Origin: a virus
IMG/VR virus record: IMGVR_UViG_3300021962_000167
Coordinates: 1-49,520 of that record
Reading direction: 5' to 3' (one strand)
DNA length: 49,520 nucleotides
Part shown: one piece after another, positions 1-49,520 of the stretch
How positions within the stretch are numbered: the first letter of the stretch is position 1
Layout of the letters: each line of letters begins with the position of its first letter
Made by a program: the position numbers and the translations under genes
Notes under the pieces: model-generated
Database searches by the model: none
Told to the model about the DNA's origin: nothing
What the model saw: the letters and a program-made list of their open reading frames with translations, nothing else

Positions 1-127
1 ATTATTGGGTTAAATGTAAGACAATCGCCGCCGCGACGACGATTACCGATGGAACAGACAGATCCGCAAAAAATGCTTTCGCTGCCCAGTGTTTAGGGTT
101 AAGTCCACCGAATAGCGGCAGATCTTT
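1..127. repeat. Direct repeat, left copy (127 bp exact)
   Basis: Bases 1-127 are identical to 46630-46756, read by eye; the first mismatch is at 128 (g) against 46757 (a). Similarity continues less perfectly to about 304. The repeat covers the 3' part of the 100-aa membrane protein gene. It begins exactly at the first base of the window, and 127 is a common maximum k-mer in de Bruijn assemblers, so the left end may be an assembly junction. Confidence 0.9.
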
Positions 128-304
128 GCGGAGCTTGCTTGGGGATGCTTTGATGGCGCGATACTCTGCTTGAGAGATCTCTCTGCCAGCAAAGAAGAAT
201 ATTCCCGCAACCGCGCCGATGAATGGATTCTTGCAGACAGCATATCCGATGCCTTGGAATGCAAGGCAGATTAGAATGTGGGATATGTTTAGATAATTTT
301 TCAA
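2..304 (-). CDS. Small phage membrane protein, copy 1 (100 aa)
   Basis: The protein has a hydrophobic N-terminal half (about residues 8-24 and 28-42), a charged central part with the segment AEYRAIKASPSKLRKDL, and a hydrophobic C-terminus (about 83-98), so it probably spans the membrane two or three times. A holin or fibre-linked membrane role is possible; I do not recognise a defined family. The start is TTG at 304, and its TTGA overlaps the TGA stop of the 47-codon gene just upstream, which indicates translational coupling. A second copy at 46631-46933 differs at only eight residues, four of them at positions 2-5. Each copy follows a receptor-binding spike gene, so it travels with the spike cassette. 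Confidence 0.75.
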   Translation of the reverse strand: MKNYLNISHILICLAFQGIGYAVCKNPFIGAVAGIFFFAGREISQAEYRAIKASPSKLRKDLPLFGGLNPKHWAAKAFFADLSVPSVIVVAAAIVLHLTQ

Positions 305-444
305 CGGAAAGCATCTCCGACTTCACGTTTTGCTTCGTTGATTAGCTCACCGATTAGTTGGGAGTAGGTGTTCGCTGTAACACTTGTGACTGTGTTTTCA
401 CGAAGCCTTTTGAGTGAAGCGTTTATGGATTCTAAGTATGTCAT
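301..444 (-). CDS. Small coupled protein, possible truncated virion protein (47 aa)
   Basis: This short gene starts with ATG at 444, overlapping the TAA stop of spike A as TAATG, and its TGA stop at 303-301 overlaps the TTG start of the membrane protein. The tight coupling on both sides argues that it is translated. The protein begins MTYLESINASLKRLRENTV and ends GDAFR. From memory this resembles the N-terminus of longer (about 200 aa) virion proteins of T7-like phages, which would make it a shortened relative. That is a family impression, not a search result. The second spike/membrane-protein cassette has an unrelated short peptide at the same place. Confidence 0.6.
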   Translation of the reverse strand: MTYLESINASLKRLRENTVTSVTANTYSQLIGELINEAKREVGDAFR

Positions 445-2561
445 TATATTAACCTGTATGCTCGCCAATTTGTTGTAAATGATCCAGAACTACATGCCAA
501 CTGAACACTGTTACCGCTTATAGAAAATGTAAATGTCGCTGTACCAACACTATTTTGGGAGATAATTTGAGGCCCACCTGATTCTCCTTTAATGGTTGCT
601 TCAGCACCAACATGGCCTCCAACATGAACAGCTACAACCTTCCATATTGCCCCATCTATCCCGCCATTAAAAAGACCGTTAGGCGTTGTATATATAACCA
701 ATCCGTCAGCGCCAAAATCTCTTTGATATTCTAATGGGTCACCAGAATTCTTAATATTATCAAGGTGAGCGAGAACTACATTAGCCGTATTGTTATTGTA
801 AAAGTTATTACCAACAAAAGCCTTACATCGAGCGGCAGATGAATTGAAGTAAACACCGTATTCTTGGTCTGTCCCAACATCATTACCGATGCTGTTCCCG
901 GTAATAGTAATTCCATAAGTATCTGAGGCAGAGACAAAAATTCCAGATTGCTCAGAAGGTATTAAGTTTGCACCATCATTGTTTCGCTCTACAACATTGT
1001 TAGCTACCATTGCTGGCCCGGCTATATAGATTCCTGAGTTTTTGTTGTCGTAGACTCTATTGTTTGTAAAATTAACTGGTAGTGTTGTTGTGCCAAGATA
1101 AACTCCAGCGGCTTGATTATTCCAAACCAAATTATCACTCACAACTCCAAAACCAACACAAGATATCCCAGTAGAGCCGTTATATCCTACTTGATTGTTT
1201 GTGAAAATACTGTCTCCACCAGCCAAGAATGCTCCAATTCCCTTGTTTGACAGAAAAGCGCAAGCACGAATATCCGCATTATTAGACGATATTGCTCCAC
1301 TGCCATAATCGTAAGATTTAATAGAAAGACCGTTTTCAGCAAACTTTACAACAACTACATTTTCTAATCTGACGTATCTCGCGCCAGATATTACAATACC
1401 GTTACCAGAAGTATTTGTTGTTGCTGCTGATGGAGCCTGTAGTGGGGATTTGTTGCCAAAAAGTATAATGTCTTTCAAACCAGAATGAACCCGATAGTCA
1501 CTAATGGTCTCACCAACGCCGGGTGAATAGCGAAACAAAATCATATCGGTGTTTGCGCCATCAGCAAGTTTTAGCGCCGACCCACCAACTTCAAATTTAT
1601 TATCAGTAAACTGATTCTTAAACCAACCACCTTCACCGATAACAAATACTCCTTGTGGAATTGTTAAAGTTGAGGAAACGATATACTCATTATTAGACGC
1701 TGGAATAAATACATTTTTCTTATCCGTCGCGGCAAAATCAATAGCTGCTTGAATTGCAGCAGTATCATCCGCAACACCATCGCCGACTGCGCCGAAGTCT
1801 TTTACATTAATAACATCAGCAAAACGATCTTGCAGATTGCGTGATTCCGTGGTTCCTGTGGCAGTAATAGGTGCAATTTTGGCCTCGGTGACAGACCCGT
1901 CTGCTATCTTGACGGTCGTCACCTCTCCGTCTGCAATCACCGTGTCCCGCGTTAGACCGATCACCACCTCGATAGTCGCCCCGGCAGGCGCAGCCGCGCC
2001 CAGCGTCAGCGCGGAGCCGCTGACGGTGTAGCTGTCTTTTTGCTGGTACACGCCGTCGATGAAGACATTCGTGCCGTTCGTGGTTCCCTCGGAAGAAAGC
2101 GTAAATTCGACGGCAACGCCGTCGCCAGTGAACCGATCCACAACAACAACATTGTTGTTCGGGATGCCAATGGGAACCCACCGCCCGTCATTCAGATCGT
2201 TTGCGACATCGCTCCCCGATGTATGCGCCTCAACGCACAACAACGTCCCGCCGTCAGACGTAACAATGTCACCCACCGCGTAGGCCGCGCCAGCGCCCCA
2301 CGCGCCTTTGATATTGCTGGGGTTCAGACCGATCAACGCAAGCGCGTCGTCTGTCATCGAGTCCACATTGACCACCGCAGACAGCTTGCCGTCATCCCGC
2401 TGGATCTCAGACAGCCGCGAGATCGTCTGATTCACAGACGACTTGATTGCCTCGTACTCGGCGTCAAGATCGGCGCATGTGTCTGCCAGCGTCAACTGCG
2501 GGTTCAGCGCGTCGGATGAGAAATTATTCTGCCGTTGGTAAAGTGGTGGGACTTGTGACAT
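444..2561 (-). CDS. Tail spike A, right-handed beta-helix receptor-binding protein (705 aa)
   Basis: The N-terminus starts MSQVPPLYQRQNNFSSDA and shares with spike B a conserved capsid/tail-attachment segment containing ADLDAEYEAIK and QTISRL.EIQRDDG. A linker with repeated KIADG-type turns follows, then RNLQDRFADVINVKDFGAVGD at about residues 240-260, the usual entry into a pectate-lyase-like beta-helix (Pectate_lyase_3 type). The remaining 450 residues are Asn- and Gly-rich helix rungs with no clear catalytic site. The start is supported by the leader CAACAACCAACAACC directly before ATG; no Shine-Dalgarno is visible. The DNA is GC-rich in the N-terminal part and clearly AT-rich in the helix part, which suggests an imported tip. 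Confidence 0.85.
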   Translation of the reverse strand: MSQVPPLYQRQNNFSSDALNPQLTLADTCADLDAEYEAIKSSVNQTISRLSEIQRDDGKLSAVVNVDSMTDDALALIGLNPSNIKGAWGAGAAYAVGDIVTSDGGTLLCVEAHTSGSDVANDLNDGRWVPIGIPNNNVVVVDRFTGDGVAVEFTLSSEGTTNGTNVFIDGVYQQKDSYTVSGSALTLGAAAPAGATIEVVIGLTRDTVIADGEVTTVKIADGSVTEAKIAPITATGTTESRNLQDRFADVINVKDFGAVGDGVADDTAAIQAAIDFAATDKKNVFIPASNNEYIVSSTLTIPQGVFVIGEGGWFKNQFTDNKFEVGGSALKLADGANTDMILFRYSPGVGETISDYRVHSGLKDIILFGNKSPLQAPSAATTNTSGNGIVISGARYVRLENVVVVKFAENGLSIKSYDYGSGAISSNNADIRACAFLSNKGIGAFLAGGDSIFTNNQVGYNGSTGISCVGFGVVSDNLVWNNQAAGVYLGTTTLPVNFTNNRVYDNKNSGIYIAGPAMVANNVVERNNDGANLIPSEQSGIFVSASDTYGITITGNSIGNDVGTDQEYGVYFNSSAARCKAFVGNNFYNNNTANVVLAHLDNIKNSGDPLEYQRDFGADGLVIYTTPNGLFNGGIDGAIWKVVAVHVGGHVGAEATIKGESGGPQIISQNSVGTATFTFSISGNSVQLACSSGSFTTNWRAYRLI

Positions 2562-2685
2562 GGTTGTTGGTTGTTGCTTGCCAGAGTGTAAAATGTTTGC
2601 CGCGATGTCAAGAAGGACTACTCAACAGATGACTGGGGCGAGGACTGATCAGAATGCGGGAGATGTTGAGGTATTTTTTCAAATT

Positions 2686-5124
2686 TTAAGCGTTTTGAGA
2701 TTGCTCTAATTTAGCAATCCTTTCTTCTGCTTCTTTTAGTTTGTCAACCAAGTAAGAAACAGCAGCCCACAGATACGGGGTTCGTTTGCCTTGGTCTACA
2801 CCCCAAGGCACATACACAGCACCCTCTGTTCCTTCCTCAACTTCTTCATCGTCCTTGAACCAACCGCCTTTAGTTGCGAGGTCTTCAGAAACTCCATAAG
2901 ATGTCTGCGCTCCCCATCCAACGGCATATCCGCCGCCGCGCTCTGGTTTCCAGTTAAATTCTCTAACAGGGTCTGCTTTTATTATATCAATGGCTTTTTC
3001 GGCGGGGTATTCTCCGATAAAGTTTTTTGCTTTTTCATCAGATAGCACATTGTATGCAGTTCCAGTCCCGCTTGTTGTAATTGATCCAACTTGGTTATTT
3101 GTGTTATGAAATGTTAGATGCTCTCTTGTCGAGGAAGTAATCGTTTGAGTTCTAATTGCTGCTGAAGATGCAGAAGCTACTGCAATGTGCATCTGCGCTC
3201 CCAACCCATCGATTTGAGAGGTAGCAGTATAGAGATAGTTAAGACCAGTATACTTTGTTGTACCAGTGTTGTTAAAATTGTACTCAACATTACCGACGCT
3301 ACCACCAAAAGTTTCAGTAAAATCACCGCCATTGTGAGCAGTCAAATAATTAGCACCACCTGCGTTGTATGATGTGACATATGCGCCATAATAATGATTA
3401 GCTGTGCCAGATGCGTTTGTTATTTGCAATGGATAAGTATTGGAAATATTATCAACAGCTTTTAGTGTTATATAATTAACATCCGCCATGTTGCGAGTGT
3501 ATTTGTCAACGAACATTCCAACATCAGCACCATTAACGTCGAAGTTACCAACCATCCAAACTGAGCTTGGTGGATTGCCATTAGCTACGTTTTCTCCAGC
3601 AGTAAAAGCAGCGCACAATCCCAATTTACTTGTAAATACATGGAAATACCCAGTCGTCCAGCTTGGCGCAGTTAATAGAGATTTATAAGCATTCGTTAGT
3701 GACCCACCATTAAATACTCCATTATTATTCCACAATGCATCCGCATCAGCATTAACATAAAGAAGATTGTTTTTATATCCATCAAGCCCCTCGCCTGACC
3801 TTAATCTTCCAGTTCCAATATAATATACCTTATTGGTGGTAGAATCATAAAATCCACCCGGAGGTCTGCTTTCACTTAAAATTCCTGCATCTTGAGAAAT
3901 GCCCCAATTAAGAAGGTTGGTGATCTTATAAACTTGAAGGTTGCCTGTGGCTTGTCTTACATAGGCCAACCAACGATCAGTATCTCCAAGACGAATAACG
4001 ATGTTTTCACTTGTGATGGTTGATCCAGTGACATCTAATACGGTAGACCATGTATTTCCGTTATCGACGGTTGTAAAAGCGTCGAGTCCACCAGCATCGA
4101 TGTACCCAAAACTCAAAAATCCAGTTGCGTCATTTCCGCCTTGACTGGCTGGAAATGAAATAATTCCTGTAACAGAAGCAAATGTATATGTTGTGCTTGA
4201 TGTGGGAACTTCTAATTTTGTCCATGTAACTCCTTCATCATCAGAATAAATAAACAGAGGAAATTTGTTGTTTGCGGGAGTAGCGGATGCTCTGTTACAG
4301 AAGAAACCAATTCGACCATTAGCCATTACTGCGAGCTTGTCTGGGCGAGAATCAGTAGTTGGGTCTGTTTGGATTAAACGATCATTTACCCAAGACAAAC
4401 CAAAATCATAAGAATCTGCTGCACGAACTTCAGTTCCATCCTCAGTTCCGTGCTGTGTTCCCTTACGATATATTTGAACCCATTTAGTAGAATTGGGTAT
4501 TTCCACAACAGAACCCCAAGCATAATGAGCGTCCCTTTTTTCGCCAGCTATTAAGCGCAATCCAGTTCTTCCGAATGGAGTATTTTCAGCCACTAATCCA
4601 AAGTCTTTGACGTTCACAACATCCGCCATGCGTGTGACAAGATCACGGGCGGTCGTTGTGCCTGTAGCTAAAATTGGAGTGGTTGCGACAATGGCATCGG
4701 AAAGACCGGGAGCGAGCTTGGCTGACGTGACGGCCCCGTCTGCGAGCTTGGACGAGCTGATTTCTCCATCGGGGATCTTCCCGGCGGTTATGCTGGCATT
4801 AGCGATTTTATCTGTTGTGACCGCCCCGGCGGGGATCTTGGTCGAAACAACCGCCCCGTCTGCAATCTTGACCGATGTAATCGCGCCGTCCTCCAGCGAG
4901 CCTGTTGCGATGCTGCCTTCTGGGATCGAGATGATGTCGTCGCGGAGCTGGCCGTCGTCGCGCTGAATTTCGTTGAGCCGCGAAATGGTCTGATTAACCG
5001 AGGTCTTGATGGCTTCGTACTCTGCATCAAGATCAGCAGCCGCCATGCCTATTGAGTAGTTGGGGTTCCCGGCGTCTGTTGTGAAGTTGTTTTGGCGCGT
5101 GTAAGGCGTTGGTGCTTGTGACAT
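2686..5124 (-). CDS. Tail spike B, sialidase-like propeller with S74 chaperone domain (812 aa)
   Basis: The N-terminal 70 residues are homologous to spike A (QAPTPYTRQNNFTTDAGNP, DLDAEYEAIK). About seven short DGAITS/KIADG-type repeats follow, then the shared hinge ADVVNVKDFG. The middle contains Asp-box-like motifs (SYDFGLSW, SDDEGVTW, DNGNTW) typical of bacterial and phage sialidase beta-propellers. The C-terminus has LSDEKAKNFI, matching the SD..K signature of the Peptidase S74 intramolecular chaperone, and finishes in a coiled coil (VDKLKEAEERIAKLE). The inferred job is a trimeric spike that binds or cleaves a sialic-acid-like glycan and releases its chaperone by autocleavage. I have not confirmed the full sialidase active site. 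Confidence 0.8.
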   Translation of the reverse strand: MSQAPTPYTRQNNFTTDAGNPNYSIGMAAADLDAEYEAIKTSVNQTISRLNEIQRDDGQLRDDIISIPEGSIATGSLEDGAITSVKIADGAVVSTKIPAGAVTTDKIANASITAGKIPDGEISSSKLADGAVTSAKLAPGLSDAIVATTPILATGTTTARDLVTRMADVVNVKDFGLVAENTPFGRTGLRLIAGEKRDAHYAWGSVVEIPNSTKWVQIYRKGTQHGTEDGTEVRAADSYDFGLSWVNDRLIQTDPTTDSRPDKLAVMANGRIGFFCNRASATPANNKFPLFIYSDDEGVTWTKLEVPTSSTTYTFASVTGIISFPASQGGNDATGFLSFGYIDAGGLDAFTTVDNGNTWSTVLDVTGSTITSENIVIRLGDTDRWLAYVRQATGNLQVYKITNLLNWGISQDAGILSESRPPGGFYDSTTNKVYYIGTGRLRSGEGLDGYKNNLLYVNADADALWNNNGVFNGGSLTNAYKSLLTAPSWTTGYFHVFTSKLGLCAAFTAGENVANGNPPSSVWMVGNFDVNGADVGMFVDKYTRNMADVNYITLKAVDNISNTYPLQITNASGTANHYYGAYVTSYNAGGANYLTAHNGGDFTETFGGSVGNVEYNFNNTGTTKYTGLNYLYTATSQIDGLGAQMHIAVASASSAAIRTQTITSSTREHLTFHNTNNQVGSITTSGTGTAYNVLSDEKAKNFIGEYPAEKAIDIIKADPVREFNWKPERGGGYAVGWGAQTSYGVSEDLATKGGWFKDDEEVEEGTEGAVYVPWGVDQGKRTPYLWAAVSYLVDKLKEAEERIAKLEQSQNA

Positions 5125-5171
5125 GCGCGGAGATTATTGTTGGCGCATGTTGGTTGGCAAGCGAAAAGTGA

Positions 5172-5190
5172 CGGGGGCATCTTGCCCCCG
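5172..5190. terminator. G/C-rich hairpin between small terminase and spike B
   Basis: A perfect 8-bp stem (CGGGGGCA, loop tct, TGCCCCCG) lies in the 199-base gap between the small terminase and spike B. It is followed by short T tracts in both orientations, so it could be a weak bidirectional terminator or attenuator. The same gap holds T-rich and C7/C9 homopolymer runs at 5241-5285, which are prone to sequencing error. I see no gene there. Confidence 0.5.
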
Positions 5191-5323
5191 CACTTGGTTT
5201 TTCAAAAATCAGAAATTTTGTCGGTGGGGGTGATGGAAATTTTTATTTTTTTTTCCGCCCCCCCGTGGCGGGGTTGCCCCCCCCCGCTTTGTGCCTTGTA
5301 TGGGCAGTGACAGGCGTTGCCTG

Positions 5324-5842
5324 TCAACGGCTTACGCGATTGTCGGGCGGAATGTTGGGCGCATTGCTGTCTGTCTGCACGTCAATCGTCGGCCCTACGT
5401 TGCGTAGCTTGGACAGCGCCCCTTCTCCGCGTGCGATGAACGATTCCAGTTCTGTCAGCGACATTTCATGCAATGGCCGCTCGTGCGCTGGTAATCCGGC
5501 TTTGTCTTGCTCGGCCTTATGTCCGGCGGCTTCCAGACTCCACTTGGCCGCTTGGAAGCGAACTGGCGCGGGATTGGATGGATCCGCCATGAGGTCACGC
5601 ATGGTTCGCAACCCAAGCGCGGCCAGATCCGTGTTTATGATGGCCGAACGTGCCGCATGAATTGCGGCCATGACGTGCGGCGTGCGGACTAACTCAACAG
5701 CCCTTGCTGCTGGCTGAGCGTATCCGGCCGCCTCGGCCGCTTTGGTCTGCGTCATGCAATCGAGAGCAACGTGCCGAACGAAGGCGGCCTGCATTGCTGT
5801 CAGTCCGGCGCTGTCTCCGGCGCTTGTTTCCATGTCTGTCAT
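5324..5842 (-). CDS. Terminase small subunit (172 aa)
   Basis: The segment LTAMQAAFVRHVALDCMTQT followed by KAAEAAGYAQPAARAVELVRTPHV matches the N-terminal helix-turn-helix of small terminases (Terminase_2-like: an ..F...Y......T.AA..AGYS..A...... pattern). It would recognise phage DNA and load the large subunit for packaging. It is the first gene of the leftward block; the large terminase (43083-44681) is on the same strand about 10 kb further downstream if the ends are joined, with spikes and lysis genes between. The start at 5842 has no Shine-Dalgarno. The gene contains several TCCGGC words in common with the rightward block next door. Confidence 0.75.
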   Translation of the reverse strand: MTDMETSAGDSAGLTAMQAAFVRHVALDCMTQTKAAEAAGYAQPAARAVELVRTPHVMAAIHAARSAIINTDLAALGLRTMRDLMADPSNPAPVRFQAAKWSLEAAGHKAEQDKAGLPAHERPLHEMSLTELESFIARGEGALSKLRNVGPTIDVQTDSNAPNIPPDNRVSR

Positions 5843-5902
5843 TGCTGGCCGTTAGCATGTCCGGCGCTTGTTTTCAAGCTATGAAAAAAACGAAAAAAGA
5901 TA

Positions 5903-5930
5903 TTGCACTGTACACGTTGTCTGGTATGTT
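5903..5930 (+). promoter_or_regulatory. Candidate sigma70-type promoter for the rightward MoxR/vWA operon
   Basis: TTGCAC (5903-5908) and TATGTT (5925-5930) are separated by 16 bases in the divergent gap between the small terminase and the AAA ATPase gene. The 16-base spacing and the -10 form resemble the leftward switch promoter at 22169-22196. Sequence match only. The rest of the gap holds a CAA-rich leader. Confidence 0.4.
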
Positions 5931-6018
5931 GGCCGCACCCTCAGAGCAAACAACAACAACAAACCAACCGCCGAACCGCTTAAAAGCTGGATCCGGCGAC
6001 AACAACAACAACAACAAA

Positions 6019-7188
6019 ATGACAAACGAAAACACCATTGCAGAAATCGAACAGCAACTCCCCCGCCCCGCTAAAATCGACAGTGCCAACCGCACACTGG
6101 TACGGCGCTGGCTGACAGCGCACGGCGTGCCTTACGCCATGGCCGGAAAGCTCACGGTTGAGCAGCTCGGCAATATTTACAATGAGCCGGATGCCGGAAC
6201 GCGTGCTGTCGTCATGTCAGACATGATCAACAGCAACGAAGCCAACAACGCCACGCCTCCGGCGGCTCCCGTGGCCGTGGCCGCTCCGGCGCCCTTGCCT
6301 TCCGGCGATGCACTGGCGGCGCTTGGATCCGCACTTGCGGCGCTTGTGCCAGCTCCGGCGATTGATGCCGACGCCGTCCGGCGTATCGTTCGGGAGGAGG
6401 CCGGAATCGCTCCAATCCGTGTCAAGATCGAGAGCGCCCATCACGGCGAGATTGACGCCGGAATTCAACATCGCGCGTTCCCGTCGCTCATGCGAAAAAT
6501 CGGCGCTGGCTGCAATGTCTGGCTTGCTGGCCCTGCCGGAACAGGCAAAACAACAGCGGCGCACAATGTGGCCAAGGCGCTTGGCCTTCCTTTTTACTTC
6601 AACGGCGCGATTGACTCGGAGCACAAGCTCCTTGGCTTCACCGACGCACAAGGCCGCATCGTTTCTCGCCCATTTCGGGAAGCGTACCAGAACGGCGGCG
6701 TTTATCTTTTTGACGAAGTGGACGCGTCACTTCCGGCGGCGCTGCTGGCGTTCAATGCGGCGCTTGCCAATGGGCATTGCGACTTCCCCGACGGGATGAT
6801 CGAGAAGCACGCCGATTTCCGTTGCATTGCAGCGGCGAACACCTACGGCCACGGCGCAACGCACGATTATGTTGGCCGTGCGAAAATGGACGCGGCGTTT
6901 ATCGACCGCTTTGTTGCGCTCGACTGGCCGACAGACGAAGCGCTGGAACGCTCACTGGCGCTGTCACGCATCGAGGATCAAGCCAAGGGCGGGCAATGGG
7001 TCTCGCACGTGCAACAGTGCCGTGCGAACGTGAAGCGGCTCGGTCTGAAGGTCGTTGTTTCACCGCGTGCATCCATCCACGGCTGCATGTTGTTGCAAGC
7101 CGGAGAGACTTGGGAGGACGCCGAAACCGCGTGTATCCGCAAAGGGATGCCGGATGAAGCATGGCTGTCAGTTTCTGGCCGCAAATAA
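6019..7188 (+). CDS. MoxR/CobS-like AAA+ ATPase (389 aa)
   Basis: The start ATG at 6019 follows a run of AAC triplets and begins MTNENTIAEIEQQL; the reading frame is open further upstream, but that part translates the leader. Residues 1-110 form a variable, Ala/Pro-rich region. The ATPase core follows: Walker A GPAGTGKT at 171-178, Walker B VYLFDEVD at 228-235, sensor AAANTYG near 273-279 and an arginine-finger candidate IDRF at 295-298. MoxR-family ATPases usually act as metal- or fold-inserting chaperones together with a vWA protein; here the vWA-like partner is the next gene. The target is unknown. Dense GCCGGA/TCCGGC words mark this gene. Confidence 0.88.
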   Translation: MTNENTIAEIEQQLPRPAKIDSANRTLVRRWLTAHGVPYAMAGKLTVEQLGNIYNEPDAGTRAVVMSDMINSNEANNATPPAAPVAVAAPAPLPSGDALAALGSALAALVPAPAIDADAVRRIVREEAGIAPIRVKIESAHHGEIDAGIQHRAFPSLMRKIGAGCNVWLAGPAGTGKTTAAHNVAKALGLPFYFNGAIDSEHKLLGFTDAQGRIVSRPFREAYQNGGVYLFDEVDASLPAALLAFNAALANGHCDFPDGMIEKHADFRCIAAANTYGHGATHDYVGRAKMDAAFIDRFVALDWPTDEALERSLALSRIEDQAKGGQWVSHVQQCRANVKRLGLKVVVSPRASIHGCMLLQAGETWEDAETACIRKGMPDEAWLSVSGRK

Positions 7189-7204
7189 TCGGGAGGACAC
7201 TGAC

Positions 7205-8053
7205 ATGATCACTAAACAAGTTAACAAACGCGGGCAAGTCGAGTTCGCTTCACCGTCAGAGTTGGCCGCATACGTCCGGCAGGAGATCAAAGCCGGATCC
7301 GACGACTATCGCTGCAGCAAGGACTGGACTGGCGAAACGCTTGAAGAGGCGCTGGAATTCACGCAATCCGGCAATCCTGCGCGCGTGCCGGAGGCGGAGC
7401 GTATGCTTGATCAAATCGAGGCCGACATGGAACGCATGTCGCCGGAGTGGACCAACGACGTGGCCGGAAGTCTGCCGGACGTTCCTGCATTTCTGGCCGG
7501 ATCGCCGGAATGCATGCGCCGCCGCGTGCAATCGATCAGTGAACGCGCTCCCGTGCGCGTTTTCGTTGACGTTTGCAGCTCGGCCAGCATCGACCACGAA
7601 TTGCTGACAAAACGCGGCGTGGCAGCGCTGGCGCTTGTTATGCAATTGATCCGGCAAGGGCGCTCAGTTGAGCTGTACACGTTCGCGTCACTTGACGGAA
7701 AAATCGGCGGCCAGTATTGCCCCATTGTCCGGCAGGAGACGGCCCCGATTGACATTGCCTCAGTTGCGCATTGTCTGACTTCATCCGGCTACAGCCGCAC
7801 ATTGTGCTACGGCGCTGGGCGTGCGCTCAACAACTACGGCGGCATGTTCTCAAGCCACTTTGTGCGCTACGGCACTTGGCAACAGCGCGTGGCCGGATCG
7901 CTGAAAACGCTGGCCGGATATGCAACCGACAAGGATATCATCCTGCCAGCGCCGTATGAGACTGACCCCCGAAGCAATGAACCGCATGGCCTTGTTTTCA
8001 AAGATCCGGCGGCATGGATTGCCGCATGCATTGCGGCTGTCAGCAACGACTGA
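7205..8053 (+). CDS. vWA-like partner protein (DUF7192-type) (282 aa)
   Basis: The ATG at 7205 is preceded by GGGAGG about ten bases upstream, one of the few good Shine-Dalgarno sites in the window. The N-terminal 110 residues include WTGETLEEALEF and VAGSLPDVPAFLAGSPECM, which I associate with a phage/plasmid family annotated as DUF7192. The second half looks like a von Willebrand A fold: VRVFVDVCSSAS at about 117-128 lies where DxSxS would be, with degenerate metal ligands, followed by alternating helices and strands. Together with the preceding ATPase it forms a MoxR-vWA-like pair. The function in a phage is not established. Confidence 0.7.
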   Translation: MITKQVNKRGQVEFASPSELAAYVRQEIKAGSDDYRCSKDWTGETLEEALEFTQSGNPARVPEAERMLDQIEADMERMSPEWTNDVAGSLPDVPAFLAGSPECMRRRVQSISERAPVRVFVDVCSSASIDHELLTKRGVAALALVMQLIRQGRSVELYTFASLDGKIGGQYCPIVRQETAPIDIASVAHCLTSSGYSRTLCYGAGRALNNYGGMFSSHFVRYGTWQQRVAGSLKTLAGYATDKDIILPAPYETDPRSNEPHGLVFKDPAAWIAACIAAVSND

Positions 8054-8092
8054 AACAACAACAACCCAACAACAACCCAACAACAGAAAAAA

Positions 8093-8431
8093 ATGGAAAA
8101 AACACTACACTTGATTGAAACAGAAACGGCGGCTTTTGACGCACGCCGATACGGGAAGCCGTGGATTGCCCTTGTTGATTTTTCGGAATCGACTTCCGGC
8201 AAGTTTACATGGGGAAACTGGATCGGCCAGAACGGCGAAGCCGGATTGCTTCTCTTGGAAGCGCCGGAGGGCGCTATCGTGGCCACTGGCCAAAAAGACT
8301 ACAAAGCGCGCAAATACAGCTCCGGCCCTTCATGGTGGAAGGTATCGCCGGAAGGCCAGCTTGTGCCGATCGGAACGCGTGCGAATGCCTACAAAGCGTT
8401 CAAGGCTCAACAGCAGGAGGGGGGGAAATGA
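8093..8431 (+). CDS. Conserved hypothetical protein (112 aa)
   Basis: The start at 8093 follows a leader made of AACAACAACCC units with no Shine-Dalgarno. The protein contains DARRYGKPWIALVDFS, GKFTWGNWIGQNGEAGLLLL and GAIVATGQKDYKARK, and looks like a compact soluble alpha/beta domain without catalytic motifs I can name. From memory, similar proteins occur on plasmids and in phages close to the GDWG protein that follows here. It overlaps the next start by four bases (ATGA), so the two are probably translated together. No function is assigned. Confidence 0.75.
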   Translation: MEKTLHLIETETAAFDARRYGKPWIALVDFSESTSGKFTWGNWIGQNGEAGLLLLEAPEGAIVATGQKDYKARKYSSGPSWWKVSPEGQLVPIGTRANAYKAFKAQQQEGGK

Positions 8432-8676
8432 TCAGCATCGTTGCGACCCGTGGCGCTTCGTCAGAGTTCCCTGAAGCGTTCCTTCATTCATGCCTCGACC
8501 GCCATTTTTCCGGCGATTGGGGCGAGGTTTGCGAAGAGGACAAAGCCGTGAACGATGACGCCATGGAAAACGGCGGTCGCGTGCTCTCGGCGTATTCACT
8601 GAGAGGTGACCGTTTGTGGATTATCACTGAGGCCGACCGCTCTGTAACAACCTTGCTGCTGCCGGAGGAATACTAA
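8428..8676 (+). CDS. Small GDWG-type plasmid/phage protein (82 aa)
   Basis: The start at 8428 overlaps the previous stop (ATGA) and follows a strong purine tract (GGAGGGGGGG). The protein has the block GDWGEVCEEDKAVND, then GGRVLSAYSL and WIITEADRSVTTLLLPEEY. This pattern is familiar from small proteins on mobile elements that are often mislabelled as restriction subunits; their function is unknown to me. It is probably cytosolic and co-expressed with the upstream 112-aa protein. Confidence 0.75.
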   Translation: MISIVATRGASSEFPEAFLHSCLDRHFSGDWGEVCEEDKAVNDDAMENGGRVLSAYSLRGDRLWIITEADRSVTTLLLPEEY

Positions 8677-8679
8677 GCC

Positions 8680-8868
8680 ATGAAAAAAATCATTCATCAC
8701 CCCGCCAACGCAGCCGGATCCGCACCGCAGCGCTACCGCCCTGCAGCCATACCGCCGGATCCTATCTGGCAGCGCCGGAAGCGTGCGCGCCGCGTAGCGC
8801 TGGCAATCGACACGGCCTTTTGGCTGATCGTGGCCGGAATCGTGGCGGCGCTGTACTGGTACAGATAA
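8680..8868 (+). CDS. Small single-pass membrane protein (62 aa)
   Basis: The ATG at 8680 is three bases after the previous stop, with GGAGG about 12 bases upstream. A basic, Pro-rich N-terminus (about residues 1-36) is followed by one hydrophobic helix (about 40-58, ending ALYWYR). The topology is probably N-terminus in the cytoplasm. It closes the MoxR/vWA operon just before a strong terminator. No family recognised. Confidence 0.6.
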   Translation: MKKIIHHPANAAGSAPQRYRPAAIPPDPIWQRRKRARRVALAIDTAFWLIVAGIVAALYWYR

Positions 8869-8904
8869 CGCCGGAGCGCTGGAATCGCCGGAGCGCCGGA
8901 AGTG

Positions 8905-8935
8905 GCCCCATCTTGGAAACAGGATGGGGCTTTTT
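8905..8935 (+). terminator. Rho-independent terminator of the MoxR/vWA operon
   Basis: A perfect stem (GCCCCATC, ten-base loop, GATGGGGC) is followed immediately by TTTTT at 8931-8935. It lies 36 bases after the last gene of the rightward operon. The following 190 bases are CG-rich with small inverted repeats, for example TTGTCTG-t-CAGACAA, and show no gene. Confidence 0.9.
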
Positions 8936-9126
8936 CGCGCCGTGAAGCGCCCTACAGCGCGTTTTGTCTGTCAGACAATACCGCGACAGCGGGCAGACAG
9001 CGAAACGCTGTATGCGCCAACGTCGCGCAAATGCGCGGCATCCGCCGCCGTGCGTGCGCGTGCGCGGCGCGTGGGTGCGCCTCCCGTAGGCGCGTGCGTA
9101 AAACCCTGCGTTTTGTTTTTCTCTGT

Positions 9127-9184
9127 ATATGGAGGGGTTAGGAAAATTCCAAATTGAAATTCAATTTGATTTTCCCCCTCATAT
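9127..9184. repeat. Long imperfect hairpin with perfect 19-base palindromic core
   Basis: The core CAAATTGAAATTCAATTTG (9150-9168) is a perfect nine-base inverted repeat around one A. GGAAAAT (9141-9147) pairs with ATTTTCC (9169-9175). Further out, AGGGG pairs with CCCCT and ATATG (9127-9131) with CATAT (9180-9184), with small bulges. The whole element sits just downstream of the RusA stop in a gene-free gap. It has no T tail, so a terminator role is not obvious. Confidence 0.7.
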
Positions 9185-9191
9185 GGACGAA

Positions 9192-9674
9192 TTAGACTTT
9201 TTTCAAAGCCGGAGGCAAAAGCGAAAGCGTTGCGATGCAACCAGCATCCTGCACGCGCACCCAATTTTTCTTTACAATCAATTCGCAGACGCGGGAGTCA
9301 TCCCCCAGAATCAGCCCCTTGCGAACAAAGGCATCCGGCACCAGCTTCGCTAAGTTATCGACATCGGGAACACGCAGGTGCGGCAGACCGTACCTGTCCG
9401 CGTTACGCTTCTGCGTTGGAAACTGGAAATACAGCTCACACCTCAAGGCTTCGCCTTTCGCGCCGAGGTAGTGCGGAACGAGCTTGTCACCGCCAAGATT
9501 CATCACGGTCTGCCGTGCGTAGAACTCGCAGGCGTTCGTCCATCGGCGTGCGAGCGGGTCTGCGGTGGCAATGACGCGGCCTTTGGCGAAGCGTGGCCGG
9601 GGTTGCGGCCTTGGCGTGCCGGGGATGTAGAGCTGAACGGGTTCGTAGATGCGGGAGTCTGCGGCAGTCTTCAT
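9192..9674 (-). CDS. rusA: RusA-family Holliday junction resolvase (160 aa)
   Basis: The protein carries the RusA pattern: PGTPRPQPRPR near residues 18-28, VPDVDNLAKLVPDAF at 102-116 and GDDSRVCELIVKK at 124-136. The acidic residues D104, D106, D114 and D125/D126 are the likely metal ligands, and K110 is in the expected place. It would resolve recombination or replication branches before packaging. The start at 9674 overlaps the stop of the upstream gene by four bases (ATGA). The length is slightly above the usual 120-140 aa because of a longer C-terminus. Confidence 0.85.
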   Translation of the reverse strand: MKTAADSRIYEPVQLYIPGTPRPQPRPRFAKGRVIATADPLARRWTNACEFYARQTVMNLGGDKLVPHYLGAKGEALRCELYFQFPTQKRNADRYGLPHLRVPDVDNLAKLVPDAFVRKGLILGDDSRVCELIVKKNWVRVQDAGCIATLSLLPPALKKV

Positions 9675-10093
9675 ACAGCGAGAACAAATTTGATTCCGTG
9701 CCAAGTGCGACCAAACTTCAGAATTGCACGCATATTGGATTCCTTGATGCCGTAGTGGGCCGCGCATTGCCGCACGCTGTCGTAGTGCAGCCACTTGCCT
9801 GTTGGCTCCAGTGCGGCGACCTTCTTGGGACTCCACTGCGGTGCAACGCCTGTCTTGCGTGTGCGCTCCCTTGCGGCATCCAGCAAGCTGTCGCGCAGCT
9901 TGCGCTTCGCGCGCGCTGTGCTCCGCTGTGCTTTCATCTTTGCGGTGATGTTCTCGCGCCACTCTGGATCTTCCCATAGCCGCGACATGCGAGCCGAGTG
10001 TTCAGCGCGTTGCCGCGCCACCAGTTCGGCGTCTACGGGCGTTGGCGGTTGTGGTGGGGTTGTGGGTGAATGCTGGTCTTGTTGGTCGTGCAT
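9671..10093 (-). CDS. NUMOD-like DNA-binding protein lacking an HNH core (140 aa)
   Basis: The N-terminus is Pro- and Gln-rich. Residues about 45-70 are basic and helical (RLWEDPEWRENITAKMKAQR), as in DNA-binding repeats of homing-endonuclease proteins. The C-terminal 35 residues (VRQCAAHYGIKESNMRAIL then a KFGRTWHGIKF ending) match the NUMOD1-type helix-turn-helix found after HNH or GIY nucleases. No HNH, GIY-YIG or other catalytic core is visible, so it may be a binding remnant or a regulator. It is translationally coupled to the RusA gene. Confidence 0.65.
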   Translation of the reverse strand: MHDQQDQHSPTTPPQPPTPVDAELVARQRAEHSARMSRLWEDPEWRENITAKMKAQRSTARAKRKLRDSLLDAARERTRKTGVAPQWSPKKVAALEPTGKWLHYDSVRQCAAHYGIKESNMRAILKFGRTWHGIKFVLAV

Positions 10094-10099
10094 GTCGCC

Positions 10100-10128
10100 T
10101 TTACACCATACCCTCGCATTTATGTCAA
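10100..10128 (-). promoter_or_regulatory. Candidate promoter for the NUMOD-like/RusA pair
   Basis: On the minus strand a perfect TTGACA (10128-10123) is followed after 17 bases by TGTAAA (10105-10100), a few bases before the ATG at 10093. The -35 is consensus and the -10 is weak. Sequence match only. Confidence 0.5.
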
Positions 10129-10248
10129 CACGGAAAATTTGGGGATGGGGGCGGCGCGGAACTGGGGGAGAACATGTGAAAGCGACGAGTACACTTGCGC
10201 CCGAAGGGAGTACGCAAAGTGGAACGCAGGAGCGTGTTCACATAGTGA

Positions 10249-10290
10249 CTACTAAATAGTAGAAGTAATTTATTACCTACTATTAGTAGG
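10249..10290. promoter_or_regulatory. Cluster of three adjacent palindromes (operator- or origin-like)
   Basis: Three dyads lie side by side in the 441-base gene-free gap between divergent genes: CTACT-aaat-AGTAG (10249-10262), GTAAT-tt-ATTAC (10265-10276) and CCTACT-att-AGTAGG (10276-10290). The outer two share the same half-site, with centres about 28 bp apart, close to three helical turns. This looks like paired binding sites for one dimeric protein. The rest of the gap (10129-10248 and 10291-10534) has no gene I can support. Confidence 0.55.
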
Positions 10291-10534
10291 GGGATCCGTC
10301 CTCTTTTCTCCCAAAGTGACGAGGGAGAATCACGCAAAGCGTTGAGCTGTATGAACTATTCCAACCAGAAAAGTGCAGGGGCTGGATATACCAACCTCCG
10401 TGAGGGATAGATAGATGTTTCCCCCTCTGCATTTCACCCCTAAAAGCGTCACCCAAATTATCCGTGGAGACAGCCAAAAAATATTTTTAAATTTGTTATT
10501 GACGAGGGTGAATCCTGTGGCATCATCGCCCCGC

Positions 10535-10801
10535 ATGAAACAGCACAAACCAACAGCGACCACCACCGAATCGGCATCGGCGGCATGGCGCAAAAAGAAC
10601 GCCGACCACGTCCGCCGCTACAAGCGGAGCTACTACCAGAAGCAAAAAGCACAGCGTGAAAACGACACGCTTTCGCTCAACTCAATCGCGCAAGCTGTCC
10701 TCACCATTGCGGCTCAACTCGACCGCATCGAGACAACGCTTCACCAGCTCCAAAACGGGCCAGCGATCAAACCAGCGGCCAAGAAAACAATGTTCTCATA
10801 A
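10535..10801 (+). CDS. Small basic coiled-coil protein (88 aa)
   Basis: I take ATG at 10535 as start; the frame is open upstream to 10415, but that part does not look coding. The N-terminal 50 residues are strongly basic (WRKKNADHVRRYKRSYYQKQK), resembling the start of small HNH or DNA-binding phage proteins. Residues about 52-72 form an amphipathic helix (IAQAVLTIAAQLDRIETTL). It probably binds DNA; no family is certain. It is the first gene of the rightward small-gene chain and its stop lies one base before the next ATG. Confidence 0.55.
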   Translation: MKQHKPTATTTESASAAWRKKNADHVRRYKRSYYQKQKAQRENDTLSLNSIAQAVLTIAAQLDRIETTLHQLQNGPAIKPAAKKTMFS

Positions 10802-10802
10802 G

Positions 10803-11222
10803 ATGCAAACTTTTCTCCCATACCGTAACTTCCTTGAATCTGCAAAGGCTCTCGACAACAAGCGGCTTGGCAAGCAACGCGTGGAGTGCCTTCAAATCCT
10901 CAACGCCCTTCACGATCCGTCCTACGGCTGGCAGAACCATCCAGCCACCAAAATGTGGTGCGGCTATGAGGCATCGTTAATCAACTATGGCGTTGCCGTG
11001 TGCTACGAATGGATCAGTCGCGGCTACAACGACACATGCCTTCCAAAGATCGACGCTTTCCGCAATCGCATTATTTCCATCAACACCGATTCGCCTGCGT
11101 GGATCACGGAAGACTTTTGCGAGTCCCATAAATCAAACTTGATTCGCAAAGACCCAAATTTTTACAAGCCTATGTTCCCAGACACGCCGGACAACCTTCC
11201 GTATGTCTGGCCTGTCAAGTAA
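10803..11222 (+). CDS. Pyrimidine-dimer glycosylase-like (Pyr_excise) family protein (139 aa)
   Basis: The protein begins MQTFLPYRNFLESAKALDNK and continues RLGKQRVECLQILNAL, NHPATKMW.GYE and YEWISRGY. This N-terminal pattern (LPY..F..SA..LD..RLGKQRVE..QIL) is the one I know from the Pyr_excise/DUF family related to T4 endonuclease V and common in actinobacteria and phages. Activity is inferred only: it may act in DNA repair or modification. The ATG at 10803 follows the previous stop by one base. The C-terminus is rich in Pro and aromatic residues. Confidence 0.8.
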   Translation: MQTFLPYRNFLESAKALDNKRLGKQRVECLQILNALHDPSYGWQNHPATKMWCGYEASLINYGVAVCYEWISRGYNDTCLPKIDAFRNRIISINTDSPAWITEDFCESHKSNLIRKDPNFYKPMFPDTPDNLPYVWPVK

Positions 11223-11270
11223 ACCAACCCAAACCAAACCAAACAAACCAACCCACCAACTACACATAAA
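11223..11270 (+). promoter_or_regulatory. CAA/CCAAA-repeat translation leader
   Basis: The 48 bases before the ATG at 11271 consist almost entirely of C and A (CCAACCCAAACCAAACC and similar units) with no Shine-Dalgarno. The same type of leader precedes the genes starting at 2561, 6019, 8093, 16661, 20564, 21450, 36101 and 45818. It is probably an unstructured ribosome-loading region. Confidence 0.6.
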
Positions 11271-11471
11271 ATGAACATTACAGCAATGAAATGCAGAGTC
11301 CCGAACCTGTGCAGAGTCAAGGCGGCAACAACCCGTGTCACCCACGGGTTTGATTCCTGTCTGCCCCGCGAAGCATACCCGCGCCTTGCGCGGCTCTGTG
11401 CGTCCAGCAAACCGCGTCTGCGGCCTGCGGTGTACCCGAACGGCAACTCTCAACCAGAACTATTCCAATGA
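11271..11471 (+). CDS. Small protein of unknown function (66 aa)
   Basis: Two facts support this otherwise unremarkable frame: a typical CA-rich leader directly before the ATG, and a stop that overlaps the next start as ATGA. The protein is Arg-, Pro- and Cys-containing (CRVPNLCRV near the N-terminus) with no recognised domain. The DNA inside has an eight-base perfect hairpin (AACCCGTG / CACGGGTT) followed by a stretch resembling a tRNA T-arm (GGTTTGATTCC), so a structured RNA instead of, or as well as, a protein is possible. Confidence 0.45.
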   Translation: MNITAMKCRVPNLCRVKAATTRVTHGFDSCLPREAYPRLARLCASSKPRLRPAVYPNGNSQPELFQ

Positions 11472-11725
11472 AAGCTACCCTTGAATTTGATCTCCCCGAA
11501 GAGGAACACGAACACAAATACGCGCTGGCTGGCACAGACGCGCTACTTGTCATCGAAGACATCCTGAACGAGATCCGCTCCGCGCTGAAGCACGGCTGCG
11601 GCGACCTCTCCAAGTACCGCGACGACGATGGGAGTATCCACAGTTCCTGCGACGAGACGCTTGAGCTTGTCCGCGAGTACATCATCACCGCAAAGCAAAG
11701 CCGCGAACTACCAGAATTAATATGA
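11468..11725 (+). CDS. Phage hypothetical protein (85 aa)
   Basis: The acidic N-terminus starts MKATLEFDLPEEEHEHKYAL, followed by a helical stretch (LVIEDILNEIRSALKHG) and a second helix (ETLELVREYIITAKQS). This arrangement is common in small phage proteins of unknown function that sit in accessory blocks. No metal or catalytic motif is seen. It is coupled by ATGA overlaps to both neighbours, so it belongs to the same transcript as 11271-12798. Confidence 0.75.
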   Translation: MKATLEFDLPEEEHEHKYALAGTDALLVIEDILNEIRSALKHGCGDLSKYRDDDGSIHSSCDETLELVREYIITAKQSRELPELI

Positions 11726-11958
11726 GCCAAGACGAACTCTGGGAAGCGTATGCAACACGGAACCCGTCATTCGACGGGGATGACAAAGTCACCATGTCTG
11801 CGGCGGGCCTGCGAAAGCTATTCGCCCAGACGTGGTCAATCGCCTACGACAGCGGCTACCGCAAGGGACTGCGCGAGGCGACCGAGACAGCGAAGCGAGA
11901 GCAGCGCGGTTATGGCGAAGTTGACGCCCTCAACATCTTCAAGGGCATCTTCAAATGA
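11722..11958 (+). CDS. Phage hypothetical protein (78 aa)
   Basis: The start overlaps the previous stop (ATGA). The protein is mostly helical with the segments DELWEAYATRNPSF and AYDSGYRKGLREATETAKRE; the GYRKGL motif is frequent in small phage proteins next to early genes. No function is known. Its stop again overlaps the start of the following small membrane protein, making an uninterrupted coupled chain. Confidence 0.75.
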   Translation: MSQDELWEAYATRNPSFDGDDKVTMSAAGLRKLFAQTWSIAYDSGYRKGLREATETAKREQRGYGEVDALNIFKGIFK

Positions 11959-12068
11959 TCATGGACATCCTTAACTACATTGCTAACGCCGTTGCTCTGC
12001 TGGCTATTGCGTGTCTTGTCATCCTGTTGTGGGGAATCTTCGACGATAACGACAAACATGGGTACTGA
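11955..12068 (+). CDS. Tiny single-pass membrane protein (37 aa)
   Basis: The frame starts with ATG at 11955, overlapping the previous stop as ATGA, and ends with TGA at 12066-12068, overlapping the next gene (ATG 12058) by 11 bases. The peptide is MIMDILNYIANAV, a hydrophobic core rich in Leu/Ile/Ala to about residue 28, then an acidic tail DDNDKHGY. One membrane helix is predicted by eye. Its place in a coupled chain supports it despite its length. Confidence 0.6.
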   Translation: MIMDILNYIANAVALLAIACLVILLWGIFDDNDKHGY

Positions 12069-12513
12069 AAACGACATCCTTGTCACACGGGATTTGCTTT
12101 GCGCGATCATCGAACAAGCCGCAGTCGATGCGGTCGAGCTACGTTCATACAAAGACAAATCAAAACAAGAAGCCAACGAACACCACCACCGCGATGCGGT
12201 GGATTTCTTCCACGGCGAACTTTACACGGACATATGCGATGTGCTGAACCTTGCGTCAGACACGATTCGTAATGAAATTCTGCGTAAGGTGGAAAAACAA
12301 CGTCAGAAGCTAATCAAACTAATAGAACATGAAAACGAAAGAGTATCCGAAATGGGCATGTCGCCCGTGTGGGATGGAACACGGAACCAAGATGCGTACA
12401 GTCTGCTGTTGGCATTACGGCAAATGCGATGTCTGCGGAAAGAACGCGGAGGTGACGGAGCCGAGGGACTTCAGCCACTTCAGGAAGTGGTTCGACAAGA
12501 ACAAGACATTTAA
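12058..12513 (+). CDS. Hypothetical helical protein (151 aa), second half overlaps another gene
   Basis: The first 90 residues look coding: helices with VTRDLLCAIIEQAAVDAVE and an EANEHHHRDAVDFFHGELY segment containing a His/Asp cluster. From base 12329 onward the same DNA also encodes the 62-aa zinc-finger protein in another frame, and the 151-aa frame there (SEMGMSPVWDGTRNQDAY and on) looks like a shadow. A one-base shift would instead meet TAA and TAG just before the 12329 start, giving a normal gene end, so a sequencing error or programmed frameshift near 12310-12325 is possible. Confidence 0.55.
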   Translation: MGTENDILVTRDLLCAIIEQAAVDAVELRSYKDKSKQEANEHHHRDAVDFFHGELYTDICDVLNLASDTIRNEILRKVEKQRQKLIKLIEHENERVSEMGMSPVWDGTRNQDAYSLLLALRQMRCLRKERGGDGAEGLQPLQEVVRQEQDI

Positions 12514-12517
12514 ATGA
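12329..12517 (+). CDS. Small Cys-rich zinc-binding protein (62 aa)
   Basis: The protein has C-x2-C (CRPC) near residue 11, a CCWH cluster, and CDVCGK followed by VTEPRDF. CxxC pairs followed by a P.DF motif are typical of small phage zinc-finger proteins. Its stop overlaps the next start as ATGA, the coupling used throughout this operon, which supports it over the overlapping frame of the 151-aa gene. Function unknown; probably a small DNA- or protein-binding zinc ribbon. Confidence 0.65.
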   Translation: MKTKEYPKWACRPCGMEHGTKMRTVCCWHYGKCDVCGKNAEVTEPRDFSHFRKWFDKNKTFK

Positions 12518-12798
12518 AATGCTCTGTCTGCAAGCAGGAATCTGCGGTCATCGACACGCGGATCGTAAAAGGCAAACGCTACCGCAAGCGCAAATGCGCT
12601 TGTGAAGGCGCGTGGTTCACGAAGGAACTTCGTATGTCTGGGCCTTGGCCGTATGTGGATCCGCGCATCAAGAAGCCTAAGTCAAAGAAGCCAGAACCAG
12701 AACCGCAGCCATACACGCCTGCGGCGGAAGCATGGGGGATAAAGGTAACGAAGGAATCTCCTGACTGGCTTAAAAGAATTGCCTTGACGTTAGGGTAG
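12514..12798 (+). CDS. NrdR-like zinc-ribbon protein (94 aa)
   Basis: The N-terminal 32 residues (CSVCKQESAVIDTRIVKG, then KRYRKRKCAC) follow the NrdR zinc-ribbon layout: CPxC, an acidic/VIDTR stretch, then RRRxC..C. No ATP-cone domain follows; instead there is a Lys/Pro/Glu-rich linker and a short conserved end (DWLKRIALTLG). It is therefore a stand-alone ribbon, perhaps DNA-binding, not a full ribonucleotide-reductase repressor. It is the last gene of the rightward chain before a terminator. Confidence 0.65.
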   Translation: MKCSVCKQESAVIDTRIVKGKRYRKRKCACEGAWFTKELRMSGPWPYVDPRIKKPKSKKPEPEPQPYTPAAEAWGIKVTKESPDWLKRIALTLG

Positions 12799-12861
12799 TT
12801 TCGCATCAATAACCAACTGGCGGTTTTTTTCATTTTCCCGCCTTTTGGTTTGTGCAAAACC

Positions 12862-12904
12862 AAGGGGAGGCAGGTTTGGTCGCCTGTCTCCCCTTACTTT
12901 TTTT
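12862..12904 (+). terminator. Strong terminator between convergent operons
   Basis: A 13-bp stem (AAGGGGAGGCAGG with CCTGTCTCCCCTT, one G-T pair) is followed by seven T at 12898-12904 in the rightward direction. In the leftward direction the hairpin is followed by GGTTTTG, so it may also stop the convergent early operon that ends at 12914. Confidence 0.9.
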
Positions 12905-12913
12905 GCAAATAGA

Positions 12914-13105
12914 TCAAATTTGGCTTGATCTGCCAGTATTTTTGTTCTCCAGCTCAACTTTCAGCCGCTGCGCGGCTTCGTCTGCTTCTTGTCTGGCGAT
13001 TGCGACTTGCGCTTCGTTCGGCGGATCGCCTTCGGTCATAATGCCGATGCGTTCGTCGAACGTGTATTGCCAGTGATCCTTGAGTACTTGAAATGGAATG
13101 CTCAT
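12914..13105 (-). CDS. Small hypothetical protein, last gene of early operon (63 aa)
   Basis: The start at 13105 overlaps the primase-helicase stop as ATGA. The protein has an aromatic N-terminal part (PFQVLKDHWQYTFDERIG) and a charged helical C-terminal part (AIARQEADEAAQRLKVELE), possibly a coiled coil. No family is recognised. It ends ten bases before the T tract of the convergent terminator. Confidence 0.65.
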   Translation of the reverse strand: MSIPFQVLKDHWQYTFDERIGIMTEGDPPNEAQVAIARQEADEAAQRLKVELENKNTGRSSQI

Positions 13106-15498
13106 GAGTCACTAAACGGGTTTACGACTTCATCACGCTTCATTACGGCGTTTTGTGCTTGACAGAACGCATACAGCGACCAGTCGGGGATGTCCGTGTA
13201 CGCGCCAGCCGAGATCTCCGCGCCAGCTTCGTCTGATGCGAGTCGCCCAGACGGGGCGTCAACGTACTGCTTGGACTTGGAGCCACGCACCGAGCAACCG
13301 ACGAGCTTGCCGTCTTCCATCGCGGCGGACAGAAGCCGGGGAAGCTCCGCGTCACCCAAATGACGGAGAGTCGGCGGCAGTTCAGCCCGTCTGCGGTACA
13401 GGCCGCTCGCCGAGTTTTTAGCTCCCGTGGTGTATGGATGTCCGCGTTCTGCCGCAAGACGGCAAGCAACGATCAGCCACGCTACGCGTTCCGCGTATGT
13501 GTCGCCTGCGAACATGTCGAGGTGCGTGACGTCATCCATCAGTCCGCGATTGTTCCGCAGTAGTGTGCGCTCGCCTTTCATTAGTCCGTGGATGTTCGCC
13601 TTGGCGACACCGAAACGCCAGAGCGCATTTTGTTCTGGCTTCATACCCATCGCCTTCATGCGCCGAGCGTAGTCGCCGCAGGTGAACATGCCGAAGTTGA
13701 TGCGGAAGTACGACGAGATCGCAGACGATCCACGGATCGCGGCGTTCAGATCCTCCAGCGAGGCGATACGTTGATCCTTGGATGTCTTGCGAACGTGGTG
13801 ATTGACGATGAGCGCGGCGTCCAGCTCGCCGCAGACACGATGCGCTTCGCGCATCATTTGCGAGATCGCCAGTGCCGAGTTTTCATCGCCGTGACTGACG
13901 CTGTTGAGCGTGTCGATGCAGACCAGAACCAGATCGTCCAGTTCTTTGAGCAATGCCAGCATTTCTGCCCAGCGTTTCGACGGGCGGGATTCGCCTGTCT
14001 TGTGATCGAACTCGACAAGCGGAAACGCGCCACCCAGCCGAGTCATCGGCAGGATGATCAGCTTGTCGCCAGCCTTGGCGATGCGGTCGTCGCTGTTGAT
14101 CTCCAGCAGGCGTCGGTGCATTTCTGTCTGGCTGTCCTCGCACAGAATCAGCACCGCTGTGCCGCCACGAATCACCTTCTGACCGCACCACTGCGTTGTC
14201 GTGCCGTCATACGACGCCAGCTTCAAAGCAAGGTCTGCGACCTGAAATGTCTTACCCGCCCCGCCCTGCGCCACAAACAAGTGCGGCTCGCCCTTGATGA
14301 CGAGATCATCGACAAGGTACTGGTGTTCGGGCTTCGGGTTCGTGATCCATCGGTGCGCTGCCCATGACCGCAAGCCCAGACCGCCATCGCGGATCGATTC
14401 GTCAACGATGGGTTTTTCCTTTTCTGGAAACGGGCCGTGGTGACGCACATCGTATGTCGCCAGCATCTCAAACTCGCGCTTGATTCGGTGATCGGGCCAT
14501 GCGGGTTTCATGTAGTTCAGCACCCATCCGTGCGTGTAGTCGTATGCTTCCTCGATTGTCATCTCGCCGCGACGGGCCATCGATATGTGCAGCCCCGCCA
14601 CCTTGTTGAACTGCCCCCAGCGGGTGCGATCCTCGCCGTTTTCGTACACGGGTGTCTGGAGCGCGTCTGTGGCGGTCGTTCCCATTCCCCCGGATGTCGG
14701 GGAGAACTTCAGCTCGCCCGATTGGAAGTCGATGACGTTGCCTGTCTGCGGTTGCTGGATTGCCCACGGGCTGGCAGGCATCACCTTCAGCGCGGCTGAC
14801 ATGTCGGTCAGACTGTAGAACCGCTCGCTGGTGGACTCGATGGTGCAGGCAGACGGGATGCCTTTCTTGGCGTGAACCGATCCTGCAACACGTACTGGCT
14901 GATGTGCGCGGCCAAACGGGTTGCTGTCCACGCCCAGCCCCATGCTGATGTCGCCGCCGCACTTCCGCGCCAGCAGATCACGGGCAATGATCGCTTCGCG
15001 GATGTCGTCGGTCGGCTCGTCCAGAACGTAGTACACATGCCGCTTCGGCGTGTTCTCTTCCGTTGTGCCGCCCGACAGAACAACCATCGTCGGCTCGCCC
15101 AAGTGCGATCTCATGTATTCCAGCTTCGCGTCTGTGTCGCCCGAATCCAAATCCGCAAGGATGTTGGTGAACAAGCTGACGTTCTCCGCTGTGCCGCGTT
15201 GCTCCCGCAGGATGGCTGGAACAACGAAGGTAGCGACTTGGTTCTTCGCCCACATCGTGACGCAGTTCATGACGCCTTCTGTCGGATCAGCCAGCGACGG
15301 CTGGAAGAAGTTGTCGCTGCGATAATCGCCTTCCTGCGGCGTGCCTTTCTCGCCAATCCCCCGCAGACACAGGTGCGTGCGGTCGTTCCACTTGACACGC
15401 CCGAACAGCGTGCCGAAGAACTGGATTACTTCATCTTGGTTTATAAGAGACGATGCGTATGCCGCATCGAATTGGTCGTTGGTTTGTGTGTTGGTCAT
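13102..15498 (-). CDS. Primase-polymerase/RepA-like helicase fusion (798 aa)
   Basis: I use ATG at 15498, which overlaps the methyltransferase stop as ATGA; the frame is open upstream but there it overlaps the methyltransferase. The N-terminal 250 residues look like an archaeo-eukaryotic primase: ADLDSGD at 115-121, RHVYYVLD at 153-160 and HQPVRVAGSVHAKKG at 199-213. The C-terminal part is a RecA-like (AAA_25/RepA) helicase: Walker A AQGGAGKT at 410-417, ILCEDSQ at 451, Walker B LVLVCIDTLNS at 523-533 and NHHVRK at 566. It would open the origin and prime replication for the host polymerase. A basic C-terminal tail of 150 residues has no assignment. Confidence 0.85.
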   Translation of the reverse strand: MTNTQTNDQFDAAYASSLINQDEVIQFFGTLFGRVKWNDRTHLCLRGIGEKGTPQEGDYRSDNFFQPSLADPTEGVMNCVTMWAKNQVATFVVPAILREQRGTAENVSLFTNILADLDSGDTDAKLEYMRSHLGEPTMVVLSGGTTEENTPKRHVYYVLDEPTDDIREAIIARDLLARKCGGDISMGLGVDSNPFGRAHQPVRVAGSVHAKKGIPSACTIESTSERFYSLTDMSAALKVMPASPWAIQQPQTGNVIDFQSGELKFSPTSGGMGTTATDALQTPVYENGEDRTRWGQFNKVAGLHISMARRGEMTIEEAYDYTHGWVLNYMKPAWPDHRIKREFEMLATYDVRHHGPFPEKEKPIVDESIRDGGLGLRSWAAHRWITNPKPEHQYLVDDLVIKGEPHLFVAQGGAGKTFQVADLALKLASYDGTTTQWCGQKVIRGGTAVLILCEDSQTEMHRRLLEINSDDRIAKAGDKLIILPMTRLGGAFPLVEFDHKTGESRPSKRWAEMLALLKELDDLVLVCIDTLNSVSHGDENSALAISQMMREAHRVCGELDAALIVNHHVRKTSKDQRIASLEDLNAAIRGSSAISSYFRINFGMFTCGDYARRMKAMGMKPEQNALWRFGVAKANIHGLMKGERTLLRNNRGLMDDVTHLDMFAGDTYAERVAWLIVACRLAAERGHPYTTGAKNSASGLYRRRAELPPTLRHLGDAELPRLLSAAMEDGKLVGCSVRGSKSKQYVDAPSGRLASDEAGAEISAGAYTDIPDWSLYAFCQAQNAVMKRDEVVNPFSDS

Positions 15499-16661
15499 TT
15501 TAATTCTGCTAAAAGAGTTCTGAATGCTCGCTCTGCGGTGGCAGGCACGACTCCGTTGCCGAGGAGTCGGAGTTCGTCGGTGCGATTGTCGCAGGAGACA
15601 CACAGCTCGGCATAGTCCACCCCACCGGCAGGCCCATCAGCGTCTCGACCCAGCGAGGGTTGAGCTTCCCTGTCGCCTTTGCTTCCACTTCCACATTGGG
15701 CTGCTTGTATTGAACTATCGTTGAATCTCGGTGACCGCTCTTGTGATCCTTCGCTTGTGGGGTTGCCCATTGCGCCGCCATCTGCCTGCTCAATGTCACC
15801 TTCCCCTCCTCTATCCGCTTCTGCGCCACTTCCGGCGTTGAGGCCAGATGCGAGTCGCCCATGATCGGCGTTGCCCATTGCTTTTTCTGCTCCGCTGCAA
15901 CATGATCCCGCAGTTTGTATTTCCCCGCACAGCCCTCCCGCATCTCCATCACTCCTCCCTCGCCGTCCGATGCTCCCGGTGTGCGCCAATCCTGTTGTGA
16001 CTCTGGGCGGCTCCCATGCGTGCTGGGGTTCGCCGGGGCGGGAGGGCCATACATTTTCACTGTTGCCGCAAGCAAAGAATTTCTCTGAATGTGATTCGTG
16101 CAACTCTTCGACCCCAACGGCCCCGTGTCTTTCGAGTCGTTCGCTTGACAGGTGGGCCAAGATGAAGACCCGCTTGCGCTGGTGAGGCGCACCGACTTCG
16201 CTCGCGCTGAATATTCCCCACGACACCTTGTAACCCAACTCTTCCAGATCGCTGATGACGCTGGAGAGTCCCAACGAGATGTGTCCTTCGACGTTTTCAA
16301 AGAAACAGAGTCGAGGCTGAATAACTCGTATTGAATCTCTGATGTAGGGCCAGAGGTGTCTTGGGTCGTTTTCTCCTTGCCGCTTTCCTGCTGCGGAGAA
16401 TGGCTGACAAGGGTATCCCGCAACAAGGATGTCCACTTTTCCTCGAAAGCCTTCGCATGGGAAGGTTTTAATATCCGTCCAAAGAGGTGCTGCGTCCATG
16501 AGTCCCGCTTCCATTTTGCTAACCAAGTTCGCAATGGCGAATGCTTCGATCTCACCATAAGCGATTGTGAGCAGGCTTGGGATTGCTCGTTTAAGTCCAA
16601 GAGAAATGCCTCCGTATCCGGCGCACCACTCAATGCATGTAGTTGTTTTGGTAGTATCCAC
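15495..16661 (-). CDS. DNA (cytosine-5) methyltransferase (388 aa)
   Basis: C5-methyltransferase motifs appear in order: motif I WCAGYGGISLG (12-22), motif IV GYPCQPFS (82-89, catalytic C85), motif VI ENVEG (122-126), motif VIII QRKRVF (161-166) and a C-terminal motif X LRLLGNGVVPATAERAF (364-380). The middle target-recognition part is Gly/Ser/Arg-rich. Motif I requires a start upstream of codon 12, and the only candidate is GTG at 16661, which shares its first G with the ATG of the overlapping frame (ATGTG). The leader is CAACAACCACAACAACAAT. It may protect phage DNA from restriction; the target site is unknown. Confidence 0.88.
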   Translation of the reverse strand: MDTTKTTTCIEWCAGYGGISLGLKRAIPSLLTIAYGEIEAFAIANLVSKMEAGLMDAAPLWTDIKTFPCEGFRGKVDILVAGYPCQPFSAAGKRQGENDPRHLWPYIRDSIRVIQPRLCFFENVEGHISLGLSSVISDLEELGYKVSWGIFSASEVGAPHQRKRVFILAHLSSERLERHGAVGVEELHESHSEKFFACGNSENVWPSRPGEPQHAWEPPRVTTGLAHTGSIGRRGRSDGDAGGLCGEIQTAGSCCSGAEKAMGNADHGRLASGLNAGSGAEADRGGEGDIEQADGGAMGNPTSEGSQERSPRFNDSSIQAAQCGSGSKGDREAQPSLGRDADGPAGGVDYAELCVSCDNRTDELRLLGNGVVPATAERAFRTLLAELK

Positions 16662-16663
16662 AT
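15509..16663 (-). CDS. Full-length alternative-frame ORF inside the methyltransferase gene (384 aa)
   Basis: A second frame stays open for 384 codons over almost the whole methyltransferase gene and has the better start (ATG at 16663). Its product begins MWILPKQLHALSGAPDTEAF and contains KWKRDSWTQHL and RILKPSHAKAF, then WPTCQANDSKDTG and WATPQAKDHKSG repeats, and LNPRWVETLMGLPVGWT near 334-350. From memory, WPTP-AxD repeats and LNPxWVExLMGxPxGWT occur in annotated phage proteins, some labelled methyltransferase-like, so this frame may be truly translated. It could equally be a conserved by-product of methyltransferase codon constraints. Protein evidence is lacking. Confidence 0.45.
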   Translation of the reverse strand: MWILPKQLHALSGAPDTEAFLLDLNEQSQACSQSLMVRSKHSPLRTWLAKWKRDSWTQHLFGRILKPSHAKAFEEKWTSLLRDTLVSHSPQQESGKEKTTQDTSGPTSEIQYELFSLDSVSLKTSKDTSRWDSPASSAIWKSWVTRCRGEYSARAKSVRLTSASGSSSWPTCQANDSKDTGPLGSKSCTNHIQRNSLLAATVKMYGPPAPANPSTHGSRPESQQDWRTPGASDGEGGVMEMREGCAGKYKLRDHVAAEQKKQWATPIMGDSHLASTPEVAQKRIEEGKVTLSRQMAAQWATPQAKDHKSGHRDSTIVQYKQPNVEVEAKATGKLNPRWVETLMGLPVGWTMPSCVSPATIAPTNSDSSATESCLPPQSEHSELF

Positions 16664-16692
16664 TTATTATTATTGTTGTTGTGGTTGTTGGA

Positions 16693-17472
16693 TCACCTCA
16701 TCCAAAACGGCTTCGCCGTTGTGATCTCCGTTGGCTTGCTCGAAACTGTCGTGGAATGACAGTTTGTCTTGTAGTCGCAAAAACGGCATTGGAAGTTGGC
16801 TGCGTCGTCTGTGATCCGAGACAGCTCTTCCGGGCGGGATGACTTCACCACCCGCAGAGCGCGGTCAGACACATCCTGCGCGGTGCGGGCGTCGTACGGG
16901 ACATGCTCGTAATGGATTTCGCCGTTGTTCTTGTTGATGGCAACGAACAGACCGCCGTTCGGAACATCGAAGTAAGCGCAGTACGTCTGAATCTGCGCGT
17001 AGTACACGGGCTTGGATTCCTTGACGCCTTTCTTCTTCGTGTCGTTCCACGATTTGTCGTTGAGGCTTTTGCACTCAAAGACCAGCGGGTACGGAAGATC
17101 GATTGGCCCTGCGTGCAGGATGCCGTCGCAGTGACCGCCGAGCTTGCCGTCTGCCACGAAGAAGCCGATCTGCTTGCCGTCCTCGTTCTCGTTCTCCAGC
17201 TTGAATCCAGCCAGCCGCATGTATTCAACAACGCGGTCTTCGTAGTCATGTCCCGCATCGAAGATGCGGTATGTCTGGCCTGAAAATCCTTTGTCTTTCG
17301 GGGTGTGATGGAACTCGTATGCCAGCTTGCGCTCGCACGCCTCGCCCCAGCGCGATGCGCCAAGGTATTGGCGCGGTGTTTCTTTCTTGCGTTCGGTCTG
17401 GATTGCTTCGTCCACGATGGGCGCGATGCGATCAGACACGTCGTTTTCGTTTTTGGTTTCGGGTTTGAACAT
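16693..17472 (-). CDS. PD-(D/E)XK nuclease, Cas4/RecB-like (259 aa)
   Basis: The nuclease core is visible as GHCDGI (metal-binding Asp), FECKSLN (ExK) and YYAQIQTYCAYF (QxxxY helix) between about residues 115 and 170. Near the C-terminus, CRFCDYKTNCHS has three cysteines as in Cas4-type iron-sulfur enzymes; a fourth, C47, lies in GEACERK. It is likely a 5'-3' exonuclease making single strands for the Sak4-like recombinase and SSB of the same operon. It starts three bases after the previous gene's stop, after an A-rich leader with no Shine-Dalgarno. Confidence 0.82.
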   Translation of the reverse strand: MFKPETKNENDVSDRIAPIVDEAIQTERKKETPRQYLGASRWGEACERKLAYEFHHTPKDKGFSGQTYRIFDAGHDYEDRVVEYMRLAGFKLENENEDGKQIGFFVADGKLGGHCDGILHAGPIDLPYPLVFECKSLNDKSWNDTKKKGVKESKPVYYAQIQTYCAYFDVPNGGLFVAINKNNGEIHYEHVPYDARTAQDVSDRALRVVKSSRPEELSRITDDAANFQCRFCDYKTNCHSTTVSSKPTEITTAKPFWMR

Positions 17473-17475
17473 AAA

Positions 17476-17685
17476 TTATTTTTTCTTTTTGTAATACTTT
17501 GTCATTGCCTCCAACAGCTCGACTGGCTCGCCTTCGCCCGTGTCAAGGAATTTTCTGACAGTGTGCGGAAGATCGTCACCGCGAAGGTGCATCGGTGAGA
17601 GCTGGCGCAGCGGGAAGGCAGACATGTGGATCTCCAGTTTGCCTCCATTGCCCAGCCCAAGGAACGGGATCAGTGGTGACTTCAT
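17476..17685 (-). CDS. Small hypothetical protein (69 aa)
   Basis: The start overlaps the stop of the upstream gene by ATGA. The protein begins MKSPLIPFLGLGNGGKLEIH and ends in a lysine tail (TKYYKKKK). It has no membrane helix or known motif. Its place in an unbroken coupled chain of early genes supports expression; function unknown. Confidence 0.65.
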   Translation of the reverse strand: MKSPLIPFLGLGNGGKLEIHMSAFPLRQLSPMHLRGDDLPHTVRKFLDTGEGEPVELLEAMTKYYKKKK

Positions 17686-17969
17686 CCGTTGTTTTCCTCA
17701 AAGCCAGCGATCTCTGCGGCACAGCGTGCGTAACCAGCCGCATCGACGAATGTGTCGCGTGTCGGCGTGTAGCAGGCACGGGCGATCTTCAGAATCAACA
17801 TCATGACCGCCGCGTCGTATGAGCTGATCGGCGCGGTTGGGTCTTTGCGTGCATTCAGATACCAGTTCCAGCCGTCTGCGATGCGCTTGTGGTTTGGTTC
17901 TGCCGCGTCATAGTCACGGCGGCGTGCGCCGCTCGTGACTTCCAGTGCTTCTTCAAGGATGGATTTCAT
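17682..17969 (-). CDS. DUF6378-like phage protein (95 aa)
   Basis: The sequence contains RRRDYDAAEPNHKRIADGW and AVMMLILKIARACYTPTRDTFVDAAGYARC. The pattern R..DY..P..N..RIA..W......P......D.A.MM.LLKIAR......D...D.AGY is the one I know from the phage family DUF6378, sometimes compared with nucleotide-pool proteins. The biochemical role is not known. It is coupled by ATGA overlaps to both neighbours. Confidence 0.75.
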   Translation of the reverse strand: MKSILEEALEVTSGARRRDYDAAEPNHKRIADGWNWYLNARKDPTAPISSYDAAVMMLILKIARACYTPTRDTFVDAAGYARCAAEIAGFEENNG

Positions 17970-18181
17970 AGTTCGACGTTGAAATAACTGGCGTCTTTTT
18001 TCATCTTTTCGTGGAGGTGGGAAAGCACCGCGTCGGCGGTGGTGTAGGGATGACCTTGAGTGAGTAGGTTCAACACTTCAAGATAAATGCCACCAAGAAC
18101 CAACTTGTACTCTGGGCCGCGCAAGTGCGCGTCCAGCTTGTGCGGGGTTTCATCCATGTCGATTTCGATTGTTACTTTCAT
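17966..18181 (-). CDS. Small hypothetical protein (71 aa)
   Basis: I take ATG at 18181, which overlaps the helicase stop (ATGA), rather than an earlier in-frame start that lies inside the helicase gene. The acidic N-terminus (MKVTIEIDMDETPHKLDAHL) could be a short beta strand and helix, followed by YLEVLNLLTQGHPYTTADAVLSHLHEKM. No motif is recognised. Confidence 0.65.
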   Translation of the reverse strand: MKVTIEIDMDETPHKLDAHLRGPEYKLVLGGIYLEVLNLLTQGHPYTTADAVLSHLHEKMKKDASYFNVEL

Positions 18182-19842
18182 GCGGCGATTTTGTTGTAGC
18201 AGTGGGTTTGTATGGTTTTTTGGATTTGTTTTTCGGAGAACCGCCATGTGATCAGGCACGATGCGCGGTAGCGGGAGACGGGAGCGAATGTGTCCAGACC
18301 AAGCATTTCACGTTGCTTGTCAGACGGGGCGAGCGACAGCCATGATCGGCTCTTGCGAGCGTTGCTTCGGTCGCCGTGCATTCGCAGGAAATCATCCGCG
18401 CTGGAGAGCGCGGAAACCTTGTCGTGTTCGTCGGCAACGATGACTGTGCGCTTGTCTGCGTCGGCGCGGCAGACAGCGAACCAACGGTTCCCGTAGTTCA
18501 CCACAGCCGCCCATGCGCTCAGACCGTTCGCTACGACGACACATCCATCGAACAGCGGTTCCCAGCGGAACGGGGATGACTCGATCAGCTCGATCTCTGT
18601 CATGCCGAACTCGACCAGTTCCTCCCGCTCGTCGGCTTCGCCGCCTTCGCGTGGTTCGTTGATGGTTTCGCCGCAGACAGGACACTCCCGGACGTTGGCG
18701 GGGATTTCCGTCTTGCACGACGGGCAGGTCGTTTTCATGCCAGTTCCCTTTTTGGGAACCAGCTCGATGTCTGTTTCGAGCGTGCCGTGGGTCAGCAGCG
18801 AATACCCGAAGTCAAGCACGATGCAGTCGTCTTTACGGACGTTCGGGTAGCGTTGCGGATCAACCTTGCGTAATCCGCGACCGATCATCTGGAGCATGGT
18901 TGACTTGTGTGAGCATGGCCGCAGGAGAACGACGCAGGACACGGGCTGGCAGTCGAAGCCTTCGGTCAGAACCATGACGTTGCAAACAACTTGCGTCTCG
19001 CCGCGATCCAGCCGCTTCAAGACACCGCGCCTGTCGGCGTCACCCATTGCGCCGTGGACAAGCTCCGCCTTGACGCCAGCGGCTTTGAACGCATCGGTGA
19101 CGTGCTGGGCGTGTTCGACCGTGGACGCAAAGACTATCGTGCGCCTGTCGCCAGCCACCTTGCGCCACTCGTCTATAACCCGTGACGTTATGGGAGATTG
19201 ATCCATGATTTCTTCGACTTGATTCATGTCGAAGTCTGCGGTCGTCCTGCGGACGCCCCGCAGTTCTTCCTGCAAGCCGCAGTCAATGACGAATGTGCGC
19301 GGACGCACCAGATGCCCAGCTTGGATCAGTTCGGTGATCGAAATAATGTCTGCGACATTGCTGAAGGCGTTGGTCAACGCTTTCTTGTCGGCACGCATCG
19401 GCGTTGCGGTAACGCCGAAAAGCCGCACCTTGGGGTTCAGCTCACGGGCCTTGTCGATGATGACTTGATAGCTGTTGGCCGCGACATGGTGGCATTCATC
19501 GATAGCCAGCAGATCGATGGGTTGCATCCTGTCGATGTTCCGCGCCAGCGTCTGCACCATGCCGAACGTGCAGCCCTCCGCAAGAAAGTTCTTGCGGTCA
19601 GCAACCATCAGATCGGTCTTGGTCTTGGGGTTAATCAGCCGAAACGTGTCACGGTTTTGTGAAACCAACTCGTCGCGGTGCTGAACGATCAGAGCGTTCT
19701 TGGGGCGGATGCCGTCGCAGACGGCAGACAGCATGACTGTCTTGCCAGCCCCTGTCGGGGCAACTCCTAATGTGTTGCCGTGTAACTTTAATGCTTCAAT
19801 GCAGGACTTTGTAAACTCTTCCTGTCTTGGTCGGAGGATCAT
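18178..19842 (-). CDS. SF2 DEAD/DEAH-box helicase with zinc ribbon (554 aa)
   Basis: Helicase motifs are in order: Q-like RPRQEEF at 4-10, Walker A APTGAGKT at 28-35, DECHH at 115-119, TATPMR at 145-150 and motif VI QMIGRGLR at 318-325. A zinc ribbon CPSCKTEIPANVRECPVCG follows at 373-391, then a 160-residue C-terminal domain of unknown role. It is typical of RadD/phage-type helicases that work with recombination proteins. The leader is A-rich. Its first 47 bases overlap the small 52-aa frame upstream. Confidence 0.9.
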   Translation of the reverse strand: MILRPRQEEFTKSCIEALKLHGNTLGVAPTGAGKTVMLSAVCDGIRPKNALIVQHRDELVSQNRDTFRLINPKTKTDLMVADRKNFLAEGCTFGMVQTLARNIDRMQPIDLLAIDECHHVAANSYQVIIDKARELNPKVRLFGVTATPMRADKKALTNAFSNVADIISITELIQAGHLVRPRTFVIDCGLQEELRGVRRTTADFDMNQVEEIMDQSPITSRVIDEWRKVAGDRRTIVFASTVEHAQHVTDAFKAAGVKAELVHGAMGDADRRGVLKRLDRGETQVVCNVMVLTEGFDCQPVSCVVLLRPCSHKSTMLQMIGRGLRKVDPQRYPNVRKDDCIVLDFGYSLLTHGTLETDIELVPKKGTGMKTTCPSCKTEIPANVRECPVCGETINEPREGGEADEREELVEFGMTEIELIESSPFRWEPLFDGCVVVANGLSAWAAVVNYGNRWFAVCRADADKRTVIVADEHDKVSALSSADDFLRMHGDRSNARKSRSWLSLAPSDKQREMLGLDTFAPVSRYRASCLITWRFSEKQIQKTIQTHCYNKIAA

Positions 19843-19954
19843 TTTTTGTTATTTTTATTTGGTATTTTAGTAGCAGCAGGGATTTAGCGAGTTGTGCGAG
19901 TTCGCAGTTCCCCAACGCCAGCGTAAGCAGGGCGCACAGGTATTGATCTTTCAT
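19796..19954 (-). CDS. Candidate small gene overlapping helicase start (52 aa)
   Basis: An ATG at 19954 is preceded by AGGAGGG at good spacing, a better ribosome site than most genes here. The peptide is MKDQYLCALLTLALGNCELA followed by a Leu-rich helix and a basic end (TKTGRVYKVLH). The stop TGA lies inside the helicase gene. The DNA from 19983 to 19843 would otherwise be an unexplained gap between coupled genes. The peptide could also serve to couple helicase translation. No homologue is known to me. Confidence 0.5.
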   Translation of the reverse strand: MKDQYLCALLTLALGNCELAQLAKSLLLLKYQIKITKNDPPTKTGRVYKVLH

Positions 19955-19982
19955 TTCCCGTGCGCCCTCCTCTTACGACGAC

Positions 19983-20564
19983 TTACCGAGGCTGGTTGAG
20001 CCACGACGGAGCAGAGCCACCAGCGGCAGGCGCGGCTGCGCCAAATGCCGATGAGCGTGCGGCTGCTGATGCCCCAGCGTTGCCTTCAGCGAGTTTTTTG
20101 AAGTTCCCGTTCGACCCGCTGTTCGGGTTCGGTGACAGGTATTCTCCGACCTTGTTGCGGTCTGGGTGGTTTCCTTCTTTATCTTTTTCCACCTTGACCT
20201 TAATTGCGATTCGCGCCCCGTCCAAGACCTGACAGATTTGGATGAAATCTTTTCCATTCATCTGTTCATAAGTCGCAGGGTCTTCTGGCTTGAAGATGCC
20301 AGCGGCCTCAAACATGCGCGTCAGCGAGCCGACGCCCATCTTGCGCCAGCCTTCGCTGTTCGCGTTGTCTTTCGGGTTGCAGACCATCTCAAACACTTTG
20401 CGGTTGGCGAACTCGCCGCCGTCGATGGTTAGTTCCAAGCTGGCGTATTCGCCGCCTGTGGACTGGGATTTCTTGAGTTCCGCGACCTTGACGACCGCGA
20501 ATGCGAGAGTTCCCGCTGGGATGAGTGTTGGCTTTTCTGAGGCTCCTGATGTTGGGCTGAACAT
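19983..20564 (-). CDS. Single-strand DNA-binding protein, DUF669-like (193 aa)
   Basis: Residues 1-130 form a likely OB-type domain (GGEYASLELTIDGGEFANRK, VFEMVCNP, EGWRKMGVGSLTRMFEAAG), as in phage DUF669 ssDNA-binding proteins found beside Sak-type recombinases. The C-terminus is a flexible Gly/Ser/Ala tail, but it lacks the acidic tip usual in SSB. The leader before ATG 20564 has AACAACAATAG-type sequence without Shine-Dalgarno. Neighbours (recombinase, nuclease, helicase) fit a recombination role. Confidence 0.75.
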   Translation of the reverse strand: MFSPTSGASEKPTLIPAGTLAFAVVKVAELKKSQSTGGEYASLELTIDGGEFANRKVFEMVCNPKDNANSEGWRKMGVGSLTRMFEAAGIFKPEDPATYEQMNGKDFIQICQVLDGARIAIKVKVEKDKEGNHPDRNKVGEYLSPNPNSGSNGNFKKLAEGNAGASAAARSSAFGAAAPAAGGSAPSWLNQPR

Positions 20565-20595
20565 ATATGTGGTTCTTTCTATTGTTGTTATTGGT

Positions 20596-21450
20596 TTACT
20601 TGGTGATTGTTGTGTTAAGGTTCCCGTCCAGACGCTTGCCTGTGCGGATTTTCTTGATGAGTGCGCCGAGATCGGGTGGCTCGACAGCTTCCAGACGGCC
20701 AGAGCGGTCTTTTGCTGGGAATCCCCATTCGTTGTCTTGGTGGCAGACGAAGGCGCGGTATGACTGATCGTTGTCTGCCTTGAGCAAAGACAGCGTTACG
20801 ACTTGATCAAAGATGCCGGGGAGTTCCCGTGCGGTCTTCGATCCTTCGACCTGCGCCGAATGAACCACGCGGTTCAGCTCGTCTTTCTCGCTGTCCAGAA
20901 TGCCAACGACGATGATGTCCTTCGGGCAGTGCTGGAGGACAGTCAGCCAGCGAACCATTTCGCGGCCAAGCAAGCCGTATGCCCCACGGGTGTCGGGCTT
21001 GCCTGTTTTTTCGCTGACGCACTCTGGTTGCTTCTGCGACCACTGGAAGCACAAGCGGCTGGCAACAGTGATGCTGTCCACGAACACGGTCTTGTACTTG
21101 TCCAGCATGGACACGTCGCCGCCGAATGCTTTGACGTATGAATCGTATGCCGTCTTGCTGTACGGCCCGTCAGCGTCGGCTGGATCTGGGCCGCTGACCA
21201 GACATGCCATAGCGCGTGCGATCTCCCACGGATGGGCATTCATGCCCTGCGCCGTGCGGCGAAGGTCAACAACATCGCCGTTCCAGTCTTGGATGGCGAG
21301 GGTTCCCGCTTCCAAATCCAAGAACAAGGTTGTGTCTGGATCAAGGGTTCGTGCTTGGGTTGTTTTCCCAATGCCTGACGGCCCGAAGAGGGCGATGTTG
21401 ATTTTAGTGTGAGCGGCAAGCCGCTCATCAGCTTTAATGATTTTAATCAT
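20596..21450 (-). CDS. Sak4-like RecA-fold recombinase, AAA_24 family (284 aa)
   Basis: ATG at 21450 is chosen because an ACAAACCAACAAT leader ends there and the upstream extension overlaps the previous gene. The core has Walker A GPSGIGKT at 23-30, LFLDLEAGT at 42-50, a Walker B-like YKTVFVDSITV and a conserved GLLGREMVRWL helix. This is the phage AAA_24/Sak4 layout, a shortened RecA that anneals single strands with the help of an SSB, which is the next gene. The C-terminus ends in a short basic region. Confidence 0.82.
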   Translation of the reverse strand: MIKIIKADERLAAHTKINIALFGPSGIGKTTQARTLDPDTTLFLDLEAGTLAIQDWNGDVVDLRRTAQGMNAHPWEIARAMACLVSGPDPADADGPYSKTAYDSYVKAFGGDVSMLDKYKTVFVDSITVASRLCFQWSQKQPECVSEKTGKPDTRGAYGLLGREMVRWLTVLQHCPKDIIVVGILDSEKDELNRVVHSAQVEGSKTARELPGIFDQVVTLSLLKADNDQSYRAFVCHQDNEWGFPAKDRSGRLEAVEPPDLGALIKKIRTGKRLDGNLNTTITK

Positions 21451-21469
21451 ATTGTTGGTTTGTGCTGGG

Positions 21470-21883
21470 TTAGTCCTTGAAGGACACTTTTGGTTCGCCG
21501 TATTTGACAATACGGGCTTCAAGAAGCTGCTCGCCAAGCGGCGTCAGCTTCACGCTGCTCCAGTCTTTTTCTGAGACTGAAATTTTGGCCTTGTAAATAT
21601 GTTGCATGTCGGCGGGTGTCTGGGCCGCGATAGCAGCGAGCTTGTCGCTGTCCCACGTCACGGTCTTGCCGATCTTCAGGCAGACTTTGACGTTTTCGCG
21701 TTCCATCGTAACGTCGCCGTATTCCTGCCCACGGTCACGCAGCGCGGCGTAGAACTCGTCGCCCATGCGGTCAACGATCTCTTGCTCCAGCGCCTTGATT
21801 TCGGCGGCGATCTCCTCTTTGCATTCGCTCAAGTAGACGGCTTCTTTTTTAAGAGCCGCAAGGCTCATATTGGATTTATTCAT
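21470..21883 (-). CDS. Hypothetical early protein upstream of Sak4-like gene (137 aa)
   Basis: The N-terminal 45 residues are a charged helix (ALKKEAVYLSECKEEIAAE, then IKALEQEIVDRM) likely to form a coiled coil. The rest is mixed alpha/beta with KVCLKIGKTVTWDSDKLAAI. Proteins of this shape, with unknown function, often precede Sak4/SSB genes; some are called nuclease inhibitors, but I cannot support that here. It is coupled to the Cro-like gene by an ATGA overlap. Confidence 0.7.
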   Translation of the reverse strand: MNKSNMSLAALKKEAVYLSECKEEIAAEIKALEQEIVDRMGDEFYAALRDRGQEYGDVTMERENVKVCLKIGKTVTWDSDKLAAIAAQTPADMQHIYKAKISVSEKDWSSVKLTPLGEQLLEARIVKYGEPKVSFKD

Positions 21884-22125
21884 TTTTTGTTGGTTTTTCT
21901 TGTATGTTTGGGTGCGTTGATGAACTCATACAGATCGAACTCGCTTCCGTCCTGCTTGGCGCACAGCGCAAGCTGTGCAAAGCGGGATGCTGGCATGTTC
22001 GACCTCTGGCTCCACTTCTCGATGGTCGCCAAGCTGATTTCCACGCTGGACTTTTTCAGTCTGCGCTGAACAGCGGTTGGCCCACCGAAAAATGCGATTA
22101 CTTTCTTTGGGTCGATGTTGATCAT
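21880..22125 (-). CDS. Cro-like transcription regulator (81 aa)
   Basis: ATG at 22125 follows an ACACAAACCACAAA leader. The protein has a single helix-turn-helix (VIAFFGGPTAVQRRLKKSSV then EISLATIEKWSQRSNMPASR) in the style of Cro/DicB-type regulators (a FGG...V...L..S...I..W....MP..R pattern). It is the first gene of the leftward early operon, directly after the divergent promoter region, and would repress the opposing lysogeny promoter. Confidence 0.72.
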   Translation of the reverse strand: MINIDPKKVIAFFGGPTAVQRRLKKSSVEISLATIEKWSQRSNMPASRFAQLALCAKQDGSEFDLYEFINAPKHTRKTNKK

Positions 22126-22168
22126 TTTGTGGTTTGTGTTGAACGGCGTGATTGCCGTTGCGGGTCGC

Positions 22169-22196
22169 ACCATACAAGTTGTTCGGGTAGGGTCAA
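22169..22196 (-). promoter_or_regulatory. Leftward early promoter (Cro side)
   Basis: On the minus strand TTGACC (22196-22191) is followed after 16 bases by TATGGT (22174-22169). The spacer contains the operator-like site 22175-22186. It would drive the early operon 22125-12914. Confidence 0.65.
22175..22186. promoter_or_regulatory. Operator-like site 1
   Basis: CAAGTTGTTCGG matches, in inverted orientation, CAGGTTGTCCGG at 22248-22237 in 10 of 12 positions. Each copy lies inside the spacer of one of the two divergent promoters, exactly where a repressor would block RNA polymerase. Confidence 0.55.
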
Positions 22197-22229
22197 TACT
22201 TATTTTCAAAAAATTTTTTTTGTTGTTTG

Positions 22230-22258
22230 TTGACTGCCGGACAACCTGTATATATATG
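22230..22258 (+). promoter_or_regulatory. Rightward lysogeny promoter (CI side)
   Basis: TTGACT (22230-22235) is followed by a TA-repeat with -10 candidates TATATA (22251-22256) or TATATG (22253-22258, 17-base spacer). The transcript would start near 22265, so the ATG at 22256 lies in the promoter and the repressor must start at 22298. Confidence 0.6.
22237..22248. promoter_or_regulatory. Operator-like site 2
   Basis: CCGGACAACCTG is the inverted partner of site 1 (22175-22186), with centres 62 bp apart. It sits between the -35 and -10 of the rightward promoter. Confidence 0.55.
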
Positions 22259-22297
22259 AAAACTCTACACACCCAACATGGCACTGGCAGGCACTAC

Positions 22298-22645
22298 ATG
22301 TCTCGACACACAAAGGAAATTCCGCCCGACTTCGGGCGTAATCTGGAAGCCCGTATGCACGGCAAAAACTGGAACCAGAGCGATCTTGCGCGCGCCGCAG
22401 GAGTTGGCCGCGACAGCATCAGCACCTACATCAGAGGACTCGTCATGCCCGATCCGAAGAATCTCGTCAGACTCGCTGACGCGCTTGGTTGCACCGTTCC
22501 AGACCTACTCCCAGAGCGTGCAACGGAGCTTCCAGAAAAGGCATCTTTCGAGCTTCGGCAAACCGACGAAGGCGTGTTCGTGCGGATCAACAAGCCTGTC
22601 ACCATCGAGCAGGCTGCAAAGATATTTGACATCCTGCGTCAATGA
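22298..22645 (+). CDS. CI-like repressor, XRE family (115 aa)
   Basis: The start at 22298 is preferred because the alternative ATG at 22256 overlaps the promoter -10. A canonical XRE helix-turn-helix runs from about residue 10 to 65 (WNQSDLARAAGVGRDSISTY, then MPDPKNLVRLADALGCTVPDLL). A short C-terminal domain with FVRINKPVTIEQAAKIFDIL follows. There is no RecA-dependent S24 peptidase part, so induction would need another signal, such as an antirepressor. It is coupled by ATGA to the excisionase-like gene. Confidence 0.82.
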   Translation: MSRHTKEIPPDFGRNLEARMHGKNWNQSDLARAAGVGRDSISTYIRGLVMPDPKNLVRLADALGCTVPDLLPERATELPEKASFELRQTDEGVFVRINKPVTIEQAAKIFDILRQ

Positions 22646-22971
22646 AATTTTTCACGCAGAAAGAAGTCGCCGCAATTCTGCGGCGAACGCCACAAACCAT
22701 CGCTCGCTGGCGTCGAGCGGGACTACTTCCTTACGTTGCGGGGAAGCCAGTTCTCATCTCTGAACAGCAACTGCACAACCTCATAGAAAAATGGCAAGAA
22801 CCAACAAAGGCCCACGACTGGAACAAAACGACCACGGCGTTTACGAAGTCCGCTGGACAACGAACGGCAGAAGCAAGCGCGTATCGACGCGGACAACAAG
22901 CATTCAAGCGGCTCAACGATTCTTCGCAGGCTGGCTTCAAGAAGCAGACGCCTCCGAAGAAGGGTCGATGA
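22642..22971 (+). CDS. Excisionase-like HTH protein (109 aa)
   Basis: The first 60 residues are a MerR/excisionase-type winged helix (FTQKEVAAILRRTPQTIARW then RRAGLLPYVAGKPVLISEQQL), as in HTH_17 proteins that assist integrases. The C-terminal 50 residues are basic and low in structure, and the DNA coding for them also encodes the N-terminus of the integrase in another frame (22791-22971). The start overlaps the repressor stop by ATGA. Confidence 0.75.
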   Translation: MKFFTQKEVAAILRRTPQTIARWRRAGLLPYVAGKPVLISEQQLHNLIEKWQEPTKAHDWNKTTTAFTKSAGQRTAEASAYRRGQQAFKRLNDSSQAGFKKQTPPKKGR

Positions 22972-23867
22972 ATGTCAAGCAAATCCTGGACTACTACCTC
23001 AATACGCACGTCGAGGAGCAGGTCATCGCGCAAGACCGCGCCATCATCGCGGTCAATCATCTGCGGCGTCATCTCAATGGAATCGCCCCGCAAGACCTGA
23101 CATCGCGTGTCGTTGCGAAATACAAGTCAACACGCCGTGCCGAGGGCGTGTCTGACTCAACGATTCGCCGCGAGTTGGTGACGCTGGTTGCGGCCTGCAA
23201 CCACGCACGCCGTCAGCGGCAGATCCCTGCCGACCACGTTCCCGTTGTTTCGCTCCCGCCCATACCGCCGCCAAAAGACCTGTGGATGACGGAGACGGAG
23301 GAACAAGCATTTTGGGACATCGCAGAGCGCACGAACGGCGAGCGCATGTCGCGGGTTTTTCGCTTTATTGCTATCGCTCTGGAGACAGCCGCACGGCTTA
23401 ACAGCATCGTTGGTCTGCGCTGGCCGCAGGTCGATCTGGACGGCGGCATGATTCGCTTCGACAATGACGGCAAGCGGCAGAAGAACAAACGCCGCGTCCC
23501 CGTTCCGATCTCAGACAGACTGATGCCTGTGCTGGTTCGGGCGCACGCAGAACGCGCCAGCGAGTTCGTGCTGGACGACAGCAACGACATCCGTCGTGCG
23601 TTCAACAAGGCTGTCGAAGAAGCCGCGCAGACAATCGACAAGCGGCTCGCCGCTGTCACGCCACACACCCTGCGGCACACGTGGGCAACGCTCGCTGCGC
23701 GAGCTGGCGTGGATCTGTACGAGATCGCGGGTGTTCTTGGCGACACGCTCGCCACGGTTGAGCGCAACTACCTGCACCACGCTCCAGATCACCTTCGCAC
23801 TGCAATAAATTTCAAATCAGCTGCGCGGAATGTCGGGCGTAACGCCCGAAACGGGCGTATGCCGTGA
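22791..23867 (+). CDS. int: Tyrosine recombinase/integrase (358 aa)
   Basis: The start at 22791 keeps the typical N-terminal arm-binding strand region (RLEQNDHGVYEVRWTTNGR). A SAM-like core-binding domain spans about 60-145. The catalytic domain has R202 (TAARLNSIVGLRW), lysine around 228-231 (GKRQKNKRR), H292-x2-R295 (PHTLRHTWAT) and the nucleophile Y327 (ERNYLHH), a complete set. It would integrate the phage at an unknown attB; attP should lie in 23868-24040 or nearby. It overlaps the excisionase-like gene by 181 bases. Confidence 0.93.
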   Translation: MARTNKGPRLEQNDHGVYEVRWTTNGRSKRVSTRTTSIQAAQRFFAGWLQEADASEEGSMNVKQILDYYLNTHVEEQVIAQDRAIIAVNHLRRHLNGIAPQDLTSRVVAKYKSTRRAEGVSDSTIRRELVTLVAACNHARRQRQIPADHVPVVSLPPIPPPKDLWMTETEEQAFWDIAERTNGERMSRVFRFIAIALETAARLNSIVGLRWPQVDLDGGMIRFDNDGKRQKNKRRVPVPISDRLMPVLVRAHAERASEFVLDDSNDIRRAFNKAVEEAAQTIDKRLAAVTPHTLRHTWATLAARAGVDLYEIAGVLGDTLATVERNYLHHAPDHLRTAINFKSAARNVGRNARNGRMP

Positions 23868-23881
23868 CCACCAACAACCAC

Positions 23882-23903
23882 CAACGCGCAGGGCGCGTTG
23901 TTT
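23882..23903 (+). terminator. Possible terminator after integrase
   Basis: A perfect 8-bp hairpin (CAACGCGC, loop agg, GCGCGTTG) is followed by TTTGG. The T tract is short, so the call is weak. The surrounding gap 23868-24040 is the natural place to look for attP. Confidence 0.4.
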
Positions 23904-23911
23904 GGTAACAA

Positions 23912-23946
23912 TAAAAATGGGGCAGACCTGTATGTTGGTCTGCCCC
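23912..23946 (-). terminator. Terminator of the late operon
   Basis: A perfect 10-bp stem (GGGGCAGACC / GGTCTGCCCC) with an eight-base loop is followed on the minus strand by ATTTTTATT. It lies 95 bases after the last leftward late gene (HNH) and converges on the integrase. No gene is seen in 23947-24040. Confidence 0.8.
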
Positions 23947-24040
23947 AGTCTTAGGGAGGAAACGCCCAAGGAGGGCTATTAGAATATAACAAGGTTATGA
24001 TGTTGCACGCTAAATTTGGTGGTTGCGCGGAATCGGGGCG

Positions 24041-24358
24041 TTAAATAGGCCAGAATGTCAGCTTTTTTGTTCTGGCGTGTTGCTTTATTCCGATCCTGCC
24101 TGCGTGTAGTAGCCGATGGCAGTTGGCGCACAGAACGACGCATTTTGCGATTTCATCGATCAGACGCTGGATGGATGCGGATCGAAGTATTGATCGAATA
24201 GACGCTGCCTTCTTTGACGGGTCTACATGGTGCAAGTCAAGCGCAGCGGTGTCTCCGTTCCAGCGGCAGACCTGACAGCCGCGAGCCGACTTGTGTTCGT
24301 TGACGATAGCAAACTTTTTTGCGCGATAATTGCGTTCTTTTGATTGAGCAATCGGCAC
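24041..24358 (-). CDS. HNH endonuclease (105 aa)
   Basis: Zinc ligands C28-x2-C31 (CQVCRW) and C77-x2-C80 (CANC) flank the catalytic HH (LDLHHVDPSKK, 43-44), and HR..H follows (HRLLH, 81-85). This is the compact HNH form used by phages as packaging cofactor or free-standing nicking enzyme. The start codon is GTG at 24358, two bases after the previous stop. Its place at the very end of the late operon, far from the terminase, makes a homing-type or repair role as likely as a packaging role. Confidence 0.85.
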   Translation of the reverse strand: MPIAQSKERNYRAKKFAIVNEHKSARGCQVCRWNGDTAALDLHHVDPSKKAASIRSILRSASIQRLIDEIAKCVVLCANCHRLLHAGRIGIKQHARTKKLTFWPI

Positions 24359-24360
24359 TT

Positions 24361-27300
24361 TTATTTGGATTCATCACCATCTTGCTGACCCATCATAAAC
24401 GAGCGAACGATTGGCTTCAGAATGGAAGAGGTTGTTTTCAGGTTTTCGGGCGTCGGCCTGCGGAGCAAGGCAACGGCGACATCTGGATCAAGCAATGCTT
24501 TTAACAAGACTTCACGCTGAAGTTTCTCCATCGTGTCTGTATCAATGACGCTTGTTTTTGCCAGCCCAACAGCGAGGTCTTTGATCGTTTTGATTGTCCT
24601 GACCGCAGACGCCCCCATCGCTGTAGTGCTACTGCCGGGAGCCGCGATGCCTTTTGCGATTTCATCAATCTGCGATTGCGATTCTTTGCCAAGGTATGCG
24701 GTGATAGAGCCAGCAGTTGCTTTTTTATTGATTCGCGTAGCAACGGCAATTTTTTTTCTGATTCGATCAAGGGATTCGATTTCCTTTGGCGAGAATATCT
24801 GGCGCAACGCCTTGGTTGTTTCTTCGCTTGATAGAATTTTATTCATCTTAGCGAAAGATGTTCCAAAATCAGACATTGCAATCTCTGCGGCATTACCTTC
24901 GGTTGTCGATCCGACGTTTTTGATCTTGCGTTCCAAGGATTGCTTGACGGCGTTCTTTAGCCCTTCCATTGACCGCCCTGTCTTGTCTTTCTTTGCGGAC
25001 TTTACGAGTTGAAGCATTGTTGACCTTGCCTTTTCCCCATACAGCCATTTATCAACATTGTTTGCCGCCTCCATGCCCGGAGCAGAAAACTTTCCTTCCG
25101 GGGTGTCTGTGAGCTTGCGTTGAGCCGCAGACAGGGCTTCTTCGCTTGCTGCAAACTCGCCCTTTGCTTTGGCAACGCCGCTTTGAGCGATGCCGAAATC
25201 AGACTGAATCTTCATCACCCTGTCTTGGGCTGACGGCGGAAGCTCTTTCAGAATCAACGAATGTTTATCCATCCACGCCTTTGCGACTGCGGCCTTGTCT
25301 GCCGTCTTGCTGTCTCTGATGGCGGCGGAAATCGACGATTCCATCCAGTCTCCGATGATTTTTTCGGACTTCGGCGTCATCCCGCTTTGCCCAGACAGCG
25401 CCTTGACCAGACGTCCCGCGTCTCGACCGCCCTCCATTTGGCTGACTTTCAAGAACCGATCAAGCGTAGCCTCTGGAGCGATCTTCGGCTCGTTTCCAGC
25501 CTTGCGACCAATCAGAACGTCGCGTGACGCGCCTTCGCGGTAGCTTGGATGGTATGTTTCGGCGTAGAATTTATTAAATGCCTTGAATGGATCCCTTAAC
25601 TCTGGGACAGCTTCAATGTCGGCGCGAAGCGCGTTTCGGACGCCTTCAACAAGGCGCCTTTCGTTTTGCGTCTGTGCGTTTGCCGCCAAGTTGTACAAAT
25701 CTTTGAAGTTTTCGTGCGCCTCGCCGGACAGGATATTTGGATTATCTTGAGCGAGCTTCAATAACGCTTGAATCTCTTCTGTTGGCTCGCCCGTGGCGCG
25801 GTTTTTATATTCATTGATCGCGGATTGAGCCGCTTTTTTTGTATTGTTTCCGATGTTTACAGGGGTGTCTTTTGGAATTGCGTCACTCAACTTTTGGTTG
25901 ACCGCACGCATTTCCGCGTCCTTGCCGCGCAACGCTGGCAAAGCCGCTTCGGATGCGGCGGCGCGGTTCATTGCTTCGCCGGACACGTCTACCTGCGACT
26001 GAAGCTGGCTTAACTTTCCTTCTTCGCTTTGAAGCGATTGAAACTTTGTCTGCCTCTCAACGTCTGCCGCCTTTACGCCGGACTCAAGCTCTCCGCGCAT
26101 AAACCTCTGCGCCGCTTTCGGCCCAGCGCCAACTTGCGGAAGTGCTTCGGACACCTCTCTGCCAACAGCGGCTTGATTTGCTGATGCGCGAGCGGCAACG
26201 GTTGGGTCGTTTGCGACCCCGCGCATTGCGCCAATCAATCCCATGTTATCAGACAGCGTTGCCGCGTCTGGGCGAACTTGACCGCCGGAATACATTTGCC
26301 CAGCGTCGGAAATATTAGAAATTGCTTGCCCGACACCTCCGCCTCTTTGTGCTTGGTCTTGGAGGTATTGCGCGACATTGTTTACGGCTTGCGTGGCAGC
26401 AGCAGCTTTTCGTCCCGATTGCCCAATGTCTGTGATCGGCATAGAGTCAAGCGGCCTGCTTGCAATCTGCCTTACGTCGTCTGCCGCGCCGCCAAAAAAC
26501 GCTGAAAGATTATCTGCGCCAATCATGTTTGGCAGTCTCCTTGTCATCACGTTTTGAGCTATGCCAAGCGCCATCGGAGCGACTATGCCAGCGGCAACAT
26601 TTTGCGCCGTATTGCCGCCTTGCTCCTCCATGCCTTGATACGCCGCGCCGCCCGCCGCACCAAGCGCGGCGTCCGCTTTGGGTGTTCTTGACAAATATTC
26701 TCCCAGCTTTCTTGCGCCTTGATCTGCTGTAGCTGGAATCCTTGATCTTAAAAATGGAATCCTTGAAGCCACAGGCCCAGCGACTTTGCCGAACGCTTCA
26801 GACACAGGGCCAGCGCCGTATGCGGCAAGTTGCTTGCCAACTCCGGCTCCCGAAAGCGCGTCTGCCGCGCCCATTGTTGCCGTTCCAACAACCCTTTCCG
26901 CAGGCGTCTGTTGGTCTGGTGGGATAAAAGCGCCGCTGGCGTCCAGAAGGTTGCTTGTTGCTTGGCTTACGGTCGGGATTTCTGTTCCAGCAACTGCGTT
27001 TGTTGCGGAGATCGCCGGATCACCAAAAAGCCTCGACAGGCCGTATGCGCCCATCCCTCCAAGGAATGCCGCAGGAACGGTTACGATTTCTTCGGGAAGC
27101 GCGACTTGCGGCCCCATCTGTCCAGCAATCAGCGTCGGAATGGCGGCGGCGCTTCCAGCCGCTACATACGGAGCCGCTTCGCGGCTCACGACGTTTGCCA
27201 TTCTTGCCGCGCTGTTTAAGAAACCACCTTGCGGTTGCTCTGGCGGCTGTGTTGGTTGCGATTGCGCGGCGCGTTGCCTTGCACGCGACAACGCCAATGC

Positions 27301-27363
27301 TTGTTGTTGCTCTAAAGTCATTGTTGGAAAAGCGATCTTTCTTCTGGGGTCATAAATTGCCAA
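24361..27363 (-). CDS. Large internal virion/ejection protein (1000 aa)
   Basis: The protein starts MAIYDPRRKIAFPTMTLEQQ and is mostly Ala/Gly-rich helices with a likely membrane-active segment around residues 60-115 (VAAGSAAAIPTLIAG, VTVPAAFLGGMGAYGL). Long helices with SEEGKLSQLQSQVDVSGEAM and AAVAKAWMDKHSLILKELPP follow. Size, composition and position after nozzle and internal-protein genes match the ejection proteins of T7/P22-type phages that form a channel through the envelope. No lytic transglycosylase motif was seen. It overlaps the upstream gene by 46 bases. Confidence 0.65.
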   Translation of the reverse strand: MAIYDPRRKIAFPTMTLEQQQALALSRARQRAAQSQPTQPPEQPQGGFLNSAARMANVVSREAAPYVAAGSAAAIPTLIAGQMGPQVALPEEIVTVPAAFLGGMGAYGLSRLFGDPAISATNAVAGTEIPTVSQATSNLLDASGAFIPPDQQTPAERVVGTATMGAADALSGAGVGKQLAAYGAGPVSEAFGKVAGPVASRIPFLRSRIPATADQGARKLGEYLSRTPKADAALGAAGGAAYQGMEEQGGNTAQNVAAGIVAPMALGIAQNVMTRRLPNMIGADNLSAFFGGAADDVRQIASRPLDSMPITDIGQSGRKAAAATQAVNNVAQYLQDQAQRGGGVGQAISNISDAGQMYSGGQVRPDAATLSDNMGLIGAMRGVANDPTVAARASANQAAVGREVSEALPQVGAGPKAAQRFMRGELESGVKAADVERQTKFQSLQSEEGKLSQLQSQVDVSGEAMNRAAASEAALPALRGKDAEMRAVNQKLSDAIPKDTPVNIGNNTKKAAQSAINEYKNRATGEPTEEIQALLKLAQDNPNILSGEAHENFKDLYNLAANAQTQNERRLVEGVRNALRADIEAVPELRDPFKAFNKFYAETYHPSYREGASRDVLIGRKAGNEPKIAPEATLDRFLKVSQMEGGRDAGRLVKALSGQSGMTPKSEKIIGDWMESSISAAIRDSKTADKAAVAKAWMDKHSLILKELPPSAQDRVMKIQSDFGIAQSGVAKAKGEFAASEEALSAAQRKLTDTPEGKFSAPGMEAANNVDKWLYGEKARSTMLQLVKSAKKDKTGRSMEGLKNAVKQSLERKIKNVGSTTEGNAAEIAMSDFGTSFAKMNKILSSEETTKALRQIFSPKEIESLDRIRKKIAVATRINKKATAGSITAYLGKESQSQIDEIAKGIAAPGSSTTAMGASAVRTIKTIKDLAVGLAKTSVIDTDTMEKLQREVLLKALLDPDVAVALLRRPTPENLKTTSSILKPIVRSFMMGQQDGDESK

Positions 27364-28673
27364 TCTTGCGGACTAATGCCTGCTGGTATTTGCATTTGTG
27401 TCTGCGGAGCAACAGCGTCTCCTAATGGCGAAGGGGATGCGTTTCGATTGAGCAAATCAGGACGAGGATTTGATTGTTCATAATTGTTAGACCACACAAC
27501 AGGGTCAGGCGGACTCATTCCTTGCTTGGCCGCGTTGAATCTCGCTTGTTGCCAAGCGGCTTCTTTGTTCATTGCCCACGAAATGCCTTGAAGCCATTGT
27601 TTTTTGTTTTCGGCAGACGCATACTGCGGCGGTTGCGATGCGCGCAATTGAGCGGTTTCTCGCTCAGTGATTGCGCCCTTGAGAAGTGTTGTTTTTTGAA
27701 GCCAATCGCCAATCGTAATTTCAGCAAATTGACGCGCCGCCATTGCGTTTTCTGTGTCAAATAGATTGGCTGCGCCGGAGATAACTGAATCAATGCCCGG
27801 TATACCAACACCAAGTTGTGTTTTTTCAAGAAACTGATCGTCACCAATCATTTGTTCTGCGGCTTTCGCAATAGACGACGCCTGCATTGCGCCAGCCCCA
27901 GCTTCTTCTCTAATTTTAAGATTGCTGTTTTCTGTGCCGAACATTCCGTCATCTTTTTTGGGAACAACCGTCACGTTTTGGCCTGCGGAATAGAATGCTG
28001 GCGGAGGAAGGTTTATTTCGTCTGCAACAGACGGCGCAGACGCGGCAGGCGGAGCTGCTGGCGGCGGAACCGCGACAGCAGACGGTGCTGGAGACGCTTG
28101 AGGAAGCGGAACTTCGACCGCGCTTGATCCAGCGGGGCTTTGGTAATTTGGATTCCTTGGATCTCTTGGATCCCAAAAGATAGCGCCTCCGCTCTGAACG
28201 GGTTGCGGAATATCAGGGTTGCCCCACCTGTCCTGATTTGCAGCTACTTCTGGGTTTACTTCAGACAATATCGAAAGGTACTCTGGAACCTTGCTCGGAT
28301 TCAGTGACCGATTACCGTATTGGTCGATCTGGATGGTGTCTGGAGCTGAAAAGAAGTCAGCAAGGGAAGATTTTGATGCCAGCTCGCGCCGCAGCTTGTC
28401 TGCTTCAAGTTTAGATTGCTCCAGATCATACTGATACATCCCCTGCTTGCGAACGTCTTCGTTTTGGCTTAATCCAAATCTTTGAACATCAAGCCCGTGC
28501 GACCTCTCCCAATTCTGCTGTTGTTGGGCGCGGTAGTCGGCTTCTGCCTGTGCTTTAGCATACGCGGCTTTTGCGGCTGGATCGCCAAACATCCCAGTCA
28601 TAATTGCTGGGCTTGCTTGAGATATTGCGTCGGCCAATCCGTAATAGCTATTAGTTTTATATGAGCTTGGCAT
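27318..28673 (-). CDS. Internal virion protein, proline-rich (451 aa)
   Basis: The N-terminus (GLADAISQASPAIMTGMFGD) is followed by a Gln-rich helix (AEADYRAQQQQNWERSHGLD), a Pro/Ala-rich linker around 175-215 and a helical C-terminus (AENKKQWLQGISWAMNKEAA). No catalytic motif is visible. Position between smaller internal proteins and the 1000-aa protein suggests an ejected or core protein. The low-complexity linker and Gln-rich segments are typical of such proteins. The 3' end overlaps the next gene. Confidence 0.6.
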   Translation of the reverse strand: MPSSYKTNSYYGLADAISQASPAIMTGMFGDPAAKAAYAKAQAEADYRAQQQQNWERSHGLDVQRFGLSQNEDVRKQGMYQYDLEQSKLEADKLRRELASKSSLADFFSAPDTIQIDQYGNRSLNPSKVPEYLSILSEVNPEVAANQDRWGNPDIPQPVQSGGAIFWDPRDPRNPNYQSPAGSSAVEVPLPQASPAPSAVAVPPPAAPPAASAPSVADEINLPPPAFYSAGQNVTVVPKKDDGMFGTENSNLKIREEAGAGAMQASSIAKAAEQMIGDDQFLEKTQLGVGIPGIDSVISGAANLFDTENAMAARQFAEITIGDWLQKTTLLKGAITERETAQLRASQPPQYASAENKKQWLQGISWAMNKEAAWQQARFNAAKQGMSPPDPVVWSNNYEQSNPRPDLLNRNASPSPLGDAVAPQTQMQIPAGISPQDWQFMTPEERSLFQQ

Positions 28674-28696
28674 AATTAAATTTAGTTAAATGATTT

Positions 28697-29452
28697 TTAT
28701 TTATATGCAGTCATACTTGCGCCCATTCCTGAAAGCTGCCCCATAAGCCCCAAGCCCTTTGAGAGCGCATTCCAGCCTTGCCCTGCATTTGCTGCGTTGT
28801 ATTGGTCTACAGCAGATTGTGAAGCGTTTAATTGTCGCTGGCGGTTGTAGTCGTCTGCAAGCAATGAAGACCCATAAGACAACGGAGACATTTTTGTATT
28901 ATACAAATTGCCCAAAGTTTGCAAATTGGCGTTTGAATAATCAAAGTCTCTGCCGCGTTGAGCCATAGAGAATTGGTTCCCAAGCAATGCACCTAAAGAT
29001 TTCGCTCTGTTTGACAAAGTCCCGCTGGCATCTGCTGTCGAGGCGTCCATAATGCCTTGGATGTATTTAATGCCCGGAGCCGATGATTCATCGCTGGCTT
29101 GTGGCACAACAGATCTTTGCACTCCAGATTGCTCATTCAACATCGCCCCAACGCGATCCGCTTCAGCCGCTTGCGCGGCCTGCGCGGAAGCAGCAGCACT
29201 TTGCTGGATTTGCGATGCGTTCAAGTCTCTGGCCTGCTGATTGTATTCTTGTCTTACCCTGTCTGATTCCGCGTTCAATGCTTGCTGCCTGTCACGCGCT
29301 TCGCGTGCCGCCTGAACATCTCGCGCTGTCTGCGCGTTGATCGCGTTAGCGTTTGCTCTATCTTGCGCTGATGCCGCTTGGGAAGACGCCGCCATTCCTC
29401 CGAGAGTTGATGCCGCTGCTGCTGTCGCCATTATTGCCACTGGATTACACAT
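28697..29452 (-). CDS. Internal virion protein, T7 gp14-like (251 aa)
   Basis: The protein begins MCNPVAIMATAAAASTLGGM, a short hydrophobic start typical of T7 gp14-type (internal virion protein B) proteins, followed by a long Ala/Gln helix (RDVQAAREARDRQQALNAES) and a Gly-rich C-terminus (LGLMGQLSGMGAS). In T7 this class inserts into the outer membrane during ejection. It starts two bases after the previous gene ends. Confidence 0.7.
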   Translation of the reverse strand: MCNPVAIMATAAAASTLGGMAASSQAASAQDRANANAINAQTARDVQAAREARDRQQALNAESDRVRQEYNQQARDLNASQIQQSAAASAQAAQAAEADRVGAMLNEQSGVQRSVVPQASDESSAPGIKYIQGIMDASTADASGTLSNRAKSLGALLGNQFSMAQRGRDFDYSNANLQTLGNLYNTKMSPLSYGSSLLADDYNRQRQLNASQSAVDQYNAANAGQGWNALSKGLGLMGQLSGMGASMTAYK

Positions 29453-29454
29453 AA

Positions 29455-30171
29455 TTAGGAAATATATTTTGAAAGAGAATTAGAAATGTTTTTGACGCCT
29501 GATTCAAAGAAACCTTGTTTCCCTTGAGCATTGGCGATATACGCATCATTTTCCATAATTCCTCCGACATTTCTGAAAAGATCTCCCAATGGAGAAAATT
29601 GCGGCAGTGTTGGAGCTGATGTATTGACTCTTCCCGCCAAAAATGGAGTCATCATGCTTTTCTCGCCAGCGGTTGCATTCAACTGAGATATAAGCGCATT
29701 CTTTTGGCTTGCTATTTGGCTTCGCGCTGCGTCCGCGTATTTTTCTGCTCCAGCCGCAATGTCTTGTTTTGCCGATCCTAATGCTGTTTGCAGGTCGCCG
29801 TAATTTTTTGCATACATCGACGATTGAAGTGTCCCGCCGCGAGAGGCATTTGCAAGCAGTTGTTGCAACGAGGTATTGTATTGTTTTTGCACCCCCTCTG
29901 TCGGATCGTTCAAATACCTGTCTTTGTATTGCCTTGCTAAATTATTGTAATACTTATTATTGTGTCCGCTAAATGCTTTATTGATGTTTTCAAGTCCGAG
30001 CTTTATATTTTTTGCTCGTTCAGCAGCTTCCTTGCGTGCTTTTTGTTCGGCTTTTTTTGCGTCAGCTTTTTGTTCTTTGTAAATCTTTTTTTGCCACGCC
30101 AAAGAATTGTCCGCAGCTTTTGACGAACTTTTGGACGAACCGCCTCCAAAAAGGCTACTTAACCAGCTCAT
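29455..30171 (-). CDS. Putative internal virion protein, lysine-rich helix (238 aa)
   Basis: The sequence starts MSWLSSLFGGGSSKSSSKAA and continues with a strongly basic helix (KEQKADAKKAEQKARKEAAE). A region with YKDRYLNDPTEGVQKQYNTS and a glycine-containing end follow. This is common for core or ejection proteins located between the nozzle and gp14-like proteins. No defined family. It is read in the same direction, 12 bases after the gp13-like gene ends. Confidence 0.6.
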   Translation of the reverse strand: MSWLSSLFGGGSSKSSSKAADNSLAWQKKIYKEQKADAKKAEQKARKEAAERAKNIKLGLENINKAFSGHNNKYYNNLARQYKDRYLNDPTEGVQKQYNTSLQQLLANASRGGTLQSSMYAKNYGDLQTALGSAKQDIAAGAEKYADAARSQIASQKNALISQLNATAGEKSMMTPFLAGRVNTSAPTLPQFSPLGDLFRNVGGIMENDAYIANAQGKQGFFESGVKNISNSLSKYIS

Positions 30172-30183
30172 CTTGTTTCTCCT

Positions 30184-30648
30184 TTAGTCATTGTTCCATC
30201 TATATAGGTAAAAATTTTCTTTACTCTTTCCGTATCGTTCCAGCGTAGATTCTTTGACTGCACCTAAACTGTCAAGCCATTTGTGAGCAACGTGGTGGTT
30301 TGCATGGGACTTGCATTCAGCCCTGACCGCGCCAGCTTGCCGTAACGACGGAATGAGTTTTTTTTTGATATATCTCGTTACAGACAACGCAACTTTCGGC
30401 CATTTGTCTGTGGCGAACATCCAGACTGACCAGCATCCGGGGTGCATTGGTATTGCTCCAAATCCAGCTACTGGCTCGCCGTCAGCGGCAGCTATCCAGC
30501 TTACATGCGGAATTAACATAGCATCTGCCACTAAGTCTTTTGGGTCGTCTGTCCAGCGTGTCGCGTAAATCTCTTCTTTGTCCAGCGCACGCATCCGCTG
30601 TGCAATGTACAGCAAATTGCCGTAATTAAGTGGGATGATTTCCGTCAT
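30184..30648 (-). CDS. T7 gp13-like/GNAT-fold protein, DUF2833-type (154 aa)
   Basis: The N-terminus (LLYIAQRMRALDKEEIYATR) and the core (AAADGEPVAGFGAIPMHPGCWSVWMFATD) resemble the acetyltransferase-like fold of T7 internal protein gp13 and the phage family DUF2833, including conserved WSVWMFATDKWP. The usual acetyl-CoA loop is not obvious, so enzyme activity is doubtful. In T7, gp13 acts in virion assembly. It overlaps the nozzle gene by four bases. Confidence 0.72.
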   Translation of the reverse strand: MTEIIPLNYGNLLYIAQRMRALDKEEIYATRWTDDPKDLVADAMLIPHVSWIAAADGEPVAGFGAIPMHPGCWSVWMFATDKWPKVALSVTRYIKKKLIPSLRQAGAVRAECKSHANHHVAHKWLDSLGAVKESTLERYGKSKENFYLYRWNND

Positions 30649-32750
30649 TCCGCGTCTGCCAACGTGTAATGAATCGCCATATTCCCTAACCTTGCGTAAC
30701 CGTCAGCTTGGCAAACAAGGCGTGCGCTGACGTGCGTGCCTATTCCAAAATGCAATATCCTTCCGATCATGTATGAAGAGTTTTCAACGGTTCCGCTGTA
30801 TATGCGGGTTCCCGGCGACGATATGTCTGTTCCGATTGAAATCTGCCATGAATTTTCAGAAGCCAAGTCTATTGCTTGAATTGTTTTTGTGTGAGCAGGT
30901 TTCCCGCCATCCAAATACGGAAGTTCAACAATGACTTCACAATCGTCGTACTCTTGCCCAGTCAAACCGCCGTACAAATATATTGTGTCCCCTGATCGCG
31001 CATACACGCGGCCATTCAGATATTGCAAATGCGATACGTTAAATCCCAATTCGTATGTTGACCATGCAGACACTTTGCTCGCTGGGAAGTACGAAAAAAC
31101 ATATATTTTATCTCCCATAGATAACCAAAATCTGCCTTCTGTCGGCTCAATAATGCTTACTGCTGCATTCCGCACTGTTTCGCTTAAAGCAGCCATTTCT
31201 GACTGAACCAGTGTATCTATGCTTGTTCCAATGTCTGCAATCGTTGCCGCATTTGATGAGTCACGCGCACGAAGCGATCTTATGCCGCTGTCCGACAAGA
31301 AGAACAAATCAATATCACCAAATGACACTATGCTTTTTGGAGCAAACGTGCCGATATTTGAAAGCGTTTGAACACGAACATTATTGTCCACGTTTGCATC
31401 CATCGCCCAAATTTGCACATTGTTTTTTGAAAAAACTGCGAGCCGATTCTGGTAAAGGCCCATCCCAGTCAAATTCTCAGACCCGCCATCTTGAGTTGTC
31501 AGGTTAATTGATCCAGAGCCATTAGTGCTATTTGCCTGCCACTTTGTTGCGTCTCCCGTTTCAGAGAAAAACACAGTTGAATTTGTGGTTGCGTATACTT
31601 TGTCTCCAAATGTTTTTGCTGTCGTCGGGATGCCAGACGAAGATCCTGAAACAAAAAATTGTTTTGAATAGCCATCAACTGGAACGGCAAGCGTAACAAT
31701 AAATTTGTCATCAAGTTCAAACGTGCCGCCGACTGTAATTGTTATGATTTTTGATTGAGAACCTACTGCTGGCGTATCGCATGTCACGCTAAATGTCTGA
31801 ACGTGAGCAAGCGCGGGGATATTCAGCGTAATTTCGTAAACATCATTTGGTTCAAATGCTCCAACAAGTTCAGCTTCGGAGATTTGCGGCTGTGACCCGC
31901 TGTGCGCCTGCGTTGTGACAATGTTGATATTCTGTGTCTGCGTCCCGCCTTGCGTTGTCGATGTTGTGATAGTAAACGGCTCGTTAATGGGGCCAGTGAT
32001 CTGAATTGTTGTTCCGACAACCGTTGCAGAAAAATGGATGTCTGCATCAATCTGATTTTTAAGATCATTGGCCGCAAGCGCAACTGATGTAATTGGGCCT
32101 GTCGCTGGAGTGCCAGCAATATATGTTTGATTTACAACTTGCGTTAAAGTTTGATTATTAACTGCTCCGCCGTTTATTGTATTTAATGTAGCGGTAAAAT
32201 CTTTCCCAGAAGGCCCAATGATTGTAAATGATGTTCCAGTGGATGATGCGACAAATAGCGTTTCGTTATCAATTTGAGTTGCTAACGCAAGCGCAACCGT
32301 TGAGTTGTCTGCCGTTCCGGGGAACCCGCTGTATCCTGCTACAACATTGTCCCACGAAGTAATTCTTGACCCATTAAAATAATGGTAAATAGATCCATCA
32401 ACAAATTTTGCAATCGCGTACACTTGACCATTAAATGTTTCTGAAAATATAATTTCAGACATTTGGGTCGTGTTGTCTTTGTGTTTTAATTGTTGATATG
32501 TAATTGTTGCTGGCATCCCAGAAGGGGTCGCTGAAGATCCAAATACATAAATTCTGTTTCCAGCAGCTTGCATTCCAAATGTGCCAGCAGGCAGCGCGGC
32601 AAATTCAGCAAATTTTTTTCGTTTCTCGATTTCTTTTCCGCGTGTAATGTGAGCATTTTTACACGTCAGCAAAGCCCCCGGCGCAGTAGTAAGGAGTGAA
32701 CGGCGGGTATCAAGACCCTCCCCGAAGTTCTCGACGAGAAGGTATCCCAT
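30645..32750 (-). CDS. Tail nozzle protein, T7 gp12 (tail tubular protein B)-like (701 aa)
   Basis: The N-terminus has GEGLDTRRSLLTTAPGALLT with a CKNAHITRGKEIEKRKKF continuation, the typical start of T7 gp12-type nozzle proteins. Long beta-rich blades follow, including DLFFLSDSGIRSLRARDSS and YASR/YARSG-type propeller strands. In T7-like tails it forms the hexameric nozzle that binds adaptor and fibres. An inserted region (about residues 165-350) is Thr/Ser-rich and probably forms decorated beta domains. Confidence 0.82.
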   Translation of the reverse strand: MGYLLVENFGEGLDTRRSLLTTAPGALLTCKNAHITRGKEIEKRKKFAEFAALPAGTFGMQAAGNRIYVFGSSATPSGMPATITYQQLKHKDNTTQMSEIIFSETFNGQVYAIAKFVDGSIYHYFNGSRITSWDNVVAGYSGFPGTADNSTVALALATQIDNETLFVASSTGTSFTIIGPSGKDFTATLNTINGGAVNNQTLTQVVNQTYIAGTPATGPITSVALAANDLKNQIDADIHFSATVVGTTIQITGPINEPFTITTSTTQGGTQTQNINIVTTQAHSGSQPQISEAELVGAFEPNDVYEITLNIPALAHVQTFSVTCDTPAVGSQSKIITITVGGTFELDDKFIVTLAVPVDGYSKQFFVSGSSSGIPTTAKTFGDKVYATTNSTVFFSETGDATKWQANSTNGSGSINLTTQDGGSENLTGMGLYQNRLAVFSKNNVQIWAMDANVDNNVRVQTLSNIGTFAPKSIVSFGDIDLFFLSDSGIRSLRARDSSNAATIADIGTSIDTLVQSEMAALSETVRNAAVSIIEPTEGRFWLSMGDKIYVFSYFPASKVSAWSTYELGFNVSHLQYLNGRVYARSGDTIYLYGGLTGQEYDDCEVIVELPYLDGGKPAHTKTIQAIDLASENSWQISIGTDISSPGTRIYSGTVENSSYMIGRILHFGIGTHVSARLVCQADGYARLGNMAIHYTLADAE

Positions 32751-32753
32751 ACG

Positions 32754-33440
32754 TCAGATGCGCCCTCCGTAGATCGGGCCGCTTTGTTGCTTGGAGGCAA
32801 TCCCGCCGCCCATGATGAACGATGGCAACTTGTCAAAATTGCCGCGAATCATGCGGTAATGTTGGTTGGCAAGCGCGAGCTTATTTTCAGCGTCTTGCGC
32901 CTTGAGGCGGGTCAAGATTTCAGCCGCAGAGAACAACACGATCAATGTTGAGTCGATGTCGCACTTGTCTGTGTTTGCCAGAAGAGGGTTCAAAAAACGC
33001 AGTGCGCGGAAGCGCACGGTCTGCAAGTTGTTTTTTGTTGGCACGGGCCAGACTTCGTATTGATTGCCTTCGTAGTGACGCCACCGCTCGACAGGATCGG
33101 TAAATTGGTTTTGATCTGGATCGTGCCGATTGTAGATCATCGAATCAAACCCATACTCAATCGGACGCCATGTGTCGGAGTATCTGACATGAGCCGCAAG
33201 GATGCGCTCAAAATTCACGTCCGCATCGAACGTGTAATAACGCTCCTTGGTCATCATTGGCTCGTCACGCTCGATAATCAAATGGGGCCAGTTGTATTCG
33301 TGATACAACCGTTCTTGATTGCGGCGAATGGTCTGCTCAATTCCTTGAACAGATCCGATTCCTTGACTTACGTTGGTGGATGCGCCGATTTCAGCGCGAA
33401 CTTCCTCAACCAGTTTACCGAGCGTGACGTTTCGAGCCAT
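32754..33440 (-). CDS. Head-tail adaptor, T7 gp11 (tail tubular protein A)-like (228 aa)
   Basis: The sequence contains QTIRRNQERLYHEYNWPHLI near residues 36-55, the conserved W..L-type helix of gp11-like adaptors, followed by beta strands with WPVPTKNNLQTVRFRALRFL and a helical C-terminus (SAAEILTRLKAQDAENKLAL). It would join portal and nozzle. The start overlaps the previous stop by one base (TAATG). Confidence 0.8.
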   Translation of the reverse strand: MARNVTLGKLVEEVRAEIGASTNVSQGIGSVQGIEQTIRRNQERLYHEYNWPHLIIERDEPMMTKERYYTFDADVNFERILAAHVRYSDTWRPIEYGFDSMIYNRHDPDQNQFTDPVERWRHYEGNQYEVWPVPTKNNLQTVRFRALRFLNPLLANTDKCDIDSTLIVLFSAAEILTRLKAQDAENKLALANQHYRMIRGNFDKLPSFIMGGGIASKQQSGPIYGGRI

Positions 33441-33856
33441 TAGTCTTCAGCAGATTTCCTGCGGCGTTTGGGTTCAATTTCCTCCACCGCTGGCGCGTCT
33501 GCGTCTGCTTCGTCTGGAACGTCTGGAAGATCAGGCACAGATTCGTGCGATCCGCCAAGAAGATCAATCCCAACGTCCTTGAAGGACACGGGGAGTTTTG
33601 GATCAAAGCTCTGCGGGAAGAGTTTGTAAAAAATTTTGGTTCCGTCTTCAGTCGTCGTTGCGCCGTACTTGGCGGCAAGACGCTCGTACTCGTCCTTGTG
33701 TGGACGCCTGTCTGCGCCGACTGCGCGTACGCGGACAACTGAATCAGACCCGTGGATTTCACGCAAAATAGCGGCTTCCGCTGGCGTGATGTTTAAGCGT
33801 GGTACGCTGTTCTGAATGCTCCCAAGGAGCCTTACTTCGCAATTTGCAATTTCCAT
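33440..33856 (-). CDS. Hypothetical virion-operon protein with acidic tail (138 aa)
   Basis: ATG at 33856 follows an A-rich AACACAAACC...AAAAAAAC leader and begins MEIANCEVRLLGSIQNSVPR; the longer frame covers the hairpin after the capsid gene. The middle has VRVRAVGADRRPHKDEYERL, possibly an alpha/beta domain. The C-terminus is acidic then basic (EADADAPAVEEIEPKRRRKS). Position between capsid and adaptor fits a head-completion or decoration role, but I do not recognise a family. Confidence 0.6.
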   Translation of the reverse strand: MEIANCEVRLLGSIQNSVPRLNITPAEAAILREIHGSDSVVRVRAVGADRRPHKDEYERLAAKYGATTTEDGTKIFYKLFPQSFDPKLPVSFKDVGIDLLGGSHESVPDLPDVPDEADADAPAVEEIEPKRRRKSAED

Positions 33857-33892
33857 GTTTTTTTCTTTTGTTTTTGGTTTGTGTTGTGAATC

Positions 33893-33926
33893 AGGGGCGG
33901 GGCCGCTACGCAGCCCCAGCCCCATC
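33893..33926 (-). terminator. G/C-rich hairpin after the capsid gene (possible attenuator)
   Basis: On the minus strand GGGGCTGGGGC pairs with GCCCCGCCCC around an eight-base loop, one T bulged. No T tract follows. Located 15 bases after the capsid stop, it may reduce read-through so that capsid mRNA exceeds that of downstream genes. Confidence 0.45.
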
Positions 33927-33940
33927 ATCAGTTGGAGGGA

Positions 33941-34990
33941 TTAAGCTACCTCGTAGACTGCCGAGCTGTTGAGCTGGCGAGCAACCAATCCACCAGTCCA
34001 TGTCATGGCGCGGTAGATGGTGTACTGGTCGTACGGGCGAGCAGGGTTGTGGGTCTTCTTGTCCTCACCGCTCATAGGCATGAGCTGGATGGCGTTGAGG
34101 TCAATGAAGTAGCAACGCTTGGCAAAGCCGAGATCGTCGAGGGTCGGGTCGTATTGGAACGTCCCAACGCCGCGCATGGCGATGTCAGCCATGCCGATGT
34201 CGTTCTTGCCGTTGTTGGCGAAGCCAGTCTGTGTGTACACACCCTTCTCAGACACTTCGATTTCGAGAGCGTCGAGGAAGTCGCTTCCAGCAAGGAGGAT
34301 GTAGTTCGGGTTCTTCGCGTAGCGGCGAAGCTGACGAACTTCCTTGCGGAGTTCTTTCGTGAGGGTTTGGTTAGCAGCAGACGCGGCGATGGCAGACGCA
34401 CCAACGATGGCGCGATGCCTCCACCAAGCGGTGGTGGCGCGGTCGATGCCGCCAGTCGTACCAACAGCAGGAGTGTCGGTGAGGATGGACAGGATGCCGG
34501 GAACTTGCTTCGGATCGGCAGTGCCGTCTTTCCAGAGCATTTCGTTGAACGAACGGCTCCAGCCTTCGGTCATGTCCTCAAGTTTGTCCTCAAGCAGACC
34601 AGTCAACACAGTGAGTTCGCGGTCGCTGTGGTTGCTGACGCTTTTGCCTTGGGCCGAATCCACAACGGAGATGCCGTCGTGCTTGAGTTCGGTGAGGGTA
34701 ACGGTGATACCAGCATGGATTTCTTTCCATGGGTAGTTCACGCGCTTGAGGTTGGCTGGGTTGGCATACGAAACGGTGTCGTTGTGAGTGTACCCAGCGA
34801 TAGCTGTGGTGTAATCACCCTTGACAGGGATCGTGATGTCGCCCTTGCCGCCGGGGAAGGACTTCTTGTTGCCCTCAAGAGCTTTGATGAGGGGTTTGTC
34901 TTGGATGGACTGCGAGAGGGCTGGGCCTTTGATGTGATAATCAAGAGCAGCCGTCGCAATGTTAGCGATTTCTTGGGCTGTGAATGCCAT
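33941..34990 (-). CDS. Major capsid protein (349 aa)
   Basis: The sequence has an N-terminal helix (AQEIANIATAALDYHIKGPA), then GKGDITIPVKGDYTTAIAGY, GITVTLTELKHDG, a conserved WRHRAIVG region and a C-terminal YRAMTWTGGLVARQLNSSA. Length, position after scaffold and the many small beta strands fit a HK97-fold coat protein; from memory the closest group is coat proteins of Bordetella BPP-1-type podoviruses. The codon usage is the most GC-rich of the late genes, as expected for high expression. Confidence 0.8.
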   Translation of the reverse strand: MAFTAQEIANIATAALDYHIKGPALSQSIQDKPLIKALEGNKKSFPGGKGDITIPVKGDYTTAIAGYTHNDTVSYANPANLKRVNYPWKEIHAGITVTLTELKHDGISVVDSAQGKSVSNHSDRELTVLTGLLEDKLEDMTEGWSRSFNEMLWKDGTADPKQVPGILSILTDTPAVGTTGGIDRATTAWWRHRAIVGASAIAASAANQTLTKELRKEVRQLRRYAKNPNYILLAGSDFLDALEIEVSEKGVYTQTGFANNGKNDIGMADIAMRGVGTFQYDPTLDDLGFAKRCYFIDLNAIQLMPMSGEDKKTHNPARPYDQYTIYRAMTWTGGLVARQLNSSAVYEVA

Positions 34991-35015
34991 AGTTTTTGAT
35001 TTCTAAGTTAGGGTT

Positions 35016-36101
35016 TCAGAGTTGTCCCGCCGCCGCCAACTTAATTACGTCTCGTAAATTTTTTGGCTGCGGAGCGACGTTTGCGGACGATGTCTCGCTC
35101 CTAACTGTTGTGGCCGCTGGGCGTGAAGGCGTGAACCGCTTTAGCGAATCATTCACTTCACTGTAGGCTTTCTCGACCAGCGCAATCGCTTCTTGCGAAG
35201 TGCGCGGTTGCGAAACAGCCATCGCCGCACGAACCTTGTCCAGTAGGAACGGTTGTTTTACAGAATAATCGGCGTCTCGCGTTTTTATGCTTGACTCCCA
35301 ATCCACCACCGCGCTTCGCATGATCTGCTGTGTCGCGGCGTATTGTTGCATCTGCGCCTGCTCTTGTTGGCGTTGGTATTCCATCTCCTGCCGTTGCCGT
35401 AGAAATTCCGCCTCATTCCGTCTGCGAGCGAGTTCTGATGCGACATCGTCTGTGACTTCGCCGTCATCTACTCGTTGCTTCAGGTCTTGTGGCAGAACCG
35501 CTCCAGCGAACGCTTGCAGGTTATTCCAATACTCTGCCAGCATGTCGCGCCCCCGGATGGGATCGTTTTTAATCGCCGCCATGATCTCAAAGCCTTTTGC
35601 AACTTCATCGTTGGTCAGACTGTTGGTATCCATGAACGTGCGAATTGACCGCCATTCTTGGGCTTCAGGCTTCAGCGTCTCAATTTCTTTCTTGAACGCG
35701 GAGCGTTCTTGAATGACTTGTTGAAAACGCGGATGCTTGTGGAAGGGTAGCTTTGCATCATCGGCTTCTGTCGGTTCGGATTTCCCGTCGTCCACGGGCT
35801 TATCTTCCTCGACTTTGGCTTCAGTCGCTTTGCCGTCTTCTGCTTTTTCAAGGTTGAGCGATTCCTTGTCTTCAGCGGGTTCTTCGGTCGGCTCCACAAC
35901 GTCTTTGACAACGTCAAGAAGCGACTTCGGCTTTTCCGCCTCAGTTACGCTCGTATCGTCCGCAGTGGACGTGTCTGCGGCATTCTGGGTATTAGCGTCC
36001 AGTTCTGGCGTGGCCTCTACCTGCGGAGTTGCCTCCACGGGTTGAGTCTGCACCTCATTTGTGGTGTCTGCTGACGAGGCAGACGTATCGTCTGTTATCA
36101 T
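35016..36101 (-). CDS. Scaffolding protein (361 aa)
   Basis: ATG at 36101 follows a CAAAAACAAAC leader. The first 110 residues are acidic and Thr/Glu/Asp-rich (EATPQVEATPELDANTQ, VVEPTEEPAEDKESLN), then a long Gln-rich helix (RRRNEAEFLRQRQEMEYQRQ) and a basic end with LRDVIKLAAAGQL. This acidic-helical-basic plan directly before the capsid gene is the standard signature of podoviral scaffold proteins. No protease domain is visible. Confidence 0.8.
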   Translation of the reverse strand: MITDDTSASSADTTNEVQTQPVEATPQVEATPELDANTQNAADTSTADDTSVTEAEKPKSLLDVVKDVVEPTEEPAEDKESLNLEKAEDGKATEAKVEEDKPVDDGKSEPTEADDAKLPFHKHPRFQQVIQERSAFKKEIETLKPEAQEWRSIRTFMDTNSLTNDEVAKGFEIMAAIKNDPIRGRDMLAEYWNNLQAFAGAVLPQDLKQRVDDGEVTDDVASELARRRNEAEFLRQRQEMEYQRQQEQAQMQQYAATQQIMRSAVVDWESSIKTRDADYSVKQPFLLDKVRAAMAVSQPRTSQEAIALVEKAYSEVNDSLKRFTPSRPAATTVRSETSSANVAPQPKNLRDVIKLAAAGQL

Positions 36102-36163
36102 GTTTGTTTTTGTATGTTGGTTTGGGTTGCAAATGCAAGACATTTTTTTGTCTTGCAAAACTT

Positions 36164-38899
36164 TTACATCAGCGCGGCTTGAGTAATCTTCTTCTTCAGC
36201 GTTGCTTCAGAGTCAGACACGTTGGTTGATGTAGCCGCGCCGTAGGTGGTAAGCGCGGATTCAACCTGCGGTTGGAGATACTGAATCAACATTCCCGTGT
36301 CCTGCATTAGTGATCCTGTCCCCGCTCCCGCGCCCGTATCAATGACGCTTACATTGTCATCGCGGTAGAGGCGACCGCCGTTAAGGACAACGTCTGTCGA
36401 GCCTGTATTTTGCAACTTGAGCGGAACCACAGAGGCATTGATCTTGTAGTTCATCTGATCAACTGGTGTTATCGCGCCGTAGAAGTTAGCGATACCTTCC
36501 GTTGTTGTAATTAGGTATGAGTAGTAGTTGTAGATTGCTTGTGCGCTAATTTCATATGGAGCAACTTGATCATCCAAATCAATTTGAATATTCGTGTAAT
36601 CTGGAGTCAGAGTGATTCCCGTAATTGCGCTTCCGTCGATATTGTTTGCGTTGTAGATCGTGTCAGGTTGCTGGTCTGCACGGAACGATGCTCCAGAAGC
36701 GGTAGCTACACCCACAGTCTCAAATGGCAGCAGAGCAGAGGTTCCAGCTTGGCAGGTAATCCGCAGGCGGATCGTGTCGCCCGGAACTGCTTCGGCTGTG
36801 GCATAGCTTCCGCTCGCCGTAACTTTCGTTCCAGCCGTGCCACTGACCACCAAGTTCTCAATCTCGATGTCTTGCGTGACATTGAAAAGCTGGAGCGTGC
36901 TGCCTGCCTCTACATTCGCCACTTCCCACGGATAGACGGTGGTTGCACCAAAAGTTCCAAGAACCTCGGCTCCATTGAGCAGGGTAAAAGTCCCGCTCCC
37001 TTGGATGTTGCCAGTGAACTGCGTTGCCTTGATCGTAATTGTCGATCCATCAAAGGCAAAGACCTCGGCGGCAGTTGCATCAAGCGTTACGTTGTAGCTA
37101 CCAGCGTTGATCGTATTACCTTCGCGGGAAACGATGGTCGAAGTCTCGCCAGCATAATTATCAACAAGGTATGCTTTTGCGCGGTTGTAAAAAGCCTGCG
37201 GCGTGGCGATCTCGGAATATCCATCTGCCGTTGCGCGGTCTGCGGAAATTGCCGTGTCGTTAAACATAACCCAATTTATCTGCAATGCGCCGACACCCTT
37301 GAGTGCCTGCGTTGTTTGCGCTAACGAATGCTCGTAGCTGGCGAACTTGAATGTAAACTCATCCGCATCCGTGTTGTCGTTCGATCTGCGATCCACTCTG
37401 TAAAACCCGCCAAAGCGATCGGTGTCGTAATCGCTGTAAGCTGGGCCGAGGTTGTCTGTCTCGCGCCAAAAGCTGTTAAATGACGGGATGTTGTAAGGCC
37501 CACCATTAGCTACAAGCGCGGATGGGTCATTGCTGTTGTACTCCAAAATATGCGAAGAGGTCGTGACTTTAAGCGTCCCAATTTCTCCGCTCGCATCTGT
37601 CGCGCCTGTGTAAACAAATGGATCGGCGTAGTTGTATGTAATTGTGCCGTCACCATTCAATGTGCCGTTCAGTAAAGTTGGAGCGGTTGTGTATACCCCT
37701 TGAGTCGTGCCGCCTGTTAGCGTTGCGTTTTTTGCGTAAGCAGACGGATTATCTTGGCAATACATTTTTGCCCCAGAAACCGCACTTCCTGTTGCATCCT
37801 TTAGCGCAAAAGCTACTTCCTTTTTCGTGACGAGGCATCCTCTTTGACCAATCGACCCCCGTGTATCACGCCACATATTGATCACATTCGAGCCGTTAGC
37901 AGAGTTTACAATTTCGTAATCTCTATGGTGGTGAGTGCTACTACCGTCATGCCCGATGTCGGAGTCGTTGGCATTTTGAGTAACGTCAAAATCCTTTATG
38001 CTAACCTCGTACCATGCCCCCAGAACCTCGGTAATTGAGGCTTGCTTTAGTCCAGCATTAAAAATCAACGTGTCGCCAATATTGACTCCAGCCATGTTTA
38101 CAAGTGCGCCGCCCTCGTAAATGCCGTTTCCCATGGAGCGAATCTCTACCTTGTTTCCGCTGGTGCGAGTCGAAACAAATTCTGTCCCCTTGAAGTCGTA
38201 ATACCCGCCAAGGTTAAATGGTCGATAGGTGCTAATTGTCCCGCCTCGGCCCCATATAAACCCATCTGCACTAACATTTATCGTGTATTCTTCTGGATCC
38301 CAGTTCGTGACAGAATCGCCAGAGAAAATGAGTCCTGTGCCAGAAGCGTAGCGCACGCGCCCATACGCGGTTATTTCCTTGCCGTAATTGTAGCAAGCCC
38401 GCAACGTGTATTGGCCAGCTGCGGTGGGCAGAGAAAACATAGCAGAATTTTCGAGAGTCGCCGTGTTTGCTGTGACGGCAGAAAGACGAAACAACCTGCC
38501 ATCAGAGGTTCTACCCTCTGCCGTTGTTGACCCGTTCAAACGAACTTCGATTGCGTCTCCCACTTCCAACCCGTGAGCGGTATCAGTCAGCACCAACAAT
38601 CCATCAGCATCTTTTGCCCAACTTTCGGGGGATTGCCAATTGTTGGCACTTTTGTTTACAGAAAAAACTATTGTCGGGGTCGTTGTCGAAGTCGAGATGT
38701 GGTGAAAGATGGCAACCTCTTTTTCTGGGTCGTGAAACAGAGTGCCCTCAACATATAGCCTATTCGTGCCAAAGTCGTAATAAGTGACTCCTGCGTCAGT
38801 TGTAATTGTTACGCCACCATTTACTGCCAAGCCCGAAAGATCGAGGTCGCGGCCAGTTTGAGTGATGATTCCGTTTGCGTCTGGTGCGGTGAATGCCAT
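36164..38899 (-). CDS. Very large beta-rich virion protein of unknown family (911 aa)
   Basis: The protein begins MAFTAPDANGIITQTGRDLD and consists of Gly/Thr/Asn-rich beta repeats (GRVRYASGTGLIFSGD, NVTLDATAAEVFAFDGSTIT) with a C-terminal helical end (SDSEATLKKKITQAAL). It lies between portal and scaffold, so it may be a head fibre, decoration or tail appendage. I cannot place it in a family. A histidine cluster (DGSSTHHHRDYE) is notable. The late position argues for a structural protein. Confidence 0.6.
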   Translation of the reverse strand: MAFTAPDANGIITQTGRDLDLSGLAVNGGVTITTDAGVTYYDFGTNRLYVEGTLFHDPEKEVAIFHHISTSTTTPTIVFSVNKSANNWQSPESWAKDADGLLVLTDTAHGLEVGDAIEVRLNGSTTAEGRTSDGRLFRLSAVTANTATLENSAMFSLPTAAGQYTLRACYNYGKEITAYGRVRYASGTGLIFSGDSVTNWDPEEYTINVSADGFIWGRGGTISTYRPFNLGGYYDFKGTEFVSTRTSGNKVEIRSMGNGIYEGGALVNMAGVNIGDTLIFNAGLKQASITEVLGAWYEVSIKDFDVTQNANDSDIGHDGSSTHHHRDYEIVNSANGSNVINMWRDTRGSIGQRGCLVTKKEVAFALKDATGSAVSGAKMYCQDNPSAYAKNATLTGGTTQGVYTTAPTLLNGTLNGDGTITYNYADPFVYTGATDASGEIGTLKVTTSSHILEYNSNDPSALVANGGPYNIPSFNSFWRETDNLGPAYSDYDTDRFGGFYRVDRRSNDNTDADEFTFKFASYEHSLAQTTQALKGVGALQINWVMFNDTAISADRATADGYSEIATPQAFYNRAKAYLVDNYAGETSTIVSREGNTINAGSYNVTLDATAAEVFAFDGSTITIKATQFTGNIQGSGTFTLLNGAEVLGTFGATTVYPWEVANVEAGSTLQLFNVTQDIEIENLVVSGTAGTKVTASGSYATAEAVPGDTIRLRITCQAGTSALLPFETVGVATASGASFRADQQPDTIYNANNIDGSAITGITLTPDYTNIQIDLDDQVAPYEISAQAIYNYYSYLITTTEGIANFYGAITPVDQMNYKINASVVPLKLQNTGSTDVVLNGGRLYRDDNVSVIDTGAGAGTGSLMQDTGMLIQYLQPQVESALTTYGAATSTNVSDSEATLKKKITQAALM

Positions 38900-38903
38900 G
38901 ATG

Positions 38904-39359
38904 TTATAGAACGTAGTTGCGGGTCACGGTGGCGATGTCGCCAGACCCATTGTAAGAAATTGTTTTTGTTAGAGATACCCCAGCGTTTTGCTGGTCTGTG
39001 GTCGTTACGGCTGTAATATTGCCGCTGCCGTCATAAGTAAATGCGCGGGAATACAGGTGTGTTGTCTGCAACGCATCGTCGTAAACTTGGATGTCTGAAA
39101 CGTCTCCAGACACATTGTAGTTGACCTCATGGTAGTAGTTTGCCCGTGCGGTCGTGAACATTTCGTCCAAATCGTTGATAGTGGTCGGGCCACCGCCACC
39201 ACCACCAGTCAACGCATACACGGCTCCCGTGCTGGGATGCCTGCTATAAAGCACAGCATCTTCGTGATTTATAGCAATTTCCCCAAGCGTAAGTTGGGAA
39301 CTCGTAGGAACTGCTCCTGCGATTACCGATTTCTTGGGAATGATTGTTGGATTTGCCAT
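38904..39359 (-). CDS. Head-fibre-like protein with GEIAI motif (151 aa)
   Basis: The N-terminus (MANPTIIPKKSVIAGAVPTS then SQLTLGEIAINHEDAVLYS) resembles the start of the neighbouring 205-aa protein (GELAID) and the short attachment domain of many phage fibre proteins. A glycine-rich hinge (GGGGGG) leads to a C-terminal region with YS..F.YDGSGNIT and YNGSGDIAT repeats. It is likely a short fibre or decoration protein, function inferred only from this architecture. Confidence 0.6.
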   Translation of the reverse strand: MANPTIIPKKSVIAGAVPTSSQLTLGEIAINHEDAVLYSRHPSTGAVYALTGGGGGGPTTINDLDEMFTTARANYYHEVNYNVSGDVSDIQVYDDALQTTHLYSRAFTYDGSGNITAVTTTDQQNAGVSLTKTISYNGSGDIATVTRNYVL

Positions 39360-39379
39360 CTTATTGAAGAGGGTTGCCC

Positions 39380-39399
39380 CCGTGGGTTTTACCCCACGG
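39380..39399 (-). terminator. Small hairpin between two fibre-like genes
   Basis: CCGTGGG and CCCACGG form a seven-base perfect stem in the 58-base gap. No T tract follows, so it is at most an attenuator. Confidence 0.35.
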
Positions 39400-39417
39400 A
39401 GGACTTGTTAGTTTACC

Positions 39418-40035
39418 TTAGTAAGAACCGCCGTCGATGGTGGTTTCGAGAGCAGTAACGCGAGCGTCGAGAGCCGAATCAGCGTTGGTGCGATCTGTGA
39501 CCTCTTGAGCGAGAGCAGCGTCATTGCTGAGAACGTAGGCAGCAAAAGCGTTATCATTCTCAGTATCAATAGAATTGATAAGAGTAACGATTTCAGCGAA
39601 GCTGTCCTTGTCAGCGTCAGCGGCAGACAGAATTGCGTCGATGCGAGCCTTCTCAGTGTCGATGTTCGACTGGAGGGTGGTGTCAGCATTCGTGCGGTTC
39701 GTGACCTCGGTGGCGAGATTGGTGGTGAGAACGCCTTCTGCGTCAGTAGCGCGGGTGATCTCATTGTTGAGGTTAGTGGTCAGCGTGTTGTCAGCAGCGA
39801 TACGAGCAGCCTCTTCGTCAGCGATAGCTTGGGTAAGAGTGCTGTTAGCGGAAGCAACGATGCCGTCAGCGTAAGCCTTGGTAGCGAAGGTTCCCTCACC
39901 GCCAATGACGAACGGCACAGAGCTGTTGTCACCAATGAAGAGGTTCTTGTTTGTGATGTCGATAGCAAGCTCTCCAGCAGACAGGCTGCTCGGAGTACCT
40001 ACACCGCGTTTGATTTTGATAATGGGATTTGCCAT
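39418..40035 (-). CDS. Coiled-coil head-fibre-like protein (205 aa)
   Basis: After an attachment module (IKIKRGVGTPSSLSAGELAID then LFIGDNSSV) the protein is almost entirely heptad-like helix (SANSTLTQAIADEEAARIAA, EVTNRTNADTTLQSNIDTEK, ALAQEVTDRTNADSALDARV). It is a candidate trimeric fibre, similar in design to phi29-type head fibres. The short repeated unit EVT(N/D)RTNAD...L occurs at least twice. Its neighbours have the same N-terminal module or an HTH fibre motif. Confidence 0.65.
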   Translation of the reverse strand: MANPIIKIKRGVGTPSSLSAGELAIDITNKNLFIGDNSSVPFVIGGEGTFATKAYADGIVASANSTLTQAIADEEAARIAADNTLTTNLNNEITRATDAEGVLTTNLATEVTNRTNADTTLQSNIDTEKARIDAILSAADADKDSFAEIVTLINSIDTENDNAFAAYVLSNDAALAQEVTDRTNADSALDARVTALETTIDGGSY

Positions 40036-40060
40036 AGGGTTTTATGTTGTTTGCGAGGGG

Positions 40061-40864
40061 TTAATAATATCCACAATCCGTCTCGCCCGGAACTATGGAA
40101 TACTGCGTCCCAGTCCACCGCCACAGCGTGTTCTTGTCTGTGGCAATGTACAACCGCCCAAACGAGCCTGTTGCTGGGAAATTGGGAACGCTGGCATATT
40201 CAAGAATGCCAGCCTCTGAAGACGAAATTCTTGCATCGACAGCGGCATCAAAGTCTTGGATGTCTGCGCTGTAGTGCGTGTGATCTTCTGGAGGGAAAAC
40301 AGTTGGCTTGTTGGCAATAACCGCCCATTCGGGCGTCTGGTCGGAAATAAAGACGTAGCTCGATTCCAGCGTCTTGTCGCCGCTGCCAGAGTATTGATAC
40401 CTTTCGCCTGTAACGGTTGTTACAACCGTTCCTTCAAAAATTTCGTTCTGCTGCTCTTGCGTCAGGTCTGCCAGACCGCCGACAGACACAACGGGGAATC
40501 CAGATCCGCCAAACGTAAACTCGTTGCGTTTTACAAAAACTTTTTGGCCTGTGCTGGTAACAACCAGAATTTCTTCTGCGCCAGAAATGTCGGAAATAGT
40601 GTCAAGCTGAAGGCTAATCTCGCGCTTGTTTGAGATCGGATTGATGCCAGTTTGGTTCGTGATCGAGATCCACGCAGGCGTAAATTCAATCAAAAACTCG
40701 CCTTTTTGTGAGCTATAATTTTTATTATATCCATCAACGCGCAAAAAATGGTCGCCATCAGTATCAAACGAATTTTTCGTCGTGCCAGCGGGATATTTCA
40801 CAGCAAACGACTCACCAACAGCAAGCGGTGTGTCAATTTTTGCTCTGAAACTGATGTATGACAT
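40061..40864 (-). CDS. Fibre-type protein with DHTHY motif (267 aa)
   Basis: ATG at 40864 (MSYISFRAKIDTPLAVGESF) is preferred; the frame is open slightly further, but only from a TTG. The N-terminal 150 residues are beta-rich. Later residues include ADLTQEQQNEIFEGTV and the fibre signature EDHTHYSADIQDFDAAVDAR, common in tail-fibre proteins, then FGRLYIATDKNTLWRWTG, a typical C-terminal display strand. It follows the portal by 39 bases. Confidence 0.65.
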   Translation of the reverse strand: MSYISFRAKIDTPLAVGESFAVKYPAGTTKNSFDTDGDHFLRVDGYNKNYSSQKGEFLIEFTPAWISITNQTGINPISNKREISLQLDTISDISGAEEILVVTSTGQKVFVKRNEFTFGGSGFPVVSVGGLADLTQEQQNEIFEGTVVTTVTGERYQYSGSGDKTLESSYVFISDQTPEWAVIANKPTVFPPEDHTHYSADIQDFDAAVDARISSSEAGILEYASVPNFPATGSFGRLYIATDKNTLWRWTGTQYSIVPGETDCGYY

Positions 40865-40903
40865 GGCGGGTATTGTTAGCGGATGGTCAGATTTCGTCAA
40901 ACA

Positions 40904-43069
40904 TTATCCAACAGGCATCGGTGCTGGCATCATGCCCTGCGGGGCGTTGGGCATAACTGGCGGTCTGCCTGCCGCGCCTCCTGCGGCATTGTTGCCGCCT
41001 TGTGCGCCTTGCATGTTTGGATCGGTCATCGGGTCGCCAGTCGCCATTTGCTTCTGCGCGTTCATTGAGACGATACTTTGAAGCGGCCCAGAGAGCGCGT
41101 CTGTCACGTCGAGCTTGTCGTCCATACGGCGAATCAATTCGCGTGCAAGCCATTCTGGTGAAATGCCGGGGATTTGAATGAGCAGCGGCACAATCTTCTC
41201 GATGTTGGCAATCTCTGCGGCTTTGTTCGGTCTGCCGCTGGAGCCTGCTTGCACTTCCAAAAACAACTCGTCTTGGATCTCCTGCGCGGAAAGTTCGGGC
41301 CAGACAGCCCCCGGCCCAGCAATGCGCTTGACTGTGTCTGCGCCGATTTGTTGCAACAACGCCTGCCCCATTGCGCGGGCGACTTCGTTAAGGAAGTCGT
41401 CCAGATCGTCTACGTTCGATGAAAGCGCAGACATGCGGGAGCTTTCGGCTATGCTCGATTCGGTCGCCGTCGCGCCACCAGTGCCGCCAAGGTTCGCTTC
41501 TTGCGAGCCGACCGTACGAAGTACGTCTTCAAAAATCGGCGTCGTGTCATACAGGCCGGGATCGATGCGCGGCCCCTCGACGGGCTGGAGAAGTTCGCTA
41601 ACTTTTTGTCCGGGCTGTAGCCCTTTAAGTGTGACAACGCCGTTAGCAGGCTTTGCTTCAAGTTTGAATTTGTCTTCTGGATCAAGAACGCCGTCTGGAA
41701 CAGCGGTCATCGGGCGGTTGGCGTAGCGATGTTCGCGCAGACCTTCGCGGAGCCTATTGTACTCCAACTGCATCGGTCGCATGAGGCGCACGTCACTTGG
41801 AGGATACACTTCGCACTCGGATTCGATCTCGTTGAACGCAAGAACGAAGAACGGCCAGAACCGCTCCAGTTGCAGATGCGGTTCGCGTGGTTCCTCAAGG
41901 AAATTGCAGTAGCCTTCGGCTACGGTATATACCAATCCGTCTGTCTTGCTGTAAATCTCCCAGACACAGACCTGATCGACTGGCTTCTTGCCAGCGTCCA
42001 TGTCGCCAGATTCGATCTTGAACCGCTGGTTCTCTGGGTCTTGGTACGCGGTGAACTTTCCGTTCTTGAGGTCGATGCCGTAAATTTCTTTCACGTCATC
42101 GGTTGACATGATGAACTCATGCGCGACCCAGCGTGCGCCGATAAAACCGCGCAGGTAGGTGCAACGCGGGTCAACGATGACTGATGTTGACTTCGGGAAG
42201 TCAAGCACGATGCCTTCGCGTGCGACGACCTCTGGCATTTGCTGAACGCCAGCAAGCGAAATGCGAAGCTGTTCAGCCTCAGCGTCAATCGATGTAACAT
42301 CCTGCTTGCAATCACAAAGCTCTTCGCGGATACGCTCGATCTCGACAAGCCGCTGCGTGATGTCTGTAATCTTTTCGATGTCCTCTGGGCGTTTCTTCAT
42401 GAAACGCTGGACACCAATCTTGGCAAAACCAACGCCAGTTGAGCATGTGCGGCGGGTGAGCTGCTTCATGCTCATCTTGAACGGAGGAAGCTGCTCGTCG
42501 AGCGTGTACTTGGCGACGATTTCCATCGTCTTCGACACGCGGTCAAGCATTTTCCGCTTTTGGAACCCTTGAGTGATGTCTTGGATTGTCGCCATCATGT
42601 TCGGGTCTGGCGGCATCCCCATCATTGCGCCTTGCTGCATCGCGCCAGCGAGCATGTTGGCTTCGTTCAGCGTGCCTTCCCAAAGCGCAAAATCCAGCGT
42701 CTCACGACGCTTGCACTTGATCACGGGGTTCTTGGCATACAAGGCCGCGACACGTTGCGCGATGTGACGTTGAACGATGTTGGCTTGATACCTGTCTTCG
42801 TCGTCGCGCTCGCTCCATTGCTTGCCAGCAATAAATTTCAAGTCGTCGCGCATCCGCGTGAATGCGCTTTCGTGCTTTTTCTTTCCCGTTTTTACCGTTG
42901 ATGTCCAGAACTCAACAAGTTTGCGTCTGGATTCAGACGGCTCGTCGTAATCTTCTTTTTCAACGACCTCGACGCTGATTTCGGGCGCAGGCGCAAGCGC
43001 ATCAACGGGAATGCCTTCTTCCATCGGAGGCATCATAGGGTTTTCTGTTGGCTGCAAGGGGTCGTGCAT
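40904..43069 (-). CDS. Portal protein (721 aa)
   Basis: The sequence contains KGKKKHESAFTRM-like and DDLKFIAGKQWSERDDEDRY segments near residues 60-100, KNPVIKCKRRETLDF, helical crown helices (RVSKTMEIVAKYTLDEQLP) and NLGGTGGATATESSIAESSR near 520-545. This is the standard layout of large podoviral portals (about 700 aa, P22/BPP-1 group). The C-terminus is Met/Pro/Gly-rich and disordered. It lies directly after the large terminase in the usual packaging order. Confidence 0.85.
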   Translation of the reverse strand: MHDPLQPTENPMMPPMEEGIPVDALAPAPEISVEVVEKEDYDEPSESRRKLVEFWTSTVKTGKKKHESAFTRMRDDLKFIAGKQWSERDDEDRYQANIVQRHIAQRVAALYAKNPVIKCKRRETLDFALWEGTLNEANMLAGAMQQGAMMGMPPDPNMMATIQDITQGFQKRKMLDRVSKTMEIVAKYTLDEQLPPFKMSMKQLTRRTCSTGVGFAKIGVQRFMKKRPEDIEKITDITQRLVEIERIREELCDCKQDVTSIDAEAEQLRISLAGVQQMPEVVAREGIVLDFPKSTSVIVDPRCTYLRGFIGARWVAHEFIMSTDDVKEIYGIDLKNGKFTAYQDPENQRFKIESGDMDAGKKPVDQVCVWEIYSKTDGLVYTVAEGYCNFLEEPREPHLQLERFWPFFVLAFNEIESECEVYPPSDVRLMRPMQLEYNRLREGLREHRYANRPMTAVPDGVLDPEDKFKLEAKPANGVVTLKGLQPGQKVSELLQPVEGPRIDPGLYDTTPIFEDVLRTVGSQEANLGGTGGATATESSIAESSRMSALSSNVDDLDDFLNEVARAMGQALLQQIGADTVKRIAGPGAVWPELSAQEIQDELFLEVQAGSSGRPNKAAEIANIEKIVPLLIQIPGISPEWLARELIRRMDDKLDVTDALSGPLQSIVSMNAQKQMATGDPMTDPNMQGAQGGNNAAGGAAGRPPVMPNAPQGMMPAPMPVG

Positions 43070-43082
43070 AGCGGGAAATCAA

Positions 43083-44681
43083 TCAAAAACCATCACGGTA
43101 GGCAAGTCTTTTCGCAAGTTCATCTTGACGTGTTTGTTGTTTCACCCACGCCAGCGTGCCAGACACGGGTGAGTTTACTTTCTTCATCGGCACGGGCGCA
43201 TTGTGTTGCAGGTTCAGCCCCAACCCAATCCACGCGAGCGCATCGACAAAGTCATCGTGTCTTCCAGCAGGGAATTTGAGCATTTCCTGCTCGGCCTGCG
43301 ACCACCACGGCGCAAAGCCGGGGAACCGCACCCGCCCCAGCGATGCCATTGCTTGGATCGACTGTGCGCGGGTCATTTTGTCTTTCACAGGAGTCATTTC
43401 GACGATTGAGCAGTATGTTTGCTCTTCTACCATACGTTTTCGCAGGAACGGCCCGATAGCTTTGCTGATGTGTCCGTTCTCAGCCCACCAGAAAAGCGGC
43501 TTGTGCCGCTTCATCATCGTCAACATGGCTTCGACAACTCTGTCTGTCTGTTCCCTGCGCCACCAAAGATCAGGCAAAATCCAAATCACGCCGTCTTCGT
43601 CAACGCCAGCCGCGAGCAATACGGTCGGGTCACGGTCTTGCTTAGTGGATACCGCGTGATCGCTCGCGCAGTACACTCGCAGGTTTTTCGGCAATTCTTC
43701 GGGCTTGTATGTTTTGAGATAATCTTTTTTGAAGAAGTCGCCATCATCTGGCGTCGGCCTGCCTTGATACAACGCAGAGAAACCACGCGGGTTCAGCCTG
43801 CGTGCGTTTTCCAAAAACTCAACTGGGAACCGTTCAGGCCAGAGTGATTCGCCGCGCTTTCTGTCAAGCGGATCGTTGTCTTCAGCAAGGGCAGGCAGCG
43901 CAAGAATCTTCCAGCTTTTCGCTTCGTCTTTGTTGTAGCACGGGTTCGTTGGATCAGTAAGCCGCCCGATCAAGTCATCTTCATGCCAGCGCGTCATAAT
44001 GATTATGACTCTTGAGCCTGCTGTCATAAGCCGCGTCATGGCGACCTGCGTAAACCATTCCCATTGCTTGTTGCGCTCGGTCGGGCTGTCTGCTTGCTCG
44101 CGGTCTTTGATTGGATCGTCGATCAACAAGAAGTCAGCACCACGGCCCGTGATCGAGCCGCCGACACCAACAAAGGCGGCGATGCCGCCCTCGTTTGTCT
44201 GCACGCGGTCTGCGGCAGCGGAGCCAGCACGCAAACTGCATTTGGGGAAAACTTGTCTGTACAAGTTCTGTTTCATCAAGTCGCGCACGGCGCGACCAGT
44301 ATCCTGCGCGAAAGTCTCGTTATACGATGCAAAGATGACATGGCGATACGGATCGCGCCCGATCAACCACGGAATAAACTTTTTGCTTGCCAACTCAGAT
44401 TTCCCAGCACGCGGCGGCATCGTAATAATCAGCCGCAACATGTTACCGCGCTCAACTTCTTGGAGTGCCGCCGCGATAACGCGGTGGTGCTTGGCTGGCA
44501 TATACCGCGAGATGTCTGCGTCGTCTGGGTCTGACGGGTCTGGCATCATCAGACAAGTAAAGTCAATCAAATCCTCTGCGGCTTTGCCAAGGCGCAACCT
44601 GCGTTTGGCGGCGAGGATTGTCTTCTCGTAAGCAATGACTGCGTCAGCTTGCTTTTGGTCGTCGGTTCTTGTGTCTCCCAT
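43083..44681 (-). CDS. terL: Terminase large subunit (532 aa)
   Basis: The ATPase part has a Walker A-like MPPRAGKS at 88-95, Walker B FLLIDDP at 184-190 and the coupling motif IIIMTRWHEDD at 226-236. The nuclease part shows CASDHAVS (D341) and HDDFVDALAW (475-484), the acidic residues expected for an RNase H-like packaging nuclease. It sits one base after the SprT-like gene and 13 bases before the portal gene. Confidence 0.93.
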   Translation of the reverse strand: MGDTRTDDQKQADAVIAYEKTILAAKRRLRLGKAAEDLIDFTCLMMPDPSDPDDADISRYMPAKHHRVIAAALQEVERGNMLRLIITMPPRAGKSELASKKFIPWLIGRDPYRHVIFASYNETFAQDTGRAVRDLMKQNLYRQVFPKCSLRAGSAAADRVQTNEGGIAAFVGVGGSITGRGADFLLIDDPIKDREQADSPTERNKQWEWFTQVAMTRLMTAGSRVIIIMTRWHEDDLIGRLTDPTNPCYNKDEAKSWKILALPALAEDNDPLDRKRGESLWPERFPVEFLENARRLNPRGFSALYQGRPTPDDGDFFKKDYLKTYKPEELPKNLRVYCASDHAVSTKQDRDPTVLLAAGVDEDGVIWILPDLWWRREQTDRVVEAMLTMMKRHKPLFWWAENGHISKAIGPFLRKRMVEEQTYCSIVEMTPVKDKMTRAQSIQAMASLGRVRFPGFAPWWSQAEQEMLKFPAGRHDDFVDALAWIGLGLNLQHNAPVPMKKVNSPVSGTLAWVKQQTRQDELAKRLAYRDGF

Positions 44682-44954
44682 TTATTCAATAAGACCAGTT
44701 CTTACCAGCGCGGTCTTAATCGCATCTTCGGTTTCTTCGACTGCGGCTTCGTCAAGATCCCAGAGGCAGGCATGAAGAACCTCATGGATGATGGTAAAAG
44801 CCATGTCAGCTCCGCCATCATGCACGATTAACCGCTGCGCTTTGTCGCAATATCCGCGAACCGTCTTGCCGTCGAGCTTTAGTGGGGTTTCCTCCAAGAT
44901 CCGCCACCACTTCCCTCTGATCTTGACGCGAACGGCACGGTTTTTCTTGGGCAT
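44682..44954 (-). CDS. SprT-like metallopeptidase (90 aa)
   Basis: The zinc-metalloprotease motif HEVLH (57-61) occurs in FTIIHEVLHACLWDL, preceded by YCDKAQRLIVHDGG. This matches small SprT-like proteins encoded by phages, in which HExxH coordinates zinc. The substrate is unknown; virion maturation or host-protein cleavage are options. Its neighbours are endolysin and large terminase, so it is expressed late. It is very short compared with SprT (about 160 aa). Confidence 0.75.
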   Translation of the reverse strand: MPKKNRAVRVKIRGKWWRILEETPLKLDGKTVRGYCDKAQRLIVHDGGADMAFTIIHEVLHACLWDLDEAAVEETEDAIKTALVRTGLIE

Positions 44955-44957
44955 GAC

Positions 44958-45470
44958 TCATGCAACGGGGCGGATGCGAAGAAAATTCCTTGCAAGTTTC
45001 TTGTTACGGATTTTGCGGAACACGCCGTCACCAGAAACGCTGTCGCGTTGACCCTTGGTGTTTGTGTTGCCTTCAATCGTTTCGATGACGCCGTTATCTT
45101 CGCGGACAACAAATCCGACGTGCGAAAAGTCAAACATTACGATGTCTCCGGGCTGTACGTCTGCGTCTTCGTTCAGCAAAAGCGTTGTCTTCGGGCGCGA
45201 CTTGCTCCACGAATAGTACCCATACGCAAGCGCGGTCTTGGGACGCCAAGATTCAGGCGTGCTGACTTGCAGGTTAAGCCACTTGACCGCTTCTGGGTCT
45301 TGTAACCATTCACGGATACACCAATCAACAAACGCCGCGCACCACGGCCAAGCCGCAGGCTTGAGGTTTGTCGCTGTCTGATACTCTCGGATGCGGCGAC
45401 CGCTGTTGTTGCCGCCGACTTCACGGACTCCGACCTCGGACTCCGCGATCTTCAGGAGCTTATTTATCAT
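44958..45470 (-). CDS. CHAP-domain endolysin (170 aa)
   Basis: ATG at 45470 (MINKLLKIAESEVGVREVGG) was chosen because the upstream extension translates the spanin and holin region. The CHAP catalytic residues are C44 in WPWCAAFVDWC and H117 in FSHVGFV, with IEGNT near 132-136. It would cleave peptidoglycan as amidase or endopeptidase. It follows the spanin-like gene, overlapping it by 11 bases, within a holin-spanin-lysin cassette. No signal peptide, so it needs a holin. Confidence 0.85.
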   Translation of the reverse strand: MINKLLKIAESEVGVREVGGNNSGRRIREYQTATNLKPAAWPWCAAFVDWCIREWLQDPEAVKWLNLQVSTPESWRPKTALAYGYYSWSKSRPKTTLLLNEDADVQPGDIVMFDFSHVGFVVREDNGVIETIEGNTNTKGQRDSVSGDGVFRKIRNKKLARNFLRIRPVA

Positions 45471-45636
45471 TGAGTGTTCTTGTCGGAATGTCGGGGAGCT
45501 GGTAGGTGAATTTTCCGTAGTCGCTCTCAAGCGAGAACGCCAACGGCCCAAAACTTGAGCAACCCGTGAGAAAAACAGCGGCAGCGATTGCCCAAGCGAA
45601 GATGACAACCGCTGCCGCTTTGCGCCGCGCATTCAT
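45460..45636 (-). CDS. Outer-membrane lipoprotein spanin (o-spanin)-like (58 aa)
   Basis: The gene starts at 45636 by ATGA overlap with the holin stop and encodes a basic N-terminus (MNARRKAAAV), a hydrophobic signal and lipobox LTGC followed by SSFGPLAFS, then a short periplasmic part with Pro and Tyr (KFTYQLPDIPTRTL). This is the usual form of o-spanins (Rz1-like) that fuse inner and outer membranes at lysis. The presence of a lipobox protein points to a Gram-negative host. Confidence 0.7.
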   Translation of the reverse strand: MNARRKAAAVVIFAWAIAAAVFLTGCSSFGPLAFSLESDYGKFTYQLPDIPTRTLNDK

Positions 45637-45818
45637 TTGGACTCTTTGCGGATAACCTCGTAGAGTCCAATGAGTCCGATAACTGCTGTGCTGATCCCTG
45701 TGAGCAGTTCGGGGCTGACTTTCAGCCCCACAAGAGCGGCGAGGGAAAGGATTCCCGCCCAAGTGGACTTCTCTTTCAAGCGCGAAAGCGCGGCGTCAAT
45801 TAGTTTCATCGTGACCAT
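45633..45818 (-). CDS. Holin candidate (61 aa)
   Basis: ATG at 45818 has an ACAAACAACAAT leader; the frame continues upstream with no clear start. The protein has a charged N-terminus (LIDAALSRLKEKSTW), a hydrophobic helix (about residues 20-32), a short turn around VSPE and a second helix (about 38-54), and ends VIRKESK. Two membrane helices with a basic end and a position before spanin and endolysin make a class II-type holin the best guess. Confidence 0.65.
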   Translation of the reverse strand: MVTMKLIDAALSRLKEKSTWAGILSLAALVGLKVSPELLTGISTAVIGLIGLYEVIRKESK

Positions 45819-45887
45819 AGTGTTCTTATTGTTGTTTGTTCTAACGGGGAAAATATATGGTGATTCGCGGGTGTTGGTCAACAATAA

Positions 45888-46106
45888 TCAACCCCCAATA
45901 AATCTGCCCTTGACCCACTCAAAGACCATCGTCCACGCGAATGCGACCGCCGCTACGATGCCCAAAAAGTACCCGCGATGCGCCTCAAGCGACCGCACGC
46001 GCTTCTCGATACACTCCAGACGGTACGAGTTCGTCCGCTGGTTTTCCAAAATCATATCCAGCTTGCCAGATAAGTTTCCAAGTTGATGTGCGATGTCGTC
46101 TGGCAT
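45888..46106 (-). CDS. Small membrane protein, XhlA/i-spanin-like (72 aa)
   Basis: ATG at 46106 (MPDDIAHQLGNLSGKLDMIL) is preferred over a TTG at 46124. The N-terminal 45 residues form a charged amphipathic helix that can make a coiled coil, followed by one membrane segment (YFLGIVAAVAFAWTMVF) and WVKGRFIGG. The layout resembles XhlA-type lysis proteins, or an inner spanin in reverse orientation. It belongs to the lysis cluster. Confidence 0.6.
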   Translation of the reverse strand: MPDDIAHQLGNLSGKLDMILENQRTNSYRLECIEKRVRSLEAHRGYFLGIVAAVAFAWTMVFEWVKGRFIGG

Positions 46107-46120
46107 AGTGATATGAACAA

Positions 46121-46627
46121 TCAATTACCAAAAACAGCAAACATCAGCAAGTTCAAATCCTTGTAGACTCCGTTTGTTTTGTCGTAGATATGCACCTCGA
46201 AAAAGCTGGGGTTGATGTCATACACAACCATCGCCCAGTCACCGTCGTAGTTATCGTCTGTTGCGCCCATTGTGGATGTCACGACGTAGTTTGCGTCTGG
46301 CCGCGTTGCAGACAGAGCAACAATGTATTTCCCTGTTGCCGTTTTGTTCACGCCACTGATCCCATACGACGCCGCAGGCGTGATCGCTCCGCTGGCAACC
46401 GACTTACCATTGAAGTTGACCCATGCTTTACATATCGAAGCCGCAGCCAAGTCGGTCACATCAGCGATAACGTGCGAGTGTCCCGTGTCGGACTTCCCGG
46501 CAAGTGCGGTGGTGGCCGCTGTCGAGAGCGGCTTGTCTGCGTCCGATGTATTGTCAACATTTCCCAGCCCTACATCCGCGCTGGTCAACGGTTCGATCAT
46601 GTCTGTGGATACCTTTGTTAGTGCCAT
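46121..46627 (-). CDS. Short tail-fibre protein (168 aa)
   Basis: The N-terminal part is the common fibre module SADVGLGNVDNTSDADKPLS then ALAGKSDTGHSHVIADVTDL, which includes the GHSHVI motif. The C-terminal 100 residues are beta-rich (KTATGKYIVALSATRPDANY) and end MFAVFGN, possibly a receptor-binding or collar tip. It ends in frame just before the lysis genes and begins four bases after the membrane protein copy 2 ends. Confidence 0.7.
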   Translation of the reverse strand: MALTKVSTDMIEPLTSADVGLGNVDNTSDADKPLSTAATTALAGKSDTGHSHVIADVTDLAAASICKAWVNFNGKSVASGAITPAASYGISGVNKTATGKYIVALSATRPDANYVVTSTMGATDDNYDGDWAMVVYDINPSFFEVHIYDKTNGVYKDLNLLMFAVFGN

Positions 46628-46629
46628 AT

Positions 46630-46756
46630 ATTATTGGGTTAAATGTAAGACAATCGCCGCCGCGACGACGATTACCGATGGAACAGACAGATCCGCAAAA
46701 AATGCTTTCGCTGCCCAGTGTTTAGGGTTAAGTCCACCGAATAGCGGCAGATCTTT
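46630..46756. repeat. Direct repeat, right copy (127 bp exact)
   Basis: Identical to bases 1-127. It forms the 3' part of the second 100-aa membrane protein gene. Identity ends sharply at 46757; beyond that the two copies differ by many, mostly silent, changes. Confidence 0.9.
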
Positions 46757-46933
46757 ACGGAGCTTGCTTGGGGATGCCTTAATTGCGCGATACTCTGCTT
46801 GAGCAATCTCCCTACCTGCGAAGAAGAATATTCCGGCTATTGCTCCGATAAACGGGTTCTTTGTCAGAGCATATCCTATTCCTTGGAACGCAAGGCAGAT
46901 TAAAATGTGGGAGATGTTGAATATAGAGTTCAA
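46631..46933 (-). CDS. Small phage membrane protein, copy 2 (100 aa)
   Basis: This is the paralogue of the gene at 2-304: the last 56 residues are identical, the first 44 differ at eight sites. It starts with TTG at 46933, and the TTGA overlaps the TGA of a short frame upstream, exactly as in copy 1. It lies between spike C and the short fibre, so spike and membrane protein form a pair. Function unknown; a membrane-anchoring or lysis-timing role is possible. Confidence 0.75.
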   Translation of the reverse strand: MNSIFNISHILICLAFQGIGYALTKNPFIGAIAGIFFFAGREIAQAEYRAIKASPSKLRKDLPLFGGLNPKHWAAKAFFADLSVPSVIVVAAAIVLHLTQ

Positions 46934-47022
46934 TACTTTGTAATACGGCCTTCTTTTTGAGCCTTTTCGTATTCTTCTTTCGTTACTTTGTTTTTAGCGA
47001 GGATTTCTTTGGCTTGTATAAT
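46930..47022 (-). CDS. Small peptide frame without canonical start (about 30 aa)
   Basis: After spike C's TAA the frame reads ..QAKEILAKNKVTKEEYEKAQ.. to ..GRITKY and stops with TGA at 46932-46930, which overlaps the TTG start of the membrane protein. No ATG, GTG or TTG is available; the first codons are ATT (47022) and ATA (47019), with AAGGA about 11 bases upstream of ATT. The peptide composition looks coding. It may initiate at ATT/ATA or depend on re-initiation from the spike stop. It occupies the same slot as the 47-aa gene in the other cassette. Confidence 0.4.
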   Translation of the reverse strand: MIQAKEILAKNKVTKEEYEKAQKEGRITKY

Positions 47023-47024
47023 AG

Positions 47025-49502
47025 TTATAGATTTCCTTCAGATACCCAAGTTCCGGGTTCGCCAGCGATTGTGCAAATCCATCCTTTTGGTTGCCCAACC
47101 GCTACATTAATATTAAATATTCTATCCCCAACATTCCATACTCCTCCTGTTGGAATTGTTGTTGCAAATCCTATTCGCCTATTTCCAATTGTAATACTGC
47201 GTCTCGATGAAGTCGGAAGAACTGGATTTATTACAGTTGAAGCAAAACAATTATTTCCAATAATAAAATCATTTTCTCCAGAAGCTCCGCTGCCATTAAG
47301 GTATATTGAACTTGCTGTTGGATATGTTATTGTATCTGTTTGATGTTTCCAAAAAGTATTGCCCTCTAAAATAATACCCTTTCCTCCATTCAATACATAT
47401 ACATTGTAAATTGAGTTTGTATCAAGGTCTTGATTAAATGTGTTTGACTTAACAATAGCTGAACTACAGTTTCTTAAATTTATATCAGCAGCAGAAGACC
47501 CAATCCCTTGATTTCCTTGTCCGAAATAGCAACAAGTTATATCAGCATTGTCTGTATATGTTAGATATACATGGTCAAGTCTGCTATATTTAAACACGCA
47601 GTCTCTCGCAGTAATTCTATTTACCGGAGATGTTGAAACGCCTTCACTAAAAATACTTCTGTCAAACCCACTAAATGTTGTTCCAATCAATTCAATGTCT
47701 AAAGTCCCATTCTGTATATTTATAGTTCCTCCACTTGCTATTGATGCAATTGCTGGTTTAATTGATATGGTTACATTTGTAGTTCCAGAGGCCGCGCTTC
47801 CATCAAAATAAAATATATTTCCACCATTAGTGAATGTCATTCCAGAAAATATATTACATGGAATAGAGACCAATGTAATAGTTGTGTCATTTATATTTAG
47901 AGTCGCCCCAATTGTTGTAGAAAATGATGCGCTATCTAAATCAAGTCCATAGTCTCCTGAAACAGAACTAATGCTTTGACTATTTTGAATAAGACTATTG
48001 TTTACTTGGCAACCAGAAGAAGAAAACGATCTAATTCCCCTTGAATATTTAAATACTCCATTTATTGAGCAATTTGTAGCTGCATTTAAATAAACGGCAC
48101 TCGCTGAATTTACAATTCCTTCTCTTCCTTCTTTTACATATACATTTGCTCCATCTATAGAAACTCCATTTGCAAATTCAAGAGTTATTGGTTCAAGTGA
48201 ATTTGTGCTATTATCTCCAGCTTCAACTGTAATGTTTCTTGCAGTAATTGCACCCCTAGACATAAACCAACAATTCCCAATAGAGGATTGAAAGTCTGAT
48301 CTTCCTACAATCCAAAATCCATTTGCTGAATTATTTATACAAGCAATATTTTCAAATGAAAGATTTGTCATCACTCTTCCAATTGATTCTCCAACAGAAA
48401 AAACACCTCCAATATCTCCAGCAGCAGCAACACATCCTCGTTGCGTATCAATTGCCGTAATGTTAGTGACAGAAATATCATGCGTGGCTGCTTGATATAG
48501 ACCAGCATCTGCTTGCGCCCAAGTATTTGATTTGAATGTAATATTTCTAATTGCTCCATTTCTTGGATGATATGAGTCAAATGGAGCAGAACCAAGCCTC
48601 CTCCAATGTATTAACATTCCATATAAGAATAATCCACTTATATTAACATTTTCTATAGTGAAATTTTTAATATTTCCAAGAAATGTAATTACATTTGAAT
48701 TGCTGCCAGATGCAATAATATTTACATTTGAAATTTTAACATTAGAAAAAAGATTAGGAACTAAATCGCCTCCAGCACTTGGCCATACAGCAATCGCATT
48801 TCCATAAGCCCCGCTACTGCTTATAATTCCAGACCTAACCCTATTAATGGTAAATCCGCTTATTGTTGCATTACTTTGTAATGCCAATCCATTAGTGTTT
48901 CCTATTACATTTAAATTTAGTGTCGATAATCCCAATACACCAATAAGTTCTCCATAAACCAAAACTTGTTGAGTAATTAAAAATGTTCCAAATGCAAAAA
49001 CTGTTTTTCCAGTAGCGCAAGCTGCTTGGAATGCTTCTGTGCTATCTGTTGTCCCAGTAGGGTCAGCTCCAAAGTCCTTCACGTTCACAACATCTGCAAA
49101 GCGATCTTGCAGGTTGCGAGAGTATGTTGTTCCTGTAGCGAGGAAGTCAGTAGCCTCATCAAATCCCGTGACGTTCGATGCTGTAATCCAGTTAGTGCCA
49201 TCCCACACATACATCTTTTGGATGACAGTGTTGAAGTATAGCGCACCTTCTTGGAGGGGATTGCCTTGGTTGTCCAGTGCTGGGGGAACATCTTTAGCTC
49301 CAAGGTAGAGGCTTTCAAATCCCTCAACTTGTGCCGCTGCCGCCTCTGCCGCAGCTTGTGCCGCCTCTGCTGCTTCTTCGGATTCTTTCGCAGATACAGC
49401 TTGGCTTTGTGTGTATTGGGCGTACTGAGCAGCTTTAGTGAAAAGCTGATTAAATGACGAGCCGCAGGGGTCGTGGTTACAAGATGAGTTACAGCAGGAC
49501 AT
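47025..49502 (-). CDS. Tail spike C, right-handed beta-helix (825 aa)
   Basis: The N-terminus has Cys-rich MSCCNSSCNHDPCGSSFNQL, then an Ala-rich coiled coil (EEAAEAAQAAAEAAAAQVEG) and YLGAKDVPPALDNQGNPLQE with YVWDGTNWI, a common phage tail-fibre anchor. The hinge RNLQDRFADVVNVKDFGADP follows near residue 130 and leads into a pectate-lyase-like beta-helix. The body is AT-rich with Asn/Ser/Ile-rich rungs, unlike the GC-rich N-terminus. Its N-terminus differs from spikes A and B, so it may attach at another site or to another spike. Confidence 0.85.
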   Translation of the reverse strand: MSCCNSSCNHDPCGSSFNQLFTKAAQYAQYTQSQAVSAKESEEAAEAAQAAAEAAAAQVEGFESLYLGAKDVPPALDNQGNPLQEGALYFNTVIQKMYVWDGTNWITASNVTGFDEATDFLATGTTYSRNLQDRFADVVNVKDFGADPTGTTDSTEAFQAACATGKTVFAFGTFLITQQVLVYGELIGVLGLSTLNLNVIGNTNGLALQSNATISGFTINRVRSGIISSSGAYGNAIAVWPSAGGDLVPNLFSNVKISNVNIIASGSNSNVITFLGNIKNFTIENVNISGLFLYGMLIHWRRLGSAPFDSYHPRNGAIRNITFKSNTWAQADAGLYQAATHDISVTNITAIDTQRGCVAAAGDIGGVFSVGESIGRVMTNLSFENIACINNSANGFWIVGRSDFQSSIGNCWFMSRGAITARNITVEAGDNSTNSLEPITLEFANGVSIDGANVYVKEGREGIVNSASAVYLNAATNCSINGVFKYSRGIRSFSSSGCQVNNSLIQNSQSISSVSGDYGLDLDSASFSTTIGATLNINDTTITLVSIPCNIFSGMTFTNGGNIFYFDGSAASGTTNVTISIKPAIASIASGGTINIQNGTLDIELIGTTFSGFDRSIFSEGVSTSPVNRITARDCVFKYSRLDHVYLTYTDNADITCCYFGQGNQGIGSSAADINLRNCSSAIVKSNTFNQDLDTNSIYNVYVLNGGKGIILEGNTFWKHQTDTITYPTASSIYLNGSGASGENDFIIGNNCFASTVINPVLPTSSRRSITIGNRRIGFATTIPTGGVWNVGDRIFNINVAVGQPKGWICTIAGEPGTWVSEGNL

Positions 49503-49520
49503 GGTGGTTAAATTATGTTT

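Follow-up and report, generated by a model that had tools for sequence, protein, structure and literature searches.

A dual-frame phage gene with fused start codons probably encodes both subunits of a heterodimeric C5-cytosine DNA methyltransferase

Among split methyltransferases, M.EcoHK31I requires a second, smaller polypeptide that supplies motif IX, while its large polypeptide carries motifs I-VIII and X (PMC3404938). In M.AquI the catalytic half and the half containing target recognition and motif IX reside on separate polypeptides, with the small subunit holding motif X together with motif IX (PMC3404938). The phage pairs Lilbooboo gp32/gp33 and Float294 gp62/gp61 are M.AquI-like, with motifs IX and X carried by gp33 and gp61. 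For M.EcoHK31I, Lee et al. (1995) reportedly described a beta reading frame that lies within the alpha gene but out of phase with it. An out-of-frame protein is also found in phage methylase genes of the ShiLan type, where an HNH endonuclease is present as a mobile insertion (PMC11855218). Overlapping AUG and GUG codons of the form AUGUG are ambiguous starts in E. coli, for example in pqiA and tamA, and initiation is possible in both frames (PMC9841429).

The window, a 49,520-nucleotide stretch of an IMG/VR virus record, contains two frames that overlap almost completely on the minus strand. The C5-cytosine methyltransferase frame, here called alpha, occupies positions 15495..16661 (GTG start at 16661, 388 aa). 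The second frame, beta, is +1 relative to alpha and occupies positions 15509..16663 (ATG start at 16663, 384 aa). The two start codons are fused into ATGTG (16659..16663, minus strand) and follow a CAA/TAA-rich leader, CAACAACAATAATAATAA (16664..16690, minus strand), in which no Shine-Dalgarno motif is found. This layout is exactly that of a preliminary description of the window, which had claimed a 388-codon GTG frame and a 384-codon ATG frame on the same DNA with fused starts behind a CAA-rich leader. The gene pair is preceded by a Cas4-like exonuclease gene (16693..17472, minus strand; PHROG 1990, E 2.4e-73) and followed by an AAA primase/helicase-like gene (13102..15498, minus strand; Pfam AAA_25, E 5.4e-30; PHROG 239, E 3.3e-14) whose start codon overlaps the alpha stop (ATGA). 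In contrast to M.EcoHK31I, none of the genes examined at this locus was recognisable as a cognate nuclease.

Alpha contains motifs I-VIII and X of C5 methyltransferases. It matches Pfam PF00145 (E 3.7e-34, residues 8-184), PHROG 363 (E 2.4e-54) and, in a Foldseek comparison, M.HhaI (E 1.5e-11), with motifs I, IV (PCQ), VI (ENV), VIII (QRKR) and X (GNxVxP) present. Catalytic residues are invariant across 57 sequences, and in alignment A2 this includes both P84 C85 Q86 of the catalytic motif IV (16404..16412) and E122 N123 V124 of motif VI (16290..16298). Neither motif IX nor a folded target-recognition domain was found in the alpha chain. A2 can be aligned to A4 over motif X alone; A4 is the alignment that groups Lilbooboo gp33 and Float294 gp61, each encoded by its own gene, with single-chain phage enzymes, whose C-terminal halves they match. 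Motif X (NRTDELRLLGNGVVPATAERAFRTLLAEL, 15501..15587) is recovered in this comparison with an hhalign probability of 94.5 and an E-value of 7.4e-8. AlphaFold predicts the catalytic domain (pLDDT ca. 90) and the C-terminal helix (pLDDT 93-94) with high scores, whereas residues 185-349 (15615..16109), which are variable and of low complexity, are predicted to be mostly unfolded (pLDDT mostly <50). The DNA encoding this segment overlaps that of the recognition modules and motif IX of beta.

Beta carries a series of W-x-T-P modules and a motif-IX-like element. Its likeness to annotated phage proteins, pointed out in the preliminary description, is borne out by a match to PHROG 1008 ('DNA methyltransferase'; E 3.8e-22, residues 70-184), a family that also takes in Leyra gp62 (8.2e-74) and Lilbooboo gp33 (2.5e-33), and beta is the annotated frame in several phages. 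The identity of the second protein was absent from that description. Four modules are located at W169, W226, W263 and W299 (15674..16159; hhalign, A1 against A4); related beta proteins possess between zero and five, with module count following protein length (r = 0.71). We propose that these WPTPxAxD modules represent target-recognition elements. The motif-IX-like element LNPRWVETLMGLPVGWT is present alongside them and maps to 15614..15667 (KLNPRWVETLMGLPVGWT; A1 against A4, hhalign probability 94.6, E 7.2e-8), an E-value that is soft, as is that of motif X, given the four-sequence A4 profile and the shortness of the motif-IX-like helix. Within the element, L334, P336, W338, V339, L342, M343, P346, G348 and W349 are near-invariant and N335 and G344 are invariant. 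No match to beta was found in Pfam, NCBIfam or PDB sequences, and the beta profile retrieved nothing from the PDB at E<=1. Beta alone folds poorly in AlphaFold (pLDDT 54, too low for a fold search), and with no match to these families its fold is therefore unconfirmed. The alignment of a single-chain relative to the PDB stopped short of motif IX, so the link to motif IX of M.HhaI is our own reading. On the basis of these motifs, we propose beta as the recognition/motif-IX subunit.

Comparison with relatives suggests how the enzyme would be divided. In single-chain and split phage relatives a single frame holds both the recognition modules and motif IX, the single-chain order being I-VIII, recognition, IX, X. 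Profile comparison places the recognition/IX part of A4 in beta and its motif X in alpha; the motifs are partitioned between the two frames. Shelly gp55/gp56 and Leyra gp61/gp62 of Paenibacillus phages, as well as epsilon15 and N15, possess the same relative frame and the same alpha/beta motif split, but their beta, a shorter form of PHROG 1008, is open only from a point inside alpha and hence lacks the fused start. Shelly gp56 is annotated as 'g55 internal gene'. The partition resembles that of M.EcoHK31I, a match based on profile comparison with a four-sequence profile and on a short conserved motif, and here, as reportedly in M.EcoHK31I, the second polypeptide lies in an overlapping alternative frame. 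In M.EcoHK31I, which was compared by description, the predicted recognition domain belongs to the large subunit, whereas recognition-like modules are found here in beta, which runs the full length of the alpha gene and has its start codon fused to that of alpha. As in M.AquI, catalytic and recognition/IX halves are separate, but motif X stays in alpha. Like the ShiLan type, the locus has an out-of-frame protein within a phage methylase gene; it shows neither an insertion nor an HNH match. An out-of-frame HNH insertion was rejected as an identity for beta, in which no HNH or other Pfam family is found.

The second frame is conserved as a protein-coding frame. A beta homologue in unchanged relative frame is present in 253 of 254 related loci, a set that includes some retrieved through the methyltransferase frame alone. 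More than 240 viral loci encode full-length beta relatives, and no stand-alone beta homologue was found in the 254 loci or in plasmids. Length differences among beta proteins are whole codons, and at two loci (L013 and L157) alpha contains a stop while beta is intact. In the window gene there are 2 beta-frame stops, counted up to the alpha end and hence including beta's own stop and the region beyond it, compared to a mean of 7.7 when synonymous codons are shuffled within alpha (p < 1/300). Across 113 non-redundant loci, 171 beta-frame stops compare with 726 expected and with 1,954 in the other plus frame. The first 175 codons contain no beta-frame stops at all versus ca. 3,700 expected under a null with silent divergence as in control genes, the locus pairs not being independent. 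Silent sites of alpha are unusually conserved, with a fourfold-site identity of 0.71-0.83 compared to 0.47-0.63 in neighbouring control genes (60-90% protein identity). Frame-2 identity in the 60% bin is 0.66 in the N-terminal half (null 0.43) and 0.50 in the C-terminal half (null 0.32). Of the single-base changes in the C-terminal half, 42% are synonymous for frame 2, versus 28% expected and 13% for the third frame; the same test gives a ratio of 0.98 in the N-terminal half, where frame-2 selection is weaker by this measure. Alpha codons lying past the beta stop are too few for an internal control. Third-position changes are synonymous in 85-88% of cases for frame 2 and in 65-70% for the third frame. 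Protein-level selection acts on both frames and, judged by these sequence comparisons, beta is a real gene and not a by-product.

The preliminary description had offered a choice between genuine dual coding and a second frame that codon constraints keep free of stops, and had named as evidence against a second gene either scattered second-frame stops in homologous loci or changes falling only at methyltransferase-silent sites. Such scattered stops are not the case, and changes are not confined to silent sites because those sites are unusually conserved; the stop and substitution data favour dual coding. It is extremely unlikely that codon and amino-acid constraint on alpha alone keeps the frame open without a second protein. 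High GC content and few Leu, Val and Met codons before A do favour some +1 openings, and the null mean is 7.7 stops rather than hundreds, but stop depletion, fourfold sites, frame-2 identity and the synonymous-change test all reject this reading, and the two single-chain relatives examined do carry 8-10 stops in the +1 frame. Barely credible, in our judgement, is a constraint on the nucleotides themselves, such as RNA structure or a DNA signal, that freezes silent sites and mimics frame-2 conservation. The first 25 nucleotides past the start are almost invariant, as such a constraint would have it, but the preference for frame-2-synonymous changes in the C-terminal half, the excess of synonymous third-position changes over the third frame and the whole-codon steps in beta length argue against it.

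Conserved fused starts and partitioned motifs suggest a heterodimer made from one gene. The start pair is conserved: across 112 related loci it is ATGTG in 49 and ATGACATG/ATGGACACATG in 44, together 93 of 112. We consider it likely that the two subunits of a heterodimeric phage C5-cytosine DNA methyltransferase are both products of this one dual-frame gene. Ribosomes at the shared AUGUG would initiate either frame, yielding both subunits from one leader at a roughly fixed ratio. This would resemble initiation at pqiA and tamA, but the alternative pqiA product is a 15-residue peptide whereas both products here comprise ca. 385 residues and are conserved across phyla. Alpha would act as the catalytic subunit, with motifs I-VIII performing AdoMet binding, cytosine flipping and attack and motif X closing the large domain, and beta would supply the missing small domain with its WPTPxAxD target-recognition modules and motif-IX helix. 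We infer that both frames are translated and that the subunits physically assemble into an active enzyme that methylates phage DNA, probably against host restriction. A mode of action like that of M.EcoHK31I appears to be the best explanation, with the difference that the frames overlap over their full length and their starts are fused. Somewhat less firmly, we favour the broader view that the enzyme is an obligate heterodimer produced by full-length two-frame reading from one AUGUG, that the arrangement is ancient and widespread and that many database 'DNA methyltransferases' represent one frame of it.

Alternatively, dual coding could be real with beta overprinting the methyltransferase gene as an independent factor, acting for instance in anti-restriction or regulation, rather than serving as its subunit. 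This is unlikely, even though the N-terminal 160 residues of beta are strongly conserved (W2, P5, L8, S34, K40, W51, W56) without a known homologue, Pfam and PDB do not recognise beta alone and alpha-beta binding is putative. The C-terminal half of beta aligns by profile with the recognition/IX half of single-chain methyltransferases, in split relatives this module is carried by a second gene for the methyltransferase, and beta always occurs with a methyltransferase frame in the loci examined. A single polypeptide made by programmed frameshifting is very unlikely; translation would leave the alpha frame after motifs I-VIII, pick up recognition and motif IX in frame 2 and perhaps return for motif X. 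Such joining would restore the motif order of single-chain relatives, and the alpha stop of the split Lilbooboo pair could, by eye only, allow a +1 shift. However, two opposite shifts would be needed, and frame 2 is stop-free and constrained from its own conserved start, upstream of any useful shift site, including the first 175 codons. In nested relatives, moreover, frame-2 stops lie immediately ahead of the internal start. Frameshifting is therefore disfavoured as the main mechanism.

Outside small viruses, few examples of long dual coding on one strand have strong evolutionary support, and no description of this dual-coded family was found in the literature (open-licence PMC). Here more than 1.1 kb is coded twice, the starts are fused and the products are apparently halves of one enzyme; stoichiometry regulation and evolution by frame exchange may therefore be readable from living relatives, which form a series of single-chain, split, nested and fully overlapping arrangements. 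If only the annotated frame is expressed, phage methyltransferases whose annotation looks complete may turn out inactive, a concern for cloning, structure work and REBASE-style predictions. Epsilon15 and N15 belong to a second lineage built on this logic, in which either frame is annotated 'methyltransferase', and they make the reading testable in ordinary laboratory phages. Several hundred related virus sequences show the dual-frame arrangement, usually with only one gene annotated; on the broader view above, its range takes in phage contigs, bacterial genome contigs of Verrucomicrobiota, Bacteroidota, Fermentibacterota and Alphaproteobacteria, and the epsilon15/N15-like lineage.

The window, a 49,520-base IMG/VR virus record with phage terminase and portal genes, carries two frames on the same minus-strand DNA within its replication block. 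The alpha frame (16661 to 15495, GTG start, 388 amino acids) encodes a C5 methyltransferase (Pfam PF00145, E 3.7e-34; PHROG 363, E 2.4e-54) and the beta frame (16663 to 15509, ATG start, 384 amino acids) matches PHROG 1008 (E 3.8e-22), with no match in Pfam or NCBIfam. These coordinates agree with the preliminary description of 388- and 384-codon frames sharing ATGTG. The leader preceding ATGTG is CAA/TAA-rich and without a Shine-Dalgarno motif. Among related loci, the start pair is ATGTG in 49, ATGACATG in 37 and ATGGACACATGG in 7, placing the beta ATG 2, 5 or 8 bases upstream of the alpha start, and Shine-Dalgarno-like motifs lie upstream in 18 of 49 and 23 of 37 loci. In E. coli both frames are initiated from AUGUG (PMC9841429); we infer dual initiation from ATGTG in the window phage. 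A DUF6378 protein (Pfam E 5.8e-22) is encoded at 17682-17969 (minus strand), directly upstream of a Cas4-like exonuclease.

Conservation across relatives favors real dual coding over a stop-free frame preserved by methyltransferase codon constraints, the two readings originally proposed. Scans of viral contigs yielded 242 relatives with beta and at least 599 with alpha, and bacterial and archaeal genomes scanned with alpha yielded 19. Beta relatives occupy the same relative frame in all 176 loci where both were found, including those fetched with alpha only. Overlap is present in 253 of 254 loci (beta profile and profile searches), short overlaps reflecting the end of a contig or, for L235, a split arrangement. 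Second-frame stops are depleted: in 113 non-redundant loci we counted 171 up to the end of alpha, beta's own stop included, versus 726 expected from synonymous-codon shuffling, and the third frame contains 1,954. At 60-90% protein identity, alpha shows an identity of 0.71-0.83 at its fourfold-degenerate sites, versus 0.47-0.63 in neighboring control genes. Under a null retaining alpha's amino acids and taking silent divergence from control genes, frame 2 in the 60% bin has an identity of 0.66 versus 0.43 for the first 175 codons, which contain 0 stops versus ca. 3,700 under this null, and 0.50 versus 0.32 thereafter; because locus pairs are non-independent, the selection-test figures are effect sizes, not p-values. 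In the C half, the proportion of synonymous single-base changes is 42% for frame 2 versus 28% expected and only 13% for the third frame, and third-position changes are synonymous in 85-88% of cases in frame 2 versus 65-70% in the third frame. All of these measures agree in direction. For the N half, where the overall synonymous ratio is only 0.98, the frame-2 signal comes from stops, from fourfold sites and from changes at third positions. Two loci, L013 and L157, contain one in-frame alpha stop each (TAG at about 641 and TAA at about 3062) with beta open, for which a sequencing error, recent decay and recoding are possible causes.

Comparison with single-chain and split relatives points to one module divided between the frames. 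The single-chain phage enzymes prophiGD91-2 gp27 and Phasih gp65 combine motifs I-VIII, LPTPxAxD modules, LxPxFxEWMMGxPxGWV and GNGVVP in one frame, with 8-10 stops in the +1 frame. The enzyme takes a two-gene form in Streptomyces phage Lilbooboo and Gordonia phage Float294: the second gene starts in the +1 frame, carries modules, IX and X, and aligns to the C-terminal half of each single-chain enzyme. In the resulting profile, comprising four sequences and thus giving soft E-values, the beta profile matches modules and IX (probability 94.6, E 7.2e-8) and the alpha profile motif X only (probability 94.5, E 7.4e-8). Each beta contains 0-5 TP modules, their number correlating with length (r = 0.71), as would fit target-recognition elements. 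The AlphaFold model of alpha is confident for the catalytic domain and C-terminal motif-X helix, with pLDDT mostly below 50 at residues 185-349, and its first Foldseek match is M.HhaI; beta modeled alone is poor (pLDDT 54).

One locus would thereby encode both subunits of a single C5 methyltransferase, alpha being the putative catalytic subunit and beta probably contributing recognition and motif IX. The beta polypeptide of M.EcoHK31I is reportedly encoded in an alternative frame of alpha. This enzyme is the biochemical precedent, carrying motif IX on a different polypeptide from motifs I-VIII and X (PMC3404938). The window locus is distinguished from it by an overlap over the full length, by the fusion of the starts and by recognition-like modules that lie in beta rather than alpha. 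Our search of open-licence PMC literature found no description of the dual-coded family; Paenibacillus phage Shelly gp56 is annotated as 'g55 internal gene' and both nested frames of phage Leyra as methyltransferase.

Several relatives show further arrangements. In the single methyltransferase gene of Gordonia phage Gudmit (L260, 1288-2673), the PTPxAxD modules are divided between frame 0 and frame +1, as if some had switched frame by exchange. Lilbooboo alpha (gp32) ends in ATC TGA C within the gp33 overlap (L181, about 1995-2012), where a putative +1 shift would join both parts. Beta ORFs extend far beyond alpha in L203 (2488-4369), L187 (2500-4384) and L226 (2491-4036), possibly as fusions to downstream domains.

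Loci with fused starts are present both in phage contigs and in contigs from genomes of Verrucomicrobiota, Bacteroidota and Candidatus Fermentibacterota; in related alphaproteobacterial loci, beta begins with GTGTGG. In a midpoint-rooted catalytic-domain tree of only 35 rows, these groups form one supported cluster, with single-chain, mixed and split forms intermixed elsewhere. Beta-like relatives of phage epsilon15 are found in 180 phage records, including N15, and this second lineage appears to follow the same logic with a predicted internal beta start. Alpha is the annotated frame in N15, RcPacific, ZX4, Vaitephage, LV-2017 and eiAU. In PMG1, phiKX2, PhiXhv-7 and ZS04 (L265, L267, L270, L271) only the beta-type frame is annotated, as 'DNA methyltransferase' or 'hypothetical protein', and the catalytic frame is omitted. 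In Edwardsiella phage eiAU (L273, 964-2388) and Klebsiella phage ZX4 (L268, 925-2274), beta continues stop-free into the next gene, gp15 (annotated DNA methyltransferase) and gp29 (annotated endonuclease VII), respectively, suggesting beta fusions or reinitiation.
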